From: Sphingopyxis flava | GTDB lineage: Bacteria > Pseudomonadota > Alphaproteobacteria > Sphingomonadales > Sphingomonadaceae | Assembly (NCBI RefSeq): GCF_900168005.1 | Contig: NZ_FUYP01000010.1 | Coordinates: 1-64,000 of the forward strand | DNA length: 64,000 nt | Direction of reading: 5' to 3' | Part shown: in pieces, positions 1 through 64,000 of the stretch | How the letters are laid out: every line of letters starts with the position of its first letter | How positions within the stretch are numbered: the first letter of the stretch is position 1 | The notes under the pieces: generated by a model | Seen by the model: only the letters and a program-made list of their open reading frames with translations | Told to the model about the DNA's origin: nothing | The model's database searches: none | Made by a program: the position numbers and the translations under genes

Positions 1-84
1 GACGCAGCGGAGGCACTCGGCCTGCTCAAACGCCCGCTGCCGCCAACGATTGATCTTCCCCAAGAACAACATCGCCACGAATAA
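1..84 (+). CDS. C-terminal end of an unidentified protein (partial)
   Basis: Frame 1 is open from the window edge to a TAA at 82-84 and gives 27 residues rich in Leu, Pro, Glu and His, ending in a polar tail. The start lies outside the window. The codons look like normal high-GC coding sequence, and the next gene starts about 100 bp downstream on the same strand. The family cannot be recognised from this fragment. Confidence 0.45.
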   Translation, partial: DAAEALGLLKRPLPPTIDLPQEQHRHE

Positions 85-186
85 GAGCGGTTAGGGAAGC
101 GCCTTCCCTTCCCGCCGTACCCGTTCCCTCGGGCGGCTTGACCTATAAGACTTGACCTACCGGGACCCGCACCCGATCTTCGCCCC

Positions 187-993
187 ATGTTGACGCGCCT
201 CGAAACGATCATCGTCGAAAAGCCCTGGGGCCGCACCGACATCCCGCCCACCTTCGGCGACTTTGCAGGCCGGCGGATCGGCGAAATCTGGTTCGCCCAT
301 CCCTCAGGTGACGATGCCCCCATCCTTGTCAAATTTCTGTTCACATCCGAGCGGCTGTCGATCCAGGTTCACCCGGGTGACGAGGCCGCGCGCGCAGCGG
401 GCTATCCGCGCGGCAAGGAAGAATGCTGGCTCATCCTCTCCGCCGATCCCGGAGCCGAACTCGGCGTCGGACTGACCGAGAAGACGACGCGCGATGCGCT
501 GCGAGCCGCAGCGCTCGACGGCAGCATCACGGACATGATCGACTGGCGCGCGTCGAAGCCCAATGATTTCGTCTACAACCGCGCTGGCACGATCCACGCG
601 ATCGGCGGCGGGCTGACGGTCGTCGAGGTCCAGCAGAATGTCGACTGCACCTACCGGCTCTATGATTACGGCCGCCCGCGCGAATTGCATCTCGACGAAG
701 GGCTAAGGGTCGCGACGCCTGGCCCGGTCCACGACCCGCGCGATACCGTCGTCGATCCGCAGGCGAGCCGGATGCTGGTCGAAGGGCCGCATTTCCACCT
801 TGCCCATCTGTCCGGGCCATTCGATCGCAAGATGATCGGGCGCATCGCGGGCGAGGCCACATTCGTCCCGCTTTCGCGGGGATGCCGGGCGGAGGGAGAG
901 GCGTTCACGCTCGGTGAGGCCGTTTTGCTCACCGACCCAGGGTCGATCGAGCTCGATGAGGGCGCCCGCGCCCTGCTTACCTGGCCCGCCTGA
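187..993 (+). CDS. class I mannose-6-phosphate isomerase
   Basis: Cytoplasmic zinc enzyme expected to interconvert mannose 6-phosphate and fructose 6-phosphate, feeding GDP-mannose and exopolysaccharide synthesis. The 268-residue cupin-type protein starts with the family's E-K-P-W-G (residues 11-15). It carries the metal-site segment SIQVHPGD (58-65), a K-E-E-C-W segment near 77-81 and GTIHAIGGG (134-142). It is shorter than E. coli ManA (about 390 residues) and matches the compact bacterial type. The ATG at 187 gives a complete N-terminus. It stands alone between a partial gene and a minus-strand protease gene. The family is clear; the exact sugar is inferred. Confidence 0.9.
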   Translation: MLTRLETIIVEKPWGRTDIPPTFGDFAGRRIGEIWFAHPSGDDAPILVKFLFTSERLSIQVHPGDEAARAAGYPRGKEECWLILSADPGAELGVGLTEKTTRDALRAAALDGSITDMIDWRASKPNDFVYNRAGTIHAIGGGLTVVEVQQNVDCTYRLYDYGRPRELHLDEGLRVATPGPVHDPRDTVVDPQASRMLVEGPHFHLAHLSGPFDRKMIGRIAGEATFVPLSRGCRAEGEAFTLGEAVLLTDPGSIELDEGARALLTWPA

Positions 994-1015
994 CCGACAG
1001 CAGCCCGGCCGTCCC

Positions 1016-1567
1016 TCACCGCAAGGTCATCGTGTCGCCCTCGATTGTGACGGCGCCGAGTTTCGCAAGATAGCTCTGTCCGAGGAGCGATACGCCCATA
1101 TCGGCATCGACGACCGCAGCCGGCACCCCGCGAACCTCGATGCCGTCGACATCGACGCTTGTGAGCGTCAGCCTCCGCATCGGCACATCGCCCCCCGCGG
1201 TGCGCGCGGTCCCTGAAACTGGCAGCCGATCGACATCGACCCCGACCGCCTCAGCGTCAGCCCTCGTGAGCGCGACGATGGAAGCGCCGCTGTCGACCAT
1301 CATCCTCACCGGACGGCCATTGATCTCGGCATCGGCATAAAAATGCGAATCTCCAGCGCGGCTCAGTCGGACCTCGCCCGCGCTTTCGCGTGGAGAGGCC
1401 TCGGTCCAGCCACCGTGTTTGCGGCTTTCGGTCGTCCAATTGGAATTTTCATCGCCCGCGTCCAACGTGGATGGCGCGCGATCGGAAGCCGAGCGGCTGG
1501 CAATCCCCGCCATGCCGACCGACACGGCCGCAATCCCCGCGGCCAGACCGATAAATCGCCCCAACAT
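1016..1567 (-). CDS. retropepsin-like aspartic protease, membrane anchored
   Basis: 183 residues. An N-terminal hydrophobic segment (residues 4-23) can act as signal anchor, followed by a low-complexity linker to about residue 65. A single pepsin-like half domain then carries the catalytic V-D-S-G-A-S at 91-96 and the family's second hydrophobic-Gly segment (SLLGQSYL) near residue 160. Members of this clan AA family work as homodimers because each chain supplies one Asp. The substrate is unknown; a periplasmic quality-control role is possible. It is the last of three minus-strand genes (with the two at 1619 and 2262). Confidence 0.82.
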   Translation of the reverse strand: MLGRFIGLAAGIAAVSVGMAGIASRSASDRAPSTLDAGDENSNWTTESRKHGGWTEASPRESAGEVRLSRAGDSHFYADAEINGRPVRMMVDSGASIVALTRADAEAVGVDVDRLPVSGTARTAGGDVPMRRLTLTSVDVDGIEVRGVPAAVVDADMGVSLLGQSYLAKLGAVTIEGDTMTLR

Positions 1568-1618
1568 AGACTGCTTTTCGCATGCGATGCGTTGGAGAAG
1601 GGTTAAGATGGGCTGCGT

Positions 1619-2227
1619 TCAGCCGCGCTCGACGAACGCCCGCCAGCTCGGCACGCCGCCGCGCAGCGAATAGGTGATGCGCGCGCAGGCAAAGGGCCGC
1701 CCCGCACGGTTGTCCGCCTCGTCCGCGGTTTCCGGCCAGAGCTGCACGCCGCCCTCCCCCGCCGCCCAGCAGACCAGCGCCTCGGCCTCGGGCTTCGCTT
1801 CGATCTCGGCGCGGTCGGCGGCGCTATAGCCCGCGGGAATGCTCCAGCCGAAAATTCTGCGCTCGATGGGCCCGGAGGCCGCGAACAGCGGCGCGAACGC
1901 AGCGCAGCGGTCGGCAAGCAGCGCGGCGACCGCCTCGCGCTTTGCAGCCCCCAGCCAGCGTCCGCCGAGAAGCGGCTCCCAGCGCGCGGCCTCGCGTGAG
2001 CGGAGCGCCGGAAAAAGCTCGTCCGCCGCCGCAGCGAAGCGAGGCAGCCAGGGCGAATCCGCGGCGAGCGGCGCAAGCCTCGCAGGCTGGGTGGCGGGTT
2101 CGGGTTCGATCGGCACCAGCGGCTCTCCCACTTCGACCGGCGGAACGGAGGCCCTGCAATCCTGCGCCTTCGCGGGAAGTGCAGCGAATGCGGCGAGGAG
2201 CGCCGAGGAGAGCAGAAGAGCGCGCAT
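1619..2227 (-). CDS. secreted hypothetical protein
   Basis: 202 residues with a clear Sec signal peptide: a basic start, a hydrophobic core of Leu/Ala, and an A-K-A-Q cleavage region near residues 19-22. The mature part is Ala/Glu/Arg rich, with two cysteines that could form a disulfide, and no domain I recognise. It lies 34 bp downstream of the ygfZ-like gene on the same strand and may be cotranscribed. A periplasmic location is inferred from the signal peptide only. Confidence 0.7.
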   Translation of the reverse strand: MRALLLSSALLAAFAALPAKAQDCRASVPPVEVGEPLVPIEPEPATQPARLAPLAADSPWLPRFAAAADELFPALRSREAARWEPLLGGRWLGAAKREAVAALLADRCAAFAPLFAASGPIERRIFGWSIPAGYSAADRAEIEAKPEAEALVCWAAGEGGVQLWPETADEADNRAGRPFACARITYSLRGGVPSWRAFVERG

Positions 2228-2261
2228 GGCCCCAATATAATATCACGTCCGGCCGGGCGCG

Positions 2262-2993
2262 TCACGAAGCGGGCGCAGCGAGCCCTGCGCGAAGCCATTC
2301 CGGCGCCTTCGCGGCGTCGATCGTCTCGACGCGGCGATGCTCGACCGACCAGCCGAGATCGGGATAGGCGATGATCTGGCGCGCGGGCTCCGCCGCGGCG
2401 AGCGGCACCACGACCAGACGCCGGTTGACCTTCTGCCGCCAGTTCATGCGCGCGGTATTTTCCTGCCCGACATAGCAGCCCTTGGTGAAACTGACGCCAT
2501 TGAGCTCAGCGGCATTGCATTCGAGCCAGAGCGTTGTGCCATCGCCAAGCTCGGCGCGTCCTTCGGTAACGCCAAGCGAGAGCCGATGTGCGCGCCAATC
2601 GGCATCAGCGCCGCCCTCGCCCGCGTCCCGCGGCGCGAGCCAGCGTTGGCCGAGCGCAGCGAGCCTCGGGTCGGGGGCGCCGAGGTCGCCAAACGGCGCC
2701 CAATGCACGGCAAGCTCCTCCTCGCGCGCAATGCTGATCGCGCGGCGGAGGCGATAGAGAGTCAGGCGCCTGGCGAGTTCCTCGGACGCGTCGCGCTCGC
2801 AATCGAGGAGCAGATCATCCTCGTCGCCCCAGACGAGGAAGTCGAAAAGCACCTTTCCCTGCGGCGTCAAGAGCGAAGCCCAGACGGGCAAATTGCCGGC
2901 GACGTCGTTGGTGACGAGCCCCTGGAGGAAGCCTCGGACATCGTCACCTGAGAGGCGGATGAGGGCGCGGTCGTTGAGGGTGGTATTGGCCAT
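2262..2993 (-). CDS. ygfZ: YgfZ/GcvT-fold folate-binding Fe-S cluster repair protein
   Basis: 243 residues, typical for the short alphaproteobacterial YgfZ. The diagnostic K-G-C-Y-V-G-Q-E is at residues 171-178; its cysteine is the conserved functional residue of the family. The segment L-Q-G-L-V-T-N-D (23-30) is the N-terminal GcvT-like signature. In E. coli YgfZ uses tetrahydrofolate and supports Fe-S enzymes such as MiaB. It is divergent from pyrC with about 60 bp between the starts, which must hold both promoters. Confidence 0.92.
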   Translation of the reverse strand: MANTTLNDRALIRLSGDDVRGFLQGLVTNDVAGNLPVWASLLTPQGKVLFDFLVWGDEDDLLLDCERDASEELARRLTLYRLRRAISIAREEELAVHWAPFGDLGAPDPRLAALGQRWLAPRDAGEGGADADWRAHRLSLGVTEGRAELGDGTTLWLECNAAELNGVSFTKGCYVGQENTARMNWRQKVNRRLVVVPLAAAEPARQIIAYPDLGWSVEHRRVETIDAAKAPEWLRAGLAAPAS

Positions 2994-3052
2994 TGCGATA
3001 ATCTAGGGACGCGCGAGCCAAAGCCAAGCCACGATCTGCCGAAGGCCATCTT

Positions 3053-4087
3053 ATGACCGACCGCCTCACCATCCGCCGCCCCGACGACTGGCACGTCCAT
3101 TTGCGCGACGGCGCGATGCTGACGCATGTCGCCCCTTATACCGCGCGCCAGTTCGCGCGCGCGATCGTGATGCCGAACCTCTCGCCGCCGGTGACGACGG
3201 TCGCCGAGGGCATTGCCTACCGGGATCGCATCCGTTCAGCGGTTCCTGCCGAACTCGATTTCACCCCGCTCATCGTTGCTTATCTCACCGATAGAAGCGA
3301 CGCGGACGAATTGGCGCGCGGCCATGGCGAGGGCATCTTCACCGCTGCAAAGCTCTATCCCGCGCATGCCACCACCGGAAGCGCGCACGGCGTCACCGAT
3401 ATCGCGAACATCATGCCGGTTCTGGAGCGGATGCAGGCAATCGGCATGCCTTTGCTCGTCCACGGCGAAGTCACCGACGCCGAGGTCGACATTTTCGACC
3501 GCGAGGCCGTGTTCATCGAGCGAACCCTCGCGCCGCTCGCAAAGGCGCTGCCCGCACTCAAGATCGTCCTTGAACATATTACCACAGCCGAAGCCGCGCA
3601 GTTTGTCGCCGACGCAGCGGCGACCATCGCTGCGACCATCACCCCGCAGCATCTTCATATCAACCGCAATGCAATGCTCGTCGGCGGCATCCGCCCGCAC
3701 GCCTATTGCCTGCCCGTCGCCAAACGCGAGCATCACCGCCTCGCCGTCCGCGCCGCCGCGACCTCGGGATCGCCCAAATTCTTCCTCGGCACCGACAGCG
3801 CGCCGCACGCGGTCCACACCAAGGAAGCCGCGTGCGGTTGCGCAGGGATCTTCAACGCGCCCTATGCGCTCGAAAGCTATATCCAGGCCTTCGACGAGGA
3901 CGGGGCGCTCGCCCATTTCGAGGGATTTGCAAGCGAGCATGGCCCGCGTTTCTACGGGCTCCCGCTCAACGAGGGCTGCATCACCCTCGAGCGCGGCCCT
4001 ACCCCTGTTCCCGAACGGATCGGAGACGTCATCCCCTTCCACGCGGGCGAGACGCTCGCATGGCGCCTTGCCGGGCAAGGCGCCTGA
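3053..4087 (+). CDS. pyrC: dihydroorotase (class II)
   Basis: 344-residue amidohydrolase that cyclises carbamoyl aspartate to dihydroorotate, the third step of pyrimidine synthesis. The metal-binding H-x-H is in [10 protein letters not shown] (11-20). K-L-Y-P-A near residue 101 contains the lysine that is carboxylated to bridge the two zincs. Later H-I-T-T-A and the G-T-D-S-A-P-H segment supply further ligands and the catalytic Asp. Length and motifs match the homodimeric E. coli PyrC class rather than the larger class I enzymes. It ends only 4 bp from the convergent rarD-like gene. Confidence 0.95.
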
Positions 4088-4091
4088 AGGT

Positions 4092-5009
4092 TCAGGCTGC
4101 GACCGCCGCGCGTTCAGCGCGCCGCTTGCGCCAGATGTCGAAGCTGAAGACCGCGACGCTCGTCCAGATGAGCAGGAAGCAAAGGAACTGGGCGGGCTTC
4201 AGCGGCTCGCCAAAGGCGAAGAGGCCCAGCAGGAACTGGAGCGTGGGGGCGAGAAACTGGACGAAACCGAGCGTCGCGTAGCTCATTCGCCGCGCCGCAG
4301 TGGCAAAAAGGAGGAGCGGCACTGCGGTGACAACGCCGCCGGCTGCAAGAATCCAGCTGATCCCCGTGTCGCTTCCGAAGCCGGCGCCGTCGCCGATCCA
4401 GATATAATAGAGCGCCGCCGCGGCCGCGAGCGGCAGCAGAAGCGTCGTTTCGATCGCAAGGCCCGGCAATGAGCCGACAGGTGCGATCTTGCGGATCAGG
4501 CCATAGAGGCCAAAGCTGAAGGCAAGCGTCAGGCTGATCCACAGCGTATCGAGCGCGCCTGCGAGGAGGATGGCCACTCCCAAAGCCGCGATCGCCGCCG
4601 CGAGCATCTGAAGCTTGCTCAGTCGCTCGCCGAGGACGAGCATGCCGAGCATCACATTGACGAGCGGGTTCAGATAATAGCCAAGGCTCGCGGCAAGCAC
4701 ATGATCCGTGAAGATCGCGTAGATATAGACGAGCCAGTTGAGCGCGATCAGCAGCGCACTGGCGAGCAACAGTCTTAGAACGCGCACATTCTTGAGGGCC
4801 GCGAGAAAGTCGTAGATCTGATGCCGGGCGAGCATGATGACGACGCAAAGCGGGAGCGACCAGATGATGCGCTGCGCGAGCACTTCGACCGGCGGCACGC
4901 TTTCGAGAAGCTTGAAGAAAAGCGGAACGAAACCCCAGATTCCGTAAGCCGCCAGCGCGTAGGGCAGTCCCCCCTGGTTGCTCCCCGCGGGGGCCTTTGG
5001 GTCGGTCAT
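4092..5009 (-). CDS. rarD: RarD-type EamA family transporter
   Basis: 305-residue inner-membrane protein with about ten predicted membrane helices arranged as two EamA repeats. It opens with the RarD-like Y-G-I-W-G-F-V-P-L-F (residues 22-31), followed by V-L-A-Q-R-I-I-W-S. RarD proteins belong to the drug/metabolite transporter superfamily; E. coli RarD was named for chloramphenicol sensitivity, but the substrate is not settled. A 76-residue membrane protein gene sits just upstream on the same strand, 28 bp away, and may be cotranscribed. Confidence 0.88.
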   Translation of the reverse strand: MTDPKAPAGSNQGGLPYALAAYGIWGFVPLFFKLLESVPPVEVLAQRIIWSLPLCVVIMLARHQIYDFLAALKNVRVLRLLLASALLIALNWLVYIYAIFTDHVLAASLGYYLNPLVNVMLGMLVLGERLSKLQMLAAAIAALGVAILLAGALDTLWISLTLAFSFGLYGLIRKIAPVGSLPGLAIETTLLLPLAAAAALYYIWIGDGAGFGSDTGISWILAAGGVVTAVPLLLFATAARRMSYATLGFVQFLAPTLQFLLGLFAFGEPLKPAQFLCFLLIWTSVAVFSFDIWRKRRAERAAVAA

Positions 5010-5037
5010 GATCTTGCTCTTCGGGAAAAAAGAAGGA

Positions 5038-5268
5038 TCAGAAAAGGCCGCCGCCGAGCATCAGGCGCACAACGCCGACGACGATCACGACAATATTGAG
5101 ATTGCGGCCGCTGGTCCGGTTCGACATCGCGCCGAGCGCAAGCCCGACAACCGCGATCGGCACCACGATCCAGTTCGCCCAGCCGAGAAGCGGGATGAAA
5201 GCCGGAATGGCCAAAATCAAGGCGATAACGCCGATGACGATCGATGCGAAGTTGAGCATTGTCCCCAA
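5038..5268 (-). CDS. small membrane protein, two to three helices
   Basis: 76 residues, nearly all hydrophobic. One segment spans about residues 6-28, a second about 31-48, and a third, Val/Ile-rich, follows a short polar turn S-N-R-T-S-G. No catalytic motif is visible. Small proteins of this shape are common next to transporters in sphingomonads, and the position directly upstream of rarD suggests cotranscription. The function is unknown. Confidence 0.7.
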   Translation of the reverse strand: MGTMLNFASIVIGVIALILAIPAFIPLLGWANWIVVPIAVVGLALGAMSNRTSGRNLNIVVIVVGVVRLMLGGGLF

Positions 5269-5435
5269 TGTTGCACTTCATCGGGGGCACGGCAAGAGCC
5301 TTTCGGTTCATCGCCGCCAGCGCTCCTCTCGTCTTGTTGCCGAGGGTTCATGCAACGCAGTTCAGTTTGGAGCCGTTCTCACAGCGAAACGCCGGGTACC
5401 GTCGGGCATCAAGGCGTCGAACCAGGAAAGGACTT

Positions 5436-5843
5436 ATGATGCGTAATCTCACCAAAAGCCTGCTCGGAGCGGCTGCGGCAATTGGCGTTGCCGCCACTGC
5501 CCCCGCCTATGCCGGCGTTTCGCCCGCCGCGCCGGCGCCCGGCCATGTCTTCGCGAGCGCCGACCAGGATGCAGGCTTCTATCGCAAGGACCGCGATCGC
5601 CGCCATTATGCGCGCGATCAGCGCATCAACAGGAATACGCGCATCTGGCGCGGCAGCGACGGCCGCTATCGCTGCAAGAAGGACAATGGCACGACGGGTC
5701 TTTTGATCGGCGGCGCCGTCGGCGGGCTTGCGGGTCATGAGATCGCCGGCGACGGCGACAAGCTGCTCGGAACGGTGCTCGGCGCCGCGGGCGGCGCGCT
5801 GCTCGGCCGCGAAATCGACCGCGACAAATATCGCTGCCGCTAA
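5436..5843 (+). CDS. glycine-zipper 2TM domain secreted protein
   Basis: 135 residues from the ATG at 5436 (a second ATG follows at 5439); AGGAAAGGA lies 5-7 bp upstream, so a longer upstream reading is rejected. A signal peptide ends at A-Y-A-G near residue 24. The middle is rich in Arg, Asp and Tyr. The C-terminal part has the glycine-zipper pattern G-L-L-I-G-G-A-V-G-G-L-A-G and L-G-A-A-G-G-A-L-L-G, typical of the Rick_17kDa/2TM outer-membrane antigens. It is probably an envelope protein. A UUCG-capped terminator follows. Confidence 0.85.
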   Translation: MMRNLTKSLLGAAAAIGVAATAPAYAGVSPAAPAPGHVFASADQDAGFYRKDRDRRHYARDQRINRNTRIWRGSDGRYRCKKDNGTTGLLIGGAVGGLAGHEIAGDGDKLLGTVLGAAGGALLGREIDRDKYRCR

Positions 5844-5905
5844 AGGCAGAGGAAAACCATTGCGGGTGCGGGTTTCGGACCCCTCCACCCGCATCTCGTG
5901 ATGGA

Positions 5906-5940
5906 GAGGGCGTCGTCTTCGGACGGCGCCCTCGTCTGTT
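5906..5940 (+). terminator. rho-independent terminator with UUCG loop
   Basis: A 12-bp stem (5906-5917 with 5922-5933, one G-T wobble) closed by a TTCG tetraloop is followed by GTCTGTTT. It ends the glycine-zipper gene transcript. Confidence 0.8.
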
Positions 5941-6027
5941 TCGCGCCCCACAATTGCACCTTGCTCCTGCTTTCCTCATCGCCCAGAAGCGCAAGGCTCA
6001 CCTCGCCGCCTCGCCGAAAGGACTGTC

Positions 6028-6579
6028 ATGCTCAATGGACCTCTTCTCGTCACCGAGCGGTTGATCCTGCGCCCGCCCGCCGCTGAGGATTTCGACGCAT
6101 TCGCCGCGATGTGCGCCGAGGAGGAGACGATGCGCTTCCTCGGCGGGACCTGTCCGCGCGCGCAGGCATGGCGCTTGTGGTGCACGCTGGCAGGCGCGTG
6201 GCACATCCGCGGCTTTTCGATGTTCTCGGTCATTGAGCGCGCAACAGGCGAATGGGTCGGACGGCTCGGCCCCTGGGAACCCGATGGCTGGCCGGGCCCC
6301 GAAATCGGCTATGGCGTGCGCGCGAAATTCGCGGGCAAGGGCTATGCTTTCGAAGGCGCAGTCGCCGCGTGCGACTTTGCCGTCGAGTTTCTGAACTGGC
6401 CCGAGCTCATGCACAGCATCGATCCCGCCAATCGCCGCTCGCAGGCACTCGCCAAACGCCTCGGCGCCGCGAACAGCGGCCCGACCCGTCTTCCCGCCCC
6501 CTTCGAGGACGCGCCCGTGGACGCATGGAGGCAAAGCGCCCAGCAGTGGCGACAAAAGCGCAAGGAGTTCAAACCATGA
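6028..6579 (+). CDS. GNAT family N-acetyltransferase (RimJ/RimL-like)
   Basis: 183 residues. It begins with L-L-V-T-E-R-L-I-L-R-P-P, the usual first strand of RimJ/RimL-type acetyltransferases. The acetyl-CoA loop is a variant (G-Y-G-V-R-A-K-F-A-G-K-G, near residues 94-105), and the C-terminal segment S-I-D-P-A-N-R-R-S follows it. The substrate cannot be told. AAAGGA sits 6 bp before the ATG. The stop overlaps the start of the next gene (ATGA), so the two are translationally coupled. Confidence 0.85.
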   Translation: MLNGPLLVTERLILRPPAAEDFDAFAAMCAEEETMRFLGGTCPRAQAWRLWCTLAGAWHIRGFSMFSVIERATGEWVGRLGPWEPDGWPGPEIGYGVRAKFAGKGYAFEGAVAACDFAVEFLNWPELMHSIDPANRRSQALAKRLGAANSGPTRLPAPFEDAPVDAWRQSAQQWRQKRKEFKP

Positions 6580-7016
6580 CCGACCATCATGTCGACCCCG
6601 AGCGCGCGCAATTCGACGCCTTCAAGGCACTGCCGCGCGACACGCTCATCCACATGCTCAACCTCGTCCGCTTTCGTGAGCAGGCCGCTTATCCCGCCGG
6701 CCATGCGCTCGCGGGCCAAGATCTCACCGGCGCCGAGGCCTATCGTCATTATGGCGCGGAGAGCGGGGCAGTCTTCCAGCGCGTCGGGGGCCGGATTGTC
6801 TGGCGCGGTACGATGGAGGCGATGGTGATCGGTCCCGACGGCGAGCGCTGGGACGCGGTCTTTATCGCTGAATATCCGACGAGCAGCGCCTTCATGGAAA
6901 TGGTCACCGACCCCGTTTACCGGGAGGCCGTTATCCACCGGCAGGCGGCGGTCGAAACCTCGCGCCTCATCCGCTTGAGTCCGGATGCGTCTCGCTCCGA
7001 GACAGTTTTCGGCTAA
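6576..7016 (+). CDS. DUF1330 domain protein
   Basis: 146 residues starting at the ATG that overlaps the acetyltransferase stop. It has the dimeric alpha/beta-barrel pattern of DUF1330: H-M-L-N-L-V-R-F near residue 27, Y-R-H-Y-G near residue 52, W-D-A-V-F-I-A-E-Y-P near 88, and a C-terminal Y-R-E-A-V-I-H-R-Q-A-A. These small proteins have no firmly established function. Coupling with an acetyltransferase is seen but does not reveal a pathway. Confidence 0.82.
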   Translation: MTDHHVDPERAQFDAFKALPRDTLIHMLNLVRFREQAAYPAGHALAGQDLTGAEAYRHYGAESGAVFQRVGGRIVWRGTMEAMVIGPDGERWDAVFIAEYPTSSAFMEMVTDPVYREAVIHRQAAVETSRLIRLSPDASRSETVFG

Positions 7017-7103
7017 TAAAGCCTTACCGGTTAACGCTTTTTCCTCACATCTTCTTAACCAGAATTCGGCTAGTCCGGATGAAAGATTAAGGGAGTGTTA
7101 GCG

Positions 7104-7850
7104 ATGATCTTGCGGGGAAAATGGCTCGTTGCCGGTTTGCTGATCGCGACCGCAGGGCTCGCGGGCTGCCGGGACAATCCCGAAAAGGCCGATCTTGCAC
7201 CACTCGACGATGGGCTGACGGGCGGCGACCCTGCGATCAAGGGGGCGCTTGAAGACAAGATCATGGTCGACCCCAAGCTTGCGGGTCAGGCCAATCGCAA
7301 CGCGGTGGGCCCGGGAAATCGTCCGGTCGAGGGCGGCGTCCCCGGCGTCGCTGCCGGCAAGGCTGCGACCGCTGCCGAGGCGGCAGCGGCGATGAAGGCG
7401 GGCAAGCTTCTCGCCGCTCCCAAGGCGCTTCCGATGGAGGAAGGCTGCGGCGGAGACTGCGCCGCCAAGCGCGCCGTCACCATTGGCGCGCTCGCGCGCG
7501 AGCAGACCAAGGGCAGCTGCGATGCGAAGCTCACCTATTCCAACGGCTGGGCCGACCGCATGCCCGCGGCCTTCCCGGTCTATCCGCGCGCGACGCTGCG
7601 CGAAGCGGCGGGTGTCGACGGCGGCAAGTGCAACATCCGCGTTGTCAATTTCCAGACCGCCGCATCGATCCAGGGCGTGCTCGACTATTATCACACGATG
7701 GCCGTGCGTGCAGGCTATACGAGCGATCACCGCGTGCGCGGCAACGAGCATATGCTCGGCGGCACCAAGGGCGATCTTGCCTATGTCGTGATGCTGCGCC
7801 GCGACGGCGGGATGACCGACGTCGACATCGTCGCCTCGGGCGGTCGCTGA
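7104..7850 (+). CDS. predicted lipoprotein, unknown function
   Basis: 248 residues from ATG 7104. AGGGAG lies about 8 bp before it, which argues against the in-frame GTG at 7095. The N-terminus is a lipoprotein signal with lipobox L-A-G-C, so Cys is residue 23. The middle is Ala/Gly/Lys rich and probably disordered, with a C-G-G-D-C pair. The C-terminal 110 residues look folded and contain P-V-Y-P-R-A and V-L-D-Y-Y-H-T-M-A-V-R-A-G-Y, a pattern found in small alpha/beta domains acting on bulk envelope substrates. The family was not recognised. Confidence 0.78.
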   Translation: MILRGKWLVAGLLIATAGLAGCRDNPEKADLAPLDDGLTGGDPAIKGALEDKIMVDPKLAGQANRNAVGPGNRPVEGGVPGVAAGKAATAAEAAAAMKAGKLLAAPKALPMEEGCGGDCAAKRAVTIGALAREQTKGSCDAKLTYSNGWADRMPAAFPVYPRATLREAAGVDGGKCNIRVVNFQTAASIQGVLDYYHTMAVRAGYTSDHRVRGNEHMLGGTKGDLAYVVMLRRDGGMTDVDIVASGGR

Positions 7851-7854
7851 GGCA

Positions 7855-8589
7855 TTAGCCCTCCCGCGCGATGGCCTCGAGTGCAGCGGTATCGCGGATC
7901 GTGATGCGATTATAATCGATCGCGATCCATGCAGCGCGCTCCATGTCGCGCAGCACGCGGTTGACGCTCTGCCGCGTCACGCCAAGCATCGCGCCCAGTT
8001 GCTCCTGCGGCAGGCGGAGCCCGACTTCTATGCCTTCTTCCGCCGCAATGCCGTGAATCCGGCCAAGCTGAGCCAGCGTCGCCGCCATCCGCTGTTCGAG
8101 CGAGCCGAGCGTCTGGTTGTGGAGAAGGCGCAGACTGTCGCCGTGCCGGGTGCAAAGGAGGAGCGCGACGTCGCGCCAGAGGATGGGCTCAGCATCGAGG
8201 ATCGCGGTCAGTGCATCGCACGGCAGGTGCAGCAGGACGCTCTCGGCATAGGCCCGAAATTCATAAGGGAGCCGTACCTTCGAGAAAAGCAGCACGAGCG
8301 CAAGCACATCGGGCGCGCCGGCAAGGCCGAGGACGAAGCGCTTGCCCTCGGCTGAACCGCTGCAGATCTCGACGCCGCCCTTGGCGATCACAATCACCTC
8401 GCGGCGCGGCGCCCTTTGCGCGCCGATGTCGGCGCCGCGCGCGTAAGATTGGGCGCGGGCGACTGCGCCAAGCTCGCCAAGCCGCGCCTCGGGCCAGTCG
8501 CGAAAGAGCGGACAAAGCCGGAGCGCCCGCACCCGCTCCTCCTTCCCCCAATGCCCCTGCGATCGGTCGGCCTCGAGCCTCCTGCGCAT
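7855..8589 (-). CDS. Crp/Fnr family transcriptional regulator
   Basis: 244 residues. The N-terminal half is a cyclic-nucleotide-binding type beta-barrel (about residues 20-140) without the four-cysteine set of FNR. A helical dimer segment follows, then a C-terminal HTH with L-P-Q-E-Q-L-G-A-M-L-G-V-T-R-Q-S and V-N-R-V-L-R-D-M-E. The HTH matches Crp_2-type regulators. No effector can be assigned. It is divergent from the DUF1254 gene with 125 bp between starts, making that gene the most likely target. Confidence 0.9.
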   Translation of the reverse strand: MRRRLEADRSQGHWGKEERVRALRLCPLFRDWPEARLGELGAVARAQSYARGADIGAQRAPRREVIVIAKGGVEICSGSAEGKRFVLGLAGAPDVLALVLLFSKVRLPYEFRAYAESVLLHLPCDALTAILDAEPILWRDVALLLCTRHGDSLRLLHNQTLGSLEQRMAATLAQLGRIHGIAAEEGIEVGLRLPQEQLGAMLGVTRQSVNRVLRDMERAAWIAIDYNRITIRDTAALEAIAREG

Positions 8590-8714
8590 ATCAACTCCCC
8601 TTCCCCCGCCGTTCTAGGCCGCGCGCGATCGATTCCCAAAGAGATTGTCGGCTCATTGACAGACTTGGCGGCGGAGGGCGCGTAGGCGAGACGCCGAGAG
8701 GAGACCCATGCATC

Positions 8715-10112
8715 ATGAAAATGTTTCTTGCCCTTGCCGCGATGGCAGCAGCACTTCTCGCCGGACCGGTGAAAGCCGCAGCCGAAGCCGTGCCGGCGAC
8801 CGAAGAGGAGGCCTACGCCATCGGCCTTGAGGCCTATATCTACGCCTATCCGATGGTACTGATGGAGGTAACGCGCCGCGTCTCGACCCATGCGAGCGAA
8901 GGACGGCTGCGCGCGCCGATGAACCAGTTCGCGCATATGAAGACCTATCCGGACGCAAGTTTCAAGGAGGTGGTGCGTCCGAACGCCGACACCCTTTATT
9001 CGACCCTCTGGTTCGATGTCGGCAAGGAACCGCTGATATTGACGCTGCCGGACACCGCGAGCCGCTATCATGTGGTCCCCATCATGGACATGTGGAGCGA
9101 AGTGTTCGCAGCGCTCGGCACGCGCACCACAGGGAACGGCGGCGGCACCGCCGCGCTCGTCGGCCCGCGCTGGGCGGGAAAGCTTCCTGAGGGCGTGCGG
9201 ATCATTCGCAGCCCCACCGAGCAGGGATGGATCATCGGGCGCATCCAGACCAATGGCGCGGCCGACTATGATCATGTGCATGAGCTCCAGGCCGGGTTCG
9301 CCGCGGCGCCCTTGTCGCAATGGGGAAAATCCCGCCCCGTGCAAGCGGTGAGCTTCGACCCTGACGTCGACATGAAGACCCCGCCCGTGGAGCAGGTCGC
9401 GCAGATGACGCCCGCCGCCTTCTTTGCGCTCTTTGCCGAGACGCTGAAGCGCAACCCGCCGCACGCAAGCGACTATGCGATGCTGCTGCGCATGGAGCGT
9501 ATCGGGCTGGTGCCGGGGCAAAGCTTCGATCTTGCCGCCGCACACCCTGCGGTCGAGCGCGGGCTCACCCGCGCGGCGGCCGATGCCCATCGCCGCATCG
9601 CCGAGAGGCGCCGGGGCCTCAGTCTCACGAAAAATGGCTGGGTCGCGCTCGGCAACGCGCTCGGCGTCTACGGCAACGACTATCTGCAGCGCGCCTTCAT
9701 CAGCTTTACGGGGCTTGGCGCCCTGCCGCCCGAAGACGCCATCTATCCGATGGTGCCGCTCGATAGCGAGGGCAAGCTGCTCACTGGCAAGGCGCGATAT
9801 ATTCTTCATTTTGAGAAGGAGGAACTCCCTCCCGCCGACGCCTTCTGGTCACTGACCATGTACGGGCCCGACCAGCTCTTCGTCGCCAATCCGATCGACC
9901 GCTTTGCGATTGGCGACCGCGACAAGCTTAAGTTCAACGCAGACGGCTCGCTCGATCTCTATATCCAGAACGCCAGTCCAGGCGCTGAAAAGGAGGCCAA
10001 TTGGCTGCCGGCCCCGGGCGGGCCCTTCACGATGAACCTGCGCCTGTACCTGCCGCGGCGCGAAGCGATCGACGGCGGCTGGACGCCGCCGCCCGTCCAG
10101 CGGCTGCCCTGA
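8715..10112 (+). CDS. DUF1254/DUF1214 family secreted protein
   Basis: 465 residues from ATG 8715; a long upstream open stretch is antisense to the regulator and is rejected. A signal peptide ends near A-K-A-A (residues 20-23). The DUF1254 domain includes Y-I-Y-A-Y-P-M-V-L-M and R-P-N-A-D-T-L-Y-S-T-L. The DUF1214 C-terminal domain includes F-W-S-L-T-M-Y and ends in N-L-R-L-Y-L-P. These proteins are periplasmic and widespread in proteobacteria; their biochemical role is not settled. Followed by a strong terminator. Confidence 0.88.
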   Translation: MKMFLALAAMAAALLAGPVKAAAEAVPATEEEAYAIGLEAYIYAYPMVLMEVTRRVSTHASEGRLRAPMNQFAHMKTYPDASFKEVVRPNADTLYSTLWFDVGKEPLILTLPDTASRYHVVPIMDMWSEVFAALGTRTTGNGGGTAALVGPRWAGKLPEGVRIIRSPTEQGWIIGRIQTNGAADYDHVHELQAGFAAAPLSQWGKSRPVQAVSFDPDVDMKTPPVEQVAQMTPAAFFALFAETLKRNPPHASDYAMLLRMERIGLVPGQSFDLAAAHPAVERGLTRAAADAHRRIAERRRGLSLTKNGWVALGNALGVYGNDYLQRAFISFTGLGALPPEDAIYPMVPLDSEGKLLTGKARYILHFEKEELPPADAFWSLTMYGPDQLFVANPIDRFAIGDRDKLKFNADGSLDLYIQNASPGAEKEANWLPAPGGPFTMNLRLYLPRREAIDGGWTPPPVQRLP

Positions 10113-10129
10113 TCGGACACGCAGCAAGA

Positions 10130-10166
10130 AAAAAGGCCCCCGAGCATTGCCGGAGGCCTTTTCCTC
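10130..10166 (+). terminator. rho-independent terminator
   Basis: An AAAAAAGGCC arm pairs with GGCCTTTTCC around a short loop just downstream of the DUF1254 stop. The A/T flanks make it potentially bidirectional, also serving the convergent CsbD gene. Confidence 0.75.
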
Positions 10167-10183
10167 GATCGAGGGAGGGGGCG

Positions 10184-10366
10184 TCAGATCTTGTCGCCAA
10201 GCGCGCCCTTCACCTTGCCGGTCAGATTCTGGGCCTCGCCCTTTCTTTCCTGCGCTGCGCCTTCGGCGCGCAGCCGCTCATTGTCCGTCGCATCGCCAAC
10301 CGCCTGCTTGGCATTGCCGGCCGCTTCATTGGCGAGGCCTTTCGTTTTGTCCTTGAATTCACCCAC
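10184..10366 (-). CDS. CsbD-like stress protein
   Basis: 60 residues from a GTG start at 10366, placed by AAGGAGAT 6 bp upstream; the longer in-frame reading lacks a ribosome site. The sequence follows the CsbD pattern of K-x-K-G-x-x-N-E-A-A-G-N-A-K-Q-A-V-G-D followed by A-E-G-A-A-Q-E-R-K-G-E-A-Q. CsbD proteins are small, soluble and very hydrophilic, and are induced by general stress; the molecular role is unknown. It stands alone between a terminator and thiG. Confidence 0.85.
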   Translation of the reverse strand: MGEFKDKTKGLANEAAGNAKQAVGDATDNERLRAEGAAQERKGEAQNLTGKVKGALGDKI

Positions 10367-10472
10367 GGGGAGATCTCCTTGTCTGAAACGAGGCACATGC
10401 CTCACAACAGATCAACGAGGGGGCGCCGTCAGCGTTCCGCTTGAGCGCCCCACCAAAAAGGCGAAAATTAAT

Positions 10473-11249
10473 CTAGATCAACCCGGCGAGCGGGCTCGAG
10501 GGATCCGCGTAGCGGCGCTGGCCCATCCGTCCTCCTAGATAGGCATCGCGCCCCGCTTCGACCGCGAGCTTCATCGCGCGCGCCATGCGGACGGGGTCCT
10601 TCGCCTCGGCAATCGCGGTGTTCATTAGCACGCCGTCGCAGCCAAGTTCCATCGCCACCGCCGCATCGCTTGCGGTGCCGACGCCGGCATCGACAAGCAC
10701 CGGCACCGAGGCGCCCTCGACGATGAGGCGGATCGTGACCCGGTTCTGGATGCCGAGCCCCGAGCCGATCGGCGCGCCAAGCGGCATGATGGCGACTGCG
10801 CCGGCGTCCTCGAGCTGCTTCGCGGCGATCGGATCATCGACGCAGTAGACCATCGGCAAAAAGCCCTCCTTGGCGAGCACCTCGGTGGCTTCGAGCGTCT
10901 CGCGCATATTGGGGTAGAGCGTCTTTGCCTCGCCGAGCACTTCGAGCTTCACAAGGTCCCATCCCCCCGCCTCGCGCGCGAGCCTCAGCGTGCGGATCGC
11001 GTCGTCGGCGTTGAAGCAGCCTGCCGTATTGGGAAGGTAGGTGATCTTCTTGGGGTCGATATAGTCGGTGAGCATCGGCGCTCCTGGATCCGAGACATTG
11101 ACCCGGCGCACCGCAACGGTGACGATCTCGGCCCCTGAGGCTTCGACCGCCGCGGCATTCTGCTCGAAATCCTTGTACTTCCCGGTGCCGACGATCAGCC
11201 GCGACGTGAATGTCCGCCCGGCAACGCTCCAACTGTCGATACTGCTCAC
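10473..11249 (-). CDS. thiG: thiazole synthase ThiG
   Basis: 258-residue TIM-barrel enzyme that builds the thiazole phosphate of thiamine from deoxyxylulose phosphate, dehydroglycine and ThiS thiocarboxylate. The Schiff-base lysine lies in D-L-V-K-L-E-V-L-G (K101). The phosphate site I-G-S-G-L-G-I and the C-terminal [10 protein letters not shown] are intact. Its ATG overlaps the stop of the VOC gene by 4 bp (ATGA). The expected thiS is one gene further upstream, so thiS-VOC-thiG reads as one operon. Confidence 0.95.
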
Positions 11250-11602
11250 ACTCGATCCTTATTCTGTACGATATTCGCAATGTCGCCGAGCGGATCGCGA
11301 ACGAAGAAGCGGCGGACACCCCAAGGCTCGTCGCGCAGGGCATAAACGATCTCGTGCCCCGCCTCGATGGCGCGCGCGTGGACCGCATCGACGTCGTCGA
11401 CCCCGACCGAATAGGCGGGACGCAGGCCCGAGGGGTCCTCGCTGAGGATGCTGATCTGCGCCATGGGCTGCGCGGCCGAACGGTAGATGGTGATGAAATC
11501 CATCGCCATCGCGGTTTCGAGCCCCAGCACATCGTTGAAGAAGCCAGCCCCCGCCTTGGGATCGCCGGTGTAGCGATTGGGTACGATCCTCGCAGCGGCC
11601 AT
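11246..11602 (-). CDS. VOC (glyoxalase/bleomycin-resistance fold) protein
   Basis: 118 residues with the betaalphabetabetabeta repeats of the vicinal oxygen chelate superfamily: [13 protein letters not shown] at the start and [12 protein letters not shown] at the end. The usual metal ligands are not obvious, so it may be a binding protein rather than an enzyme. It overlaps thiS (its ATG falls in the thiS stop) and thiG (ATGA), making it translationally coupled to both. A thiamine-related job is inferred from position only. Confidence 0.88.
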
Positions 11603-11802
11603 CAGCCGCCTCCCACGAAATGAACGATTTCCAGTGCGTCGCCCTCGGCGAGCGCGACATCGGCGAGCGTCGAGCGCGGCACAATCTCACGGTTGCGTTC
11701 GACGGCGACCTTCTTCACATCGAGCCCCAGCGAGGCGACGAGATCGGCAATGCTGCCGCTTCGTACCTGCCGCTGTTCGCCGTTGAGGACGATCGAAATC
11801 AC
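11602..11802 (-). CDS. thiS: sulfur carrier protein ThiS
   Basis: 66 residues from a GTG start, ubiquitin-like fold, ending in the diagnostic C-terminal Gly-Gly tail (H-F-V-G-G-G). ThiS is adenylated and thiolated at this tail and donates sulfur to ThiG. The pattern N-G-E-x-x-x-x near the start, V-A-V-E-R-N near residue 34 and E-G-D-A-L-E-I-V-H before the tail is the family signature. Only 54 bp separates it from the divergent aroQ start, too little for a TPP riboswitch. Confidence 0.93.
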
Positions 11803-11856
11803 CGCTGCACCCTTGCTTTGCCTTTTGCCAAGCAGCCCATATAGGGGGAGCGTGAT

Positions 11857-12321
11857 TTGCCGCAACCGAAAGCCCGCCTTTTGACCGACAAGCCCATCGT
11901 CTACGTCCTCTCCGGTCCCAATCTCAATCTGCTCGGCACGCGCGAGCCGGAGATTTACGGCCATGACACGCTCAATGACATTCACGCCCGGCTCGAGGCG
12001 CAGGCGGAAAAGCTCGGCCTCTCGCTCGAATGCAGGCAGACGAACCATGAAGGCGTGCTCATCGACTGGCTGCACGAGGCCTATGTCGCCGGCGCGAAAG
12101 CTGTGCTTCTCAACGCGGGCGGCTATACGCACAGCTCGATCGCGATCCACGACGCGATCAAGTCGATCAAGGTGCCGGTGATCGAGGTTCATCTCTCGGA
12201 CCCGATGAAGCGCGAAAAATTCCGTCATATCAGCTATGTGGGCATGGCAGCGGCCGCCCAGTTCGCGGGGCACGGCGCCGAGAGTTACACGCTGGCGCTG
12301 GACGCCGCCGCGCGCTTCTGA
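11857..12321 (+). CDS. aroQ: type II 3-dehydroquinate dehydratase
   Basis: 154-residue dodecameric enzyme of the shikimate pathway. It contains [16 protein letters not shown] (19-34), in which the catalytic Tyr ends the flexible loop; N-H-E-G-V-L-I-D near residue 62; N-A-G-G-Y-T-H-S-S near 87; and E-V-H-L-S near 113. The start is a TTG at 11857, chosen because AGGGGGAG ends 6 bp before it and no in-frame ATG fits. Downstream are accB and accC, the common alphaproteobacterial aroQ-accB-accC order. Confidence 0.95.
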
Positions 12322-12390
12322 CAAGAGGCGCGATCATAAACAGGGGTCAGGGCGCCTGCGATCCGGCGCCGCAGCAACAGGAAAATATCT

Positions 12391-12876
12391 ATGGGTGACC
12401 ATAAAGAGCAGGGCATCAACATCGATCCGGCCTTCGTGCGCGCGCTTGCCGAACTGCTCGACGACACGCAGCTTTCGGAAATCGAGGTCGAGGATGGCGA
12501 TCGCAAGGTGCGCGTCGCGCGCACCCTGACCGCGGCTGCTGCGCCAATAGCCTATGCCCCTGCCGCGGCCGCGGCGCCCGCAGCCCCCGCTCCGGCGGCC
12601 GCGCCGGCGGCAGCTCCTGCAGCCCCCGCTGCCGATGCCTTTGCCGATGCCGTGCGCTCGCCGATGGTCGGCACCGTCTATCTCGCTCCTGAACCTGGCG
12701 CGCCCAATTTTGCAAGCGCTGGCGCAGCGGTGAAGGAAGGCGACACCATCCTCATCATCGAGGCGATGAAGGTGATGAACCCGATCACCGCGCCGAGGTC
12801 CGGCACGCTTCAGTCAGTGCATGTCGAGAACAGCCAGCCGGTCGAGTTCGACCAGCCGCTGTTCACTATCGGCTGA
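12391..12876 (+). CDS. accB: acetyl-CoA carboxylase biotin carboxyl carrier protein
   Basis: 161 residues. The C-terminal biotinyl domain has E-A-M-K-V-M (124-129), in which Lys127 is the biotin attachment site. The N-terminal part is helical, and an Ala/Pro-rich linker spans about residues 49-82. AccB carries biotin between AccC and the AccAD carboxyltransferase in fatty-acid synthesis. It begins 69 bp after aroQ and is followed after 8 bp by accC. Confidence 0.96.
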
Positions 12877-12884
12877 TCCAGCCC

Positions 12885-14240
12885 ATGAGCATCGAGAAAC
12901 TTCTGATCGCCAATCGCGGCGAGATCGCGCTGCGCATCCACCGCGCGTGCCACGAAATGGGCATCAAGACCGTCGCGGTCCATTCGACCGCCGATGCCGA
13001 CGCCATGCATGTCCGCCTCGCCGACGAGGCGGTCTGCATCGGCCCGCCCGCGGCAAAAGACAGCTATCTCAATATTCCGGCGATCATTTCGGCCGCCGAA
13101 GTCACCAACGCCAACGCAATTCATCCAGGCTACGGATTTCTCTCCGAAAACGCCCGTTTCGCCGAGATCATCGAGGCGCACAACCTCATCTTCGTCGGCC
13201 CGAAGGCCGAGCATATCCGCACGATGGGCGACAAGGTCGAGGCGAAGCGTACCGCGGTCGAGCTCGGGCTGCCGGTGGTCCCGGGCTCGCCCGGCGCCGT
13301 CAACTATGGCGAGGAGACGAAGCGGCTTGCACGCGAGATCGGCTATCCGGTGCTGATCAAGGCCGCCTCGGGCGGCGGCGGGCGCGGCATGAAGGTAGTA
13401 CCCGACGAGGCGAGCCTTGAAAGCCTGATGGGCCAGGCTTCGTCCGAGGCGGCGGCGGCGTTCGGCGATCCGACCGTCTATATGGAAAAATATCTCGGCA
13501 ATCCGCGCCACATCGAGTTCCAGGTGTTCGGGGACGGCCAGGGCAATGCAATCCATCTTGGCGAGCGCGACTGCTCGCTCCAGCGGCGCCACCAGAAAGT
13601 GCTTGAGGAAGCGCCCTCGCCGGTTATCTCGGCCGAGGAGCGCGCACGCATGGGCAAGATTTGCGCCGATGCCATGGCCAAGATGGGGTATCGCGGCGCG
13701 GGAACCATCGAGTTTCTGTGGGAAAATGGCGAGTTCTTCTTCATCGAGATGAACACCCGCATCCAGGTCGAGCATCCGGTGACCGAGATGATCACCGGCT
13801 TCGACCTCGTGCGCGAACAGATCCGCATCGCCGATGGGCGCGGCCTGTCGGTGCGGCAGGAGGATCTTGAATTTCGCGGTCATGCGATGGAATGCCGCAT
13901 CAATGCCGAGGATCCGCGCAGCTTCCTTCCTTCACCCGGCAAGGTCACCCAATATCATCCCGCGGGCGGCATGCATGTCCGCGTCGATAGCGGGCTCTAC
14001 GCGGGCTATGCGATCCCGCCCTATTACGACAGCATGATCGGCAAGCTCATCGTCTACGGCCGCACGCGCGAGAGCTGCATGATGCGAATGCGCCGCGCGC
14101 TTGAGGAAATGGTGGTGAGCGGGGTCAAGACCAACATCCCGCTCCATCAGGCGCTGCTCGCTGCGCCCGACGTGATCGACGGCGACTATACGATCAAATG
14201 GCTCGAGGAGTGGCTCGCGCAGCAGGACGGCGCCGCCTAG
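12885..14240 (+). CDS. accC: acetyl-CoA carboxylase biotin carboxylase subunit
   Basis: 451-residue ATP-grasp enzyme that carboxylates AccB-biotin. Seen are the biotin-carboxylase N-domain ([11 protein letters not shown]), [10 protein letters not shown] (80-89), the glycine-rich ATP lid S-G-G-G-G-R-G-M-K (162-170), and the [14 protein letters not shown] active-site strand. Length matches E. coli AccC (449). It directly follows accB, the conserved arrangement. Confidence 0.97.
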
Positions 14241-14258
14241 CCCGCTTCAAGTCCGCTC

Positions 14259-14333
14259 CTCCTTGCGAGAGACGAAACGAAGCGATCCAAAGAGTTAGGC
14301 CTGCCGGGGTCGCATGGCTGCGCTTGCAAGGAG
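14259..14333 (+). repeat. imperfect palindromic intergenic element
   Basis: The arms CTCCTTGC (14259-14266) and GCAAGGAG (14326-14333) are exact inverse repeats. Inside them GAAGCGATCC and GGGTCGCATG are partly complementary. The TTGCGAG / CGAAGCGATCC wording resembles the common sphingomonad intergenic repeat family, recalled from general knowledge and not checked here. It sits between accC and the L,D-transpeptidase gene. Confidence 0.45.
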
Positions 14334-14383
14334 GCGCCCCCGCGCGCTGCCGGCGCGCCTTCCAAAGCCCTTTCAATTTGGCT

Positions 14384-15790
14384 ATGGCAAGCGCCATGGT
14401 CAAAAACTCTCCCTTTTCCGCGTCTGCCGCGGCGCTCCTCCTCCCGCTCACGCTCGCGGCCGTCCCGGCATTTGCGCAGACCGCGCCGACCGACGTCAAG
14501 GAGGATTCGGTCATCCTTCAGCCCGACAAGGTTACCGACGACGCCCCTGTCGTTGAAACGCTTGCCGAGGCAAATCTGCCGAGCTGGTCCAAGGACAATG
14601 CCCGCGCGCTGCTCGATTTCATCGCGGCGGTCGAGGGCGAGGGACTTTTCGCGAAGGATTATGATCCGCAAGCGATCGAGGCCGCGCTCGCGAGCGGCAA
14701 CCAGGCACAGCTCGACAAGGTGGCAACCGACAGCTTTCTTCTGCTCGCGACGCATCTTCGCGACGGCCGCACGCCGAACGCCGCGCGCAAGCAGTGGTTC
14801 ATGACCGACAGCGACGCCGATAGCACCCCGCTGCTTCCGCTGCTGAGCTATGCATTGACCGCGAACGATATTCCCCTCGTGCTGGGCGGGCTCAATCCCG
14901 TTCACCCGAGCTTTGCGCTGCTCAAGGCCGCGCTCGCCTCGGCCAAGACCCCGGCGGAAGCCGATGTTATCCGCGTTAACATGGAGCGCTGGCGCTGGAT
15001 GCCGCGCGACCTTGGCGCAGGCTATGTCGTGAGCAACGTTCCTGAATATATGACCCGCGTCGTCCACGAGGGCGTCGTCATCGCGACGCACAAGGCCGTC
15101 GTCGGCAAGCCCTCGACCCCGACGCCGCAGCTCAACCCGTTGGCGACCGGCATCATCGTCAACCCGACGTGGACGCTGCCGCGGAGCATCATCAACGAGG
15201 GTATTGGCGCCACCATCGCGAGCAATCCCGCCCGCGCCCGCGCGCAGGGCTACACCTGGACCGGCAAGGGCAACACACTCTCGGTTGTCCAGCAGCCGGG
15301 GCCGGGCAACGCGCTCGGCGTGATGAAGATGGAGATGCTGAACCCGCACGCGATCTACCTCCACGACACGCCGTCGAAGGGCGCCTTTGCGGCAGAGAAG
15401 CGCGCGTTCAGCCACGGCTGTATCCGTACCGAAAAGGCGCTCCATTTCTCGGGCCTCATGGCAGTGATGTTCGCGGGCAAGTCGCCTGAGGAATTCGGCG
15501 AGGCGATCGCGAGCGGCAAGACGACGCGCTTCGGCTTTGACAAGCCCTTCCCCGTCTATGTCGCCTATTGGACAGTCGTCCCCGACGGAAAGGGCGGCGT
15601 GAAGAAGCTTGCCGACCTCTACGGGCGCGACGCGCCCGTCGTCGCGAGCTTCTCCAAGCCCGGCCGCCCCGCCGCGGTGCTGGTCTCCCCCGCCCCGCCA
15701 CAGATTGTTCCCACCGTCGCCGCCGCGCGCCCCGCGGCGTCCGCGAGCGCGCCGCGCGCGGCCGCGCCGGGGATGTCGGGGATTTATTAA
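14384..15790 (+). CDS. L,D-transpeptidase of the YcbB/LdtD type
   Basis: 468 residues from ATG 14384 (an in-frame ATG at 14396 is also possible). A signal peptide ends near A-F-A-Q (about residue 32). A scaffold domain follows, then the YkuD catalytic domain with H-D-T-P and the catalytic S-H-G-C-I-R (Cys346). Such enzymes make 3-3 crosslinks in peptidoglycan or attach proteins to it, in the periplasm. The C-terminal 45 residues are Pro/Ala-rich and probably disordered. A longer upstream reading runs through the palindromic element and is rejected. Confidence 0.88.
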   Translation: MASAMVKNSPFSASAAALLLPLTLAAVPAFAQTAPTDVKEDSVILQPDKVTDDAPVVETLAEANLPSWSKDNARALLDFIAAVEGEGLFAKDYDPQAIEAALASGNQAQLDKVATDSFLLLATHLRDGRTPNAARKQWFMTDSDADSTPLLPLLSYALTANDIPLVLGGLNPVHPSFALLKAALASAKTPAEADVIRVNMERWRWMPRDLGAGYVVSNVPEYMTRVVHEGVVIATHKAVVGKPSTPTPQLNPLATGIIVNPTWTLPRSIINEGIGATIASNPARARAQGYTWTGKGNTLSVVQQPGPGNALGVMKMEMLNPHAIYLHDTPSKGAFAAEKRAFSHGCIRTEKALHFSGLMAVMFAGKSPEEFGEAIASGKTTRFGFDKPFPVYVAYWTVVPDGKGGVKKLADLYGRDAPVVASFSKPGRPAAVLVSPAPPQIVPTVAAARPAASASAPRAAAPGMSGIY

Positions 15791-15879
15791 GCGATTATCC
15801 GGAGCCGGGTGCTCGATCCGGCAAAGGGCTAAGGAGGCTGAGCGGCCTGCTCGTGGCAGCCACGCAGCCTGCTGACGCT

Positions 15880-16602
15880 TTAGTCGGCGGTTCCCGGCAA
15901 CGCGCCGCCTGGCGCCCCGGTGCGGACAATATTCTCCGTCCCCGGCAGCGGTGGCAGCACGGGTTGGGGCGGCGGGGCGCTCAGCCGGTCGGCGAACAAC
16001 AACCGCCCGGGTCCAAGCTTGTAAAGGATCTGCGGCAGCAATTCCTCGCCGAACACGAAACAGCCCTCGCTACGTCCAAGCTTGCCCTGCGTCGCGATGA
16101 GCGAGGGATTGGCGTACCAGGCGCCGTGGACGACGATCGCGCGCATGTCGGCATTGCTGTTGTCGGGGTCGAGCCCAACCAGCCGCATCGATGATCCGTT
16201 TGCGCCCCAATAATAGTCGCTGGTGCGGTAGGCCCCGCGCGAGGTCGCAAGGCTGCCCGGCCTGTTCGAAAAACTCTTGAGCCAGCCGTCGTGCTGCGGG
16301 TCCGATCCGCGGCCGTGGGTCACCGGATACATATCGATCCGTCCCGCAACCATGTCGACGAGCGCAAAGCGCGGTCGATAGGAAGGAAGCCCGAAATCGA
16401 CGATGCCGACGCGGTCGGTCACCGCAATCCGATTGCCCTCGCGGGCAAGCTGCGCGCGCGCCACCGCCAGATAATCAACGGGCGCCGCCGCGGGCGCCTG
16501 GGGGTGCTGCGAAATCCAGCCCGGGACCTGCGCGCGCGCGTTGGTCGCGGCCAAGGCCCCCGCACTTGCGAGCCCCGCCAGCATCGACCTGCGATCGATC
16601 AT
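15880..16602 (-). CDS. murein L,D-transpeptidase-like (YkuD_2) secreted protein
   Basis: 240 residues from the ATG at 16602. The N-terminus M-I-D-R-R-S-M-L-A-G-L is a twin-arginine type signal, which argues against a start 75 bp further up. The catalytic-domain segments are V-H-G-A-W-Y-A (His159) and G-R-S-E-G-C-F-V-F (Cys181), the His and Cys of the YkuD_2 family. It converges with the YcbB-type gene, so two transpeptidase-fold genes lie tail to tail. The C-terminus is a proline-rich tail. The substrate is unknown. Confidence 0.85.
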   Translation of the reverse strand: MIDRRSMLAGLASAGALAATNARAQVPGWISQHPQAPAAAPVDYLAVARAQLAREGNRIAVTDRVGIVDFGLPSYRPRFALVDMVAGRIDMYPVTHGRGSDPQHDGWLKSFSNRPGSLATSRGAYRTSDYYWGANGSSMRLVGLDPDNSNADMRAIVVHGAWYANPSLIATQGKLGRSEGCFVFGEELLPQILYKLGPGRLLFADRLSAPPPQPVLPPLPGTENIVRTGAPGGALPGTAD

Positions 16603-16808
16603 CTTCGTCACTTGCAACCCAACCCCGCATGCCGCCTCTGGCGGTCCTTCGTCGGGAGAATAGCCGCAACTTGCCACAAAAAGGCAAGACGCATCTTCTT
16701 CGTCATGCGGGGTATTGTGCCATAATTGCCATGAACAACGGGTTTACACGGCGGGCGGCATACTGGCCCGCCCTTGCCCCATCCGTGGCGGAGCGATAAA
16801 GCGTCCGC

Positions 16809-17153
16809 ATGAAAGCGACTATCTGGCACAATCCCGCTTGCGGCACCTCGCGCAAGACGCTCGCAATCCTCGAAGAAACGCCGGGCGTCGAGGTGACCGT
16901 CGTCGAATATCTCAAAACGCCCTACACCGCCGAGAAGCTGCGGCAGATTTTCAGGGACGCCGGCCTTACCGCCAAGGAGGCGCTCCGCCTTCGCGGAACC
17001 GACGCTGAAGAGCGCGGCCTTGCAGATGCGAGCGAGGACGAGATCATCGCCGCGATGGTTGCCAATCCCGCCTATGTGAACCGCCCGTTCGTCGAGACCG
17101 ACAAGGGCGTCCGCTTCTGCCGCCCGCAGGATCTGGTGCGCGAGATTCTTTAG
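16809..17153 (+). CDS. arsC: arsenate reductase, glutaredoxin-type (ArsC family)
   Basis: 114 residues. The N-P-A-C-G-T-S-R-K-T loop holds the catalytic Cys11. R-G-T-D-A-E-E-R-G and the C-terminal N-R-P-F-V-E-T-D-K-G-V-R-F-C-R-P segment with the conserved arginines are as in ArsC of the plasmid R773 type, which reduces arsenate with glutaredoxin. No arsB or arsR is adjacent, so a YfgD/Spx-like role is possible. It is divergent from the twin-arginine transpeptidase-like gene. Confidence 0.85.
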   Translation: MKATIWHNPACGTSRKTLAILEETPGVEVTVVEYLKTPYTAEKLRQIFRDAGLTAKEALRLRGTDAEERGLADASEDEIIAAMVANPAYVNRPFVETDKGVRFCRPQDLVREIL

Positions 17154-17266
17154 TCGGTCGCCCCGCTGGAAAACATGGCTCTCGCCACTCGGGCCGAACA
17201 GATCAGGCGCATCATTCTCTCCCGACGGGTCAACGCACTCACCCTATGGGTGGAACGCCCCTCTTC

Positions 17267-18376
17267 CTACCCTGCAATGATCCGCCCCCCGGCGATCCGG
17301 AAACGCGTCACCGGCCCCGGCATATCCTCAAGCAGCGCCGCCTCGGTCCCGGTCAGCCACGCCTGCCCCCCCTGCCCTGCAAGCCGTTCGTAGAGCGCCG
17401 CGCGGCGCGAGGGGTCGAGATGCGCGGCGACCTCGTCAAGGAGCAGAACCGGCCGCCGCGCACGCGCGCGGGCAACGCAGTCGCTGTGCGCGAGGACGAG
17501 CGAGAGCAGCATCGCCTTCTGCTCGCCGGTTGAGCAGCGCGCAGCCGCACGGCCGCTCGCGGCGTGGACCGCGGCAAGATCGTCCCGGTGAGGTCCCGCG
17601 GTCGCGCGCCCTGCCGCCGCGTCGATCCGGCGGCGCCCGGCGAAAAGATCGCGCAAGGCCTCCTCGCTCCAGGGCTCTCCGCGCGCCCTGCCCTCGCTGT
17701 CGACGAGGTCAAGGAGCGGCCGCGCAAAGGGTGTGTCGGGCTGCTCGGCGAGTTCGGCTGAAAGCGCTGCGAGCGTGCGCTGCCGCGCCGCGTCGATCGC
17801 GGCGCCATGCTCGGCAAGCTGCGCCTCGAGGCTCGCGAGCCACTGCGCGTCAGCAAGGGCGAGATCGGCAAGCAGCTTGCCGCGCGCGCGCAGCGCCGCC
17901 TCATAGCGATTGCCATGCTGCGCGTGCCTCGGATCGAGGGCGAGAACAAGCCGGTCGAGGAAGCGCCGCCGGTTTCCCGCAGTTTCGACGAACAGCCGGT
18001 CCATCGCGGGGGTCAGCCATAATATTGCGAGCCAGTCACCGAGCGCCGTCGCCGCCGCCGGACTTCCGTTGATCCGCACGAGCCGCCGCCCGGGGTGAGA
18101 AGGCTCGATCCCCGTGCCGAGTGCCACCGGGGCAAGCCCTTCGCCGCTCATCACTTCGGCAAAGACGGCAAAACCGCCGCTTGCACCGTCGCGCACCATC
18201 TCGGCGAGCGGCGCGCGCCGCAAGCCGCGACCCGGGGCGAGCAGCGAAATCGCTTCCAATATATTGGTCTTGCCTGCGCCATTGTCGCCATAAAGCGCGA
18301 CAAGTCCCGCCCCCGCGCCCAGGTCCGCGCCCGCGTGATTGCGAAAATCCGTCAGCGAAAGGCGGGTCAGCGTCAT
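17267..18376 (-). CDS. recF: DNA replication and repair protein RecF
   Basis: 369 residues from the ATG at 18376 ([13 protein letters not shown]); an open stretch extending 546 bp upstream is not supported by homology. The Walker A loop is G-D-N-G-A-G-K-T (30-37), the ABC signature is [10 protein letters not shown], and the Walker B is V-L-L-L-D-E-V. RecF loads RecA at gaps with RecO and RecR; recR is also in this window at 49.9 kb. Length is typical. Confidence 0.94.
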
Positions 18377-18599
18377 CGCAAGAGCGCCTAGGATATTTCC
18401 GCCGCCGATGGAAATCCCTCTTTCCCGCAGCGCCATCTCGGTGCCGGTCGGCGATCGCGGTCCGCAGGGCCGCCCGGTCTCAAGAGGTTGCAGCAAAATT
18501 TTCCTTTCATCGGTAATTTTTCCCATCACACCGCAGAATCCGCAGCGCAATAATATTCCAAGAGCGGAAAAACGACGCTTAACCGCGGCTGAATGAAAT

Positions 18600-18615
18600 T
18601 GGCACGCCTCCTGCA
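18600..18615 (+). promoter_or_regulatory. sigma-54 type -24/-12 promoter
   Basis: TGGCACGCCTCCTGCA has GG at 18601-18602 and GC at 18613-18614, exactly ten bases apart, and matches the RpoN consensus TGGCAC-N5-TTGCA in all but one position. It lies 55 bp before the 42-residue reading frame and the PspC gene, fitting phage-shock (psp) control by RpoN with a PspF-type activator. No activator gene is in the window. Confidence 0.72.
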
Positions 18616-18670
18616 AGAGTATCGGCATCCAGCCGGATGGTCCGGATGGGAGGAAAGAAAGGATAGGAAA

Positions 18671-18799
18671 ATGGCTCACTTCAACACCGAATCGCTCAAG
18701 AGCTACGCGATCGCTGCGGCCGCCTCGCTCTACTGCTCGCTGATGTTCCTGGCCGCTGCCGGCCCGAACGCTGCCGAACTCGGCCGTCTGGTCATCTGA
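18671..18799 (+). CDS. 42-residue hydrophobic peptide upstream of pspC
   Basis: Small reading frame with ATG at 18671 behind AGGAAAGAAAGGATAGGAAA, a purine-rich ribosome site. It has a short polar start, one hydrophobic segment (about residues 12-30) that can span the membrane, and a polar C-terminus ending L-V-I. It lies between the sigma-54 promoter and pspC, where other bacteria have pspA or pspB, but it resembles neither closely. It is likely a small inner-membrane partner of PspC; this is inferred from position. Confidence 0.65.
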
Positions 18800-18860
18800 C
18801 CAGCGGCCGGTTCGCTCCCTCCATGACGCCGGCGCTCGCGCCGGGATCGAAAGGAAAGAC

Positions 18861-19040
18861 ATGAAACAGGGTTTTCGCAAGAATCGTCGCGATGGCATGG
18901 TCTTCGGCGTCTGCGCCGGCATGGCCGACCATTTCGGCTTCGACGTCTTGTGGACGCGCGTCGCCTTTGTGGCGCTGACCTTGCTGGGCTTCGGCCTGCC
19001 GCTGCTGCTCTATCTGACCGTCGCGATCCTCGCGCCCTAG
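18861..19040 (+). CDS. pspC: PspC domain protein (short form)
   Basis: 59 residues from ATG 18861 with AAAGGAAAG 3-11 bp upstream. It begins basic ([10 protein letters not shown]) and then has the PspC signature [13 protein letters not shown] (residues 14-26), followed by a hydrophobic helix of about 22 residues. PspC is an inner-membrane stress sensor that activates the PspA response. This version is only the PspC core, without the long cytoplasmic tail. A strong terminator follows at 19101. Confidence 0.85.
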
Positions 19041-19100
19041 CAGCACCGGGCCGGCCGCCGTCACGGCGCAGTTCCGCCGGCCCCTCACATTCCCATGGCC

Positions 19101-19137
19101 AGGGGCCTACCGGCCAAGCCGGTGGGCCCTTCTATTT
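19101..19137 (+). terminator. bidirectional terminator after pspC
   Basis: GGGCC-T-ACCGGC pairs with GCCGGT-G-GGCCC around a CAA loop and is followed by TTCTATTT. It overlaps the end of the convergent gene at 19132, so it probably serves both. Confidence 0.75.
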
Positions 19138-19833
19138 GGGCCGGACCGTGAAGCGATAGGGGATGTAGAGAAACACCTCAGTCGCGCTCGCCTGCGCCCA
19201 GATCAATTGCTCGTTGAGCCCCGCGACCTCGACCCCATAGCCGGAGCCGAACGCCGCCGCGGTCTTCAGCGCCTCGGCTGCGATCAGCCCGACGATCGGA
19301 TCGCGATACTGGTCGGGGTTGATGATCGTCAGCGTAATGCTGCCGCGCTTTTCGATCAGCGCGCGCCCTGTCGCCGGCACCGACTTGATGAAATTGTCGA
19401 TCCGCCCCTGCGCGCTCCCCACCGACCCTGCGAGGCTTGCCTTGACGAACAGGCCGATCTCGCTCGTGTCGGGCCGCGCGCCGCGCGCGAACGCCAGATC
19501 CTTGTAGTTTGCCAGCGTCACCTTCGAAAGTTCGAAGTCGCCGGTCGCCAGTTCGGCCCCCGCCGCGTCGGCCCGCCGGATCGCCGCTTCCAGCATCGCG
19601 TGGATTTCACGCTTGCGCATATCCTCATCGCGCGAGTCCGATGTGAATTTCACCGGCTGGATCGCGCTGTCGGCGGTGCGGCGCAGACCGACCACTGTCT
19701 GCTCGTCGGACAGATAGTCGGCAGAGGCGCGCTGCCCCGTCACCACCACCTCGCCCACAATATTGCTGTTGTCCTGCGCTATGGCCGCCGTCGTCGCCGC
19801 AAACAGCGCCGCACCAAAGATAAAAGCCCGCAT
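19132..19833 (-). CDS. secreted protein, possibly SIMPL-like
   Basis: 233 residues with a signal peptide ending A-I-A-Q near residue 20. The mature protein begins E-V-V-V-T-G-Q-R and has a long helix near residues 75-93 (R-E-I-H-A-M-L-E-A-A). Alternating strand patterns end in V-F-L-Y-I-P-Y-R-F-T-V. The order of a V-T-G strand, a helical pairing region and a final strand is reminiscent of periplasmic SIMPL/DUF541 proteins, but the match is weak. Function unknown. Confidence 0.68.
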   Translation of the reverse strand: MRAFIFGAALFAATTAAIAQDNSNIVGEVVVTGQRASADYLSDEQTVVGLRRTADSAIQPVKFTSDSRDEDMRKREIHAMLEAAIRRADAAGAELATGDFELSKVTLANYKDLAFARGARPDTSEIGLFVKASLAGSVGSAQGRIDNFIKSVPATGRALIEKRGSITLTIINPDQYRDPIVGLIAAEALKTAAAFGSGYGVEVAGLNEQLIWAQASATEVFLYIPYRFTVRPK

Positions 19834-19911
19834 CTTCCCCCTCCTCCCGATCAGGAAGGGAACCTATCAGCTTGCGGACAAAGGGGAAGGACTATCCCCC
19901 AATCCTCTGCG

Positions 19912-20520
19912 TCAATCGACTCCGCCGAATGTCAGTCCCACCACGCGCGCGACCATCGCCTCGTCCCACGCGACGCGCCGGTCGAGGATCAGCATCGCAA
20001 GGCCGTGAACGAGCGCCCAGGCGTGCAGCGCGGCGGCGTCGACCGACTCGGCTGGAAACACCTCGCCGACGCCAGCGCGCAAGAGATTATAGGCAACCTC
20101 GCCGCCGTCGCCCTCCTCGCCCTTGCGCTCGGGCATCTGGCGCGTGAAGCTCAAACGGAAGAGTGCAGGCTCGTCGTGTGCGAAGCGGACATAGGCGATG
20201 CCGGTCGCCTTGAACCCCGCGCGCCCGCCGCCTGCCTTCAGCCAGGCTTGTGCCTGGAGGGCGCCGAGCCGCCGCAGCCCTTCTTCTGCGAGCGCGTCGA
20301 GCAGCGCCTCCTTGTCGGGGAAATGCCGGTAGAGCGCGGTCGCGCTCACCCCGACATCGCGCGCCAGCGCACGCAGCCCGAGCTCGCGCGCATCGCCCTC
20401 GCCAAGCCGCTTCAGCCCCGCGGAAATCACCGCCGCGCGCAAATCGCCATGATGATAGCTGCGTGCGGATTTCGGGAGCGCCTCTTTTATGTTGACACTG
20501 TTATCTTTGCTTGCCATCAT
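19912..20520 (-). CDS. TetR/AcrR family regulator
   Basis: 202 residues. The N-terminal HTH reads G-V-S-A-T-A-L-Y-R-H-F-P-D-K-E-A-L (about 55-71), typical of TetR, and is preceded by a Y-H-H-G-D-L-R start common in the subgroup with a WHG-type ligand domain. It is divergent from the carotenoid-oxygenase gene and a palindrome overlaps its start codon, so autoregulation and control of that gene are likely. The ligand is unknown. Confidence 0.92.
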   Translation of the reverse strand: MMASKDNSVNIKEALPKSARSYHHGDLRAAVISAGLKRLGEGDARELGLRALARDVGVSATALYRHFPDKEALLDALAEEGLRRLGALQAQAWLKAGGGRAGFKATGIAYVRFAHDEPALFRLSFTRQMPERKGEEGDGGEVAYNLLRAGVGEVFPAESVDAAALHAWALVHGLAMLILDRRVAWDEAMVARVVGLTFGGVD

Positions 20521-20537
20521 GTTTCCACTGTAAACAT
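20519..20537. promoter_or_regulatory. probable TetR operator
   Basis: ATGTTT-N7-AAACAT is a perfect 6-bp-arm palindrome overlapping the start codon of the TetR gene and lying 68 bp before the oxygenase start. The related sequence GTTGACACTGTTA lies inside the first codons of tetR and may be a second, weaker site. Confidence 0.6.
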
Positions 20538-20604
20538 AGTGAGTCGTTTCCGCAACCCGCGCATCGCGGCATCCTCGTCACCTTCGGGCTTAAGGAGAAG
20601 TGCC

Positions 20605-22044
20605 ATGGCCAGCAATGTCGAAACCCTGATCCGCAGCGCGGTCACCAAAGGCATCGGCAAGGTCGCAGGGTTTAACCGAAAGCGCCTCCCCCGCCCGGTC
20701 GACGCCCACCCCTATCTCACCGGCATCCATCGGCCGATGGACGAGGAATTGACGCTCGATGAACTGCGGGTCGAGGGCGAAATCCCCGCGGCGCTTTCGG
20801 GCCGCTATCTGCGCAATGGCCCGAACCCGGCTCTCCCCCCCGATCCGGCAAGCTACCACTGGTTTACCGGCGCCGGCATGGTTCATGGCATCCGCATCGA
20901 GGGCGGCGCCGCGCGTTGGTATCGCAATCGCTGGGTGCGCGGCGCAGAGGCGTGCTCAAGGCTTGGCGAGGAGATTCCTCGCGGCCCGCGCACCGAGGGA
21001 TCCGATGCGCCCAACACCAATGTCGTCGGCCTCGCGGGGCGCACCTTCGCGATCGTCGAGGCGGGCGGCAAGCCCGTTGAATTGTCGGATACGCTAGGCA
21101 CCATCGCGCACAACCCGTTCGATGCAACGCTTGCGGGCCCCTATACCGCTCACCCCCACCACGATCCCTTCGCGAACGAAACCCATGCGATCACCTATCA
21201 GGGCGACCAGCCGAACACCGTCTGGCATGTCGTCCTCGATGCCAATGCGCATGTCGTTCGCGAGGAAGCCATTTCGGTCGCCGATGGCCCCTCGATCCAC
21301 GACTGCGCGATCACCGAAAATTATGTCCTCGTCTTCGATCTGCCCGTGACCTTCTCGATGAAGTCGCTGCTCGCAGGCTACCGCTTCCCCTATGCATGGA
21401 ACCCGGCGCATCCCGCGCGGATCGGCCTTCTCCCCCGGACGGGCGCGGGCCGCGAGGTCATCTGGGTCCCGGTCGAGCCCTGCTACGTCTTTCATCCCGC
21501 CAATGCTTTCGAAACGGAGGACGGCAAGGTGATCGTCGACGTCGCGGCGCACGAGACGATGTTTGCCCAATCGAAACGCGGCCCCGACAGCCCGCGCTCG
21601 CGCATGGAGCGCTGGACGATCGATCCCGTCCGCGGGGTGACAACCCGCACCGTCATCGACGATCATAACCAGGAATTCCCTCGTTATGACGAACGGCGCA
21701 CGACGCGTCCCTATCGCTTCATCTACAGCGTCGCGCTGCCCGATGGACCGGGCGAGCTCGAAATCGCGGACACGCGGCTTTTCCGCCACGACCTCGACCG
21801 GGGCGTCACCGATATCCGCAACTTCGGCCCCCGGCGCCACCCCGGCGAATTTGTCTTCGTGCCGCGCGCGGCCGAAGGCGCCGAAGACGATGGCTGGCTG
21901 ATCGGACTTGTCGTCGACATGAACGACGAAACCACCGACCTTGTGATCCTCAACGCTGACGATTTTACGGGGCCACCCCAAGCCATCGTTCACCTTCCGC
22001 ACCGCGTCCCGCCCGGCTTTCACGGCAATTGGGTGGCCGACTGA
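20605..22044 (+). CDS. carotenoid oxygenase family protein
   Basis: 479 residues from ATG 20605, set by TAAGGAGAAG 4 bp upstream. It is a seven-bladed propeller dioxygenase of the RPE65/lignostilbene dioxygenase family. Candidate iron-ligand histidines are in T-A-H-P-H-H-D-P, S-I-H-D-C-A-I-T-E-N-Y, Y-V-F-H-P-A-N-A-F-E and the C-terminal G-F-H-G-N-W. It could cleave carotenoids or stilbene-type lignin fragments; sphingomonads are known for both. The divergent TetR gene suggests substrate induction. Confidence 0.92.
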   Translation: MASNVETLIRSAVTKGIGKVAGFNRKRLPRPVDAHPYLTGIHRPMDEELTLDELRVEGEIPAALSGRYLRNGPNPALPPDPASYHWFTGAGMVHGIRIEGGAARWYRNRWVRGAEACSRLGEEIPRGPRTEGSDAPNTNVVGLAGRTFAIVEAGGKPVELSDTLGTIAHNPFDATLAGPYTAHPHHDPFANETHAITYQGDQPNTVWHVVLDANAHVVREEAISVADGPSIHDCAITENYVLVFDLPVTFSMKSLLAGYRFPYAWNPAHPARIGLLPRTGAGREVIWVPVEPCYVFHPANAFETEDGKVIVDVAAHETMFAQSKRGPDSPRSRMERWTIDPVRGVTTRTVIDDHNQEFPRYDERRTTRPYRFIYSVALPDGPGELEIADTRLFRHDLDRGVTDIRNFGPRRHPGEFVFVPRAAEGAEDDGWLIGLVVDMNDETTDLVILNADDFTGPPQAIVHLPHRVPPGFHGNWVAD

Positions 22045-22249
22045 GGCTGGCCGGATCCGGAGCCCGGACCTGCTTTTCTGAGGCCCTGGACGAGGCCTCA
22101 ATCGGCGCACTCAGCCGACGATCAAGACGGGCCCTGATGGCGCCAAAAGCGGCGCAATTCTTCATCATGCCGTCCGGCAGCCACCGCTCATCGTGAAATT
22201 TGGGGGTTTTGCGCAGCGCTTTGGGCGCGCTGCCCGTTTCTCCTGCACT

Positions 22250-23260
22250 ATGAACAAGAATTTCCCCCTCTCCCGTCCCGCCACGAGCGCGATTGCCGCG
22301 TTCCTGGCTATCACCGCTCCTGCCGCTTTTGCGCAGGAGGCCCCCAATGTTCCGATGACCTCGCCCGTGGCCGCGCCGCCGCCCGTCATCATACCCGCGC
22401 CGGCCCCGGCGACCCCGACGGTCGAGGAGACCGCGCCGGCGCCCAAGCCCGTGATCCGCGTACCGCTCGATCTTCCCGCGCCTGCCGAGCCCGCGCCCGC
22501 GGCGGAAGCCGAGGTAGCCCCGCCCCCCCAGCGCGCTGCGCGCCCTGTGGCGGCAGAGCGCAGCGAACGCGCGCCTGCTGCGGCTCCCAGAATTTCGCCG
22601 CCGGCGCCGGCTGAGGCCCCGTCCGCCGCCGCCGCCCCCGCAGCCCCCGCGGACACCCCAGCCGAGCCGGTGGCCATTCCCATGACGAGCCAGAGCGAGC
22701 CGGTGGCGGACAACGCGCCGGCCGCAGCAGATGAGCGCGCCGCCGCGGACAATGGCTTTCCCTGGGAGCTTGTCGGCGGAGCCGCTGCGCTGCTCCTTGC
22801 GGGCGGGGCGGGTCTCGCTTTCTTGCGGCGCCGCCGCGGCGCTGGAGAAATCGCGCCTGGCATGAGCTATGAGGCGATGGCAGCGGCCGAGGCGATGCCC
22901 TATAATCCCCCCGTTACACCGGAGCGCACTCCGCCGGCTGCGCGGCGCGCAATGCCGGCCTTCCCGTTACCCCACGGTAGCATGGGCCGCCATCAGGCGC
23001 TGGCAATGGCGGGGCCGACGCCCGAAAACCCTTTCGCGACGCTCTCCAAGCGGTTGAAGCGTGCGCGCTTCCTCGACCAGAAGGAGCGCCAGGCCTATGC
23101 AGATACACTTGGCGACCAGAAGGATCTGCGCCGCAAGCCCGCGAGCGCCTGGGAGGTGTCGCAGCGTGCCGAGCCTGCGCCCCTTAAGCAGGAGGTCCAT
23201 CGCCCTGAAGCGGCTGCGGCCCGCAAGGGCCCGCTCCGCCCGGGATGGTATCGTCCCTGA
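22250..23260 (+). CDS. Pro/Ala-rich secreted protein with one membrane helix
   Basis: 336 residues from ATG 22250 (an earlier in-frame ATG at 22193 would spoil the signal peptide). The signal ends A-F-A-Q at about residue 32. Residues 35-180 are almost entirely Pro, Ala, Glu and Val and must be extended. A membrane helix follows at about 184-205 with a run of arginines after it, then a cytoplasmic tail of about 130 residues with a conserved-looking N-P-F-A-T-L-S-K-R-L-K-R-A motif. No family assigned. Confidence 0.72.
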   Translation: MNKNFPLSRPATSAIAAFLAITAPAAFAQEAPNVPMTSPVAAPPPVIIPAPAPATPTVEETAPAPKPVIRVPLDLPAPAEPAPAAEAEVAPPPQRAARPVAAERSERAPAAAPRISPPAPAEAPSAAAAPAAPADTPAEPVAIPMTSQSEPVADNAPAAADERAAADNGFPWELVGGAAALLLAGGAGLAFLRRRRGAGEIAPGMSYEAMAAAEAMPYNPPVTPERTPPAARRAMPAFPLPHGSMGRHQALAMAGPTPENPFATLSKRLKRARFLDQKERQAYADTLGDQKDLRRKPASAWEVSQRAEPAPLKQEVHRPEAAAARKGPLRPGWYRP

Positions 23261-23281
23261 TTTTGCCGGCAACGCATGAAA

Positions 23282-23314
23282 AAAGGGCGGCGCCGCGTGG
23301 CACCGCCCTTTCTC
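23282..23314. terminator. bidirectional terminator between the 22250 gene and rplL
   Basis: AAAGGGCGG pairs with CCGCCCTTT around a 12-nt loop and is followed by CTCTT on the plus strand; the minus strand gives TTTTTTC. It ends both the plus-strand gene and the rplJ-rplL transcript, so rpoB does not follow rplL here. Confidence 0.8.
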
Positions 23315-23362
23315 TTGTCGCAAAACGAGGGCCGGCGAACCGACCCTCGACCCTGAGCTGAA

Positions 23363-23740
23363 TTACTTCAGTTCGACGGTCGCGCCGGCAGCTTCGAGCT
23401 TCTTCTTCAGCTCTTCGGCTTCGGCCTTGTTCACGCCTTCCTTGACGGCCTTCGGCGCGCCTTCGACGAGCGCCTTGGCTTCGCCAAGACCCAGGCCGGT
23501 GATCGCGCGGACTTCCTTGATGACGTTGATCTTCTGACCACCGTCGCCCGTCAGGATGACGTCGAATTCGTCCTTCTCTTCAGCGGCGGGAGCAGCAGCA
23601 CCCGCACCGCCCGGAGCGGCAACCGCCACGGCAGCGGCGGCCGAAACGCCCCACTTTTCTTCGAGCAGCTTCGAAAGCTCGGCAGCTTCCAGAACGGTCA
23701 GCGCCGACAGGTCGTCAACGATCTTAGCAAGATCAGCCAT
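23363..23740 (-). CDS. rplL: 50S ribosomal protein L7/L12
   Basis: 125 residues from the second of two closely spaced ATGs (23740; the other is at 23746), preferred because GGAGA then has normal spacing. The N-terminal dimer domain, an Ala/Gly hinge (about 36-54) and the C-terminal domain with [17 protein letters not shown] are intact. L7/L12 forms the ribosome stalk that recruits translation GTPases. It is cotranscribed with rplJ. Confidence 0.97.
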
Positions 23741-23795
23741 TTTCATTCTCCATCAGAACCGGGGAAAGCCCGGTGAATTGTTAGGGTAGGTAAAA

Positions 23796-24311
23796 TTATG
23801 CCGCTTCCTTGGCGCCATAGGCACCAAAGACCCGCGCCAGCTGACCAGCCGGGGCCGCCGCAATCTGGGCAACCTTGGTGGCCGGAGCCTGGAGCAGGCC
23901 AACGAGCTTGCCGCGCAGTTCGTCAAGCGACGGCAGCGCCGCGAGCGCCTTCACGCCTTCCACGTCGAGGACCACGTCCCCCATGCCGCCACCGACGATC
24001 TCAAGCTTGTCGTTGGTCTTGGCAAATTCCACCGCGATCTTCGCCGCCGCCACCGCATCGGTGGAAGCCGCAATGGCCGTGGGGCCGGTCAGCAGATCGC
24101 TGATGCCGGTGTAGGGCGTGCCATCGAGCGCGATCTTGGCCAGGCGGTTCTTCGCGACCTTGAAGCTCGCGCCGGCGTCACGCATCTGCTGACGAAGCAC
24201 CGTCGACTGGGCGACGGTAAGACCCAGGTTGCGAACAATCACAACCGAGGCAGCATTCGACAGCGTAGCGTTCAGCGCAGATACGGCTTCGGCCTTTTCA
24301 GCACGATCCAT
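23796..24311 (-). CDS. rplJ: 50S ribosomal protein L10
   Basis: 171 residues from ATG 24311 (M-D-R-A-E-K-A-E-A); 17 codons of open frame upstream lack a ribosome site. L10 anchors L7/L12 to the ribosome and, in many bacteria, binds its own leader to repress translation. The [11 protein letters not shown] strand and [10 protein letters not shown] are the usual L10 markers. It lies 55 bp upstream of rplL. Confidence 0.97.
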
Positions 24312-24608
24312 GCCTGTTTCTCCACTCTTGCCCGGATGCGAGCGTGCACAAGGCACGCACACCGCCGGGCGGCTAACACACGCAGACAGACGCGGGACGA
24401 ATCCCGCCTCAACCTGCGCAACGATGTCCGATGGGGTCGGTCAGGCCGCGACGCCGTCTGGGGCGAGCGACCGATAAAGACTGTTCCCCGTCTCGGCTGG
24501 AAATTAAGAAGGGCAAAGTCCCTTCACCAACTGTCTCGGACGGAATCGCCGGGACCGAGCCCGCGGCGATACGGGGTCGGCTCTTAGCGGCGGGCGCCTC
24601 GAAGTCAA
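24312..24608 (-). promoter_or_regulatory. rplJ-rplL promoter and long leader
   Basis: On the minus strand, TTGACT (24603-24608), a 16-bp spacer and TAAGAG (24581-24586) form a plausible housekeeping promoter. About 270 nt of leader follow, with several short GC hairpins, before the rplJ start. A leader of this length fits L10 autogenous control as known from E. coli and Bacillus. The exact L10 site was not mapped. Confidence 0.5.
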
Positions 24609-24643
24609 GGCGCAAAGCGCACCGCGAGGGTGGAGGCGCGAGC

Positions 24644-25582
24644 CTAAAAGGCGCGGGCAATCCCGAGCATTGCCTGCCCATAATCATAGGCACCGCTGTT
24701 TTGCGGGATATTATTATACTGGAGGCTCGCCTTCCCATACCAGCCGCGGCCGACCTCGGGACTCGTGACCTCGGCGGCAGCAAAATAGGAGGCCCGCCAA
24801 TCGCTGATCGCATCGCGCTGCGCGCCCACTCCGCCCGCGACCATGTAACGCCAGCCCCCGCTGAAGCGCCGCATCTGAAGGACGGGGAGGATCTGGACAT
24901 ACCAGCGCGGCGAATAATAATCATATTCACCGGGCCGGGTGCTGCGGAAATAGCGGGTGCGAAGCTGCGCGCTCAGGCCCCATTCGGGCTTCACCCCATG
25001 CACATAGCTGGCGCGCGCATGCAGGCGGACATTCTTGCCCGTGAATTCCTGCGCGCCCGCAACGATGGTGAAGCTGTTACGATCATCGACCGGAAGGTCG
25101 AGCGCTGCCCCGGCGAAAGTGTAATAAATGCCCTCATTCACCCCGCGCGGCGTCTCAACGACGTCGCGCTCGATGAAAAATTCCTTCCGCATAGCGGCGT
25201 CGTCATGGATCGAGGCGGATCCGATCACCGTATCGCCGTCGGTGCCTACCTGCGCGTTCCAGGCCCAATGCCCGCCGCTGTCGGCATAGCGCAGGAAGAC
25301 GCGCTCCTTGCCCACCGTCTGTTGGCCGAGTGGCCGGTACCAGGCCTTTTCGACGCGCACGCCCAGATAATCCTGCTGGCCGCGATAGCGAAGGTCGAAG
25401 TTGAGGCCCGCGCGGTAGACGTCGGTGTTGTCGGCGTCGGTCGAGACAAAAAGGTCCATCCCCACCGCGCGGCTCGCCGGAGCTTCCGCTTTGGTGGGCA
25501 CCTGCGCGCCCTCCTGCGCTGCCGCGGGCAAGCCCGTCGAGGCGAGGAGTGCGGCCGCGGCGGTGATCGATGCCCGTTTCAC
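24644..25582 (-). CDS. predicted outer-membrane beta-barrel partner of the glycosyltransferase
   Basis: 312 residues from a GTG at 25582 whose codon overlaps the glycosyltransferase stop (GTGA). An alternative ATG at 25594 would add four residues before the same signal peptide. Cleavage is near A-A-A-Q. The rest is alternating amphipathic strands rich in Tyr, Trp and Arg, and it ends in a C-terminal aromatic (I-A-R-A-F), the hallmark of outer-membrane barrels. By position it may export the polymer made by the upstream enzyme, like the barrel part of PgaA. This is an inference. Confidence 0.72.
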   Translation of the reverse strand: MKRASITAAAALLASTGLPAAAQEGAQVPTKAEAPASRAVGMDLFVSTDADNTDVYRAGLNFDLRYRGQQDYLGVRVEKAWYRPLGQQTVGKERVFLRYADSGGHWAWNAQVGTDGDTVIGSASIHDDAAMRKEFFIERDVVETPRGVNEGIYYTFAGAALDLPVDDRNSFTIVAGAQEFTGKNVRLHARASYVHGVKPEWGLSAQLRTRYFRSTRPGEYDYYSPRWYVQILPVLQMRRFSGGWRYMVAGGVGAQRDAISDWRASYFAAAEVTSPEVGRGWYGKASLQYNNIPQNSGAYDYGQAMLGIARAF

Positions 25583-26997
25583 TTGGTATCCCATTTTTTC
25601 TTCATCCCGATGATCTCGACGACATAACCCCACACGCACACTGGCTGCATCAGCAGGCTGTAGGCCAAAGCATAAAAGAGGAATCCCATGGGATTGCGCC
25701 GCACTTTCAGATCCTCGCCCTCAAAAACGCCGCGCTGAATTCGGAAAATGACAATGTTCCAGAGCGCCGCGAGCGGCAGCACCGCGAGCGTCAGGGGCCC
25801 TGCGATATAATAATGGCCGAACATGGCGAGGATCAGTCCGGGAATGAAGACGAAGCTGTAAACGAGATCGAGCGGCAGAAAGCACACGTTCCACCAGATG
25901 AACAGCGTCGTCATCCGCCGCTTGAACAGCAGCCGCCAATGCGCCTTGAACGCCTCCATCAGGCCGCGCGACCAGCGCTTGCGTTGCAACGCGAACTGGC
26001 GGAATCCTTCGGGCACGTTGGTGAAGGCCAGCGCATTGTCGGCATAGCCGATACGATAGTCGCGCTCGAGCAGCGCCCACGAAACGACGATGTCCTCGCC
26101 GACGCATTCGGGCCATCCGCCGACTTCTTCGAGCGCATCGCGGCGATAGAGCGAGAAGGCACCCTGCGCGACGAGCGTGCCGTGATACATGCCCTGCATC
26201 CGCTTCACCGACGCGATGCCGTGGAAATAATCCCACTCCTGCGCGCGGGTCAGCAGGTTGCTGCGCGAGTTGCGGACCATTACCGCACCCGCCACCGCGA
26301 CCGTGTTGTCGGGGTCGGACAGATAGCGACTGACGATTTGGGTCAGCGCGTTGGTACGCATCCAGCAATCACCGTCGACTGTCACGATCAACTCGTGCTC
26401 GGCTGCGCGCAAGCCATCGTTGAGCACTGCCGACTTGCCACGGTTGACCGGGAAGTCGTGAAGAGTGAAGGCCGCACAGTCCGGCAGCGTCAGCGAGGCC
26501 AGCAGCTCGCGCACGATGGTCGCGGTCTCGTCTGACGACCCGTCGTTGAGGACGAGGACCTCGAGCGGGCCGCGATAATCCTGACGCGCGAGGCTGGTCA
26601 GCGTGTCACGAATAGCGCTCGCCTCATTATAGGCCGCAACGAGAACGGTGACGCCCGGCAGGGCCTCGGCAGGCGCCCGGGCGACCGGCCTGCGATCGAG
26701 CGACAGCGTCGCGATCAGAAAGGCGTTCATGAAGCCTGGCACATAGGCGATGAAAATGATCGACACGAGCGCGAAGGTCCAGTTGGTGACCGCAGCCAGA
26801 TCGACAAGCCAGCGCTGCGAAAGCCAGACGCTCAGCGCCGTCCACAGGAGCGCGATCAGGAGCGCAAGCAGGAACTTGCCGCGCACGCCCAGATAGAGGC
26901 GGCGCCAATGCTCCTCGCGCACCGACGCTTTCAGCCGTGCGCGGTCCTTCGCGGCGACGGCTGCACGCCCTCGCGCCGAGGTGGTTGTTCCCGACAT
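25579..26997 (-). CDS. family 2 glycosyltransferase, PgaC/hyaluronan-synthase-like
   Basis: 472 residues. A hydrophobic N-terminus (about 40-90) is followed by a cytoplasmic GT-A domain: V-T-V-L-V-A-A-Y-N-E, L-N-D-G-S-S-D, T-V-D-G-D-C-W (metal-binding Asp pair), E-D-I-V-V-S-W and the processive signature Q-R-K-R-W. Several C-terminal membrane helices follow. This layout is that of processive beta-glycan synthases such as PgaC, which makes poly-N-acetylglucosamine. The sugar is not determinable from sequence. It is translationally coupled to a beta-barrel gene. Confidence 0.88.
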   Translation of the reverse strand: MSGTTTSARGRAAVAAKDRARLKASVREEHWRRLYLGVRGKFLLALLIALLWTALSVWLSQRWLVDLAAVTNWTFALVSIIFIAYVPGFMNAFLIATLSLDRRPVARAPAEALPGVTVLVAAYNEASAIRDTLTSLARQDYRGPLEVLVLNDGSSDETATIVRELLASLTLPDCAAFTLHDFPVNRGKSAVLNDGLRAAEHELIVTVDGDCWMRTNALTQIVSRYLSDPDNTVAVAGAVMVRNSRSNLLTRAQEWDYFHGIASVKRMQGMYHGTLVAQGAFSLYRRDALEEVGGWPECVGEDIVVSWALLERDYRIGYADNALAFTNVPEGFRQFALQRKRWSRGLMEAFKAHWRLLFKRRMTTLFIWWNVCFLPLDLVYSFVFIPGLILAMFGHYYIAGPLTLAVLPLAALWNIVIFRIQRGVFEGEDLKVRRNPMGFLFYALAYSLLMQPVCVWGYVVEIIGMKKKWDTK

Positions 26998-27344
26998 GGT
27001 TTTAGTTTCACAATCTCGTATACTGGTCCGCGACGAGAGGCGGCGGCGCTTAAGCCCCGCAATAAATCCGATGAACCACCCGCCTGCGAGCCGTTTGATA
27101 TTTCAGCGAAAACTCCGCATTGGCCTTTGGGCCGCGGCGGTACGCACGCGCGCCGTCTGGCCCAGCAATTTTGCGGCCGCATCCTTGGCGGTCTCAGCGA
27201 GGCGCGCTCCTAGTTCGATCTGAAATCAAGTCAAGCCACGACGTTGTTCAGAATCGACGAACCGAGTGTCGCACTGCCGATCCTGCAACTTCCTCGAGCC
27301 CTGAGCGATTGCCGAACGACAAATTTCCTCTTGGCAAACGAGAT
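26998..27344. other. intergenic region between divergent gt2 and padR genes
   Basis: About 350 bp without a convincing gene. A minus-strand stretch (27090-27215) stays open and encodes an Ala/Lys helical sequence, but it has no start codon and no ribosome site. The region must hold the glycosyltransferase promoter and part of the padR promoter. Base composition is closer to AT than the neighbours. Confidence 0.5.
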
Positions 27345-27360
27345 CTAAGATATATCTTAG
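27345..27360. promoter_or_regulatory. perfect 16-bp palindrome, probable PadR operator
   Basis: CTAAGATATATCTTAG is a perfect palindrome 29 bp before the padR start. The half-site ATATCTTTATACGCTAAG repeats part of the motif immediately downstream and ends in the ribosome site. The position fits negative autoregulation by the PadR protein. Confidence 0.65.
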
Positions 27361-27388
27361 AAATATCTTTATACGCTAAGGATGATGT

Positions 27389-27994
27389 ATGATGCGCATT
27401 CACAACAATCTTCACGCCCGCTGCAACCAACAGCACACAATGCATCGCGGGGGCCGGGGCCACGGTCTCGGCCATGGCTTCGGGCGCGGTTTTGGCGGGC
27501 GCCACGGCGATGACACCGGCGGCCGCGGTCCGCGGCGGCGAATGTTCGACAGCGGCGAGCTGCGGCTCGTCCTTTTAAAGCTGATCGCCGACGAACCGCG
27601 CCACGGCTACGACCTCATCCGCCGGATCGAGGAGCTGACGGGCGGTGCCTATGCACCGAGCCCCGGGGTCATATACCCTACCCTCACCTTGCTGGACGAC
27701 ATGGGCCAGATCGCCGCGCAGCAGAGCGAGGGTTCCAAGAAGCTCTTCGCTATCACGCCCGAGGGCCAGGCAGAGCTCGATATCAACGAGGAACGCATCG
27801 AAGCCCTGATCGCGCGGTTGCGTGCGATCGGGAAAGAACGCCAGCGCCCCGATGCTGCGTCCGTCCGCCGCGCCATGGGCAATTTGCGCCAGGTGCTGAT
27901 CAACCGCTTGGGCAGCCGCGAGGCGGACACCGAAACGCTCAACGCCATTGTCGCCCTCATCGACGAGGCGGCGCAGAAGATCGAGAGGCTGTGA
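27389..27994 (+). CDS. PadR family regulator with His/Gly-rich N-terminus
   Basis: 201 residues from ATG 27389 (27392 also possible; AAGGA is 6-9 bp upstream). The first 50 residues are unusual: many His, Gly and Arg with two Cys (H-R-G-G-R-G-H-G-L-G-H-G-F-G). The winged HTH follows: L-R-L-V-L-L-K-L-I-A-D-E-P-R-H-G-Y-D-L, then P-S-P-G-V-I-Y-P-T-L-T-L-L. The C-terminus is a helical dimer domain. The His-rich arm suggests metal sensing, which is inferred. The stop overlaps the start of a DUF2218 remnant (GTGA). Confidence 0.92.
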   Translation: MMRIHNNLHARCNQQHTMHRGGRGHGLGHGFGRGFGGRHGDDTGGRGPRRRMFDSGELRLVLLKLIADEPRHGYDLIRRIEELTGGAYAPSPGVIYPTLTLLDDMGQIAAQQSEGSKKLFAITPEGQAELDINEERIEALIARLRAIGKERQRPDAASVRRAMGNLRQVLINRLGSREADTETLNAIVALIDEAAQKIERL

Positions 27995-28326
27995 GCGGGG
28001 GCAGCATCGCCCTATCCGCCGCGGCGCATGTCCCCCCGCTCCATACAAGCAAATCTCTGCAGCAGCTCTGCGCGCGCTGGCAGCATAATCTGGACGTGGG
28101 CTTCACCCCCGAACGCTTCCAGATAAGCTTCCCCAGCGAGGCGTGAGGTGCCGACTGGCCGGGCAATGCGCTCGTGGCGCTGCGCACGGGCTCGACGTGC
28201 AACTCGAGGCGAGTGCGGTGGGACAGCTTGAGGCGCTCAAAGGCGCTGCCGCGCGCCATCTCGGCCGCCTTGCATTTCCGCGAGGCCCCACTCGCCTTTG
28301 ACTGGCGGACGCTGCCGAGCGGCTAG
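27991..28326 (+). pseudogene. decayed DUF2218 gene
   Basis: A GTG overlapping the padR stop opens a frame whose product runs through the DUF2218-like S-L-Q-Q-L-C-A-R-W-Q-H-N and then hits TGA at 28144-28146. The rest of the family is recoverable downstream only by switching frame: L-D-V-Q-L-E-A-S-A-V-G-Q-L-E-A-L-K in one frame and F-R-E-A-P-L-A-F-D-W-R in another, ending at TAG 28324-28326. One stop and at least two frameshifts make it non-functional. The family typically has about 100 residues. Confidence 0.72.
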
Positions 28327-28619
28327 GCCGACCCGGCCAGCCGCTCGATGGCTTCGGCAAGACGGGCGTCGCGCTCCGACAGACCATCGCAATCATGCGT
28401 GGTCAGCAGGATGTCGACGCGATTGTAGACGTTCGACCATTCGGGATGATGGTCCATCTTCTCCGCGATGATCGCGACGCTCGCCATGAAGCCGAACGCC
28501 TGCGCGAAGTCGGCGAACTGGAAACGCCGCTGGATCGCGTCGCGCGCCGGATCGTGCGTCCAATCGGGAAAGCGAGCAAGCAGCGCGGCGCGCGCCTCAT
28601 CACCGAGTTTGTGAGCCAC
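28323..28619 (-). CDS. phhB: 4a-hydroxytetrahydrobiopterin dehydratase
   Basis: 98 residues from a GTG at 28619 with GGGAG 8 bp upstream; a longer frame to 28682 adds an unrelated start. The active-site cluster is [11 protein letters not shown], followed by the H-D-C-D-G-L segment typical of PhhB/PCD. It recycles the pterin cofactor of phenylalanine hydroxylase; no phhA lies nearby. It is divergent from the metallopeptidase gene with 52 bp between the starts. Confidence 0.93.
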
Positions 28620-28671
28620 CTTTTCTTCTCCCGCTGGCCAAGCCGTGCCGCCCGCCATAAGGAAGGGCGCG

Positions 28672-29100
28672 ATGAGCGACAAGCCCGCCCCCCTCGATCT
28701 TCCCGACGGCTGGACCGGCCGCGCGCCCGATACGGACGCCTTTCACGCGATGGCGGAAGCTGCGCTCGCGACGCTGCCCGCCGTTTTCGCCCCGCATATC
28801 GCCAACCTCGTCGTCGCGATCGAGGAGATCGCCGACGATGAAATCCTTGCATCGCTCGGCATCGGCCATCCCTATGAACTCACCGGTCTCTACGAAGGCC
28901 GCCCGTTGACCGAGCGCAGCATCGACCAGAGCGGCGGCATGCCCGACCGCGTCACTCTCTATCGCATACCGATTCTCGTCGAATGGATCGAGGAAGGCGA
29001 GCGGCTCGACCGCCTCGTTCGCCACGTGCTGATCCACGAGATCGGCCATCATTTCGGATTCTCCGACGACGATATGCACGCGCTGGAAGATATGGCGTGA
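28672..29100 (+). CDS. zincin-like metallopeptidase (DUF1025/zincin_1 family)
   Basis: 142 residues from ATG 28672 with AAGGAAGG 7 bp upstream. The zinc-binding H-E-I-G-H is at 122-126, followed by H-F-G-F-S-D-D-D-M. Before it come G-L-Y-E-G-R-P-L and V-T-L-Y-R-I-P-I-L, the fixed pattern of this small cytoplasmic family whose substrates are unknown. The stop overlaps the GTG start of ccmA, so translation is coupled. Confidence 0.92.
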
Positions 29101-29681
29101 CCGAGCTGCTGCTCTTCGACGGCGTCGCTTGTATCCGCGGCGACCGGCTGCTGTTCGAGGGGCTTTCCCTGACTCTGAACCGCGGCGGCGCCCTATGGCT
29201 GCGCGGCCCCAATGGCGCAGGAAAGTCGAGCCTGATCCGCCTTGCTGCCGGGTTGCTACGCCCCGCCGCAGGCATGGTGACGCGCCGCGAGCGCACTGCA
29301 CTGGCCGACGAAGCGACGGCGCTCGACCCCGAACGGCCGCTGCGCCGCGCGCTCGACTTCTGGGCGCGGATCGACACAGTCGACGGGCACGCCGTTGACC
29401 GGGCGATGGACGCGATGGCGCTCGGCAATCTCGCCGACGTGCCAGTATCCATGCTCTCGACCGGGCAGCGCAAGCGCGCCGCTCTTGTTCGTGTCATAGC
29501 CAGCGGCGCGCCGATCTGGCTGCTCGACGAGCCTGCCAATGGCATGGACGAGGCGGCGCAGGCTCGCCTCGTTGCCGCGGTCGCTGCGCACCGCGCCAAT
29601 GGCGGTGCGGTGCTGCTGGCCTCGCACTTTGCGCTGGGTATTCCCGACCTGGCGGAGATTGACATGGGGACGCTGACATGA
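29097..29681 (+). CDS. ccmA: heme exporter ATP-binding protein CcmA
   Basis: 194 residues from a GTG at 29097 that overlaps the preceding stop. ABC ATPase with Walker A G-P-N-G-A-G-K-S-S (37-45), signature M-L-S-T-G-Q-R-K-R near residue 120, and Walker B I-W-L-L-D-E-P-A-N-G. The short length is typical of CcmA, which with CcmB and CcmC releases heme-loaded CcmE during cytochrome c maturation. The stop overlaps ccmB by 4 bp. Confidence 0.95.
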   Translation: MTELLLFDGVACIRGDRLLFEGLSLTLNRGGALWLRGPNGAGKSSLIRLAAGLLRPAAGMVTRRERTALADEATALDPERPLRRALDFWARIDTVDGHAVDRAMDAMALGNLADVPVSMLSTGQRKRAALVRVIASGAPIWLLDEPANGMDEAAQARLVAAVAAHRANGGAVLLASHFALGIPDLAEIDMGTLT

Positions 29682-30325
29682 CCGCCCTCGCCGCGCTCTT
29701 CTGGCGTGACCTGCGCCGCGCGTGGGGCAGCGGGGCGCTGTGGCTTCCGATTGTCTTCTTCCTGCTCGTCGCGGCGTCCTTTCCCTTTGCGGTCGGTCCC
29801 GACGCGCCCTTGCTCGCCAGGACCGGCGGCGGCATGGTCTGGGTCGCGGCGCTGCTCGCGGCGCTGCTGCCGATCGACCGGCTGGTACGGCCCGACCGCG
29901 ACGCCGGGATACTCGACCAGCTCGCGGTTCGAGGCTTTGCCGACGAGGTCGTCGCGGCGGTGAAAATCGCGGCGCACGCTATCGGTTTCGGGCTGCCGCT
30001 GCTCGTCGCACTACTCCCCGCCGCCGCGCTCCTCGCGCAGGACGGCGCGCGCGTCGCGATGCTGGCAAGCGGGCTCGCCGCCGCCATCCCCGCCCTCGCC
30101 GCGCTTGCAGTGCTGAGCGCCGCGCTGACTGCAAACCTCAAGGGTGGCAGCCCGATCGGCGGCCTGCTCGTCCTGCCGCTCGCCGTTCCGCTCCTGATCT
30201 TTGGCGCCGGAATGCTCGATCCGTCGGGGCGCGGCGCGGCCAAGCTGCTCGCCGCTGCAAGCCTGCTTCTGACCGCGATCGGACCCTTCGCCACTGGCGC
30301 GGCGCTCAGGGGGCTAAGAGAATGA
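29678..30325 (+). CDS. ccmB: heme exporter membrane protein CcmB
   Basis: 215 residues with six predicted membrane helices and a cytoplasmic N-terminus F-W-R-D-L-R-R-A-W-G, the CcmB start pattern. The polar loop R-L-V-R-P-D-R-D-A-G-I-L-D-Q-L-A is the family's conserved loop after helix 2. It is coupled to ccmA. ccmC is not downstream: 430 bp without a gene and then an unrelated ArsR unit follow, so the rest of the ccm set must be elsewhere or lost. Confidence 0.94.
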   Translation: MTALAALFWRDLRRAWGSGALWLPIVFFLLVAASFPFAVGPDAPLLARTGGGMVWVAALLAALLPIDRLVRPDRDAGILDQLAVRGFADEVVAAVKIAAHAIGFGLPLLVALLPAAALLAQDGARVAMLASGLAAAIPALAALAVLSAALTANLKGGSPIGGLLVLPLAVPLLIFGAGMLDPSGRGAAKLLAAASLLLTAIGPFATGAALRGLRE

Positions 30326-30692
30326 CGTGAGCCGGCCCCATTGTTGGCGATCGGCTATCTCCTTCGCTCCCCGAGCCTTGCCCTTAGTTCAGGTCCCCTC
30401 AAAGGCAGGAGCGGGGCTGCAAGCGGATTTTCATGATGTGAGCGGGCGCCCTTCCGCTTTCGCACGCCATGACGTCCGGGCAGCGAGCGCGTGCCCGTCA
30501 GGGGAAGCGCACCTGCGTAGCAGTCGCCGCCGACTGACGGGCTGCCCGCCCCGCCCGCGAACGCGCGGATGATCGGATCATCAACGAGCCCGATCGAGTG
30601 AGAACGCCGGAGGGGCGGCCAGGCGATCGATGGGCGTGGCCGCTTTATGCCAACCCCTGTGTCCGGGCCGCCGCGCTCGAGCCATCGACATA
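30326..30692. other. intergenic region with two inverted repeats
   Basis: About 370 bp without a supported gene. It holds an 8-bp inverted repeat CCCGTCAG/CTGACGGG (30494-30501 and 30534-30541) and a perfect palindrome GATGATC-G-GATCATC (30568-30582). Neither has a T-tract, so they are not classic terminators. No remnant of ccmC was recognised. Confidence 0.5.
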
Positions 30693-30747
30693 TATTTAGT
30701 CATTCATCGAAATTTGTCTTGATTTAATTTCGATGATTAGCTAAATA
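30693..30747. promoter_or_regulatory. 55-bp two-fold symmetric operator before the arsR-type gene
   Basis: TCATCGAAATT (30704-30714) and AATTTCGATGA (30726-30736) are exact inverse repeats with an 11-bp spacer. TATTTAG (30693-30699) and CTAAATA (30741-30747) are a second pair sharing the same centre at 30720. Over the 22-bp arms 19 positions pair. It ends 7 bp before the ATG, so binding would block transcription start or translation of the autorepressor. Confidence 0.72.
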
Positions 30748-30754
30748 CCAACTT

Positions 30755-31084
30755 ATGAATGCCGTCTTCAAGGCCCTCGCCGACCCCACCCGCCGCAAAG
30801 TGCTGGAACTTTTGCGTAAGCAGCCGATGACAGCGGGGGAGCTGGCCGACCATTTCCCGGTCTCGCGCCCGACCATGTCGGCGCATTTTGCCGTGCTGCG
30901 CGAGGCCGATCTGATCGAGTCGACCAAGATCGGCACGACGATCACCTACCACTTGAAACTGTCGGTGCTGGAAGATGCGCTGCTGGGGTTCGCCCGCTTG
31001 TTCGGTACCGAAGCTCCGAATGCGACGGCGAATGCCACCCAGGCGATCGAACCCGGCCATGCCCAGAAAGGATCCACGCAATGA
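30755..31084 (+). CDS. ArsR/SdpR-type autorepressor
   Basis: 109 residues. Winged HTH of the ArsR superfamily: F-K-A-L-A-D-P-T-R-R-K-V-L-E-L-L, then M-T-A-G-E-L-A-D-H-F and V-S-R-P-T-M-S-A-H. There is no cysteine pair for metal or arsenite. The P-T-M-S-A-H-F-A-V-L recognition helix is the type found in SdpR, the repressor of the Bacillus sdpRI immunity operon. It is coupled by ATGA overlap to a SdpI-like membrane gene. Confidence 0.88.
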   Translation: MNAVFKALADPTRRKVLELLRKQPMTAGELADHFPVSRPTMSAHFAVLREADLIESTKIGTTITYHLKLSVLEDALLGFARLFGTEAPNATANATQAIEPGHAQKGSTQ

Positions 31085-31515
31085 GCGACGATACCACCAT
31101 TCGCGCCAAAAAAGCCATCCGTAGCGCCGTCATCCTCGCTGGCATGCAATTGGCTGGCGCATTGATCCTGGCGCTTTCCAACAAGATATTCGGCTGGATC
31201 GACGACGAGACCGTGACGCGGGGCGTGATGGTCTTGATCGGCCTGGGGCTCATAACCATCGGTAATGCTATGCCGAAGAAGCAGGAAGGACAGCCCATTC
31301 AGACGGTCCAGGACATCGCGATAAGGCAATCCATTACTCGCGTCGGCGGCTGGATGATGATGCTGGGCGGTTTCATTTGGATCGGCCTTTGGGTTTTCGC
31401 ACCCCGCGACTTGGCCGTATCGGGTGGCATCGTTGCCGTCGGCGCAACGACGCTGGTGATGGTCGCCTATGCGATGTGGCGCGTTCGCACCCACCCAAGG
31501 TCCTCGCCTTCTTAA
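31081..31515 (+). CDS. SdpI-like membrane protein
   Basis: 144 residues with about four membrane helices: 18-33, 48-63, 91-107 and 116-134. After the second helix comes I-G-N-A-M-P-K-K, which resembles the invariant I-G-N-x-x-P-K of SdpI, the immunity protein that protects Bacillus against the SdpC toxin. The gene order repressor-SdpI matches the sdpRI pair. The match is from one motif plus context, so family membership is probable, not proven. Confidence 0.68.
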   Translation: MSDDTTIRAKKAIRSAVILAGMQLAGALILALSNKIFGWIDDETVTRGVMVLIGLGLITIGNAMPKKQEGQPIQTVQDIAIRQSITRVGGWMMMLGGFIWIGLWVFAPRDLAVSGGIVAVGATTLVMVAYAMWRVRTHPRSSPS

Positions 31516-31633
31516 GGTGCGAGGATCGGGTCGGGCCGCGATGGCCGGCACCGACCGCTTCTGTCAAATGCGGACTTTATCAACAGCATCGACCGGTTGC
31601 GGACCTCTGGATATTGCGTAAAGCTCAGGTCCT

Positions 31634-32020
31634 GTGACAGACTATTGGCCTTTGGAACTGGCGGCCCTTGAGGCGATCGGGACAGAGTCTGCCGAATGGG
31701 CAGCGATTGTCGATCAGCTTTCCAAGCGCGGTAAGGTGCGTTCACGGGACAACACAGGTGGCGGGTTCTTCGTGGAGATAGATCCTGGGCCCGGTGGCAC
31801 TGAGATTGCCCGGAAACGTCAGGTCTCTCAGAAAGATGTGTGGCTCGGCGTCGAGCGGCTGGATCACGGCCTCGGGATTATCCTTCATCTGAATGGTGAT
31901 GGCATAGCACTATTAGAGGGGTATGCGGTCGGTCTCGAGGACACATTGAAGATCGATTTTGAGCGAGCCCGCTTTGAAGTCACTAACAAGCCCGGACCGC
32001 TAGCAACGAACGACAGCTAA
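31634..32020 (+). CDS. hypothetical protein, AT-richer than its surroundings
   Basis: 128 residues from a GTG at 31634; the upstream ribosome site is weak. It has no signal peptide and no membrane helix. There is a glycine-rich turn R-D-N-T-G-G-G-F-F near residue 38 and an acidic, folded-looking remainder with alternating strands. The size and acidity would suit an immunity or accessory protein, but I recognise no family. It ends 17 bp from the 3' end of the group II intron relic, which lies on the other strand. Confidence 0.55.
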   Translation: MTDYWPLELAALEAIGTESAEWAAIVDQLSKRGKVRSRDNTGGGFFVEIDPGPGGTEIARKRQVSQKDVWLGVERLDHGLGIILHLNGDGIALLEGYAVGLEDTLKIDFERARFEVTNKPGPLATNDS

Positions 32021-32037
32021 CCACCCCAAAGCAGCCA

Positions 32038-32294
32038 ATCGAGTAGGAGGAATCCTCGCCCCCCCACACCACCGGGCATACGGGCCTCGTGCCACGGCGG
32101 TTTCCGGCCTGTTGTAACGCGGTGTAATGGCCGACAAGGCTGACAAGGCCAAGTCGGTCGAACCATGCGAGGTTCATGGCTTCGGCAGCCGGGGGCCCCG
32201 CCTCACGTTGACGCAGTTGTTTTTGGCTAGCGGTTCCGTTCAGCGGCCCGCAGAGGACTTACACCTCCAGTCATCAACGCCATGCCTGGCACAC
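32038..32294 (-). mobile_element. ORF-less relic of a group II intron (group IIC type)
   Basis: Read on the minus strand, the element starts at 32294 with GTGTG, the group II 5' consensus (GUGYG), and then has domain I wording (CTGGAGGTGTAAGTCC). Domain V is present as a 34-nt hairpin (32068-32101): arms ACCGCCG and CGGTGGT, a 2-nt bulge on the 3' strand and a short upper stem. A domain VI-like hairpin ends at CTCGAT (32038). Length is 257 nt against about 2 kb for an intact element, so most of domains I-IV and the reverse transcriptase are gone. It sits just behind the rplA terminator, the usual target of group IIC introns. Confidence 0.72.
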
Positions 32295-32296
32295 AG

Positions 32297-32326
32297 AAAA
32301 GGGCCGGAATTTCCCCCGGCCCTTCC
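32297..32326 (-). terminator. rplK-rplA terminator
   Basis: On the minus strand AAGGGCCGG pairs with CCGGCCCTT, with TTTTCT after it. It stands 21 bp behind the rplA stop and directly in front of the intron relic's first base. Confidence 0.85.
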
Positions 32327-32346
32327 CTATAACCTATGCGCGTCGA

Positions 32347-33042
32347 TCAGGCGCCGATTTCGGCGGTGTCGACCTTCACGCCCGGCCCCATCGACGACGA
32401 CAGCGCGATCTTGCGGACATATTTGCCCTTCGCACCGGCGGGCTTCGCCTTGACGATCGCATCGACGAACGCGTCGAAGTTCTGGCGGAGCTTTTCCTCG
32501 CCGAACGACAGCTTGCCGAGGCCAGCGTGGATGATGCCTGCCTTTTCGACGCGGAATTCGATCTGACCGCCCTTGGCCGCCTTCACGGCTTCAGCCACGT
32601 TCGGAGTCACGGTGCCAAGCTTCGGGTTCGGCATCAGGCCCTTGGGGCCGAGCGTCTTGCCGAGACGGCCGACGATGCCCATCATGTCCGGCGTCGCAAT
32701 GACGCGGCCATAGTCGAGATTGCCCGCGAGCATGTCTTCCATCAGGTCTTCAGCGCCCACCTTGTCGGCGCCGGCGGCCAGCGCCTTCTCGGCATTGTCG
32801 CCGCGCGCGAACACGGCAACTTTGACGTCCTTGCCGGTACCGGCAGGCAGCGTGACGACGCCGCGGACCATCTGGTCGGCGTGGCGCGGATCGACACCAA
32901 GGTTCATCGCGATTTCGAGCGTCTCGTCGAACTTGGCCGAGGCCAGCTCGCGAACGGTCTTCAGCGCCTCGTCCACGCTGTGGAGCTTGAGGCTGTCAAC
33001 CTTGCCCTCGAGGGCCTTCTGCTTCTTGGTCAGCTTAGCCAT
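32347..33042 (-). CDS. rplA: 50S ribosomal protein L1
   Basis: 231 residues, usual L1 length. The signatures [16 protein letters not shown] and [16 protein letters not shown] are present. L1 forms the mobile stalk that clears deacylated tRNA and, in many bacteria, represses its own operon. It starts 4 bp after rplK. In the usual layout rplJ would follow; here the intron relic and accessory genes do. Confidence 0.98.
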
Positions 33043-33046
33043 CGGT

Positions 33047-33478
33047 TCAGCCCTCCGTCACTTCGAGGCCCATCGAGCGGGCGCTGCCTTCGATGATCTT
33101 CGTCGCCTGCTCGATGTCGTTGGCGTTCAGATCCTTCATCTTGATTTCGGCGATCTCCGCAAGCTTCGAGCGCGCGATCTTGCCGCCGCTTACCTTGCCC
33201 GGCTCCTTCGAACCCGACTTCAGATTCGCGGCCTTCTTGATCAGATAGGTCGCCGGCGGCGACTTGGTGACGAAGGAAAAGCTCTTGTCGGCATAGACGG
33301 TAATGATGGTCGGCGTCGGCGTGCCCTTGTCGAGCCCGTCGGTCGCGGCGTTGAACGCCTTGCAGAATTCCATGATGTTGACGCCGCGCTGACCCAGCGC
33401 CGGGCCGAGCGGCGGCGAAGGGTTGGCAGTGCCCGCAGGCACCTGCAGCTTGATGTAGCCGCTAATCTTCTTGGCCAT
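33047..33478 (-). CDS. rplK: 50S ribosomal protein L11
   Basis: 143 residues with the N-terminal K-L-Q-V-P-A-G[13 protein letters not shown] pattern and the C-terminal rRNA-binding domain. L11 sits at the GTPase-associated centre and is needed for RelA activation. It is separated from nusG by the thioesterase gene and has its own promoter-like sequence at 33600-33628. Confidence 0.98.
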
Positions 33479-33599
33479 GATGGCCTCCTTTCTTTCTATC
33501 GCCCCAGACAGGTCCGGGGCTCAAAATAAGCGGTCAAACAGAAGGGCATCACCCCTTCCTCCCGCGCGGACTCGCGCCCTTTTCTGGCGCGAAGCGGCG

Positions 33600-33628
33600 C
33601 CCCTAGCGGGAAGGCCGTGCAAAAGCAA
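33600..33628 (-). promoter_or_regulatory. probable rplK-rplA promoter
   Basis: On the minus strand TTGCTT (33623-33628), a 17-bp spacer and TAGGGG (33600-33605). The -10 is weak by E. coli rules but similar to the TAAGAG and TAAAGG boxes before rplJ and secE. Confidence 0.45.
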
Positions 33629-33644
33629 GCAATTTGGCGGGTTT

Positions 33645-34568
33645 TCAGTCCTGCACCGAGAGCCGCAACAACCCCTCCTGCACCGCCGAGGCAATGAGCG
33701 TGCCGTCGCGGCGATAAATGGAGCCGCGATTGAGGCCGCGGCTCCCCCCCGACCAGTCGCTATCCATTACATAAACGAACCACTCGTCGACGCGGATATC
33801 GTCATGGAACCACATCGCATGATCGAGGCTGGTCGAAAAAAGGCCCGGCGTCGACCAATTGAGGCCGTGCGGCAGCATCGCCGAGGAAAGAAGCCCCATG
33901 TCCGAAGCAAATGCGAGGAAGGCGCGGTGTATCAGCGGGTCGTCACCGATCGGCGCCGCCACCCGAAACCATTGATAATGCTGCGTCGCCCCAAGTGGAC
34001 GGTGGTTTCGAAGCTCGAAAGCGCGGCTGCGCGCCATATGATCGAATGCGTCTTCCGACACGCTAGCGTCGGCCGCGATCGACTCGAGAAAATCGGCGCA
34101 CGCCTCGGGCGGGAGGAGGTCGGGCATCGGCACCTGGTGCGCAAGGCCCGGCGTCGGCCGCTGGAAAGAGGCGGTGAGGTTGAAAATGACCTTGCCGTCC
34201 TGTCGCACCACGACGCGCCGATTGGCGAAGCTTCTCCCATCGAAATCGCGGTGGACCCGAAAATGCAGCGGCTTGGTTTCGTCGCCCCCGCGCAGGAAAT
34301 AGGCATGAAGCGAATGCACCGTCTTGCCCGTCTCCACGGTGCGCGCTGCCGCGATCATCGCCTGAGCGATGACCTGGCCGCCAAAGATGCGGTCGCGCGC
34401 GGTAGTCGCGAGCGCTGGAAAGACGAACTCATCCTCAACGCCCGGAACCGGTTCGAGCGTGAACAGCCGTGCAACATCCTGAACCACGGCTTCGGCCGAC
34501 ACTTTGGCGTTGATCGCACGGGCCCGCGCCATGCGAGCCTCAATCTCGGCGGGAGAGAGAGATGTCAC
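33645..34568 (-). CDS. tesB: acyl-CoA thioesterase II (TesB family)
   Basis: 307 residues from a GTG at 34568 with AAAAGGGG 8 bp upstream. Double hot-dog fold: R-I-F-G-G-Q-V-I-A-Q-A near residue 66 is the first hot-dog helix, and H-S-L-H-A-Y-F-L-R-G is the family strand. The second half has L-D-H-A-M-W-F-H, with the catalytic Asp. It hydrolyses acyl-CoA to free acid. It lies between nusG and rplK, separating genes that are normally adjacent. Confidence 0.9.
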   Translation of the reverse strand: MTSLSPAEIEARMARARAINAKVSAEAVVQDVARLFTLEPVPGVEDEFVFPALATTARDRIFGGQVIAQAMIAAARTVETGKTVHSLHAYFLRGGDETKPLHFRVHRDFDGRSFANRRVVVRQDGKVIFNLTASFQRPTPGLAHQVPMPDLLPPEACADFLESIAADASVSEDAFDHMARSRAFELRNHRPLGATQHYQWFRVAAPIGDDPLIHRAFLAFASDMGLLSSAMLPHGLNWSTPGLFSTSLDHAMWFHDDIRVDEWFVYVMDSDWSGGSRGLNRGSIYRRDGTLIASAVQEGLLRLSVQD

Positions 34569-34599
34569 GGGCGGGCCCCTTTTGCCGTCATCCCCGCGC

Positions 34600-34643
34600 A
34601 AGCCGGGATCGCTCACCGTTACCTGCGCCAGCCATCCCGGCTT
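34600..34643. repeat. inverted repeat between nusG and tesB
   Basis: AAGCCGGGAT (34600-34609) and ATCCCGGCTT (34634-34643) are perfect 10-bp inverse repeats with a 24-nt spacer. A GTCATCCCCGCG stretch precedes them, wording common in proteobacterial REP-like repeats. No T-tract follows, so it is more likely a repeat element than a terminator. Confidence 0.5.
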
Positions 34644-34659
34644 TTCGCCGGACTGGGGC

Positions 34660-35196
34660 TTATTTCATGCGTTCAACCTGCTCGAAATCGAGCTCGACGG
34701 GCGTCGCACGGCCGAAGATCGACACCGACACCTTGACCCGCGCCTTGTCGAAGTCGAGTTCCTCGACCACGCCGTTGAAGCTCGCAAACGGACCTTCGAG
34801 CACCTTGACCTGATCGCCGATCTCGTAGTCGACGCGGATTTCGGTCTTGGGACGCGCTGCGGCCTCTTCCTTGCTGTTGAGGATCCGGGCGGCCTCGGCT
34901 TCGCTGATCGGCTGGGGCTTGCCCGACGAGCCCAGAAAGCCCGTGACCTTCGGCGTGTTCTTGACAAGGTGATAGACATCGTCGGTCATCGTCAGCTTGG
35001 CGAGGACATAGCCGGGGAAGAATTTCCGCTCGGCCTGCACCTTCTTGCCGCGCTTGACCTCAGTGACGGTCTCGACCGGCACCTCGACCGCTTCGACGAA
35101 ATCGGTAAGCCCCATGCGCTCGGCTTCGGCGAGAACCGAATCGCGAACCTTGTTCTCGAAACCCGAATAGGCGTGAATGATGTACCAGCGCGCCAT
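34660..35196 (-). CDS. nusG: transcription termination/antitermination protein NusG
   Basis: 178 residues. The N-terminal NGN domain starts W-Y-I-I-H-A-Y-S-G-F-E-N-K-V. The C-terminal KOW domain is at G-D-Q-V-K-V-L-E-G-P-F-A-S-F-N-G. NusG binds RNA polymerase, Rho and ribosomal S10. It follows secE by 27 bp, the conserved pair. Confidence 0.97.
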   Translation of the reverse strand: MARWYIIHAYSGFENKVRDSVLAEAERMGLTDFVEAVEVPVETVTEVKRGKKVQAERKFFPGYVLAKLTMTDDVYHLVKNTPKVTGFLGSSGKPQPISEAEAARILNSKEEAAARPKTEIRVDYEIGDQVKVLEGPFASFNGVVEELDFDKARVKVSVSIFGRATPVELDFEQVERMK

Positions 35197-35223
35197 AATC
35201 TGCGTATCCCTGTGTGAGTGCGC

Positions 35224-35421
35224 TTAGCGCGCGAGCGACGTCAGCCAGCCGACGATCGCGTTGAAAACCGTGTCGATGCCGAGGAAGAACAACGCCAGCA
35301 ATGTCGTCATGATCAGCACCATGATCGTCGTCTGCATCGTCTGGCGGCCGGTCGGCCACACGATCTTGGTGGCTTCGGTCTTCACCTGGTTGACGAATTC
35401 GCCAATCTTCGGCCTCGCCAT
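35224..35421 (-). CDS. secE: preprotein translocase subunit SecE
   Basis: 65 residues, the short single-helix alphaproteobacterial form. It begins G-E-F-V-N-Q-V-K-T-E-A-T-K-I-V-W-P (residues 6-22), whose amphipathic part and K-I-V-W-P are the SecE signature, and has one membrane helix about 38-58. It clamps SecY in the inner-membrane channel. First gene of the secE-nusG unit. Confidence 0.96.
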   Translation of the reverse strand: MARPKIGEFVNQVKTEATKIVWPTGRQTMQTTIMVLIMTTLLALFFLGIDTVFNAIVGWLTSLAR

Positions 35422-35932
35422 GTCGATCGTCCTGTTCCTGCCTGTCCAATGGTTTCGGCCAGATGGGTTGCCGCCCCGTCCGCGTCAAGCGCGTTTCGGG
35501 CAATAGTCCGCCCACCCTCCCCGGGCGTGCCGGCGAAAGGCGGAAGGAAAAACGGCGCATCTGTCCGAATGAAAGGGGCCTTTAGCCGGGCCCCCAGCCC
35601 TTGGCAAGCAATTGCCGCATCGCACGGGGCCTTAGCAAAAGCCATCCGGCAAGGGCCAAGCGCCTGCGCCCGCCTTTTCGCGCCCCGGGGTGTCCCTCTT
35701 TGCGTCAGGAGGCGGAAAGGATCGCGGCCAAAGCGGCAACGCCGTGCATCATCCGGCTGAAAAATCACAACAAATTTTATTGCTGTGTGCGGCCGATGAT
35801 TAACATTAGATTAGGGATGTTGCGGCGATAAGCTTTCTAAATTTACATCAGGGGCAATGGGCGCCACATGTTAGTCAACCATAACATTCGCTGGCTCTGT
35901 CTGGGCGCGCAGTCTTTGATACGGAGAATGGC
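35422..35932. other. intergenic region between secE and the PilZ gene
   Basis: About 510 bp with no gene I can support. The secE promoter lies at 35579-35607. From 35760 on the sequence is clearly AT-richer than the rest of the window and probably carries the PilZ gene promoter; no -35/-10 pair stands out. No tRNA was found next to secE. Confidence 0.55.
35579..35607 (-). promoter_or_regulatory. probable secE-nusG promoter
   Basis: On the minus strand TTGCCA (35602-35607), a 17-bp spacer and TAAAGG (35579-35584). The spacing is ideal for the housekeeping sigma factor and leaves a leader of about 150 nt. Confidence 0.6.
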
Positions 35933-36553
35933 ATGAATGTATCCCGGGCCCCCCACCCAACGGGACTCACGTCGGACCTCGCCGACAGCGACAGGCGGAC
36001 GAGCAACCGCCACTGCACCGTCTACCGCATTGCGGCGGTCGAGCGAGAGGGCGACGCAGGCTTCTGGCGCGTGCGCAATATTTCGGACAATGGCATGATG
36101 CTCGCCGCGAGCGTCGATGTCGCACCCGGCGAGCGCCTCCAGATTGCCCTTTCGGACACCGCCCGCCTGACGGGTGAAGTCGTCTGGGCCGAAAACGGGC
36201 GCTGCGGCGTCGCGTTCGACGCGCCAATCAATGCTTCCGAGCTGCTGAAGCAGCTCGCCGCCGAGCAGAAGGCGTCGAGCTATCGCGCGCCCCGACTGGC
36301 CGTGCGCAGCCATGCAACCATCGTGACCGACGAGGGCAGCCGAGAGGTCGACGTGGTCAACCTGTCGCAACAGGGCGCCGGGCTCGCTCACGAGGGCGAC
36401 CTTCCCGTCGGAACCAAGCTCGAGCTGATCCTCGAGGGCGGCATCCGCCGCCGCGGTATCGTGCGCTGGTCGCGCAAAGGACAAAGCGGCGTCTGGCTGA
36501 CCGCCCCGCTCGAACAGGCCGACCTTGAGAGCATCCGGCGCTTCGAGGACTGA
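35933..36553 (+). CDS. tandem PilZ domain protein
   Basis: 206 residues from ATG 35933 with ACGGAGA 5 bp upstream. Two PilZ-like domains: the first (about 20-95) has R-R-T-S-N-R and N-I-S-D-N-G-M, close to the R-x-x-x-R and D/N-x-S-x-x-G c-di-GMP motifs. The second (about 115-200) has R-A-P-R-L-A-V-R and N-L-S-Q-Q-G-A. It is probably a c-di-GMP effector controlling motility or surface polymers. A diguanylate cyclase gene lies 3 kb away. Confidence 0.85.
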   Translation: MNVSRAPHPTGLTSDLADSDRRTSNRHCTVYRIAAVEREGDAGFWRVRNISDNGMMLAASVDVAPGERLQIALSDTARLTGEVVWAENGRCGVAFDAPINASELLKQLAAEQKASSYRAPRLAVRSHATIVTDEGSREVDVVNLSQQGAGLAHEGDLPVGTKLELILEGGIRRRGIVRWSRKGQSGVWLTAPLEQADLESIRRFED

Positions 36554-36573
36554 CTTGGGATAAGGCCGCCGGT

Positions 36574-36894
36574 TCAGCTCTGCGACGAGAGTTTCATCAG
36601 CACAAGCCCGGCGAGGATCAGAAGCGCGGCGGCGATGCGCGCCGCGCTCGCTCCCTCGCCGAGAACCCAGACGCCGACAAGAAAGGCTCCCACCGCGCCG
36701 ATGCCGGTCCAGACGGCATAAGCCGTGCCAAGCGGCAGCGTCTTCATCGATAGCGCCAGTAAGGCAAAACTGGCGAGCATGGCGACGATCGCGACGAGCG
36801 ACGGACCGAGCCGGCTGAAGCCGTCCGACTGCTTCATGGCAAAGGCCCAGACGATTTCGAGAAGTCCGGCAATCACGAGAAAAATCCACGCCAC
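36574..36894 (-). CDS. sugE: SugE/Gdx-type small multidrug resistance exporter
   Basis: 106 residues from a GTG at 36894, placed by AGGAGG 9 bp upstream. Four membrane helices with W-I-F-L-V-I-A-G-L-L-E-I-V-W-A (the conserved Glu in helix 1) and the near-invariant L-P-L-G-T-A-Y-A-V-W-T-G-I-G-A-V-G. The helix 2-4 wording is that of E. coli Gdx, which exports guanidinium with proton exchange. Confidence in the Gdx subgroup is high; the actual substrate is inferred. Confidence 0.92.
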   Translation of the reverse strand: MAWIFLVIAGLLEIVWAFAMKQSDGFSRLGPSLVAIVAMLASFALLALSMKTLPLGTAYAVWTGIGAVGAFLVGVWVLGEGASAARIAAALLILAGLVLMKLSSQS

Positions 36895-36920
36895 GGGGGG
36901 CAGCCTCCTTCGAAGGGCCG

Positions 36921-36934
36921 CCGGGCCGTCCCGG
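36921..36934 (-). promoter_or_regulatory. possible guanidine-II riboswitch hairpin
   Basis: On the minus strand CCGGG-ACGG-CCCGG is a 5-bp hairpin with the ACGR loop that defines each half of the guanidine-II (mini-ykkC) riboswitch. It lies 26 nt before the sugE start, near the ribosome site, as usual for that RNA. The second hairpin upstream (36961-36974) does not have a perfect ACGR loop, so the call is tentative. Confidence 0.4.
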
Positions 36935-37051
36935 ACTTCAAACCCGCAAGCCAAGCGGGCGGGGACGTGGCCCCGGCGCGGGCCCAGGAGGGCCGCGGCG
37001 ACGCCTTTACCCCGGACGCCGCCGACCGGCAATGCCGAAGCGGCCCGTGCG

Positions 37052-39145
37052 TCAGGCCGCCTTCTTCGCCTGCCGGAACTTGTGGAGCAGCGGCTCGGTA
37101 TAGCCCGAAGGCTGCGTGACGCCCTCGAAGATCAGCGCCCGCGCCGCCTGCCAGGCGATGCCGTCGGGGGTGAGCTTTTCATAAAGCGGATCGCCGGCGT
37201 TCTGCGCATCAACCTTCGCCGCCATCCGCGCAAGCGCTGCATCGACCTGGGCTTCGGTGCAGACGCCGTGGAGCAGCCAATTGGCGAGCGCCTGCGAACT
37301 GATGCGGAGCGTCGCCCTGTCCTCCATCAGTCCGACATCATCGATGTCGGGGACTTTCGAGCAGCCGACGCCCTGGTCGATCCAGCGCACGACATAGCCC
37401 AATATGCCCTGGCAATTATTGTCGAGCTCGCGGATCACCTCCGCCTCGCTCCAGTTGCGGCCGTTCGCAACCGGAATGGCGAGCAAGCGATCGAGGCCCG
37501 GCGCCGCCTCGCCGGCAATCTCTCTCTGGCGCTCAAAGACGTCGACCTGATGATAGTGGAGCGCGTGCAGCGTCGCGGCGGTCGGCGAGGGAACCCATGC
37601 CGTGTTCGCTCCCGATTTGGGATGGCCGATCTTGGCATCCAGCATCGCGCGCATCATGTCGGGCATCGCCCACATGCCCTTGCCGATCTGCGCCTTTCCG
37701 CTGAGCCCGCAGGCAAGACCGATGCGCACGTTGCGATCCTCATAGGCGGCGATCCAGTCCGATGCCTTCATCTCCCCCTTGGGGATCATCGGGCCGGCGC
37801 GCATCGAGGTGTGGATCTCGTCGCCTGTGCGGTCGAGGAAGCCTGTATTGATGAAGACGATCCGGTCCTTCACCGCTTCGATGCAGGCGGCAAGATTGGC
37901 GCTCGTGCGCCGTTCCTCGTCCATCACGCCGACCTTGATCGTGTGGCGCGCAAGGCCCAGCATATCTTCGGCCGCGTCGAACAGCCGGTCGGTGAAACCG
38001 CATTCCTCGGGACCATGCTGCTTGGGCTTGACGATATAGATGCTTCCAGCGCGGCTGTTCGTGAGGGTGCCAAGGCCCTTCAAATCATGGAGTGCGCAAA
38101 GGCTGGTGATCACCGCGTCGCAAATTCCCTCGGGCGCCTCGGCGCCATCGGGAAGCCGGATCATCGGCGTTGTCATCAGATGGCCGACATTGCGCACGAA
38201 CATCACGCTGCGTCCATGGAGCGTGAAGGGCTCGCCCGAAGGCGACGTCCATTCGCGGTCCGTCGCCATCGCGCGGGTCACCGTCCTGCCGCCCTTCTCG
38301 AAGCTTTCGACAAGGTCGCCGCGCATCAGCCCAAGCCAGTTGGAATAGCCAAGAACCTTGTCCGCCCCGTCGACCGCGGCAACGCTATCCTCCAGATCGA
38401 TGATCGTCGTTAGCGCGGCCTCGAGGAGGATGTCGGCGACCCCGGCAGGGTCGGTCTTGCCGATCGCGCTCTCCGGAGCGACGACGAGCTCGATGTGAAG
38501 GCCGTTATGCCGCAAGAGGATTCCGCCGGGCTTCTTGCCCACCCATTGCGAGGGATTGGCGAGAGCAGGCTCGCCGCCCTGCCAGTCCGCCCAGCTTCCT
38601 GCCGCGAGCGGCACGGCCTCGTCGAGAAAGGCCTTTGCGCGCGCGATCACCGCGGCGCCGCGCTCTTCATCATAGCCACCGGGCCTTGCCGCGGGCGCTT
38701 CGAGCGCGTCGGTGCCGTAAAAGGCGTCGTAGAGACTGCCCCAGCGCGCATTGGCGGCATTGAGGGCAAAGCGCGCGTTAAGCGCGGGCACGACGAGCTG
38801 CGGGCCCGCCATCGTCGCTATCTCGGGGTCGACGTTCGCCGTGCCCACGGCAAAGGGCGCGGGCTCGGGAACCAGATAACCGATCTCGCGCAGGAAGGCC
38901 TCATAGGCGGCGCTATCGTGCGGCTGGTCGGTGCGCGCCTGGTGCCAGGCGTCGATCTTCGCCTGCAGTTCCTCGCGCTTCGCGAGCAGCGCCGCATTTT
39001 CGGGCGCAAAGCGGGCGAGCAGTGCGCCAAAATCGGTCCAGAAGGCGGCCGCATCGACCCCGGTTCCCGGGATCGCCCGATCCTCGATGAAGGAGACGAG
39101 ACGCGAATCGACCGACAGACCGCCACGATCGAGAAATTCAGTCAT
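37052..39145 (-). CDS. glcB: malate synthase G
   Basis: 697 residues, the long single-chain GlcB type. It condenses glyoxylate with acetyl-CoA to malate. Seen are G-Y-D-E-E-R-G near residue 154, [13 protein letters not shown] near 270, [15 protein letters not shown], and [16 protein letters not shown] near 555. The length and motifs exclude the shorter AceB form. No isocitrate lyase is in the window. Confidence 0.97.
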
Positions 39146-39250
39146 GCATACACTCTTTGGTCAGCGCGAGCGCGCGTGGGACCCGGGGAGGAAAGGGCCC
39201 GCGCCCTATGACGCGAATGGCGCAAGATGGCAACCGCCTCGCGCGGGGCT

Positions 39251-40462
39251 TCATCGACCGCGCTGGCCCGATGCCGCCCGGACCCCGAGCGGCGTCGGCG
39301 ATGGCGGCAGTTCATGGAGCGCGACGCAAACCTGGTTCCGGCCGCCTGCTTTCGCCCTGTAAAGTGCGGTGTCGGCGCGCCGCGAGAGGTCGAAAAGCGT
39401 ATCGCCGGGCATCACCTGAGCAACACCGAACGAGGCCGAGACACGGGCATCGATCCCGAGATCCTCGAGCGACGCGGCGCTAAAGGCGGTGCGCGCAGCC
39501 TCGGCCCGCCGGCGCCCCTCGGAAAGATCGGCGCCCGTGATCAGGACCGCGAACTCCTCGCCCCCCAGCCGGCTCACGACTGCACTCTCGCTCACGCTCT
39601 CGCGCAGCACGTCGGCAAAATGCGCGATCACGCCGTCACCCGCTGCATGCCCAAAGCGGTCGTTGATAGTCTTGAAATGGTCGAGGTCGGCGGCGATCAT
39701 CACCGTCGGCGTCCCGGTGCGCAGCGCGCGTGCGATGCGCCGCTCGGCATGCCGGTCAAAGCCCCGCCGGTTGAGCAGCCCCGAGAGCGAATCGGTCTCG
39801 GAGCGGACGAGCATCTCCGCTGTGGCATCGCGCATCATTACAAGCAGCAGCACAAGCGCGAGCGCCACCAGCGTCACCGCGCCCATGCTCTGCGAAATTG
39901 CGGCATAGGTCGAGGCTATATAGGATTGAGGCGTGCTCGCCGCCCCGATCGTCGCAGCGATGAAGGGTTTGACCGCATAGAGCAGCGCTGACAGCGCGGT
40001 CAGCCCGACCAAAAGCAGGTCGAGCGCCTGGCGCCTTTGCGACTGGAGCACGACGACGCCGACGAGCAATTGCGTCGCGACATAGGGCAATTGATAAAGG
40101 ATCCGCCGCAGCATCGAAGGGCCCGGCATGGTGAAGAGAAAAGGCACGGCAAGAAGGGTAAGCAGCCAGATCGCGGCAAGCGTCCTGAAAGGCGGCGTGA
40201 CGCCATAGTGGCGCGCGATCCCGATCACGCAGAGCGTCAGCGCGAGCAGATAGGTCAGGAATATGCCGATGCCCACCAGCGTCGGATCCGACTGCAGCGG
40301 CAGCAGAAATTCGAGGGCAACGTCAAGGATGCCCATCGCATAACCCGACGCAATCCATGCCGCCCCCCGCGCGCGCCGCTGCGTCGCGGCGACCACGCCA
40401 AAGGCAATCGCGAAAATTCCCGCGATAACCATGTTGATAACCAGAATGAACGCCGCCGTCAT
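39251..40462 (-). CDS. membrane diguanylate cyclase (GGDEF) without I-site
   Basis: 403 residues. Six or more membrane helices fill residues 1-210, then a GGDEF domain with D-L-D-H-F-K-T-I-N-D and R-L-G-G-E-E-F (active site 300-304). The usual R-x-x-D inhibitory site five residues upstream is replaced by S-E-S-A, so product feedback is probably absent. It makes c-di-GMP from two GTP. The C-terminal 30 residues are Pro/Arg rich and divergent. Confidence 0.9.
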   Translation of the reverse strand: MTAAFILVINMVIAGIFAIAFGVVAATQRRARGAAWIASGYAMGILDVALEFLLPLQSDPTLVGIGIFLTYLLALTLCVIGIARHYGVTPPFRTLAAIWLLTLLAVPFLFTMPGPSMLRRILYQLPYVATQLLVGVVVLQSQRRQALDLLLVGLTALSALLYAVKPFIAATIGAASTPQSYIASTYAAISQSMGAVTLVALALVLLLVMMRDATAEMLVRSETDSLSGLLNRRGFDRHAERRIARALRTGTPTVMIAADLDHFKTINDRFGHAAGDGVIAHFADVLRESVSESAVVSRLGGEEFAVLITGADLSEGRRRAEAARTAFSAASLEDLGIDARVSASFGVAQVMPGDTLFDLSRRADTALYRAKAGGRNQVCVALHELPPSPTPLGVRAASGQRGR

Positions 40463-40739
40463 ATTGCGCCCTGCTTAGCGAATTTTACGGCGGCGTGCGC
40501 TGCAAAACTTTTAAAGATGGGCATGCCTGTTCAACCTTTGGCGGCAGCGAGAATTGGGAAGCGCCCTCACCCGCGCCCCATCCCCCCGATCTGCCCCGGG
40601 TTTCCGCTCGAGCTTTTCCCGGCAAATGCGGCCCTTGCCCAGCCTTGCCCGATCGCGGGCATCGGTGAAAACCTGGCACGAGGCCGCCCGCAGACCTTTC
40701 CAAAACGAGCGCCAGCCCGAACGCCCCTTTAACCCCTCA

Positions 40740-42509
40740 TTATTTCCCCGCAGCTTCGGCTCGAAAGCGCGACCGCGCGGTCTCCATCTGCCGGTGGCTA
40801 TGGCGCGCTTTCAATAGGTCATGGCGCGAGAGCAACCCCACGACGCGGCGCGTTACGGGATCGACGATCGGGATGCGCCCGACCCCCGTTTCGACGATGA
40901 GGTCAGCAACATGACCGACCGGGGTTTCCGCATAGGCGACGGGCTGCGCCGCATCGGAGACAAGGTCGGCGAGCGTCCGGTCGGCGGGCATGTCGGCGAC
41001 CCGCCAGCCGAGCGCATCGGTGCGCGACGCGAGGCCGAGCAGCCGGCCCGCCGCATCGACGACCGGGTAGCTGCGGTGATCGGCCTCTTCGGCAAAGAAG
41101 CGCAGGGCATCGCCGGCGGTCATCGTTCCCGGCAGCGTCGCGGGGTCCGCCGTCATCAGGTCACGCGCCTGCATCAGGTCCATCGGGTCGACGACATATT
41201 CCTGGCGGATATGGCGGCCGCGCCGCGCGATCTTTTCGGTTAGGATCGACCGGCGCATGATGAGGACGCTGACGGCATAGGCGGTGCCCGCGCTCGCGAC
41301 AGACAGTGGAAGCGCTGCGAACAGTCCCGTCACTTCGGCGGCGAAGAGCGCGCCGGTCAGCGGCGCGCGCATCGCGCCGCTCAGGATCCCCGCCATGCCG
41401 GCAAGCGCCCACAAACCCGGGTCGCCGAGCCACAAATGCCCCGCGAGCGCTCCCGCCGCGCCGCCGAGGATCAGCAGCGGGGCCAATATGCCGCCCGACG
41501 TGCCCGACCCAAGCGCGACGAGCCAGACGACGCCCTTGACGACCAGCAGCGCGAGCACGACGCGCAGCCCGAGCGCCCCGTCGAGCAGCGCCTGGATGCT
41601 GCCATAACCCGCGCCAAGAACATGCGCGTCGACAACACCGCCCAGCCCGACGACGATGCCGCCGATCGCAGGCCACCACATCCAGTGAACCGGGAGCCGG
41701 TCGAACAAATCTTCGATGCGATAGAGGAGCGCAGACAGCAGCGTCGCCTGCAGCCCGACAGCAATGCCGAGCAACCCCGCCGCCGCGAGCGCAGGACCCG
41801 TCGCAGGCAAGCGGGCCGTCATCGGGAACATCGGTCCGCTGCCAATGAGCGCGGGCCGGCAGGCGGCCGCGACGAGCACCGCGATGACGACGGGGACGAA
41901 GCTGCGCGGCTTCCATTCGAACAAGAGCACTTCGAGCGCGAGAAGAATCGCGGCGAGCGGCGTGCCGAAGATCGCGGTCATTCCCGCCGCGGCGCCCGCA
42001 ACGAGCAGCGCCTTGCGCTCAGCGGCGCTCAGGCGGAAGCATTGGGCAAACAGCGACCCGATCGCGCCGCCGGTCATGATGATCGGCCCTTCGGCCCCGA
42101 AGGGCCCGCCGCTGCCGATTGAAATCGCCGAGGAGATCGGCTTCAGGATCGCAACTTTGAGGGAAAGGCGGCTCTGCCCGTAGAGAATCGCCTCGATCGC
42201 CTCAGGGATGCCGTGGCCGCGGATCTTGTCTGATCCGAAACGCGCCATAAGCCCGACGATCAGACTGCCAAGAGCGGGGATTGCCACGATGAAGAGCCCG
42301 ACGGGCGCGTCGGTGATCGCGGCATGATCAGCCGAGAGGCGCGCGAACCAGAAAAAATTGGTCGCCAGCGCAATGAGCTTGAGCAGCACCCACGCGCCGA
42401 GCGCGCCGCCCGCGCCGACGACGAGCGCCATCGCGGCGAGCAGCAGCATACGCTTGTCGGCGCTATGGTCCGAGAGTTTGGGGACGGCGGCGGCGGATTG
42501 CGATAACAC
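40740..42509 (-). CDS. ClC family chloride channel or transporter with CBS domains
   Basis: 589 residues from a GTG at 42509. The membrane part has the selectivity signature G-S-G-G-P-F-G-A-E-G-P (132-142) with the gating glutamate at 140 and the later G-S-G-T-S-G-G-I-L-A-P. After it come two CBS domains (about 450-575), of the type that binds nucleotides. Prokaryotic ClCs are proton/chloride exchangers or fluoride channels; chloride is more likely from the signature. Divergent from a MarR regulator. Confidence 0.92.
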   Translation of the reverse strand: MLSQSAAAVPKLSDHSADKRMLLLAAMALVVGAGGALGAWVLLKLIALATNFFWFARLSADHAAITDAPVGLFIVAIPALGSLIVGLMARFGSDKIRGHGIPEAIEAILYGQSRLSLKVAILKPISSAISIGSGGPFGAEGPIIMTGGAIGSLFAQCFRLSAAERKALLVAGAAAGMTAIFGTPLAAILLALEVLLFEWKPRSFVPVVIAVLVAAACRPALIGSGPMFPMTARLPATGPALAAAGLLGIAVGLQATLLSALLYRIEDLFDRLPVHWMWWPAIGGIVVGLGGVVDAHVLGAGYGSIQALLDGALGLRVVLALLVVKGVVWLVALGSGTSGGILAPLLILGGAAGALAGHLWLGDPGLWALAGMAGILSGAMRAPLTGALFAAEVTGLFAALPLSVASAGTAYAVSVLIMRRSILTEKIARRGRHIRQEYVVDPMDLMQARDLMTADPATLPGTMTAGDALRFFAEEADHRSYPVVDAAGRLLGLASRTDALGWRVADMPADRTLADLVSDAAQPVAYAETPVGHVADLIVETGVGRIPIVDPVTRRVVGLLSRHDLLKARHSHRQMETARSRFRAEAAGK

Positions 42510-42585
42510 GGCTTGTCCGGCATGGGTGGAAGGGGCGGAGGGCCAATATATCGCAGCGCGACATAATTCAATTGCAAGGATGATG

Positions 42586-42999
42586 ATGCCGAAAATCGAC
42601 GCCCCCCTGACCGACGCGGACTATGCCGCGCTCGCCGATTTTCGCCATGCGCTGCGCCAGTTCGTCGCCTTCAGCGAGGCGCGGGCAGCCGAAAAGGGGC
42701 TGACGCCGCAGCAACATCAGGCCTTGCTCGCGATCCGCGGCGCGGCGCCGGAGGCGCCGACGATCGGCACTGTTGCGCAGCGACTGATGCTGAAGCCGCA
42801 CAGCGCAAGCGGTCTGATTGACCGGCTCGAGCTTCTGGGCCTCGTCCGCCGCGAGATCGCGCGAGACGACCGCCGGCGAGCGACCCTCTATCTCACCGAA
42901 AAGGCGCACAAGGTGCTGCAATCCCTGTCGGCGGTCCACCGCGACGAGATTCGCCGCCTCCGCCCCGCGCTCGAGGACATGCTGAGCCATATCGGCTGA
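42586..42999 (+). CDS. MarR family transcriptional regulator
   Basis: 137 residues from the third of three consecutive ATGs (42580, 42583, 42586), chosen for spacing to CAAGGA. Winged helix with L-T-P-Q-Q-H-Q-A-L-L-A-I, then L-M-L-K-P-H-S-A-S-G-L-I-D-R-L-E-L and R-D-D-R-R-R-A-T-L-Y-L-T. It is divergent from the ClC gene with 76 bp between starts, so it may control that gene. Effector unknown. Confidence 0.9.
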   Translation: MPKIDAPLTDADYAALADFRHALRQFVAFSEARAAEKGLTPQQHQALLAIRGAAPEAPTIGTVAQRLMLKPHSASGLIDRLELLGLVRREIARDDRRRATLYLTEKAHKVLQSLSAVHRDEIRRLRPALEDMLSHIG

Positions 43000-43014
43000 G
43001 ACGCGCGCCCGGCT

Positions 43015-43498
43015 TCAGGCCGCGGCGCGTGCTGTCCGCTGCTCGGCGATGCTGGCAAGCTCTGCGCGCGCCTGGCGGATGATCTGGCATCCCCGTTGAT
43101 CCCAAGGCTTGCAAGGATGCCCGCGACGATGGGGTCGGACCAGCCGGTGCCGAAAACGCCGGGCCGAGCGGCGACCACCGCTAAATTGGCGATTGCGTCG
43201 CTGCGCGAGCATCTCGAGGCCGAACGGCGGTTCGCCTCGCCCTCGGCGCCGCCGCAGCATGAGAGCGCGGGCGATACTCGCCGCAAGCGCGATGAGGCCA
43301 ATCACGCCCATCGCGGTAGCATATCGCCAAGAAGAACGATTGCGCCGGACTGTAGTGCGGCCGACGCTGCGGCAATGCCGCCGACGATCCCGACCGCGAA
43401 CATGCCGGCGTTGATCGCAAGCGCAATCCAGGGCACCGCCGCCGCGCCGGATCGCCGTGGACGCCTCCGCCCGCGCATCCGCAGCGACCGCCAGCCAT
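43015..43498 (-). pseudogene. wrecked cation-efflux (CDF-type) transporter gene
   Basis: A family-like start (M-A-G-G-R-C-G-C-A-G, 43498) is read in one frame. Frameshift then gives V-P-W-I-A-L-A-I-N-A-G-M-F-A and A-A-S-A-A-L-Q-S-G-A-I-V-L-L-G-D, ending in a stop. A missing middle region follows, then S-D-A-I-A-N-L-A-V-V-A-A and V-F-G-T-G-W-S-D-P-I-V-A in other frames, and I-I-R-Q-A-R-A-E-L-A-S before the final TGA. The pieces follow the order of small cation transporters (about 200 residues). At least three frame changes plus a deletion. Confidence 0.7.
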
Positions 43499-43632
43499 GT
43501 TCGCATCCGCGGCTCGCCGCTCGGGCCCCCAGCCGAGCGGGCCGCGGGCGCGGGGGTCAAGCATCGGGGCCGCCCGCAACAAAATGACAAGACGGGGTGC
43601 AAAAGCATCGCGGCCCCCGCTATAGCCGTGCA

Positions 43633-44841
43633 ATGACCAGCCCCACCGCCACCGAGACCGCGACGCTGGAGCGCGCCTCCGACGCGCCGATGCTCGCGCA
43701 GGTCGAGCGCTGGGCAGCGGTCAACAGCGGCACCGGCAACCTCGCAGGGCTGAAGACCGTCGCCGGACTCCTGGCCGACGCCTTTGCAGCGCTTCCCGGC
43801 GAAGTGCGGCTCGTCCCGCCCGCGCCTGTGGAAAGCGTCGATCCTGAGGGCACGGTGCAAGCGATCGAGCGGGGCGAACATCTTCACGTCCGCGTGCGGC
43901 CCGATGCTCCGGTGCAGCTGCTTCTTACCGGGCATATGGACACGGTGTTCGCCGCCGACCATCCCTTCCAGTCGCTCCGCTGGCTTGACGACGGCGTTCT
44001 CAACGGGCCCGGCACCGCCGACATGAAGGGCGGCATCGCAGTCATCCTTGCGGCGCTTTCGGCGCTCGAAGCGTCGCCTCTTGCGGACCGCGTCGGCTAT
44101 GACGTGATGATCAACAGCGACGAAGAAACGGGCAGTCACGCCTCGGCCGCCCTCATCGCCGCGCTCGCCGCGGGCAAGACCGCTGCCCTCACCTTCGAAC
44201 CCGCGCTTGCCGACGGCACGCTTGCAGGGGCGCGGCCCGGGAGCGGAAATTTCAGCATTCTCATCCACGGCCGCTCCGCCCATGCGGGCCGCAACCCTGA
44301 TGAGGGGCGCAATGCTCTCGTCGCCGCTGCCGACCTCGCATTACGCCTCAATGCGCTCAAATCGCTCGATCTCAAGGTCAATCCGGCGAAAATCGACGGA
44401 GGCGGCCCCAATAATGTCGTTCCCGACCAGGCCATCCTGCGCGTCAATCTCCGCCCCGCGAGCCTTGAAGCCATGGCCGCCGCCGAGGCCGCGCTGCGCA
44501 GCCATATTGCCGGCATCGAGCGCGACCATGACGTTCACTGCCACCTTCACGGCGGCTTCAACCGCCCGCCCAAGCCGCTCGACGCCGCAGCGACGCGTCT
44601 TTTCGAACTCGTGCGCGAATGCGGCGGGGCGCTCGGCATCGACATCGCATGGAAAGCGACCGGCGGCGTGTGCGACGGCAACAATATCGCCGCCTGCGGC
44701 ATCCCGGTCGTCGACACCATGGGTCCACGCGGAGGCGCTATTCACAGCGCCGACGAATTTCTGATCACCGGCAGCCTCGCCGAGCGGGCACAGCTGTCGG
44801 CGCTCGTCATGATGAGACTAGCAGAACGGGGGACCGTGTGA
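43633..44841 (+). CDS. M20 family metallo-hydrolase
   Basis: 402 residues from ATG 43633. Zinc ligands and catalytic residues are in L-T-G-H-M-D-T (H101, D103), G-P-G-T-A-D-M-K-G-G (D130) and N-S-D-E-E-T-G-S (E164/165). The dimerisation domain lies in the middle, with G-R-S-A-H-A-G-R-N. It resembles carboxypeptidase G2 and acyl-amino-acid hydrolases. Its stop overlaps astA, so it likely acts in the arginine succinyl pathway, perhaps instead of AstE; this is inferred. Confidence 0.88.
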   Translation: MTSPTATETATLERASDAPMLAQVERWAAVNSGTGNLAGLKTVAGLLADAFAALPGEVRLVPPAPVESVDPEGTVQAIERGEHLHVRVRPDAPVQLLLTGHMDTVFAADHPFQSLRWLDDGVLNGPGTADMKGGIAVILAALSALEASPLADRVGYDVMINSDEETGSHASAALIAALAAGKTAALTFEPALADGTLAGARPGSGNFSILIHGRSAHAGRNPDEGRNALVAAADLALRLNALKSLDLKVNPAKIDGGGPNNVVPDQAILRVNLRPASLEAMAAAEAALRSHIAGIERDHDVHCHLHGGFNRPPKPLDAAATRLFELVRECGGALGIDIAWKATGGVCDGNNIAACGIPVVDTMGPRGGAIHSADEFLITGSLAERAQLSALVMMRLAERGTV

Positions 44842-45839
44842 ACTATGTGATCCGGGCGGCCAGGCCGGGCGATTTGCAGAGCATATATGAGATGGCGAAG
44901 CTGACGGGCGGCGGTTTCACCAATCTTCCCCCCGACAAGAAGGCGCTTCGCGCCAAGCTCGAGCGCGCCGAGGCAAGCTTTGCCTCCGACAGGGAATATC
45001 CCTCGGACGAGCTCTACTTGCTCGTTCTGGAAGACAGCGACACGGGTGAAGTGCGCGGCACCTGCCAGATTTTCGGGCAGGTGGGCCAACGCTGGCCTTT
45101 CTATTCTTATCGTATCGGCACCGACAGCAAGCACAGCGAGCAGCTCGGCCGCACCTTCCACGCGCAGATCCTGATGCTCAGCAACGATCTTAACGGGGCG
45201 AGCGAGGTCGGCGGTCTCTTCCTCCACCCCGCGGCGCGCGCTGGCGGACTCGGGCTCTTGCTCGCGCGCTCACGTTATCTCTTCATCGCCCGCCACCGCG
45301 CGCGCTTCGGCGACCGCATACTTGCCGAGCTGCGCGGGGTCATCGATGAGGCGGGCGGCTCGCCCTTCTGGGACGGGGTCGCCGGCAAATTCTTCGGCAT
45401 GAGCTTCCAGGAAGCCGACCAGTTCAACGCGGTGCACGGCAACCAGTTCATCGCCGACCTCATGCCCAAGCACCCCGTCTATATCGCGATGCTGCCCGAA
45501 AGCGCGCGCGCGGTGATCGGCGTGCCCCACCCGAGCGGACGCGCCGCGATGCGGATGCTCGAGAATGAGGGCTTCGCCTTTGAAGATTATATCGACATCT
45601 TCGACGGCGGCCCCACCATGACCGCGCGTACCGACCAGGTGATGAGCGTGCGCGATGCGAAACATATCGAGGTCACCGGGATCGGCGAAGAGGGCGAGGA
45701 AGCGCTGATTGCGACCGGGCGGCTTGCTGACTTTCGCTGCTGCTTCGGAAAAGTCGGCGCCGATGGGACGATCGACGCCGACAGCGCCCGCTTGCTCCGC
45801 ATCGGGGCGGGCGATGGGGTCAGCTGGATCGGGCGCTAG
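44838..45839 (+). CDS. astA: arginine N-succinyltransferase
   Basis: 333 residues from a GTG at 44838 inside the stop of the M20 gene. AstA transfers succinyl from succinyl-CoA to arginine. The start V-I-R-A-A-R-P-G-D-L, the E-V-G-G-L-F-L-H-P segment near residue 117, R-Y-L-F-I-A-R-H-R-A-R-F-G, and F-F-G-M-S-F-Q-E-A-D are AstA markers. astB begins directly after the stop. Confidence 0.95.
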   Translation: MNYVIRAARPGDLQSIYEMAKLTGGGFTNLPPDKKALRAKLERAEASFASDREYPSDELYLLVLEDSDTGEVRGTCQIFGQVGQRWPFYSYRIGTDSKHSEQLGRTFHAQILMLSNDLNGASEVGGLFLHPAARAGGLGLLLARSRYLFIARHRARFGDRILAELRGVIDEAGGSPFWDGVAGKFFGMSFQEADQFNAVHGNQFIADLMPKHPVYIAMLPESARAVIGVPHPSGRAAMRMLENEGFAFEDYIDIFDGGPTMTARTDQVMSVRDAKHIEVTGIGEEGEEALIATGRLADFRCCFGKVGADGTIDADSARLLRIGAGDGVSWIGR

Positions 45840-47090
45840 ATGCTCACCGAAATCAACTTCGATGGCATCGTCGGCCCGACGCACAATTATGCAGGGCTGA
45901 GCCGCGGCAATATCGCCTCGGCAAGCCACGCCGGCAACGTCTCGCAGCCACGCGCGGCGGCGCTGCAAGGCATCGAGAAGATGCGCCACAATCTCGCACT
46001 CGGCTTGCCGCAGGGATTTCTGGTGCCGCTCGATCGCCCCGATATCACCTGGCTCGAGACGCTCGGGACGAGCCTCGAGGCCGCCGAGCCGCATCTCAGA
46101 GCGCAGGCCTGGTCGGCGTCGTCGATGTGGGCCGCCAACGCCGCGACCGTCTCGCCCGCGCCCGATAGCGGCGATGGCAAATGCCATCTCACCGTCGCCA
46201 ACCTCGTCACCATGCCGCACCGAAGCCACGAGTGGCAAGGCACGCTCGCCCAGCTGCGCATAGCCTTTGCCGACCCCGCCTTTGCGGTGCACGGCCCCGT
46301 CCCCGCCCCCTTCGGCGACGAGGGCGCGGCAAACCATATGCGGCTTTGCGCGGGGCACGGCGCGCCGGGCGTCGAGATTTTCGTCTATGGCATCGGCGGG
46401 GGGCGTTTCCCGGCGCGCCAGCATCTCGATGCTTCGAAAGCGATCGCGCGCCGCCACCGCCTCGATCCTGCACGCACCCTGTTCCTGCGCCAGTCGGACG
46501 TCGCGATTCAGGGCGGGGCCTTTCACAACGACGTCGTCGCGGTCGCGAATGAGCAGCTGCTCTTCACCCACCAGAGCGCGTTTCACGACCGCGAGGCGGC
46601 GCACGCCGAGATCCGGGCGGCCTTTCCCGAGGTCGAAATTGTCGAGGTGCCGTCCGCCGCTGTCAGCCTTGCGGACGCGGTCAAATCCTATCTTTTCAAC
46701 GCTCAGCTTGTGAGCCTTACAGAAGGCGGGGGCATGGGCCTCGTATTGCCGACCGAGGCGAAGGACACACCCGCGGTATGGAGCTGGCTTGAGACCATGG
46801 TAGCGGGGAACGGCCCGATCCGTCAGCTCCTCCCGGTTGATGTCCGTCAGTCGATGGCGAATGGCGGCGGTCCCGCCTGCCTCAGGCTGCGCGTTGTGGC
46901 CGATCCCGCGACAGTCGACCCGCGTTTTCTCGCCGATGAGGCGAAGCTCGACCGGATCGCAGCGGTGGTCGCAAGCCATTGGCCCGAGGCGATTGCGCCA
47001 GGCGATCTCGCATCGGCCGCGCTCGTGGCAGATGTGCGCAAGGCACGGGCTTCCCTCCTCGACGCGCTCGAACTCACCGCCCTCCTCTAA
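45840..47090 (+). CDS. astB: N-succinylarginine dihydrolase
   Basis: 416-residue enzyme that removes two ammonia and CO2 from succinylarginine to give succinylornithine. Typical wording: E-I-N-F-D-G-I-V-G-P-T-H-N-Y-A-G-L-S at the start, M-W-A-A-N-A-A-T-V-S-P, H-N-D-V-V-A-V-A-N, and S-M-A-N-G-G-G-P-A-C-L-R-L-R, which contains the catalytic Cys. It follows astA with no gap. astC, astD and astE are not in the window. Confidence 0.96.
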   Translation: MLTEINFDGIVGPTHNYAGLSRGNIASASHAGNVSQPRAAALQGIEKMRHNLALGLPQGFLVPLDRPDITWLETLGTSLEAAEPHLRAQAWSASSMWAANAATVSPAPDSGDGKCHLTVANLVTMPHRSHEWQGTLAQLRIAFADPAFAVHGPVPAPFGDEGAANHMRLCAGHGAPGVEIFVYGIGGGRFPARQHLDASKAIARRHRLDPARTLFLRQSDVAIQGGAFHNDVVAVANEQLLFTHQSAFHDREAAHAEIRAAFPEVEIVEVPSAAVSLADAVKSYLFNAQLVSLTEGGGMGLVLPTEAKDTPAVWSWLETMVAGNGPIRQLLPVDVRQSMANGGGPACLRLRVVADPATVDPRFLADEAKLDRIAAVVASHWPEAIAPGDLASAALVADVRKARASLLDALELTALL

Positions 47091-47113
47091 GAGACCTTGA
47101 GACGGACGCGAGG

Positions 47114-47142
47114 CTTGCCCCCGCCCCTTGCGATGCCTACAT
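47114..47142 (+). promoter_or_regulatory. RpoH-type promoter for hrcA-grpE
   Basis: CTTG (47114-47117), an 18-bp spacer and CCTACAT (47136-47142) fit the alphaproteobacterial heat-shock sigma pattern CTTG-N17/18-CYTATNT with one change. The implied transcript start is within a few bases of the hrcA ATG at 47150, and no ribosome site precedes that ATG. Confidence 0.5.
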
Positions 47143-47149
47143 CTTTCGC

Positions 47150-48193
47150 ATGACGACGCCGCCCATCACCGAACTCACCACGCGCGCGCGCGACGTGTTT
47201 CGGCTGGTTGTCGATGCCTATCTCGACACCGGACAGCCGGTCGGCTCGCGCACGCTCTCCAAGCTTGCAGCGCTCAATCTTTCGCCGGCCTCAATCCGCA
47301 ATGTGATGCAGGATCTCGAAGAACTCGGCCTTCTCGCCAGTCCGCACACAAGCGCTGGTCGGCTTCCCACCGAACAGGGACTGCGGCTCTTTGTCGACGG
47401 GATGATGCAGGTCGCTGAACCGAGCGCGGAGGACCGGGCGCAGATCGAGGCGAGTCTCGTCGACGCCGGCCCGATCGAAAGCGCGCTCGCCCAGGCGACC
47501 GCTGCGCTTTCCGGGCTCTCGGCCTGCGCCGGTCTCGTCCTGGTGCCCAAGCATGAGCGGTTGCTCAAGCAGGTCGCCTTCGTGCCGATGTCGGCGAACC
47601 AGGCGCTTGTCGTCCTCGTTGCAGACGACGGCACGGTCGAGAACCGGGTGATCGACATCCCGCCCGGTCTCCAGCCCTCGGCGCTGGTAGAGGCGGGCAA
47701 TTATATCTCGGCAATGCTCAGGGGGATGACACTCGCCGAGGCGCAGACACGCGTGCGGCGCGAGATCGAGGCCGAGCGCATCGCGATCGACCGCGCTGCC
47801 GCTGATCTTGTGTCACGCGGGCTCGCAATCTGGTCGTCGGATGGCGCCGACCGTCCGGTGCTGATCGTACGCGGACAGGCCAACCTGCTCGACGAAGCGG
47901 CAGTCGGCGACCTCGACCGGGTACGGCAGCTCCTCGACGAGCTAGAGACCAAGCAGGACATTGCGCAGCTTCTTGAAAGCGCGCGCGAAGGCAGCGCGAC
48001 CCGTATCTTCATCGGGTCGGAGAATAAGCTCTTTTCGCTCTCGGGCTCGTCGGTTATCGCCGCGCCCTATCGCGGATCGGATGGGCGCGTCGTCGGCGTC
48101 GTCGGGGTTATCGGCCCGACGCGCTTGAACTATGCGCGCATCGTACCCATGGTGGATTTCACCGCACAATCGCTCTCCAGACTGATACGATAG
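47150..48193 (+). CDS. hrcA: heat-inducible transcription repressor HrcA
   Basis: 347 residues from ATG 47150, the normal HrcA length. The N-terminal winged helix has D-A-Y-L-D-T-G-Q-P-V-G-S-R-T and S-P-A-S-I-R-N-V-M-Q-D-L-E; P-H-T-S-A-G-R-L-P-T follows. The C-terminal part ends with R-L-N-Y-A-R-I-V-P-M-V-D-F. HrcA binds CIRCE elements before groESL; no CIRCE was seen here. grpE follows 4 bp downstream. Confidence 0.96.
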   Translation: MTTPPITELTTRARDVFRLVVDAYLDTGQPVGSRTLSKLAALNLSPASIRNVMQDLEELGLLASPHTSAGRLPTEQGLRLFVDGMMQVAEPSAEDRAQIEASLVDAGPIESALAQATAALSGLSACAGLVLVPKHERLLKQVAFVPMSANQALVVLVADDGTVENRVIDIPPGLQPSALVEAGNYISAMLRGMTLAEAQTRVRREIEAERIAIDRAAADLVSRGLAIWSSDGADRPVLIVRGQANLLDEAAVGDLDRVRQLLDELETKQDIAQLLESAREGSATRIFIGSENKLFSLSGSSVIAAPYRGSDGRVVGVVGVIGPTRLNYARIVPMVDFTAQSLSRLIR

Positions 48194-48197
48194 GTTT

Positions 48198-48770
48198 ATG
48201 ACAAACACCGAAAATGAGACGCCCGTCGAAGACGGAACGCCCCTTGACGCTGAAACTGCCGAAGCCACTGCGGCCGATGCCCCTGCGGGCGAAGGCGAGC
48301 CGCAGGACGAGGCGGTAAAGCTTGCTGAACAGATCGCATCGCTGCAGCAGGACCTGCTCTACGCGCGCGCGGAGACGCAGAATGTCACCCGGCGCAAGGA
48401 CAAGGAAATCGCCGACGCGCATGCCTATGCTGCGACCAAATTTGCGCGCGACATCCTGTCGGTCGCGGACAATCTCGGCCGCGCGCTCGCCGCAATCGGC
48501 GATGAGCAGCGCGAGGACGAGAAGTTCAAGCCCTTTGTCGCAGGTCTCGAGGCGACCGAGCGCGAGCTGATGAGCGTCTTCGAACGCCACGGAATTACCC
48601 GCATTGCAGCGATCGGACTGCCGCTCGACCCCAACCAGCATCAGGCGATGCTCGAAGTTCCAAGCGACAAGGAGCCTGGCACGATCGTGCAGGAGATGCA
48701 GGCCGGCTACATGATGAAGGACCGTCTGCTGCGCCCCGCAATGGTGGGGGTTGCAAAGAAGGCGGACTGA
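48198..48770 (+). CDS. grpE: nucleotide exchange factor GrpE
   Basis: 190 residues. A long acidic N-terminus (1-38) precedes the coiled-coil dimer segment (about 40-90), followed by R-D-I-L-S-V-A-D-N-L-G-R-A-L and the C-terminal D-P-N-Q-H-Q-A-M near 154. GrpE releases ADP from DnaK. The hrcA-grpE pair is the standard order. dnaK and dnaJ are not in the window. Confidence 0.96.
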   Translation: MTNTENETPVEDGTPLDAETAEATAADAPAGEGEPQDEAVKLAEQIASLQQDLLYARAETQNVTRRKDKEIADAHAYAATKFARDILSVADNLGRALAAIGDEQREDEKFKPFVAGLEATERELMSVFERHGITRIAAIGLPLDPNQHQAMLEVPSDKEPGTIVQEMQAGYMMKDRLLRPAMVGVAKKAD

Positions 48771-48781
48771 GCGTGATGCGT

Positions 48782-48803
48782 CGCCCCAGCGAAAGCTGGG
48801 GCG
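48782..48803. repeat. 9-bp hairpin with GAAA loop
   Basis: CGCCCCAGC-GAAA-GCTGGGGCG is a perfect stem with a GNRA tetraloop between grpE and def. Its wording resembles intergenic hairpins seen repeatedly in sphingomonad genomes (general knowledge, not checked). Lacks a T-tract; may still end transcripts. Confidence 0.5.
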
Positions 48804-48861
48804 CGCTACCCTTCGATCAATGATTGTCGGCGACGCAGACTTTTTCGCCTAGCGACGGCGA

Positions 48862-49395
48862 TCAGGCCGCCTTGCGCATTTTGGCGAGCTTCTTGAGCAC
48901 CATTTCGCGCTTCAGACGCGACAGATGGTCGATGAAGAGAATGCCTTCCAGATGATCATGCTCGTGCTGGATGCATGTCGCCATGAGACCGGTCATGCGT
49001 TCGCGGTGATGATGGCCGTCCTCGTCCTGCCAATCGACCGTGACTTCGGCAGGGCGCGTCACCTCGGCATATTGCTCGGGGACCGACAGACAGCCTTCCT
49101 GATAGACGCTATGCTCTTCTGAGAAATCGGAGAAAACAGGATTGATGAAGACGCGCGGATTGCGGATCACGCGCTTGCCCTCTTCATCCTCCGGATCGAC
49201 TTCCTGAAGGTCGATCACGAGGATGCGCTTCGCCACCCCCACCTGAATCGCCGCAAGACCGATCCCGGGCGCGTCGTACATCGTCTCGAACATGTCGGAG
49301 ACGAGCTGCTTCAGCTCGGCGTCGAACCTCTCGACCGGTTTTGAAATGACGCGCAGCCGGGGGTCCGGGGTCTCTATGATGGGAAGCAGAGCCAT
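48862..49395 (-). CDS. def: peptide deformylase
   Basis: 177 residues from ATG 49395. The three motifs are G-I-G-L-A-A-I-Q (44-51), E-G-C-L-S-V-P (100-106) and Q-H-E-H-D-H-L-E-G (143-151), which supply the Cys and two His metal ligands and the catalytic Glu. It removes formyl groups from nascent proteins. Unlike many bacteria, fmt is not directly adjacent but lies 1.1 kb away on the other strand. Confidence 0.96.
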   Translation of the reverse strand: MALLPIIETPDPRLRVISKPVERFDAELKQLVSDMFETMYDAPGIGLAAIQVGVAKRILVIDLQEVDPEDEEGKRVIRNPRVFINPVFSDFSEEHSVYQEGCLSVPEQYAEVTRPAEVTVDWQDEDGHHHRERMTGLMATCIQHEHDHLEGILFIDHLSRLKREMVLKKLAKMRKAA

Positions 49396-49426
49396 GGGTG
49401 CGAGGTATGATCGCGGGGGCGCGGGG

Positions 49427-49839
49427 TCAAGGGGCTGCGCGTTTCTCGCAATCGAGATAGGGTTCGTCCAGAAGGATCGCAAAGCCACTCCCCGAGGCCA
49501 TTGCGCTCGATCCGCCCACCGGCGGGCAAAATATCGTAGCTTTTCGGCTTCGTGCGACCCGCTATAATCGATTGCCTGTCCGCGCGCTCCAGCTTGAACG
49601 CGGTCATCCGCGCGGCAAAATTTTCCAGTCGCTCCAAGCTTTTCTCGCGCTTCGAGGCTGCCGCTCTCTCCTGGGCGAAAATTGGAAAGCGACCATAGGT
49701 TCGCCGTCAGCCCTCACGGTTTCCCACGCACCTATGCCCATCGAGGAGCCCTTTTTCCGCTTTGCGATTTCACCCCCCGGTCGGATGAACATTCTTCGAG
49801 GAAGAACAAGCCGACAATAGCAGCACTGAGACGAGGCAT
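49427..49839 (-). pseudogene. decayed lipoprotein-like gene
   Basis: No single frame is open, but three successive frames give coding-looking pieces in order: a signal-like M-P-R-L-S-A-A-I-V-G-L-F-F-L with a following Cys (start 49839), then W-E-T-V-R-A-D-G-E-P-M-V-A-F, then an Ala/Lys/Arg helical part (R-L-E-N-F-A-A-R-M-T-A-F), and finally G-S-G-F-A-I-L-L-D-E-P-Y-L-D before TGA at 49427-49429. Two or three frameshifts are needed. The family was not recognised and the gene order in the ancestor is inferred. Confidence 0.42.
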
Positions 49840-49858
49840 ACCGATGGCAAGTTCATTG

Positions 49859-50455
49859 TCATCCCACCGGCCGCCTCGCCCGAAGCGCCTGCGCCAGCGT
49901 TCCTTCGTCGAGATAGTCGAGCTCGCCGCCGACCGGGAGGCCGTGTGCAAGCTGCGTCAGACGCACCGGATAGCTCTCGAGCCGCTCGGCGAGATAATGC
50001 GCGGTCGTCTGCCCCTCGAGCGTTGCGTTCATTGCGAGCACGACTTCATCGATGCCCCCCGCGGCGACGCGGCTTACAAGCGCGTCGATGCTGAGGTCCT
50101 GAGGCCGCACGCCCTCGAGCGCCGACAGCCGGCCGCCCAGCACATGATATTTGCCGGGAAAGAGCCGCGATTTGTCGAGCGCCCAAAGGTCCGACACCTC
50201 CTCGACGACGCACAGACTGCGCTGCTCGCGGCGCGGATCCGCGCAGATTGCGCATGGGTCCTGCGTGTCGACATTGCCGCATATCCCGCAGGTCACGAGG
50301 CGCTCCGACACGGTCTTGAGTGCAGCGAGAAGCGGCGCGAAGGCGGTCTCGCGCTTCTTCATAAGGTGCAACACGGCCCGCCGCGCCGAGCGCGGACCAA
50401 GGCCCGGGAGCCGGGCAAGTTGCTGGACGAGAGCTTCAATCTCTTGCGATGCCAT
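49859..50455 (-). CDS. recR: recombination protein RecR
   Basis: 198 residues from ATG 50455, typical length. A helix-hairpin-helix ([11 protein letters not shown]) is followed by the four-cysteine zinc site [16 protein letters not shown] (Cys 56, 59, 68, 71) and a Toprim domain. It works with RecF (also in this window) and RecO in gap repair. Divergent from fmt with 35 bp between the starts. Confidence 0.96.
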
Positions 50456-50490
50456 GACGGATGGTCTTAAGCGGCGCGCTGGAAATGACA

Positions 50491-51411
50491 ATGCGCATCG
50501 CCTTCATGGGAACGCCGCCCTTTGCGGTGCCGACGCTCGCCGCACTGCACGCGGCGGGGCATGAGATCGCGGCCGTCTATACCCAGCCGCCGCGTCCGGC
50601 GCAGCGCGGCAAGAAACTGCAGATGAGCGCGGTGCATCTCTGGGCCGAAGCCAACGGTCTTTTCGTGCGCACCCCGAAGAGCTTGAAGAGCGCTGAGGAA
50701 CAGTCGGACTTCGCCTCGCTCGACCTCGATGTCGCGGTGGTCGCGGCCTATGGCCTCATTCTTCCGCAGGCGATCCTCGATGCGCCGCGCGCGGGATGCC
50801 TCAACGTTCACGGCTCGATCCTCCCGCGCTGGCGCGGCGCGGCGCCGGTACAGCGCGCAATCCTCGCAGGAGACGCCGAGACGGGCGTGACGATCATGCA
50901 AATGGACGCCGGGCTCGACACCGGCGCGATGCGGCTGATCGGGCGCACACCAATCGGTCAAAAGACAGCGGGCGAACTCACCGACGAGCTCGCGGCGATG
51001 GGCGCGCAGCTGATGGTGAAGGCGCTGAGCGACCTTCACGCCTTTGCGCCCGAGCCGCAGCCCGAGGAAGGCGCAACCTATGCCGCGAAGATCGACAAGA
51101 GCGAGGCGCGGCTCGATTTTCTGACCAGCGCCGTGCAGGTCGAACGCCAGATCCGCGCTTTCAACCCCGCCCCAGGCGCGTTTTTCGAGCTCGAGGGTGA
51201 ACGCTACAAGCTGCTCGCAGCCGATGTGGTCCACCCGGCGGAAACAGTCGCCGGCGCGGCGCCGGGCGTGACCCTCGACGACGCGCTGACGGTCGCGTGC
51301 AATCCCGGCGCGATCCGCGCGAGGCGCGTGCAGCGGGCCGGCAAGCCGGCGATGGACGCAGCGGAACTCCTTCGCGGGCGCGCGATTCCCAAAGGGACAC
51401 GGCTCGCTTGA
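50491..51411 (+). CDS. fmt: methionyl-tRNA formyltransferase
   Basis: 306 residues from ATG 50491 (an ATG two codons upstream at 50485 is possible). The catalytic motif [16 protein letters not shown] (104-119) contains the Asn and His. [12 protein letters not shown] starts the Rossmann domain and a C-terminal OB-like domain follows. The stop overlaps the TTG start of truA. Confidence 0.96.
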
Positions 51412-52148
51412 CCCGCTTCGCCCTCACCATCGAATTCGACGGCCGCCCTTTCATGGGCTGGCAGCGCCAATCGCATGGGCCGAGCGTCCAGCAGGCGATC
51501 GAGGAAGCGGCGACGCGCATTACCGGCGAGGACGCCGCCGTGCATGGCGCAGGACGCACCGATGCGGGCGTCCACGCGATCGCGATGCGCGCGCATGTCG
51601 ATATCGAAAAGCCGATCACGCCCTTCCGGCTGATGGAAGCCTTGAATGCGCAGCTTCGCCCCGCCCCGGTCGCGGTTCTCGCATGCGAGACGGTCGCCGA
51701 TAACTGGCATGCGCGCTTTTCGTGCATCGGACGCTCCTATGAATATCGCATCGTCAACCGCCGGGCGCCGCTGACCTGGGACAAGGGGCTATCGTGGCAG
51801 GTTGCAAAGCCGCTCGATGCCGGCGCGATGCACGGCGCCGCGCAGTTGCTCGTCGGCCGGCACGATTTCACGACGTTCCGCTCGGTGCACTGCCAGGCGG
51901 CAAGCCCGGTCAAGACCCTCGACCGGATCAGTGTCAGCCGCCATGGCGATGAGATCATCGTTGAAACCGCAGCGCGTAGCTTCCTCCACCATCAGGTGCG
52001 CTCGATGGTCGGCTGCCTCGTGATGGTTGGCGAAGGAAAATGGTCGGCGCGCGACCTCAAGGCAGCTCTCGGCGCCGCGAAGCGCAGTGCGCTCGGGCTG
52101 AATGCGCCGCCCGACGGGCTCTATTTCGTTGAAGCACGATATCCGTAG
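51408..52148 (+). CDS. truA: tRNA pseudouridine synthase A
   Basis: 246 residues from a TTG at 51408 whose last two bases are in the fmt stop codon; AAAGGGA lies about 12 bp upstream and no later start keeps the first strand. Catalytic Asp52 is in A-G-R-T-D-A-G-V-H. The H-D-F-T-T-F-R and [11 protein letters not shown] segments are conserved. It makes pseudouridine at positions 38-40 of tRNAs. fmt-truA is a common pair. Confidence 0.95.
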
Positions 52149-52523
52149 GGCAAGCCGGATGCGATCGGTCACGTGCCCTGCCCTTCCATAATCGCCGTTT
52201 CAAGATACACATTGGGCCGGGCGCAGGATTCGCATCGAAGAACCGGGGGATAGCTGCCACCGGCCTGATCCCACGTAGATCAAGCGGCGATTTTTTTGAG
52301 AAGGTCATCCTTCTTCGGCACAAGGACCCCGAGGGATGCAGCGGAAAGCAAACAGCATTCCGGCCAATATCTATCGCGCGATCATTCGCGATGCTCAGAA
52401 GGATTAGGGAACTGCCGTCATGGCCGTACCCGGCGCTGCCGAATTGACAGCAGCTGGGGAAACGCCGTTTGCAGCGTCGCTCGGATTTCCGGACGAGCGC
52501 CTGAGCGCGGAACCGCCTACGGA
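52149..52523. other. intergenic region between convergent truA and carD
   Basis: About 375 bp without a convincing gene. A 23-codon frame with ATG at 52336 behind GAGGG is seen but is too short to support. Slightly AT-rich in the first half. A terminator for carD closes the region. Confidence 0.5.
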
Positions 52524-52557
52524 AAAAGGGCGGCCCTCTCGAACCGCCCTTCCTTTA
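52524..52557 (-). terminator. carD terminator
   Basis: AAGGGCGG (52526-52533) pairs with CCGCCCTT (52544-52551) around a 10-nt loop, with TTTTTCC on the minus strand. It sits 17 bp behind the carD stop. Confidence 0.8.
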
Positions 52558-52573
52558 TAGCCTTACGAGACGC

Positions 52574-53101
52574 TTAGGCCTTTTCGGTGTAGTAAAGCGG
52601 CGCATGCTCGTTGAGGATCTGGAGGATCTTCGCCTGCGCGGTCTTTTCGTCGCTTTCCTCCATCGCGGCGAGTTCGCGCGCGAGGCGGCTCGATGCCGCC
52701 TCGAAGATCTGACGCTCCGAATAGCTCTGTTCGGGCTGGTCGTCGGCCCGAAACAGGTCGCGGGTCACCTCGGCAATCGACACAAGGTCGCCCGAGTTGA
52801 TTTTCGCTTCATATTCCTGCGCGCGGCGCGACCACATGGTGCGCTTCACCTTCGGCTTGGTCGTGAGCACCTGCAGCGCTTCCTTCAGCGTCTTGTCCGA
52901 CGACAGCTTGCGCATCCCCACGCCTTCCGCCTTGTTGGTCGGGACACGCAGAGTCATTTTTTCCTTCTCAAAGCGCAGCACATAAAGCTCAAGCTGCATG
53001 CCGGCGATTTCCGACTTCTGCAGTTCGATGACGCGCCCCACGCCATGCTTGGGATAAACGACATAGTCTCCGACTTCGAAGAGGAGGGTATTTGCGGACA
53101 T
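52574..53101 (-). CDS. carD: CarD/CdnL family RNA-polymerase-binding regulator
   Basis: 175 residues from ATG 53101 with AAAGGAA 6 bp upstream. The N-terminal RID domain (G-D-Y-V-V-Y-P-K-H-G-V-G-R-V, about 11-24) binds the RNA polymerase beta subunit. The helical C-terminal part has the conserved T-M-W-S-R-R-A-Q-E-Y-E with the Trp that contacts DNA. CarD stabilises open complexes at housekeeping promoters. Confidence 0.94.
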   Translation of the reverse strand: MSANTLLFEVGDYVVYPKHGVGRVIELQKSEIAGMQLELYVLRFEKEKMTLRVPTNKAEGVGMRKLSSDKTLKEALQVLTTKPKVKRTMWSRRAQEYEAKINSGDLVSIAEVTRDLFRADDQPEQSYSERQIFEAASSRLARELAAMEESDEKTAQAKILQILNEHAPLYYTEKA

Positions 53102-53297
53102 GCAGGTTCCTTTCATTGATCTTGCCGCAAGGTCAGCGTCAAAACTCCGGTGCATCCGGCCCTCGCATAAGAGGGGGATCGAGCAACTGGGTCGGCGCTA
53201 GCCCGTTAAAGTGGCAAGGGATATGGCTCCATCGGAACGCCGGACGATGCCCGCCGCGAACGGCGATGCGGGGGAAAAGTTCGACGCGTTGACATTT

Positions 53298-53326
53298 ATT
53301 ATAGCAGAGTCGCAACAAAATTGCCA
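53298..53326 (-). promoter_or_regulatory. probable carD promoter
   Basis: A perfect TATAAT on the minus strand (53298-53303) with TGGCAA (53321-53326) 17 bp upstream. The leader would be about 190 nt. A TATAAT box is rare in this GC-rich window. Confidence 0.6.
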
Positions 53327-53413
53327 CCCCGCGCCGAAATCCGCGGAATCAGCGGCTTGACGAGGATTCCAGTCCGTTTCACCTTGCTACGGAAATGAGA
53401 TGGGAATGATGAC

Positions 53414-54232
53414 ATGAAGGATCAAGTCTGGTGGGTAACGGGTGCGTCGTCAGGGATCGGCGCGGCGCTGGCGCGCAGTCTCGCTGCGCGAGGCGCAAAG
53501 CTGATTCTCTCGGGGCGCAACGTCGCAGCGCTCGAGGCGGCGGCGGGGGACATCGGCCCCGGCACGATGATCCTTCCCTTCGAGGCGACCGACTATGAAG
53601 CCCTCCCCCGCCTGGTCGAGGAGGCCTGGAACTGGGGCGGCCGGATCGACGGACTTGTCAACAATGCCGGCATCTCGCAGCGCAGCCTCGCTGTCGACAC
53701 CGATTTTGCGGTCTATCAGAAGATCATCGACGTCGATCTCCTCGCGCCGATCGCGCTGACGCAGCAGCTTTTGCCGCGCATGCTTGCGGCAGGCGGCGGG
53801 CAGATCGTTGCCATATCGAGCGTCGCAGGGATCGCCGGCATCCCGCTGCGCAGCGCCTATTCGGCGGCGAAGCACGGGCTCATCGGCTATCATGACGCGG
53901 TGCGCGCCGAAAACGAGCATCTCGGTCTCAAAGTCCTCGTCGTCGCCCCGGGATCGGTGGCAACCAACGTCAGCCGCAACGCGCTCAACGCCGACGGCAG
54001 CGTGCGGGGCACAAGCGACAAGGCCATCGACAATGGCCTCGCGCCCGAAACCGCTGCAGAGCGGATTGTCGATGCGGTGGAAGCCGGCAAGCGCGAGATC
54101 ATTGTCGCCGAGGGCGCCGAGGCCGAAGTTCCCGGACTGCGCCGCGGCGATCCTGATGCATTGTTCGACCGGATGAATGCGATGGTGCAGGCCGGCTATG
54201 CACGGCAGATGGGCGCCGCAACGGCGCCCTGA
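53414..54232 (+). CDS. short-chain dehydrogenase/reductase (SDR)
   Basis: 272 residues. Classical SDR: T-G-A-S-S-G-I-G (9-16) binds the dinucleotide, N-N-A-G follows at 83-86, and the catalytic Ser135/136, Tyr149 and Lys153 are in A-Y-S-A-A-K. The long C-terminus with D-N-G-L-A-P-E-T-A fits the short-chain dehydrogenases of broad substrate. Substrate unknown. It is convergent with hppA and shares a terminator. Confidence 0.92.
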   Translation: MKDQVWWVTGASSGIGAALARSLAARGAKLILSGRNVAALEAAAGDIGPGTMILPFEATDYEALPRLVEEAWNWGGRIDGLVNNAGISQRSLAVDTDFAVYQKIIDVDLLAPIALTQQLLPRMLAAGGGQIVAISSVAGIAGIPLRSAYSAAKHGLIGYHDAVRAENEHLGLKVLVVAPGSVATNVSRNALNADGSVRGTSDKAIDNGLAPETAAERIVDAVEAGKREIIVAEGAEAEVPGLRRGDPDALFDRMNAMVQAGYARQMGAATAP

Positions 54233-54289
54233 GGCAGCTTCCCTGAGGAATGTGAGCGACCGCTCCCTCATCCCTCGCCCGCCAAGCAA

Positions 54290-54326
54290 AAGCCCCGCCG
54301 GATCGCTCCGGCGGGGCTTCTTCTTC
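54290..54326. terminator. bidirectional terminator between SDR and hppA
   Basis: AAGCCCCGCCGG pairs with CCGGCGGGGCTT around ATCGCT (12-bp stem), followed by CTTCTTC on the plus strand and TTTTGC on the minus strand. Confidence 0.82.
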
Positions 54327-54342
54327 GCCTTTGCGGCAAGGG

Positions 54343-56451
54343 TCAGCCGGCCGCGTGACCCGCGAGCGCCGCGAGCAAGAGCAGCGCGACGATGTTGGTG
54401 ATCTTGATCATCGGGTTCACCGCCGGTCCCGCGGTATCCTTGTAGGGATCGCCGACGGTATCGCCGGTCACCGCGGCCTTGTGGGCTTCGCTGCCCTTCC
54501 CGCCGTGGTTGCCATCCTCGATATATTTCTTGGCGTTATCCCAAGCACCGCCGCCCGCGGTCATCGAGATGGCGACGAAGAGCCCGCCAACGATCACACC
54601 GAGGAGCAGCGCGCCGAGCGCGGCAAAACCCGCCGCCTGGTCGCCCGCGACCCAGCTGATCACATAATAGACGAGGATCGGAGCCAGCACGGGCAGCAGC
54701 GAGGGGACGATCATCTCCTTGATCGCCGCCTTGGTGACGAGGTCGACCGTGCGCGCATAGTTGGGCTTGGAGGTTCCCGCCATGATGCCGGGGTCGTTCG
54801 CGAACTGCTCGCGCACGTCCTTCACCACGTCGCCCGCCGCGCGGCCGACCGCCGTCATGCCCATCGCACCGAAGAGATAGGGCAATAGGGCGCCGAGCAG
54901 GAGGCCGACGATGACATACGGATTTTCAAGGCTGAAATCGACCGACAGGTCCGGGAAGAATTCCCGAAGATCGGTCGTATAGGCTGCAAAGAGTACCAGC
55001 GCTGCAAGGCCCGCCGAGCCGATCGCATAACCCTTGGTGACCGCCTTGGTGGTGTTGCCAACCGCGTCGAGCAGGTCGGTCTTCTCCCGGACCGAATCGT
55101 CGAGTCCCGCCATTTCGGCGATGCCGCCCGCATTGTCGGTGACCGGACCATAAGCGTCGAGCGCAACGACCATGCCGGCAAGCGCGAGCATCGCGGTTGC
55201 GCCATAGGCGATGCCGATGAGTCCGGCGAGCTGATAGGCGATGATGATGCCGGCAACGATCACGAGCGTCGGCAGCGCCGTCGCCTCAAGGCTGATCGCA
55301 AGACCCTGGATCACATTGGTGCCGTGGCCCGTTTCCGACGCCTTGGCGATCGAGCGGACCGGACGGAAGCCGGTGCCGGTATAATATTCGGTGATCCAGA
55401 TGATCAGTCCGGTGATGACGAGCCCGAGCAGCGAGCAATAGAAGAGCGAGCGGCCGGTGTAATCGGTGCCGGGGATCACGGCTTCCATGCTGCCAAGCGC
55501 GTAGCTGGTCGCGAACCAGATGCCGGCGATCGACAGGATCGCCGAGACGAGGAAGCCCTTGTACATCGCGCCCATGACATTGTTCGAGTTGCCAAGACGC
55601 ACGAAATAGGTGCCGATGATCGAGGTGACGATGCAGACCCCGCCGATCAGGAGCGGCAGCGCCATCAGCCCGCCCAATAGGTCGCCTGCGCCCTTCAGGA
55701 GCAGCGCCGTGAGCACCATCGTCGCGCCGACAGTGACGACATAGGTTTCGAAAAGGTCGGCTGCCATGCCGGCGCAGTCGCCGACATTATCGCCGACATT
55801 GTCGGCGATCACCGCGGGATTGCGCGGATCATCCTCGGGAATGCCCGCCTCGACCTTGCCGACGAGGTCGGCACCGACGTCGGCCGCCTTGGTGAAGATG
55901 CCGCCGCCAAGACGCGCGAAGATCGAGATCAGCGAAGCGCCGAACGCGAGCGCGACGAGCCCGTCGACGACGGTGCGGTCCTCACCGCCGACGCCCTTGC
56001 CCATCTGGGTGGTCAAGAACCAGTAGAAGACCGAGATGGCGAGCAAAGCGAGCCCCGCGACCAACATGCCGGTGATCGCGCCGGCGCGAAAGGCGAGCGT
56101 CAGGCCCGACTGCAGCCCCTTTTGCGCGGCCGCAGCGGTACGGACGTTCGAGCGCACCGAGATGTTCATGCCGATGAATCCGGCGACCCCGGAGAGGATC
56201 GCACCGATGACAAAGCCCGTCGCGGAAACGCCGCCGAGCGTCGCAAGGATGATGACGGCGACGACGACGCCGACGATGGCGATGGTGGTATATTGGCGCT
56301 TCAGATAGGCCTGCGCGCCCTCCTGAATCGCCGCAGCGATTTCCTGCATCTTCTCATTCCCCGCCGAGGCGCCAAGCACCTGCCGCGAGGTAATGAACCC
56401 ATAGAGCACAGCCAAAAGGCCGCACGCTATCGCGATCAAAACCGGATTCAT
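54343..56451 (-). CDS. hppA: K+-insensitive pyrophosphate-energised proton pump
   Basis: 702 residues from ATG 56451 with AAGGAAC 6-7 bp upstream; 50 upstream codons are not supported. Membrane H+-PPase with about 16 helices: [18 protein letters not shown] and the [14 protein letters not shown] segment. Lysine in G-N-T-T-K-A, where K+-dependent enzymes have Ala, marks the K+-independent class. It pumps protons at the cost of PPi. Confidence 0.96.
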
Positions 56452-56600
56452 GCGTGTCTGTTCCTTCCCCAATGAGAAGGGCGAACGCATAGATAGCAGT
56501 CGAACGTCCGACTTATTGTTGCCGGCTCGCCCTCTCCCCTGATGCGACCGCCCCAAAATTTTTAACGGCCGGGTTATGGGAAGAAAGAATGCTAAGCACA

Positions 56601-56625
56601 AGCCCGCATTATGAAGGGGCGGGCT
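56601..56625 (-). terminator. weak terminator after thiL
   Basis: AGCCCGC and GCGGGCT (56601-56607, 56619-56625) form a 7-bp hairpin 11 bp behind the thiL stop. The T-tract on the minus strand (TGTGCTT) is poor, so some readthrough into hppA is possible. Confidence 0.4.
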
Positions 56626-56635
56626 CCACGCGATT

Positions 56636-57565
56636 TTAGTGCATGAAACCCAGCCGCTCGGGAAGCGGGACCCTCTGCGCCTTGTGGGTCAGCATCACCC
56701 CCTCGCCCACCGCGGTGTGACCGAGCAGTGTCACCCTGACGTCGAGCCCCTCGGCGATCTCACGGATCGCGGCAGCTTCAGCCGGGTCGGCCGCGAAAAG
56801 AAGCTGATAGTCATCGCCGGCGGTGGCCGCGGCCATCCGGGTGTCGACCACATCGGGGCGAACTGCAAGCAATGCCGCCGACAAAGGCAATGATTCCAGC
56901 ATGATCCCCAAGCGGCAGCCGCTCGCCTCCGCCATGCGTCCTGCGTCGATGATGAGGCCGTCGGATATATCCATCATCGCGTGGACATGGGGCGCGACCG
57001 CCTGGCCGAAGGTGAGTTGCGGCTGCGGGCGGCGATAGGCGTCGAGGCAGGTTTCATTGGACTCAACCTCACCCAGCCGCATCGCAAGTCCAACGCCCGC
57101 ATTGCCGATCGTTCCTGTAACCCAGATCTGGTCGCCTGGCCGCGCGCCGCTGCGCGATGGCGCGCCCTTTTCAGGAGCGCGGCCGATTGCGGTGAGGCCA
57201 AAGCTGCGCGGTGCGCCGGCCGGCGCGCGCACCGTATCGCCCCCGAGCAGCAGCAAGCCGAAGCGGCGCAGCGCGATATCGAGACCGTCCGCGAAGGCCT
57301 TGTCCCACGCGTCGTCGCCCAGACTGTAGCCAAGGAGAACTCCAAGCGGCGCCGCGCCCTTCGCAGCGAGGTCGGAGAGGTTCACCGCGACCAGTTTCCA
57401 CGCGACGTCCTGCGGCCTTTCGTCGGGCAGGAAATGGATGCCCTCGATGATCATGTCGTGGGTGAGGACCAATCCTTCCCAAACCGCCGCATCATCGGCG
57501 AGTCCCCGCGCAGCGGGGTCGGTCGCGATGCTCCGCAGACGGGAAATGAATTCGGCTTCGCTCAT
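56636..57565 (-). CDS. thiL: thiamine-monophosphate kinase
   Basis: 309 residues from ATG 57565 with GAGGGG 4 bp upstream. It makes thiamine diphosphate from the monophosphate, the last step of the pathway. Markers are D-D-A-A-V (33-37), [13 protein letters not shown] near 70 (metal-binding Asp), L-L-G-G-D-T-V near 117, and M-D-I-S-D-G-L near 207. It follows nusB in the usual nusB-thiL order. Confidence 0.95.
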
Positions 57566-57685
57566 AGACCCCTCACGTCGACCGGGCGACATCTGCTGTC
57601 CATCACCTCGCGCCGAACCGAGATACTATCGCGGCCGCGCCAGGCTGGCGGGGATCGCAGGCGTCGGAGAATACGAACGGACTAT

Positions 57686-58150
57686 TCAGGCGCTGGTTCC
57701 CCGCACCGCCTTGCCGATCGCATCGAGCAGACCATTGGCGAAGCCCGCTTCGCGCGCATCGAAGAAGGCCTTCGCCACGTCGACATATTCGCTGACGACC
57801 GCGCCGACGGGCACGTCGGTGCGGGCGATCAGCTCATAGGCGCCGGCGCGCAGGATGGCCTTCATCGTCCGGTCGAGCCGCTCCATCGTCCAGCCGCTCG
57901 CGAGCCGCGCCGTGATCGCCGCGTCGACCTCGCCGGCCCTCGCGATCGCGCCTTTCACGATATCGTCGAAGAAAGGCACGTCCGCATCGGCATATTCGGC
58001 ATCTTCGATAATGGCGCCGATACGGTGCTGGTGGAATTCGTGGATCAGCTGCGCGACGGGCGTATTTTCCATCTCATGCTGATAGAGCGCCTGCACCGCG
58101 GCGAGGCGGGCGGCGGAGCGGGGCTGGCTGCGATTTGTGTACTTGCTCAT
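57686..58150 (-). CDS. nusB: transcription antitermination factor NusB
   Basis: 154 residues. It begins R-S-A-A-R-L-A-A-V-Q-A-L-Y-Q-H-E-M, the NusB arginine-rich start that binds boxA RNA, and ends in the five-helix bundle with L-R-A-G-A-Y-E-L and V-G-A-V-V-S-E-Y-V-D-V-A-K. NusB works with NusE (S10) in rRNA antitermination. The ATG overlaps the hisD stop by 4 bp. Confidence 0.95.
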   Translation of the reverse strand: MSKYTNRSQPRSAARLAAVQALYQHEMENTPVAQLIHEFHQHRIGAIIEDAEYADADVPFFDDIVKGAIARAGEVDAAITARLASGWTMERLDRTMKAILRAGAYELIARTDVPVGAVVSEYVDVAKAFFDAREAGFANGLLDAIGKAVRGTSA

Positions 58151-59445
58151 GACTGTTTCAATCTGTTCTGGACGCTGAGCGCATGGGCGGGCAGGCCTTC
58201 CGCGGTCGCGAGCGCAACCGCGGCGGGGCCGATCGCCGCCAGCGCATCCTCGTCGAGCGCGAGAAAGCTGGTGCGCTTCATGAAGTCGGTGACCGACAGC
58301 CCGCTCGAAAAGCGCGCGCGGCGACCGGTGGGCAGAACATGGTTGGGCCCCGCCACATAGTCGCCGATCGCCTCGGGCGTCTGGCGGCCCAGGAAGACCG
58401 ACCCTGCATGACGCACCGCCCTGAAGAGGGCGTCGGCCTCGGCCGCGTCCACCGCGAGTTCGAGATGCTCAGGCGCCAGCCGGTCGCAGAGCGGGACCGC
58501 GTCGGCGAGCGCCGGAACGACGATGACCGCGCCATTTTCGGCCCAGCTTGCCTGCATCGTCGGCGCAGTTGCGAGCGTCGGGATCACATGCGCAACCGCC
58601 GCGGCGACCGCGTCGGCGAAATCGCCGTCGTCGGTGAAGAGGATCGACTGGCTTGTCGGGTCATGCTCGGCCTGGCTCAAAAGGTCGGCGGCAATGACGT
58701 GCGGGTCATTTTTCGCGTCGGCGATGACGACAATTTCGCTGGGGCCCGCAACCATGTCGATGCCGACGACCCCGTAAAGCTGGCGCTTCGCCTCAGCGAC
58801 CCAGGCGTTGCCGGGGCCGGTGATGACATCGACGGGCGCAATCCGCCGCGTGCCATAGGCGAGCGCCGCGATCGCCTGCGCTCCGCCGATCCGAAAGATT
58901 TCGTCGACCCCCCCGATATGCGCGGCTGCCATCACGACGGGATTGACCGCGCCATCGGGCGTCGGCGTAACCATCACGATACGCTCGACCCCTGCGACCT
59001 TGGCCGGGAGGATGTTCATCAGAACCGAGGAGGGATAGGCGGCGCGCCCGCCGGGCACATAAACCCCCGCTGCATCGACCGCGCGCCAGCGCGCGCCGAG
59101 CCGGGCGCCCACGGCGTCGCGATAGTCGCGGTCCTCAGGCCGCTGCGCGGCATGATAGGCGCGGATGCGCTCGGCTGCGAGATCGAGCGCGGCGCCGAGC
59201 ACGGGATCGAGCGCCTCATAGGCCGCAGCGCAGTCTTCCTTCGAGATGCTCCAGCCTTTTGCATCGAGGTCGAAGCGGTCGAACCTTGCGGTATAGTCTG
59301 CGAGCGCCGCATCGCCCTCAGCCTTGACCCGCGCGATGATCGCAGCGACGTCGGCCGAAACGTCGGACGCGCTCTCGCGCCGGTCATTTACCAGCGCGTC
59401 GAAGGCAGCTGGAAAGCCAGGGTCCGAGGCGTCAAGCCGGCGCAT
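58147..59445 (-). CDS. hisD: histidinol dehydrogenase
   Basis: 432 residues. It oxidises histidinol to histidine in two NAD-linked steps. Markers are [17 protein letters not shown] near 128, the [16 protein letters not shown] loop, M-V-A-G-P-S-E-I near 236, and zinc ligands around Q-A-E-H-D and [13 protein letters not shown]. It overlaps hisG by 14 bp, so the two are coupled. Confidence 0.96.
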
Positions 59446-60088
59446 GGCCGACCGCCTGCCGGAATCTCTCGACCAGCGCGGGCACTTCGGCCGAATGCAG
59501 CTTGAAGGCCGCGCGATTGACGATCAGCCGCGCCGATACCTCGCTTATCACCGTCTGCTCGGCGAGCGCATTCTCGACCAGCGTGCGCCCTGTCGAAACC
59601 AGATCGACAATATGCGATGCGAGCCCGAGCTTCGGCGCAATTTCCATCGCGCCGTTAAGCTTGATACATTCGGCCTGGATGCCCTGCGCCTCGAACCAGC
59701 GGCGCGTGGTCGAGGGATATTTGGTCGCAACGCGGATATGGCTTTCGCCCAGCCCCGGCGGCGCGCTGCCTTCGGGCCCCGCGAGCGACAGGCGGCAATG
59801 GCCGATGCCGAGGTCGACGGGCGCGTAAAGCTCAGAATAATCGAACTCGTCGACGACGTCCGATCCGACGATCCCGAGCTGCGCCGCGCCATGGGCAACA
59901 AAGGTCGCAACGTCGAAGGCGCGCACGCGGATCAGGGAGATATGCGGCCGGTTGGTCCCGAACACGAGGGCACGGCTCTTGGGGTCGAAGAAATCCGGCG
60001 CAGGCTCGACCCCGACACGCGCGAGCAGTGGCAGCGCTTCATCGAGGATGCGTCCTTTGGGGATAGCAAAGATGATCGGTTCGGGCAT
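59432..60088 (-). CDS. hisG: ATP phosphoribosyltransferase, short form
   Basis: 218 residues from ATG 60088 (34 upstream codons rejected). It starts [13 protein letters not shown]. The short HisG_S type lacks the C-terminal ACT-like regulatory domain and needs the HisZ partner for feedback control by histidine; hisZ is not in the window. First committed step of histidine synthesis. First gene of hisG-hisD-nusB-thiL. Confidence 0.96.
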
Positions 60089-60126
60089 AAACGCCGTGCC
60101 TTTAAGCGGCGGCGGGAGAAAGGGCA

Positions 60127-61212
60127 ATGAGCGAGCGCTATCAGTTTGTCGACATGGCACAAGCCGGCCCCGACGCCGTGCGCACCGCATTTTCGAACCA
60201 GGTCGCTTATTGCCGCGCCGCCGAGGCGCCGGTGACGGCGCGGATAGTCGCCGCGGCAGCCAGCCTTCTCGACAAGCCCGCGACCGACTTCGCGCGGCAG
60301 ATCGCCGAGTGGCCAGGCGCGCCGCTCGCCGACGCCTTGCCGCTGCGGGTAGCCGGCGGACTCCACGCGCTTCATCTCGCGGGCGCCGCGCCCGAGCTTT
60401 CGCCCATCTACGCCAATGCCGAAGATATCAATGACGCTGCGATCGTTGCCGGCGTCGTCCGCCGGCACGAGGCGGCCCTGCTCCCCTGGCTCGGCGGCCC
60501 GCCGCAGACCAACGAGGCGGGGCGCTCGGCCAATTTCATCGCAGCGATGCTGTGGCTTGCCGACCGGCCATTGCCGCCGCGCTTTCAATGCCTCGAAATC
60601 GGATCGAGCGCGGGGATCAACCTGATGCTCGGCCGCTATCATTATGATCTGGCAGGAGTCGTGGTCGGGCCGCAGCCCAGCGTGATGAGCTTTGCGCCCG
60701 AGTGGCGCGGCGCGCACCCGCCGCAGCACCCCATTGCAATTGCGAGCACGCGGGGCTGCGACGTTGCGCCCGTAGATCTGACCGACCCTGCCGAGGCGCT
60801 GCGGCTCAAAGCCTATATCTGGCCCGAGCATCATGTCCGCTTCGGCCGCATCGAGGCAGCGATCGCAGCGGCCAAGGCCGACCCGCCCGATCTGGTGCGG
60901 ATGAACGCGGCGGATTTCGTCGAGGCCGAGCTTGCAAAGCCGCAGGCCGAAGGGACGACGCGCGTCCTCATGCACTCGATCGTCTGGCAATATGTGCCCG
61001 ATGAAGAGCAGGCGCGGGTGAGCCAGGCGATGGAGGATGCAGGCGCGCGCGCCACGCCCGAGCGGCCGCTCGCCTGGATCGCGCTCGAGGCGAACCGGAC
61101 GCTGCACCGGCACGAGCTGAGCGTGCGATACTGGCCCGGCGACGGCGAACCGGTGATGCTGGGGAGCGCGCATCCCCACGGGGCCTGGATCGAATGGACC
61201 GCGCCCGCATGA
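60127..61212 (+). CDS. DUF2332 family protein
   Basis: 361 residues, single domain. It has A-F-S-N-Q-V-A-Y-C near residue 20 and [12 protein letters not shown] near 156, which resembles a Rossmann G-x-G loop. [11 protein letters not shown] near 280 and a conserved H-P-H-G-A-W-I-E-W end complete the family pattern. A methyltransferase-like fold is plausible, but no activity is established. It is divergent from hisG with 38 bp between the starts. Confidence 0.87.
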
Positions 61213-61271
61213 TGCGCCTTTCGATTTTGGGTATCGGGCCGAACCATGCTATGCTGCGCGCGGAAAGGAGA

Positions 61272-61427
61272 ATGCCCATGCAGGCCGTAACCGAAGGCGA
61301 CCGCCGCAAGGAACTCGCCGTCCTCCTCGACCAGATCCAGGCCCATCCCGAACGTGACTGGACTCGGGAGCGACAGCGAATCGCAACGCTCAACAAGCTG
61401 ATCGCGCCCTCGCGCAAGCCGCACTGA
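61272..61427 (+). CDS. 51-residue conserved-looking small protein
   Basis: ATG 61272 lies right behind GGAAAGGAG, an excellent ribosome site, and the frame gives 51 residues, highly charged and helical (R-R-K-E-L-A-V-L-L-D-Q-I-Q-A-H-P-E-R-D-W). It is soluble with no membrane segment. It follows the DUF2332 gene by 59 bp. Function unknown; the good ribosome site and charged, regular sequence argue it is real. Confidence 0.65.
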   Translation: MPMQAVTEGDRRKELAVLLDQIQAHPERDWTRERQRIATLNKLIAPSRKPH

Positions 61428-61640
61428 CGGGCACGCGGACGCGATAGGTCGCCCGAAAGCCAGGACAGTCTTTCGGGCGACGGCTCGCCGCAGCTCAGCG
61501 CCCGCCCACCGCATTGACGCGCAAATCCGGGAACGATCGAATCTTCTGTTCGTAGCCCCCTCATTCGGCCGCTCGCGCGGGATCCATGTCGTGCGGGCGG
61601 CTCCTTTGAAATCCAAGGGGGAACAGCCAGGAGATTGATC

Positions 61641-62117
61641 ATGCGCAAGACCCTCATTCTTCTCGCGGCAAGCGCCGCTGCAGTGGCCGCGCCCGCCCTC
61701 GCCCAGCTTGATACCGGCGTTGCCGGGCAAGTTGGCGGCAGCGTCGATCCCGGTCGCGTTGCAGGCGGCGTGGTCCAGGATGTGACCCAGCCCGTGGGCG
61801 GCGTCGTCGATCAGGTCGACCAGACCGCAAATGACGCAATCGGCAGCACCGACCTCAAGCTCGCGGCGCGCGAAGATGTGCGCGCGGGCGCGAATGTGAC
61901 CGATTCCAAGGGCAACAGCATCGGAACGGTGCAAAGCATTGACGGTGACAACGCCGTGGTTGTCAGCGATGGCAAGCTCTACAATATTCCTCTCTCGGCT
62001 CTCTACAGCCATGCAGCAGGCACCGCGCACGGCCTTGTGACCAAGCTGCCCAAGGCCGAGCTCGAGGCGCGCGGCGCTGCCGCCGCCGAAACCGACGCTG
62101 CGAACCCCGGTCGCTGA
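61641..62117 (+). CDS. secreted protein with a PRC-barrel-like C-terminal part
   Basis: 158 residues from ATG 61641; the TTG at 61635 also reads through but AGGAG fits 61641. A signal peptide ends near L-A-Q (about residue 22). Residues 25-65 are Gly/Val/Asp/Gln-rich and repetitive. The C-terminal part, A-N-V-T-D-S-K-G-N-S-I-G-T-V followed by V-V-S-D-G-K-L-Y-N-I-P-L, has the strand pattern of a PRC-barrel. Probably periplasmic. No specific function is known. Confidence 0.72.
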   Translation: MRKTLILLAASAAAVAAPALAQLDTGVAGQVGGSVDPGRVAGGVVQDVTQPVGGVVDQVDQTANDAIGSTDLKLAAREDVRAGANVTDSKGNSIGTVQSIDGDNAVVVSDGKLYNIPLSALYSHAAGTAHGLVTKLPKAELEARGAAAAETDAANPGR

Positions 62118-62130
62118 CCGAACGAGCCCC

Positions 62131-62193
62131 TGCGCGGCCATCCCCCCCCCGGCCGCGCATGAAGGCGCCGGAGCCCAAGGCTCCGGCGCCTTC
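62131..62193. terminator. double hairpin, likely bidirectional terminator
   Basis: TGCGCGGCC and GGCCGCGCA (62131-62139, 62151-62159) form one hairpin with a poly-C loop. GAAGGCGCCGGAGCC and GGCTCCGGCGCCTTC (62161-62175, 62179-62193) form a second, perfect 15-bp stem with a 3-nt loop. They separate the 61641 gene and the convergent sulfatase-like gene, whose stop codon touches the second stem. Confidence 0.72.
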
Positions 62194-63775
62194 ACTTCAT
62201 GCCGGGAAAGCGCTTTCCAGCGTGCACCTCAACCTCGTCGCCGGCCCTGAGCGGAATCACCGCACGGCCGAACCAGACGTAGCGCGCGCTGGGCTGCGTC
62301 AGATCATTGTCGTAGCGCGCCGCAGCGAGCGCCTTGTCATAGCCCATCCATCCAAGCGTTGCGGGCAGGATCTGGCTTGCCGAATGTCCCTTGCGCGGCG
62401 CCTGGGCATAGGCCTCGGCAAAACGCGCGGGCAGAAACGCAAGCAGCGGCACGCGAAATTCGTCGGCCACGGGCTCGCGGCTGCAGTGCGGCAAGGCGCC
62501 AGGCGTCAGATTCTGCCCGTGGTCCGACGTATAGACAATGGCAACGTCCCGGCGGTCGACCCCTGCGAGCAAGCGCGCGAAGAAGCGCCGCTTCGACCAG
62601 GCGAGCGCGGTCGCATATTGCCGAGCGGCGGGCGCGTCGGCGGGAATTGTCCCGAGCGGATAATGGTCGCGGTACTGGAAATGTACCCCGCGCAGCACCG
62701 CATAGCTGAACGTTCGCCCCGGGCGCTTGATCTCGGCGTTCAGCCGATCGGCAATCTGAAGGTCGGTGTCGATCCCCCCTTTCATCGAGAGGACGGTGTC
62801 AATCAGGGCGCGTTCGGGCGGGAGAAGCAGATTTTGCGGTGCCCCGCTCGTCTGCCCGTCGATCAGCAGCGTGCGGTAGCCCGCCGCGCGCGCATAGCCC
62901 CAGATAGAGGGCGTGCGCCGCAAATCGGTTTGGGGGCCGGCGCGGCGCACATCGACGCCCGATCGCAGCGCGACATGGGCCGGGGCGGAGCAATTGGCCA
63001 TGGAAGCTGCCACCCCGAAATCGAGGTGCGGAATATCGGCGATAAGCGGCGCGATGATGCGCTCGAACGGCGCCTGCGCAACGCTCTCGTCGACCACCCA
63101 GACGATATGGCGCGGCGCGAGCGCAGCTCCCTCGCGCGTCGGCCTGAGCGCCGGCGCGGCGCGCGGCGGCGGCGCTTCGGCCGTCACAACCTCCCAGCCA
63201 AGGCCGTAAAGATTGCGCTCGGCGCTTTCGGGCCAGAGGCCAAGAAGGCGCGCTGCAAGACTGGGGGCGATGAGCAGGATCAGGAGCGGCGGCAGCGCGC
63301 GCGGCCAGGCCGGGAGCCATCCGCTCTGCCGCGCGAGCACCCGCGCGGCAGCAAGCAGAGCCAGCGCCAGTGCCGTCTGCACGACGGCAAAAAGCAGCGG
63401 CGCACCGAATTCGCCTGCAGCAGCCCCTGCCTGCCGCGCTTCGGCCAGCATCCAGCCGAGCGTCGCGGCGTCGAGCGGCGCGCCGACCACCTGCCCGTAG
63501 CCGAGGTTGACGAGGATCGATGCGCCGGCGAGCGCGAGGAGCGCGGCACACCAGCGACGGGGCAAGAGGCAGATAAGGGCGAGCAGCACCGCGGCTTGCA
63601 CAGCAAGAAATGCGAAGGCCGCCGCGGCGCTTGCCGGATCGCCGGCGGCGAAACGGTAAAGCACCGAGTGGACGAGCTGAAAGCGGTTGGCGAGCGCAAA
63701 GCCGGCTGCAAAGAGCAGCACAGCCGCCGCCATTTTCACCCCGCCGCCGCGCGTCCTGCGGCGGGCCTCGCTCAT
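62192..63775 (-). CDS. sulfatase-fold membrane protein (phosphoethanolamine-transferase-like)
   Basis: 527 residues from ATG 63775 (an ATG 15 bp upstream also exists). Five membrane helices fill residues 15-180, and a periplasmic alkaline-phosphatase/sulfatase domain follows. The metal-site segments are W-V-V-D-E-S-V (about 228), N-C-S-A-P-A-H near 260 and Y-T-S-D-H-G-Q-N-L near 430. The layout is that of EptA-type transferases that decorate lipid A or other envelope lipids. The substrate is inferred. Confidence 0.82.
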   Translation of the reverse strand: MSEARRRTRGGGVKMAAAVLLFAAGFALANRFQLVHSVLYRFAAGDPASAAAAFAFLAVQAAVLLALICLLPRRWCAALLALAGASILVNLGYGQVVGAPLDAATLGWMLAEARQAGAAAGEFGAPLLFAVVQTALALALLAAARVLARQSGWLPAWPRALPPLLILLIAPSLAARLLGLWPESAERNLYGLGWEVVTAEAPPPRAAPALRPTREGAALAPRHIVWVVDESVAQAPFERIIAPLIADIPHLDFGVAASMANCSAPAHVALRSGVDVRRAGPQTDLRRTPSIWGYARAAGYRTLLIDGQTSGAPQNLLLPPERALIDTVLSMKGGIDTDLQIADRLNAEIKRPGRTFSYAVLRGVHFQYRDHYPLGTIPADAPAARQYATALAWSKRRFFARLLAGVDRRDVAIVYTSDHGQNLTPGALPHCSREPVADEFRVPLLAFLPARFAEAYAQAPRKGHSASQILPATLGWMGYDKALAAARYDNDLTQPSARYVWFGRAVIPLRAGDEVEVHAGKRFPGMK

Positions 63776-63861
63776 CCCCGCGTCCCTCATCGCCGACAGT
63801 CATAACGGGCAAGCGTTGAAAAAGCACGAAGCGATCGCAAGCAGCCGCGTTCGTGCCAAAG

Positions 63862-63891
63862 GAAATGGCCCGCCCCAGGGGAGGACGGGCC
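63862..63891 (-). terminator. terminator after the gene at the right edge
   Basis: On the minus strand GGCCCG pairs with CGGGCC around a CC/GG-rich centre, followed by ATTTCCTTT. It lies about 60 bp behind the stop of the partial gene at 63954. Confidence 0.65.
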
Positions 63892-63953
63892 AGTTTCAGT
63901 GCCGGAGCGCCGGATTGCGGCTCCAGCCCTCTGATTATCTCGTCAAACTCTCG

Positions 63954-64000
63954 TCAGCCCTCTTCCTCGAAGAGATCGGCAGCGTTCGCAGCGCTTGCCG
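63954..64000 (-). CDS. C-terminal end of an unidentified protein (partial)
   Basis: Minus-strand frame with TGA at 63954-63956. The final residues are Ala/Asn-rich and then D-L-F-E-E-E-G, an acidic tail. The start is outside the window. Only about 15 residues are visible, so no family can be assigned. A terminator follows at 63862-63891, supporting this as the end of a transcript. Confidence 0.5.
   Translation of the reverse strand, partial: ASAANAADLFEEEG

Follow-up and report, generated by a model that had tools for sequence, protein, structure and literature searches.

Behind the terminator of the ribosomal protein gene rplA, this Sphingopyxis genome carries a 257-nt copy of a group II intron (positions 32294 to 32038, minus strand, of the window, i.e., the whole 64,000-nt stretch of DNA analysed here) in which 99 nt from the start of an intron are joined to 158 nt from its end. 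Judged by sequence comparison, the element is well supported as an internally deleted relic that has kept both ends and lacks a reverse transcriptase (RT). The reading we favor, with a probability of about 95%, is that a full-length intron resembling those of class C (IIC) inserted past the rplA terminator and was then internally deleted and eroded to an inert remnant. Of domains I-IV nothing is left beyond the opening 99 nt and the tail of domain IV, and for this reason we regard the element as a relic and not as a working intron. A relic of this length with both ends and without RT had been proposed in a preliminary description from the letters alone; its parts are found where that description placed them (Table 1), and they are homologous to introns of S. 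bauzanensis and to a complete intron, L052, of the alphaproteobacterium G635.

Table 1. Features of the relic and its surroundings, in window coordinates
Feature	Position	Strand	Basis
rplA intrinsic terminator (stem-loop and T-run), insertion target	32295..32330	-	fold; genus-wide matches
Intron 5' end, GTGTG and first 99 nt (start of domain I)	32196..32294	-	alignment to S. bauzanensis intron and L052
Deletion junction	32195..32196	-	alignments of both sides; position count; blastn map
Remnant of RT/maturase C-terminal tail, 36 codons	32088..32195	-	tblastn
Domain V, 34 nt, 2-nt bulge, weakened upper stem	32068..32101	-	model R1, fold, alignment
Eroded domain VI and 3' end CTCGAT	32038..32067	-	alignment; L052 ends alike
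Spurious 64-codon frame	31983..32177	-	same frame as RT tail

Both ends agree with the group II consensus (5' GUGYG, 3' AY, as given in the part of PMC4028801 available to us). The 5' end, GTGTGCCAGGCATGG, opens with GTGTG at 32294 on the minus strand, immediately past the T-run of the rplA terminator; the 3' end, CTCGAT, closes at 32038, and its last bases are identical to those of L052. The domain I sequence noticed earlier behind the GTGTG start is borne out by alignment, as nucleotides 1-99 of the relic agree with the 5' end of an S. bauzanensis intron in 88 of 100 columns (88%) and with L052 in 84 of 102. Three matches to this 5' part, in two other Sphingopyxis genomes, have E-values from 5.5e-29 to 2.2e-28. 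From position 99 or 100 of the relic onwards, the similarity passes to the 3' end of an S. bauzanensis intron (131/170 columns identical, 77%). This 3' part holds the end of the RT gene, domain V and domain VI. The RT tail comprises 36 residues with 67% identity to residues 295-330 of a 330 amino acid S. bauzanensis RT piece (tblastn, E 3.7e-9 among the loci compared).

The loss between the two parts can be read from L052. Its 1,911 nt include ~1,645 nt (~86%), at about intron positions 101-1745, that are absent from the relic, and the 3' part of the relic starts at the equivalent of position 1746. This size is approximate because the reference comes from another genome and has only 82% identity with the relic over the 5' part, falling to 72% at the 3' end (blastn map). 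The D1D4 regions of Rfam, present in L052, are not detected in the window by curated or relaxed searches. The proposal of an internal-deletion derivative without RT and without most of domains I-IV thus stands, with the 36-codon tail remaining.

L052 lies behind a hairpin with a T-run and encodes an RT of 471 amino acids whose stop codon sits within domain V. This RT scores above the cut-offs of TIGR04416 and of Pfam RVT_1 and GIIM. Its best match in the PDB is the GsI-IIC RT (6ar1; 466.9 bits, residues 48-463), followed by 7uim (311 bits), 5hhl (266.8 bits) and 5hhj (266.5 bits). Class C is the most likely class of the relic; the RT side of this assignment comes from the PDB match of its relative L052, since the relic itself retains just 36 codons. 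The similar introns expected in Sphingomonadales do exist, although of the copies seen in S. bauzanensis the one on contig C11 is interrupted by an insertion and those on C21, C24 and C28 lie near contig ends; the complete intron is the one from G635. The insertion in the C11 copy is presumably an IS21-type element. In both L022 (978-1050) and L052 (2476-2548) the RT coding sequence enters domain V, where stop codon and catalytic hairpin overlap.

Domain V of the relic starts exactly at 32101 on the minus strand. It retains the lower helix and, on the 3' side, a bulge of 2 nt, while the upper stem is predicted to be shortened relative to relatives. Rfam at curated cut-offs gives no match in the window. 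A relaxed search with the group II model RF00029 places 19.2 bits at the right position, against a cut-off of 40. The same model gives an intact S. bauzanensis domain V, in two copies, 31.7 bits, also below threshold, lists nothing for L052 up to E 0.5, and scores two other relatives at 51 and 45.2 bits. The Rfam score therefore cannot decide here, because intact S. bauzanensis copies and L052 fall short as well. We built a DV-DVI family model, R1, from ten relatives, with the relic and a second copy from the same genome (see below) excluded: of 13 loci scanned for ends, 11 matched and ten were used (L056 gave no match, L070 was not among the matches, and L023 duplicates L022). In 114,227 bases from nine sources, R1 finds the relic at 32102-32038 with 49.5 bits (E 1.6e-9) and the second copy with 52.7 bits; its best score outside these two is 11.7 bits. 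The 34-nt domain V is thereby confirmed, with the shorter upper stem, and the covariance check suggested for it has a divided outcome, short of the Rfam cut-off and clear with R1.

Domain VI is less well preserved. The domain VI-like stem described earlier does end in CTCGAT, as L052 does, but it is eroded, with nucleotides missing from its 5' arm in the alignment with relatives. Domains V and VI together fold with a z-score of -1.46, and 18 of 200 shuffles fold equally well. The second copy has a corresponding z-score of -2.04, and three intact relatives reach -5.76, -7.53 and -5.53.

The position of the relic fits a class C intron. Such introns typically insert just past intrinsic terminators, according to the sections of PMC8919778 and PMC4424553 at our disposal, and the relic lies directly 3' of one. 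The rplA gene (minus strand; product matching Pfam Ribosomal_L1) ends at 32347, and the terminator region 32294-32330 folds with -25.6 kcal/mol (z -4.47). The end of rplA is matched in 76 of 80 genomes of the genus, our own included, and by the query ranges listed 73 of the 76 matches reach the terminator. We inspected the site in 30 of the 76 matched genomes (L079-L107 and L077), and in all 30 the element is absent within 600 nt of the terminator. In 26 of the 30 loci the match to the rplA end finishes with TTTTCT, as it does here. At L077 (G023), 26 nt identical to those 3' of the relic lie ~10 nt past the T-run. We read L077 as an empty site because it holds the very 26 nt that follow the relic; as ~10 further nt separate its T-run from the shared stretch, it does not fix the exact target bases.

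The other members of the family have similar surroundings. All 11 of the 5' ends examined (eight of the 12 named-genome loci of a pattern scan, the relic, the second copy and L052) lie behind a predicted hairpin; L042 and L044, not intron-like by inspection, and L041 and L047, which resemble more distant group II 5' ends, were excluded from the count. Compared with 500 random 45-mers drawn from its own source, the hairpin surpasses 448 or more of them in stability in ten of the 11 cases, and the one at L046 is no better than random (298/500, with only 202/500 weaker). A clear T-run is missing at L040, L048, L050 and L051.

Three further observations concern the neighborhood of the relic. The alphaproteobacterial small RNA ar35 has a weak Rfam match at 32292-32398 (minus strand; 20.8 bits, cut-off 45), across the end of rplA and the terminator, which is probably just the terminator. 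On the other side, a convergent frame (31634-32020, plus strand; no Pfam match) ends 18 nt from the relic. Among 79 other genomes of the genus, just three have a match along most of this frame (96%, 90% and 69%), and its homologues in L073, L074 and L075 lie elsewhere than behind rplA; it is perhaps a gene that changes location. Finally, GCTTTGGGGTGGTTAGCTGTCGTTCGT (32008-32034, minus strand) recurs, in whole or in most part, in differing settings in the Sphingopyxis loci L073, L074, L076 and L077, but a pattern of it with two mismatches occurs in only two of 21 genomes, once in each. It is perhaps a small dispersed repeat.

The history that we propose would run as follows. In this lineage of Sphingopyxis, a class C-like intron of ~1.9 kb would have inserted past the rplA terminator, presumably by retromobility, with its RNA and RT acting as a complex on the terminator hairpin. 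Later, ~1,645 nt would have been lost from the interior, probably in one step rather than several, which joined intron nucleotide ~99 to the RT tail; domains II-III, the greater part of domains I and IV and nearly the whole RT gene would have gone with them. Domains V and VI may then have been worn down by point changes and a small deletion. What is left would now persist as neutral DNA between rplA and the convergent frame, where it would neither splice nor move; that it does nothing at all is the most likely state of affairs.

A second copy of the family lies in the same genome behind the terminator of another ribosomal protein gene, rpsD, identified by Pfam Ribosomal_S4 and S4. It is 402 nt long (G000, contig C36, 23400-23801; minus strand of L013, 2901-3302) and is identical to the relic in 48 of 51 columns at the 5' end and in 124 of 149 over the 3' part. 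Unlike the relic, it has two other deletions, with a different 5' deletion, and keeps a segment of domains I-IV (RF01998, 53.9 bits). One of its deletion junctions shows GGCAGC microhomology. The 3' deletion breakpoints of the two copies lie within ~5 nt of each other. It is tempting to suppose that both descend from a single ORF-deleted IIC intron, trans-mobilised by an RT since lost, and decayed separately. If so, the near-identical 3' breakpoint would be the trace of an ORF-less ancestor; a deletion hot spot might instead have produced it, and we consider common descent from such an ancestor unlikely.

More improbable still is that the relic is itself a working ORF-less intron, or a MITE-like derivative, that an intron protein splices or mobilises in trans. 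It does retain both ends and domain V, and the two copies with their neighboring 3' breakpoints could be taken as the products of such an element. However, their 5' deletions differ, domains V-VI are decaying, and the relic has lost domains II-III and the bulk of domain I, with D1D4 not found. A group II intron in this state would lack exon-binding and core structure. Nor has a helper been found: DNA, profile and protein searches of the draft assembly (119 contigs) yield no RT of the relic's family, and a search of this genome with the family RT gives no match at E 1e-60. A DNA search of the genome returns, besides the two copies, nothing but short, weak matches, within the bounds of a draft in 119 contigs, which may miss an intact copy. 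Matches to RVT_1 in the genome lie in two RT frames, both remote from the relic's family (31-43% identity in the aligned stretches). These are group II-type RTs of 505 and 642 amino acids, at L037 (contig C55) and L038 (contig C52), the latter scoring just below the TIGR04416 cut-off. With its core gone and no related RT found in the draft assembly, the relic differs from a functional ORF-less intron on both counts, and, having no RT, it could hardly move. As to a small mobile element, its distribution does not support one. The relic as query has matches in three of 99 relatives, the second copy in three of 80 genomes of the genus, and the 5' pattern in one of 396 genomes of the order, our own genome being counted each time. 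Among plasmid records, 19 match the relic in part and nine the second copy, and none extends over 80% of either.

The preliminary description had also warned that a 64-codon minus-strand frame covering part of the relic could be misread as a gene, which is well founded. The frame (31983-32177) is open and has an ATG start, and these two properties are what a small protein gene would have to recommend it. It shares its reading frame with the RT tail, crosses domains V-VI and then passes the end of the intron. The RT stop codon, a TAG inside domain V of L022 and L052, is altered in the relic, and because this stop is lost the frame runs on to 31983. Since it represents an RT tail continued past a lost stop, with no match in Pfam or NCBIfam, we rejected it as a gene and consider that reading highly improbable. 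The chance of a fortuitous resemblance produced by GC-rich hairpins near a terminator, for which the Rfam score under the cut-off might speak, is practically nil, being refuted already by the matches of R1 (E 1.6e-9), of the 5' part (E ~1e-28, in two other Sphingopyxis genomes) and of the RT tail (E 3.7e-9), with all matching parts in the correct order and on the correct strand.

The remnant thus offers a clear case of a class C-like intron that appears to have decayed in place past a terminator, with relatives empty at the same site. Because Rfam cut-offs miss both the relic and an intact S. bauzanensis domain V, remnants of this kind can go unannotated or be called small genes. Our literature search on group II introns in Sphingopyxis returned nothing relevant, and one on internal deletions returned nothing. 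Working ORF-less group II introns are described as rare in bacteria and as nearly always residing in genomes with a related RT-bearing intron, in those passages of PMC4424553 that we could draw on. The relic resembles the introns described there in having no intron-encoded protein and differs from them in that it lacks the ribozyme core and that no related RT was found in its genome. Its closest counterparts are the class C-like introns of S. bauzanensis DSM 22271 and L052. They share with it the same kind of 5' and 3' ends, the same variant of domain V, the insertion behind hairpins and an RT tail (...NRRGT) that ends inside domain V. Unlike them, the relic is without RT, has lost ~86% of the intron, and is eroded in domains V-VI. 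Of an RT such as that of the group II intron GsI-IIC (PDB 6ar1), it holds only 36 tail codons. In bacteria the majority of group II intron copies are truncated, as stated in the accessible portion of PMC4028801. Such relics are common, and by its sequence ours belongs with these truncated copies, as ordinary genome debris.
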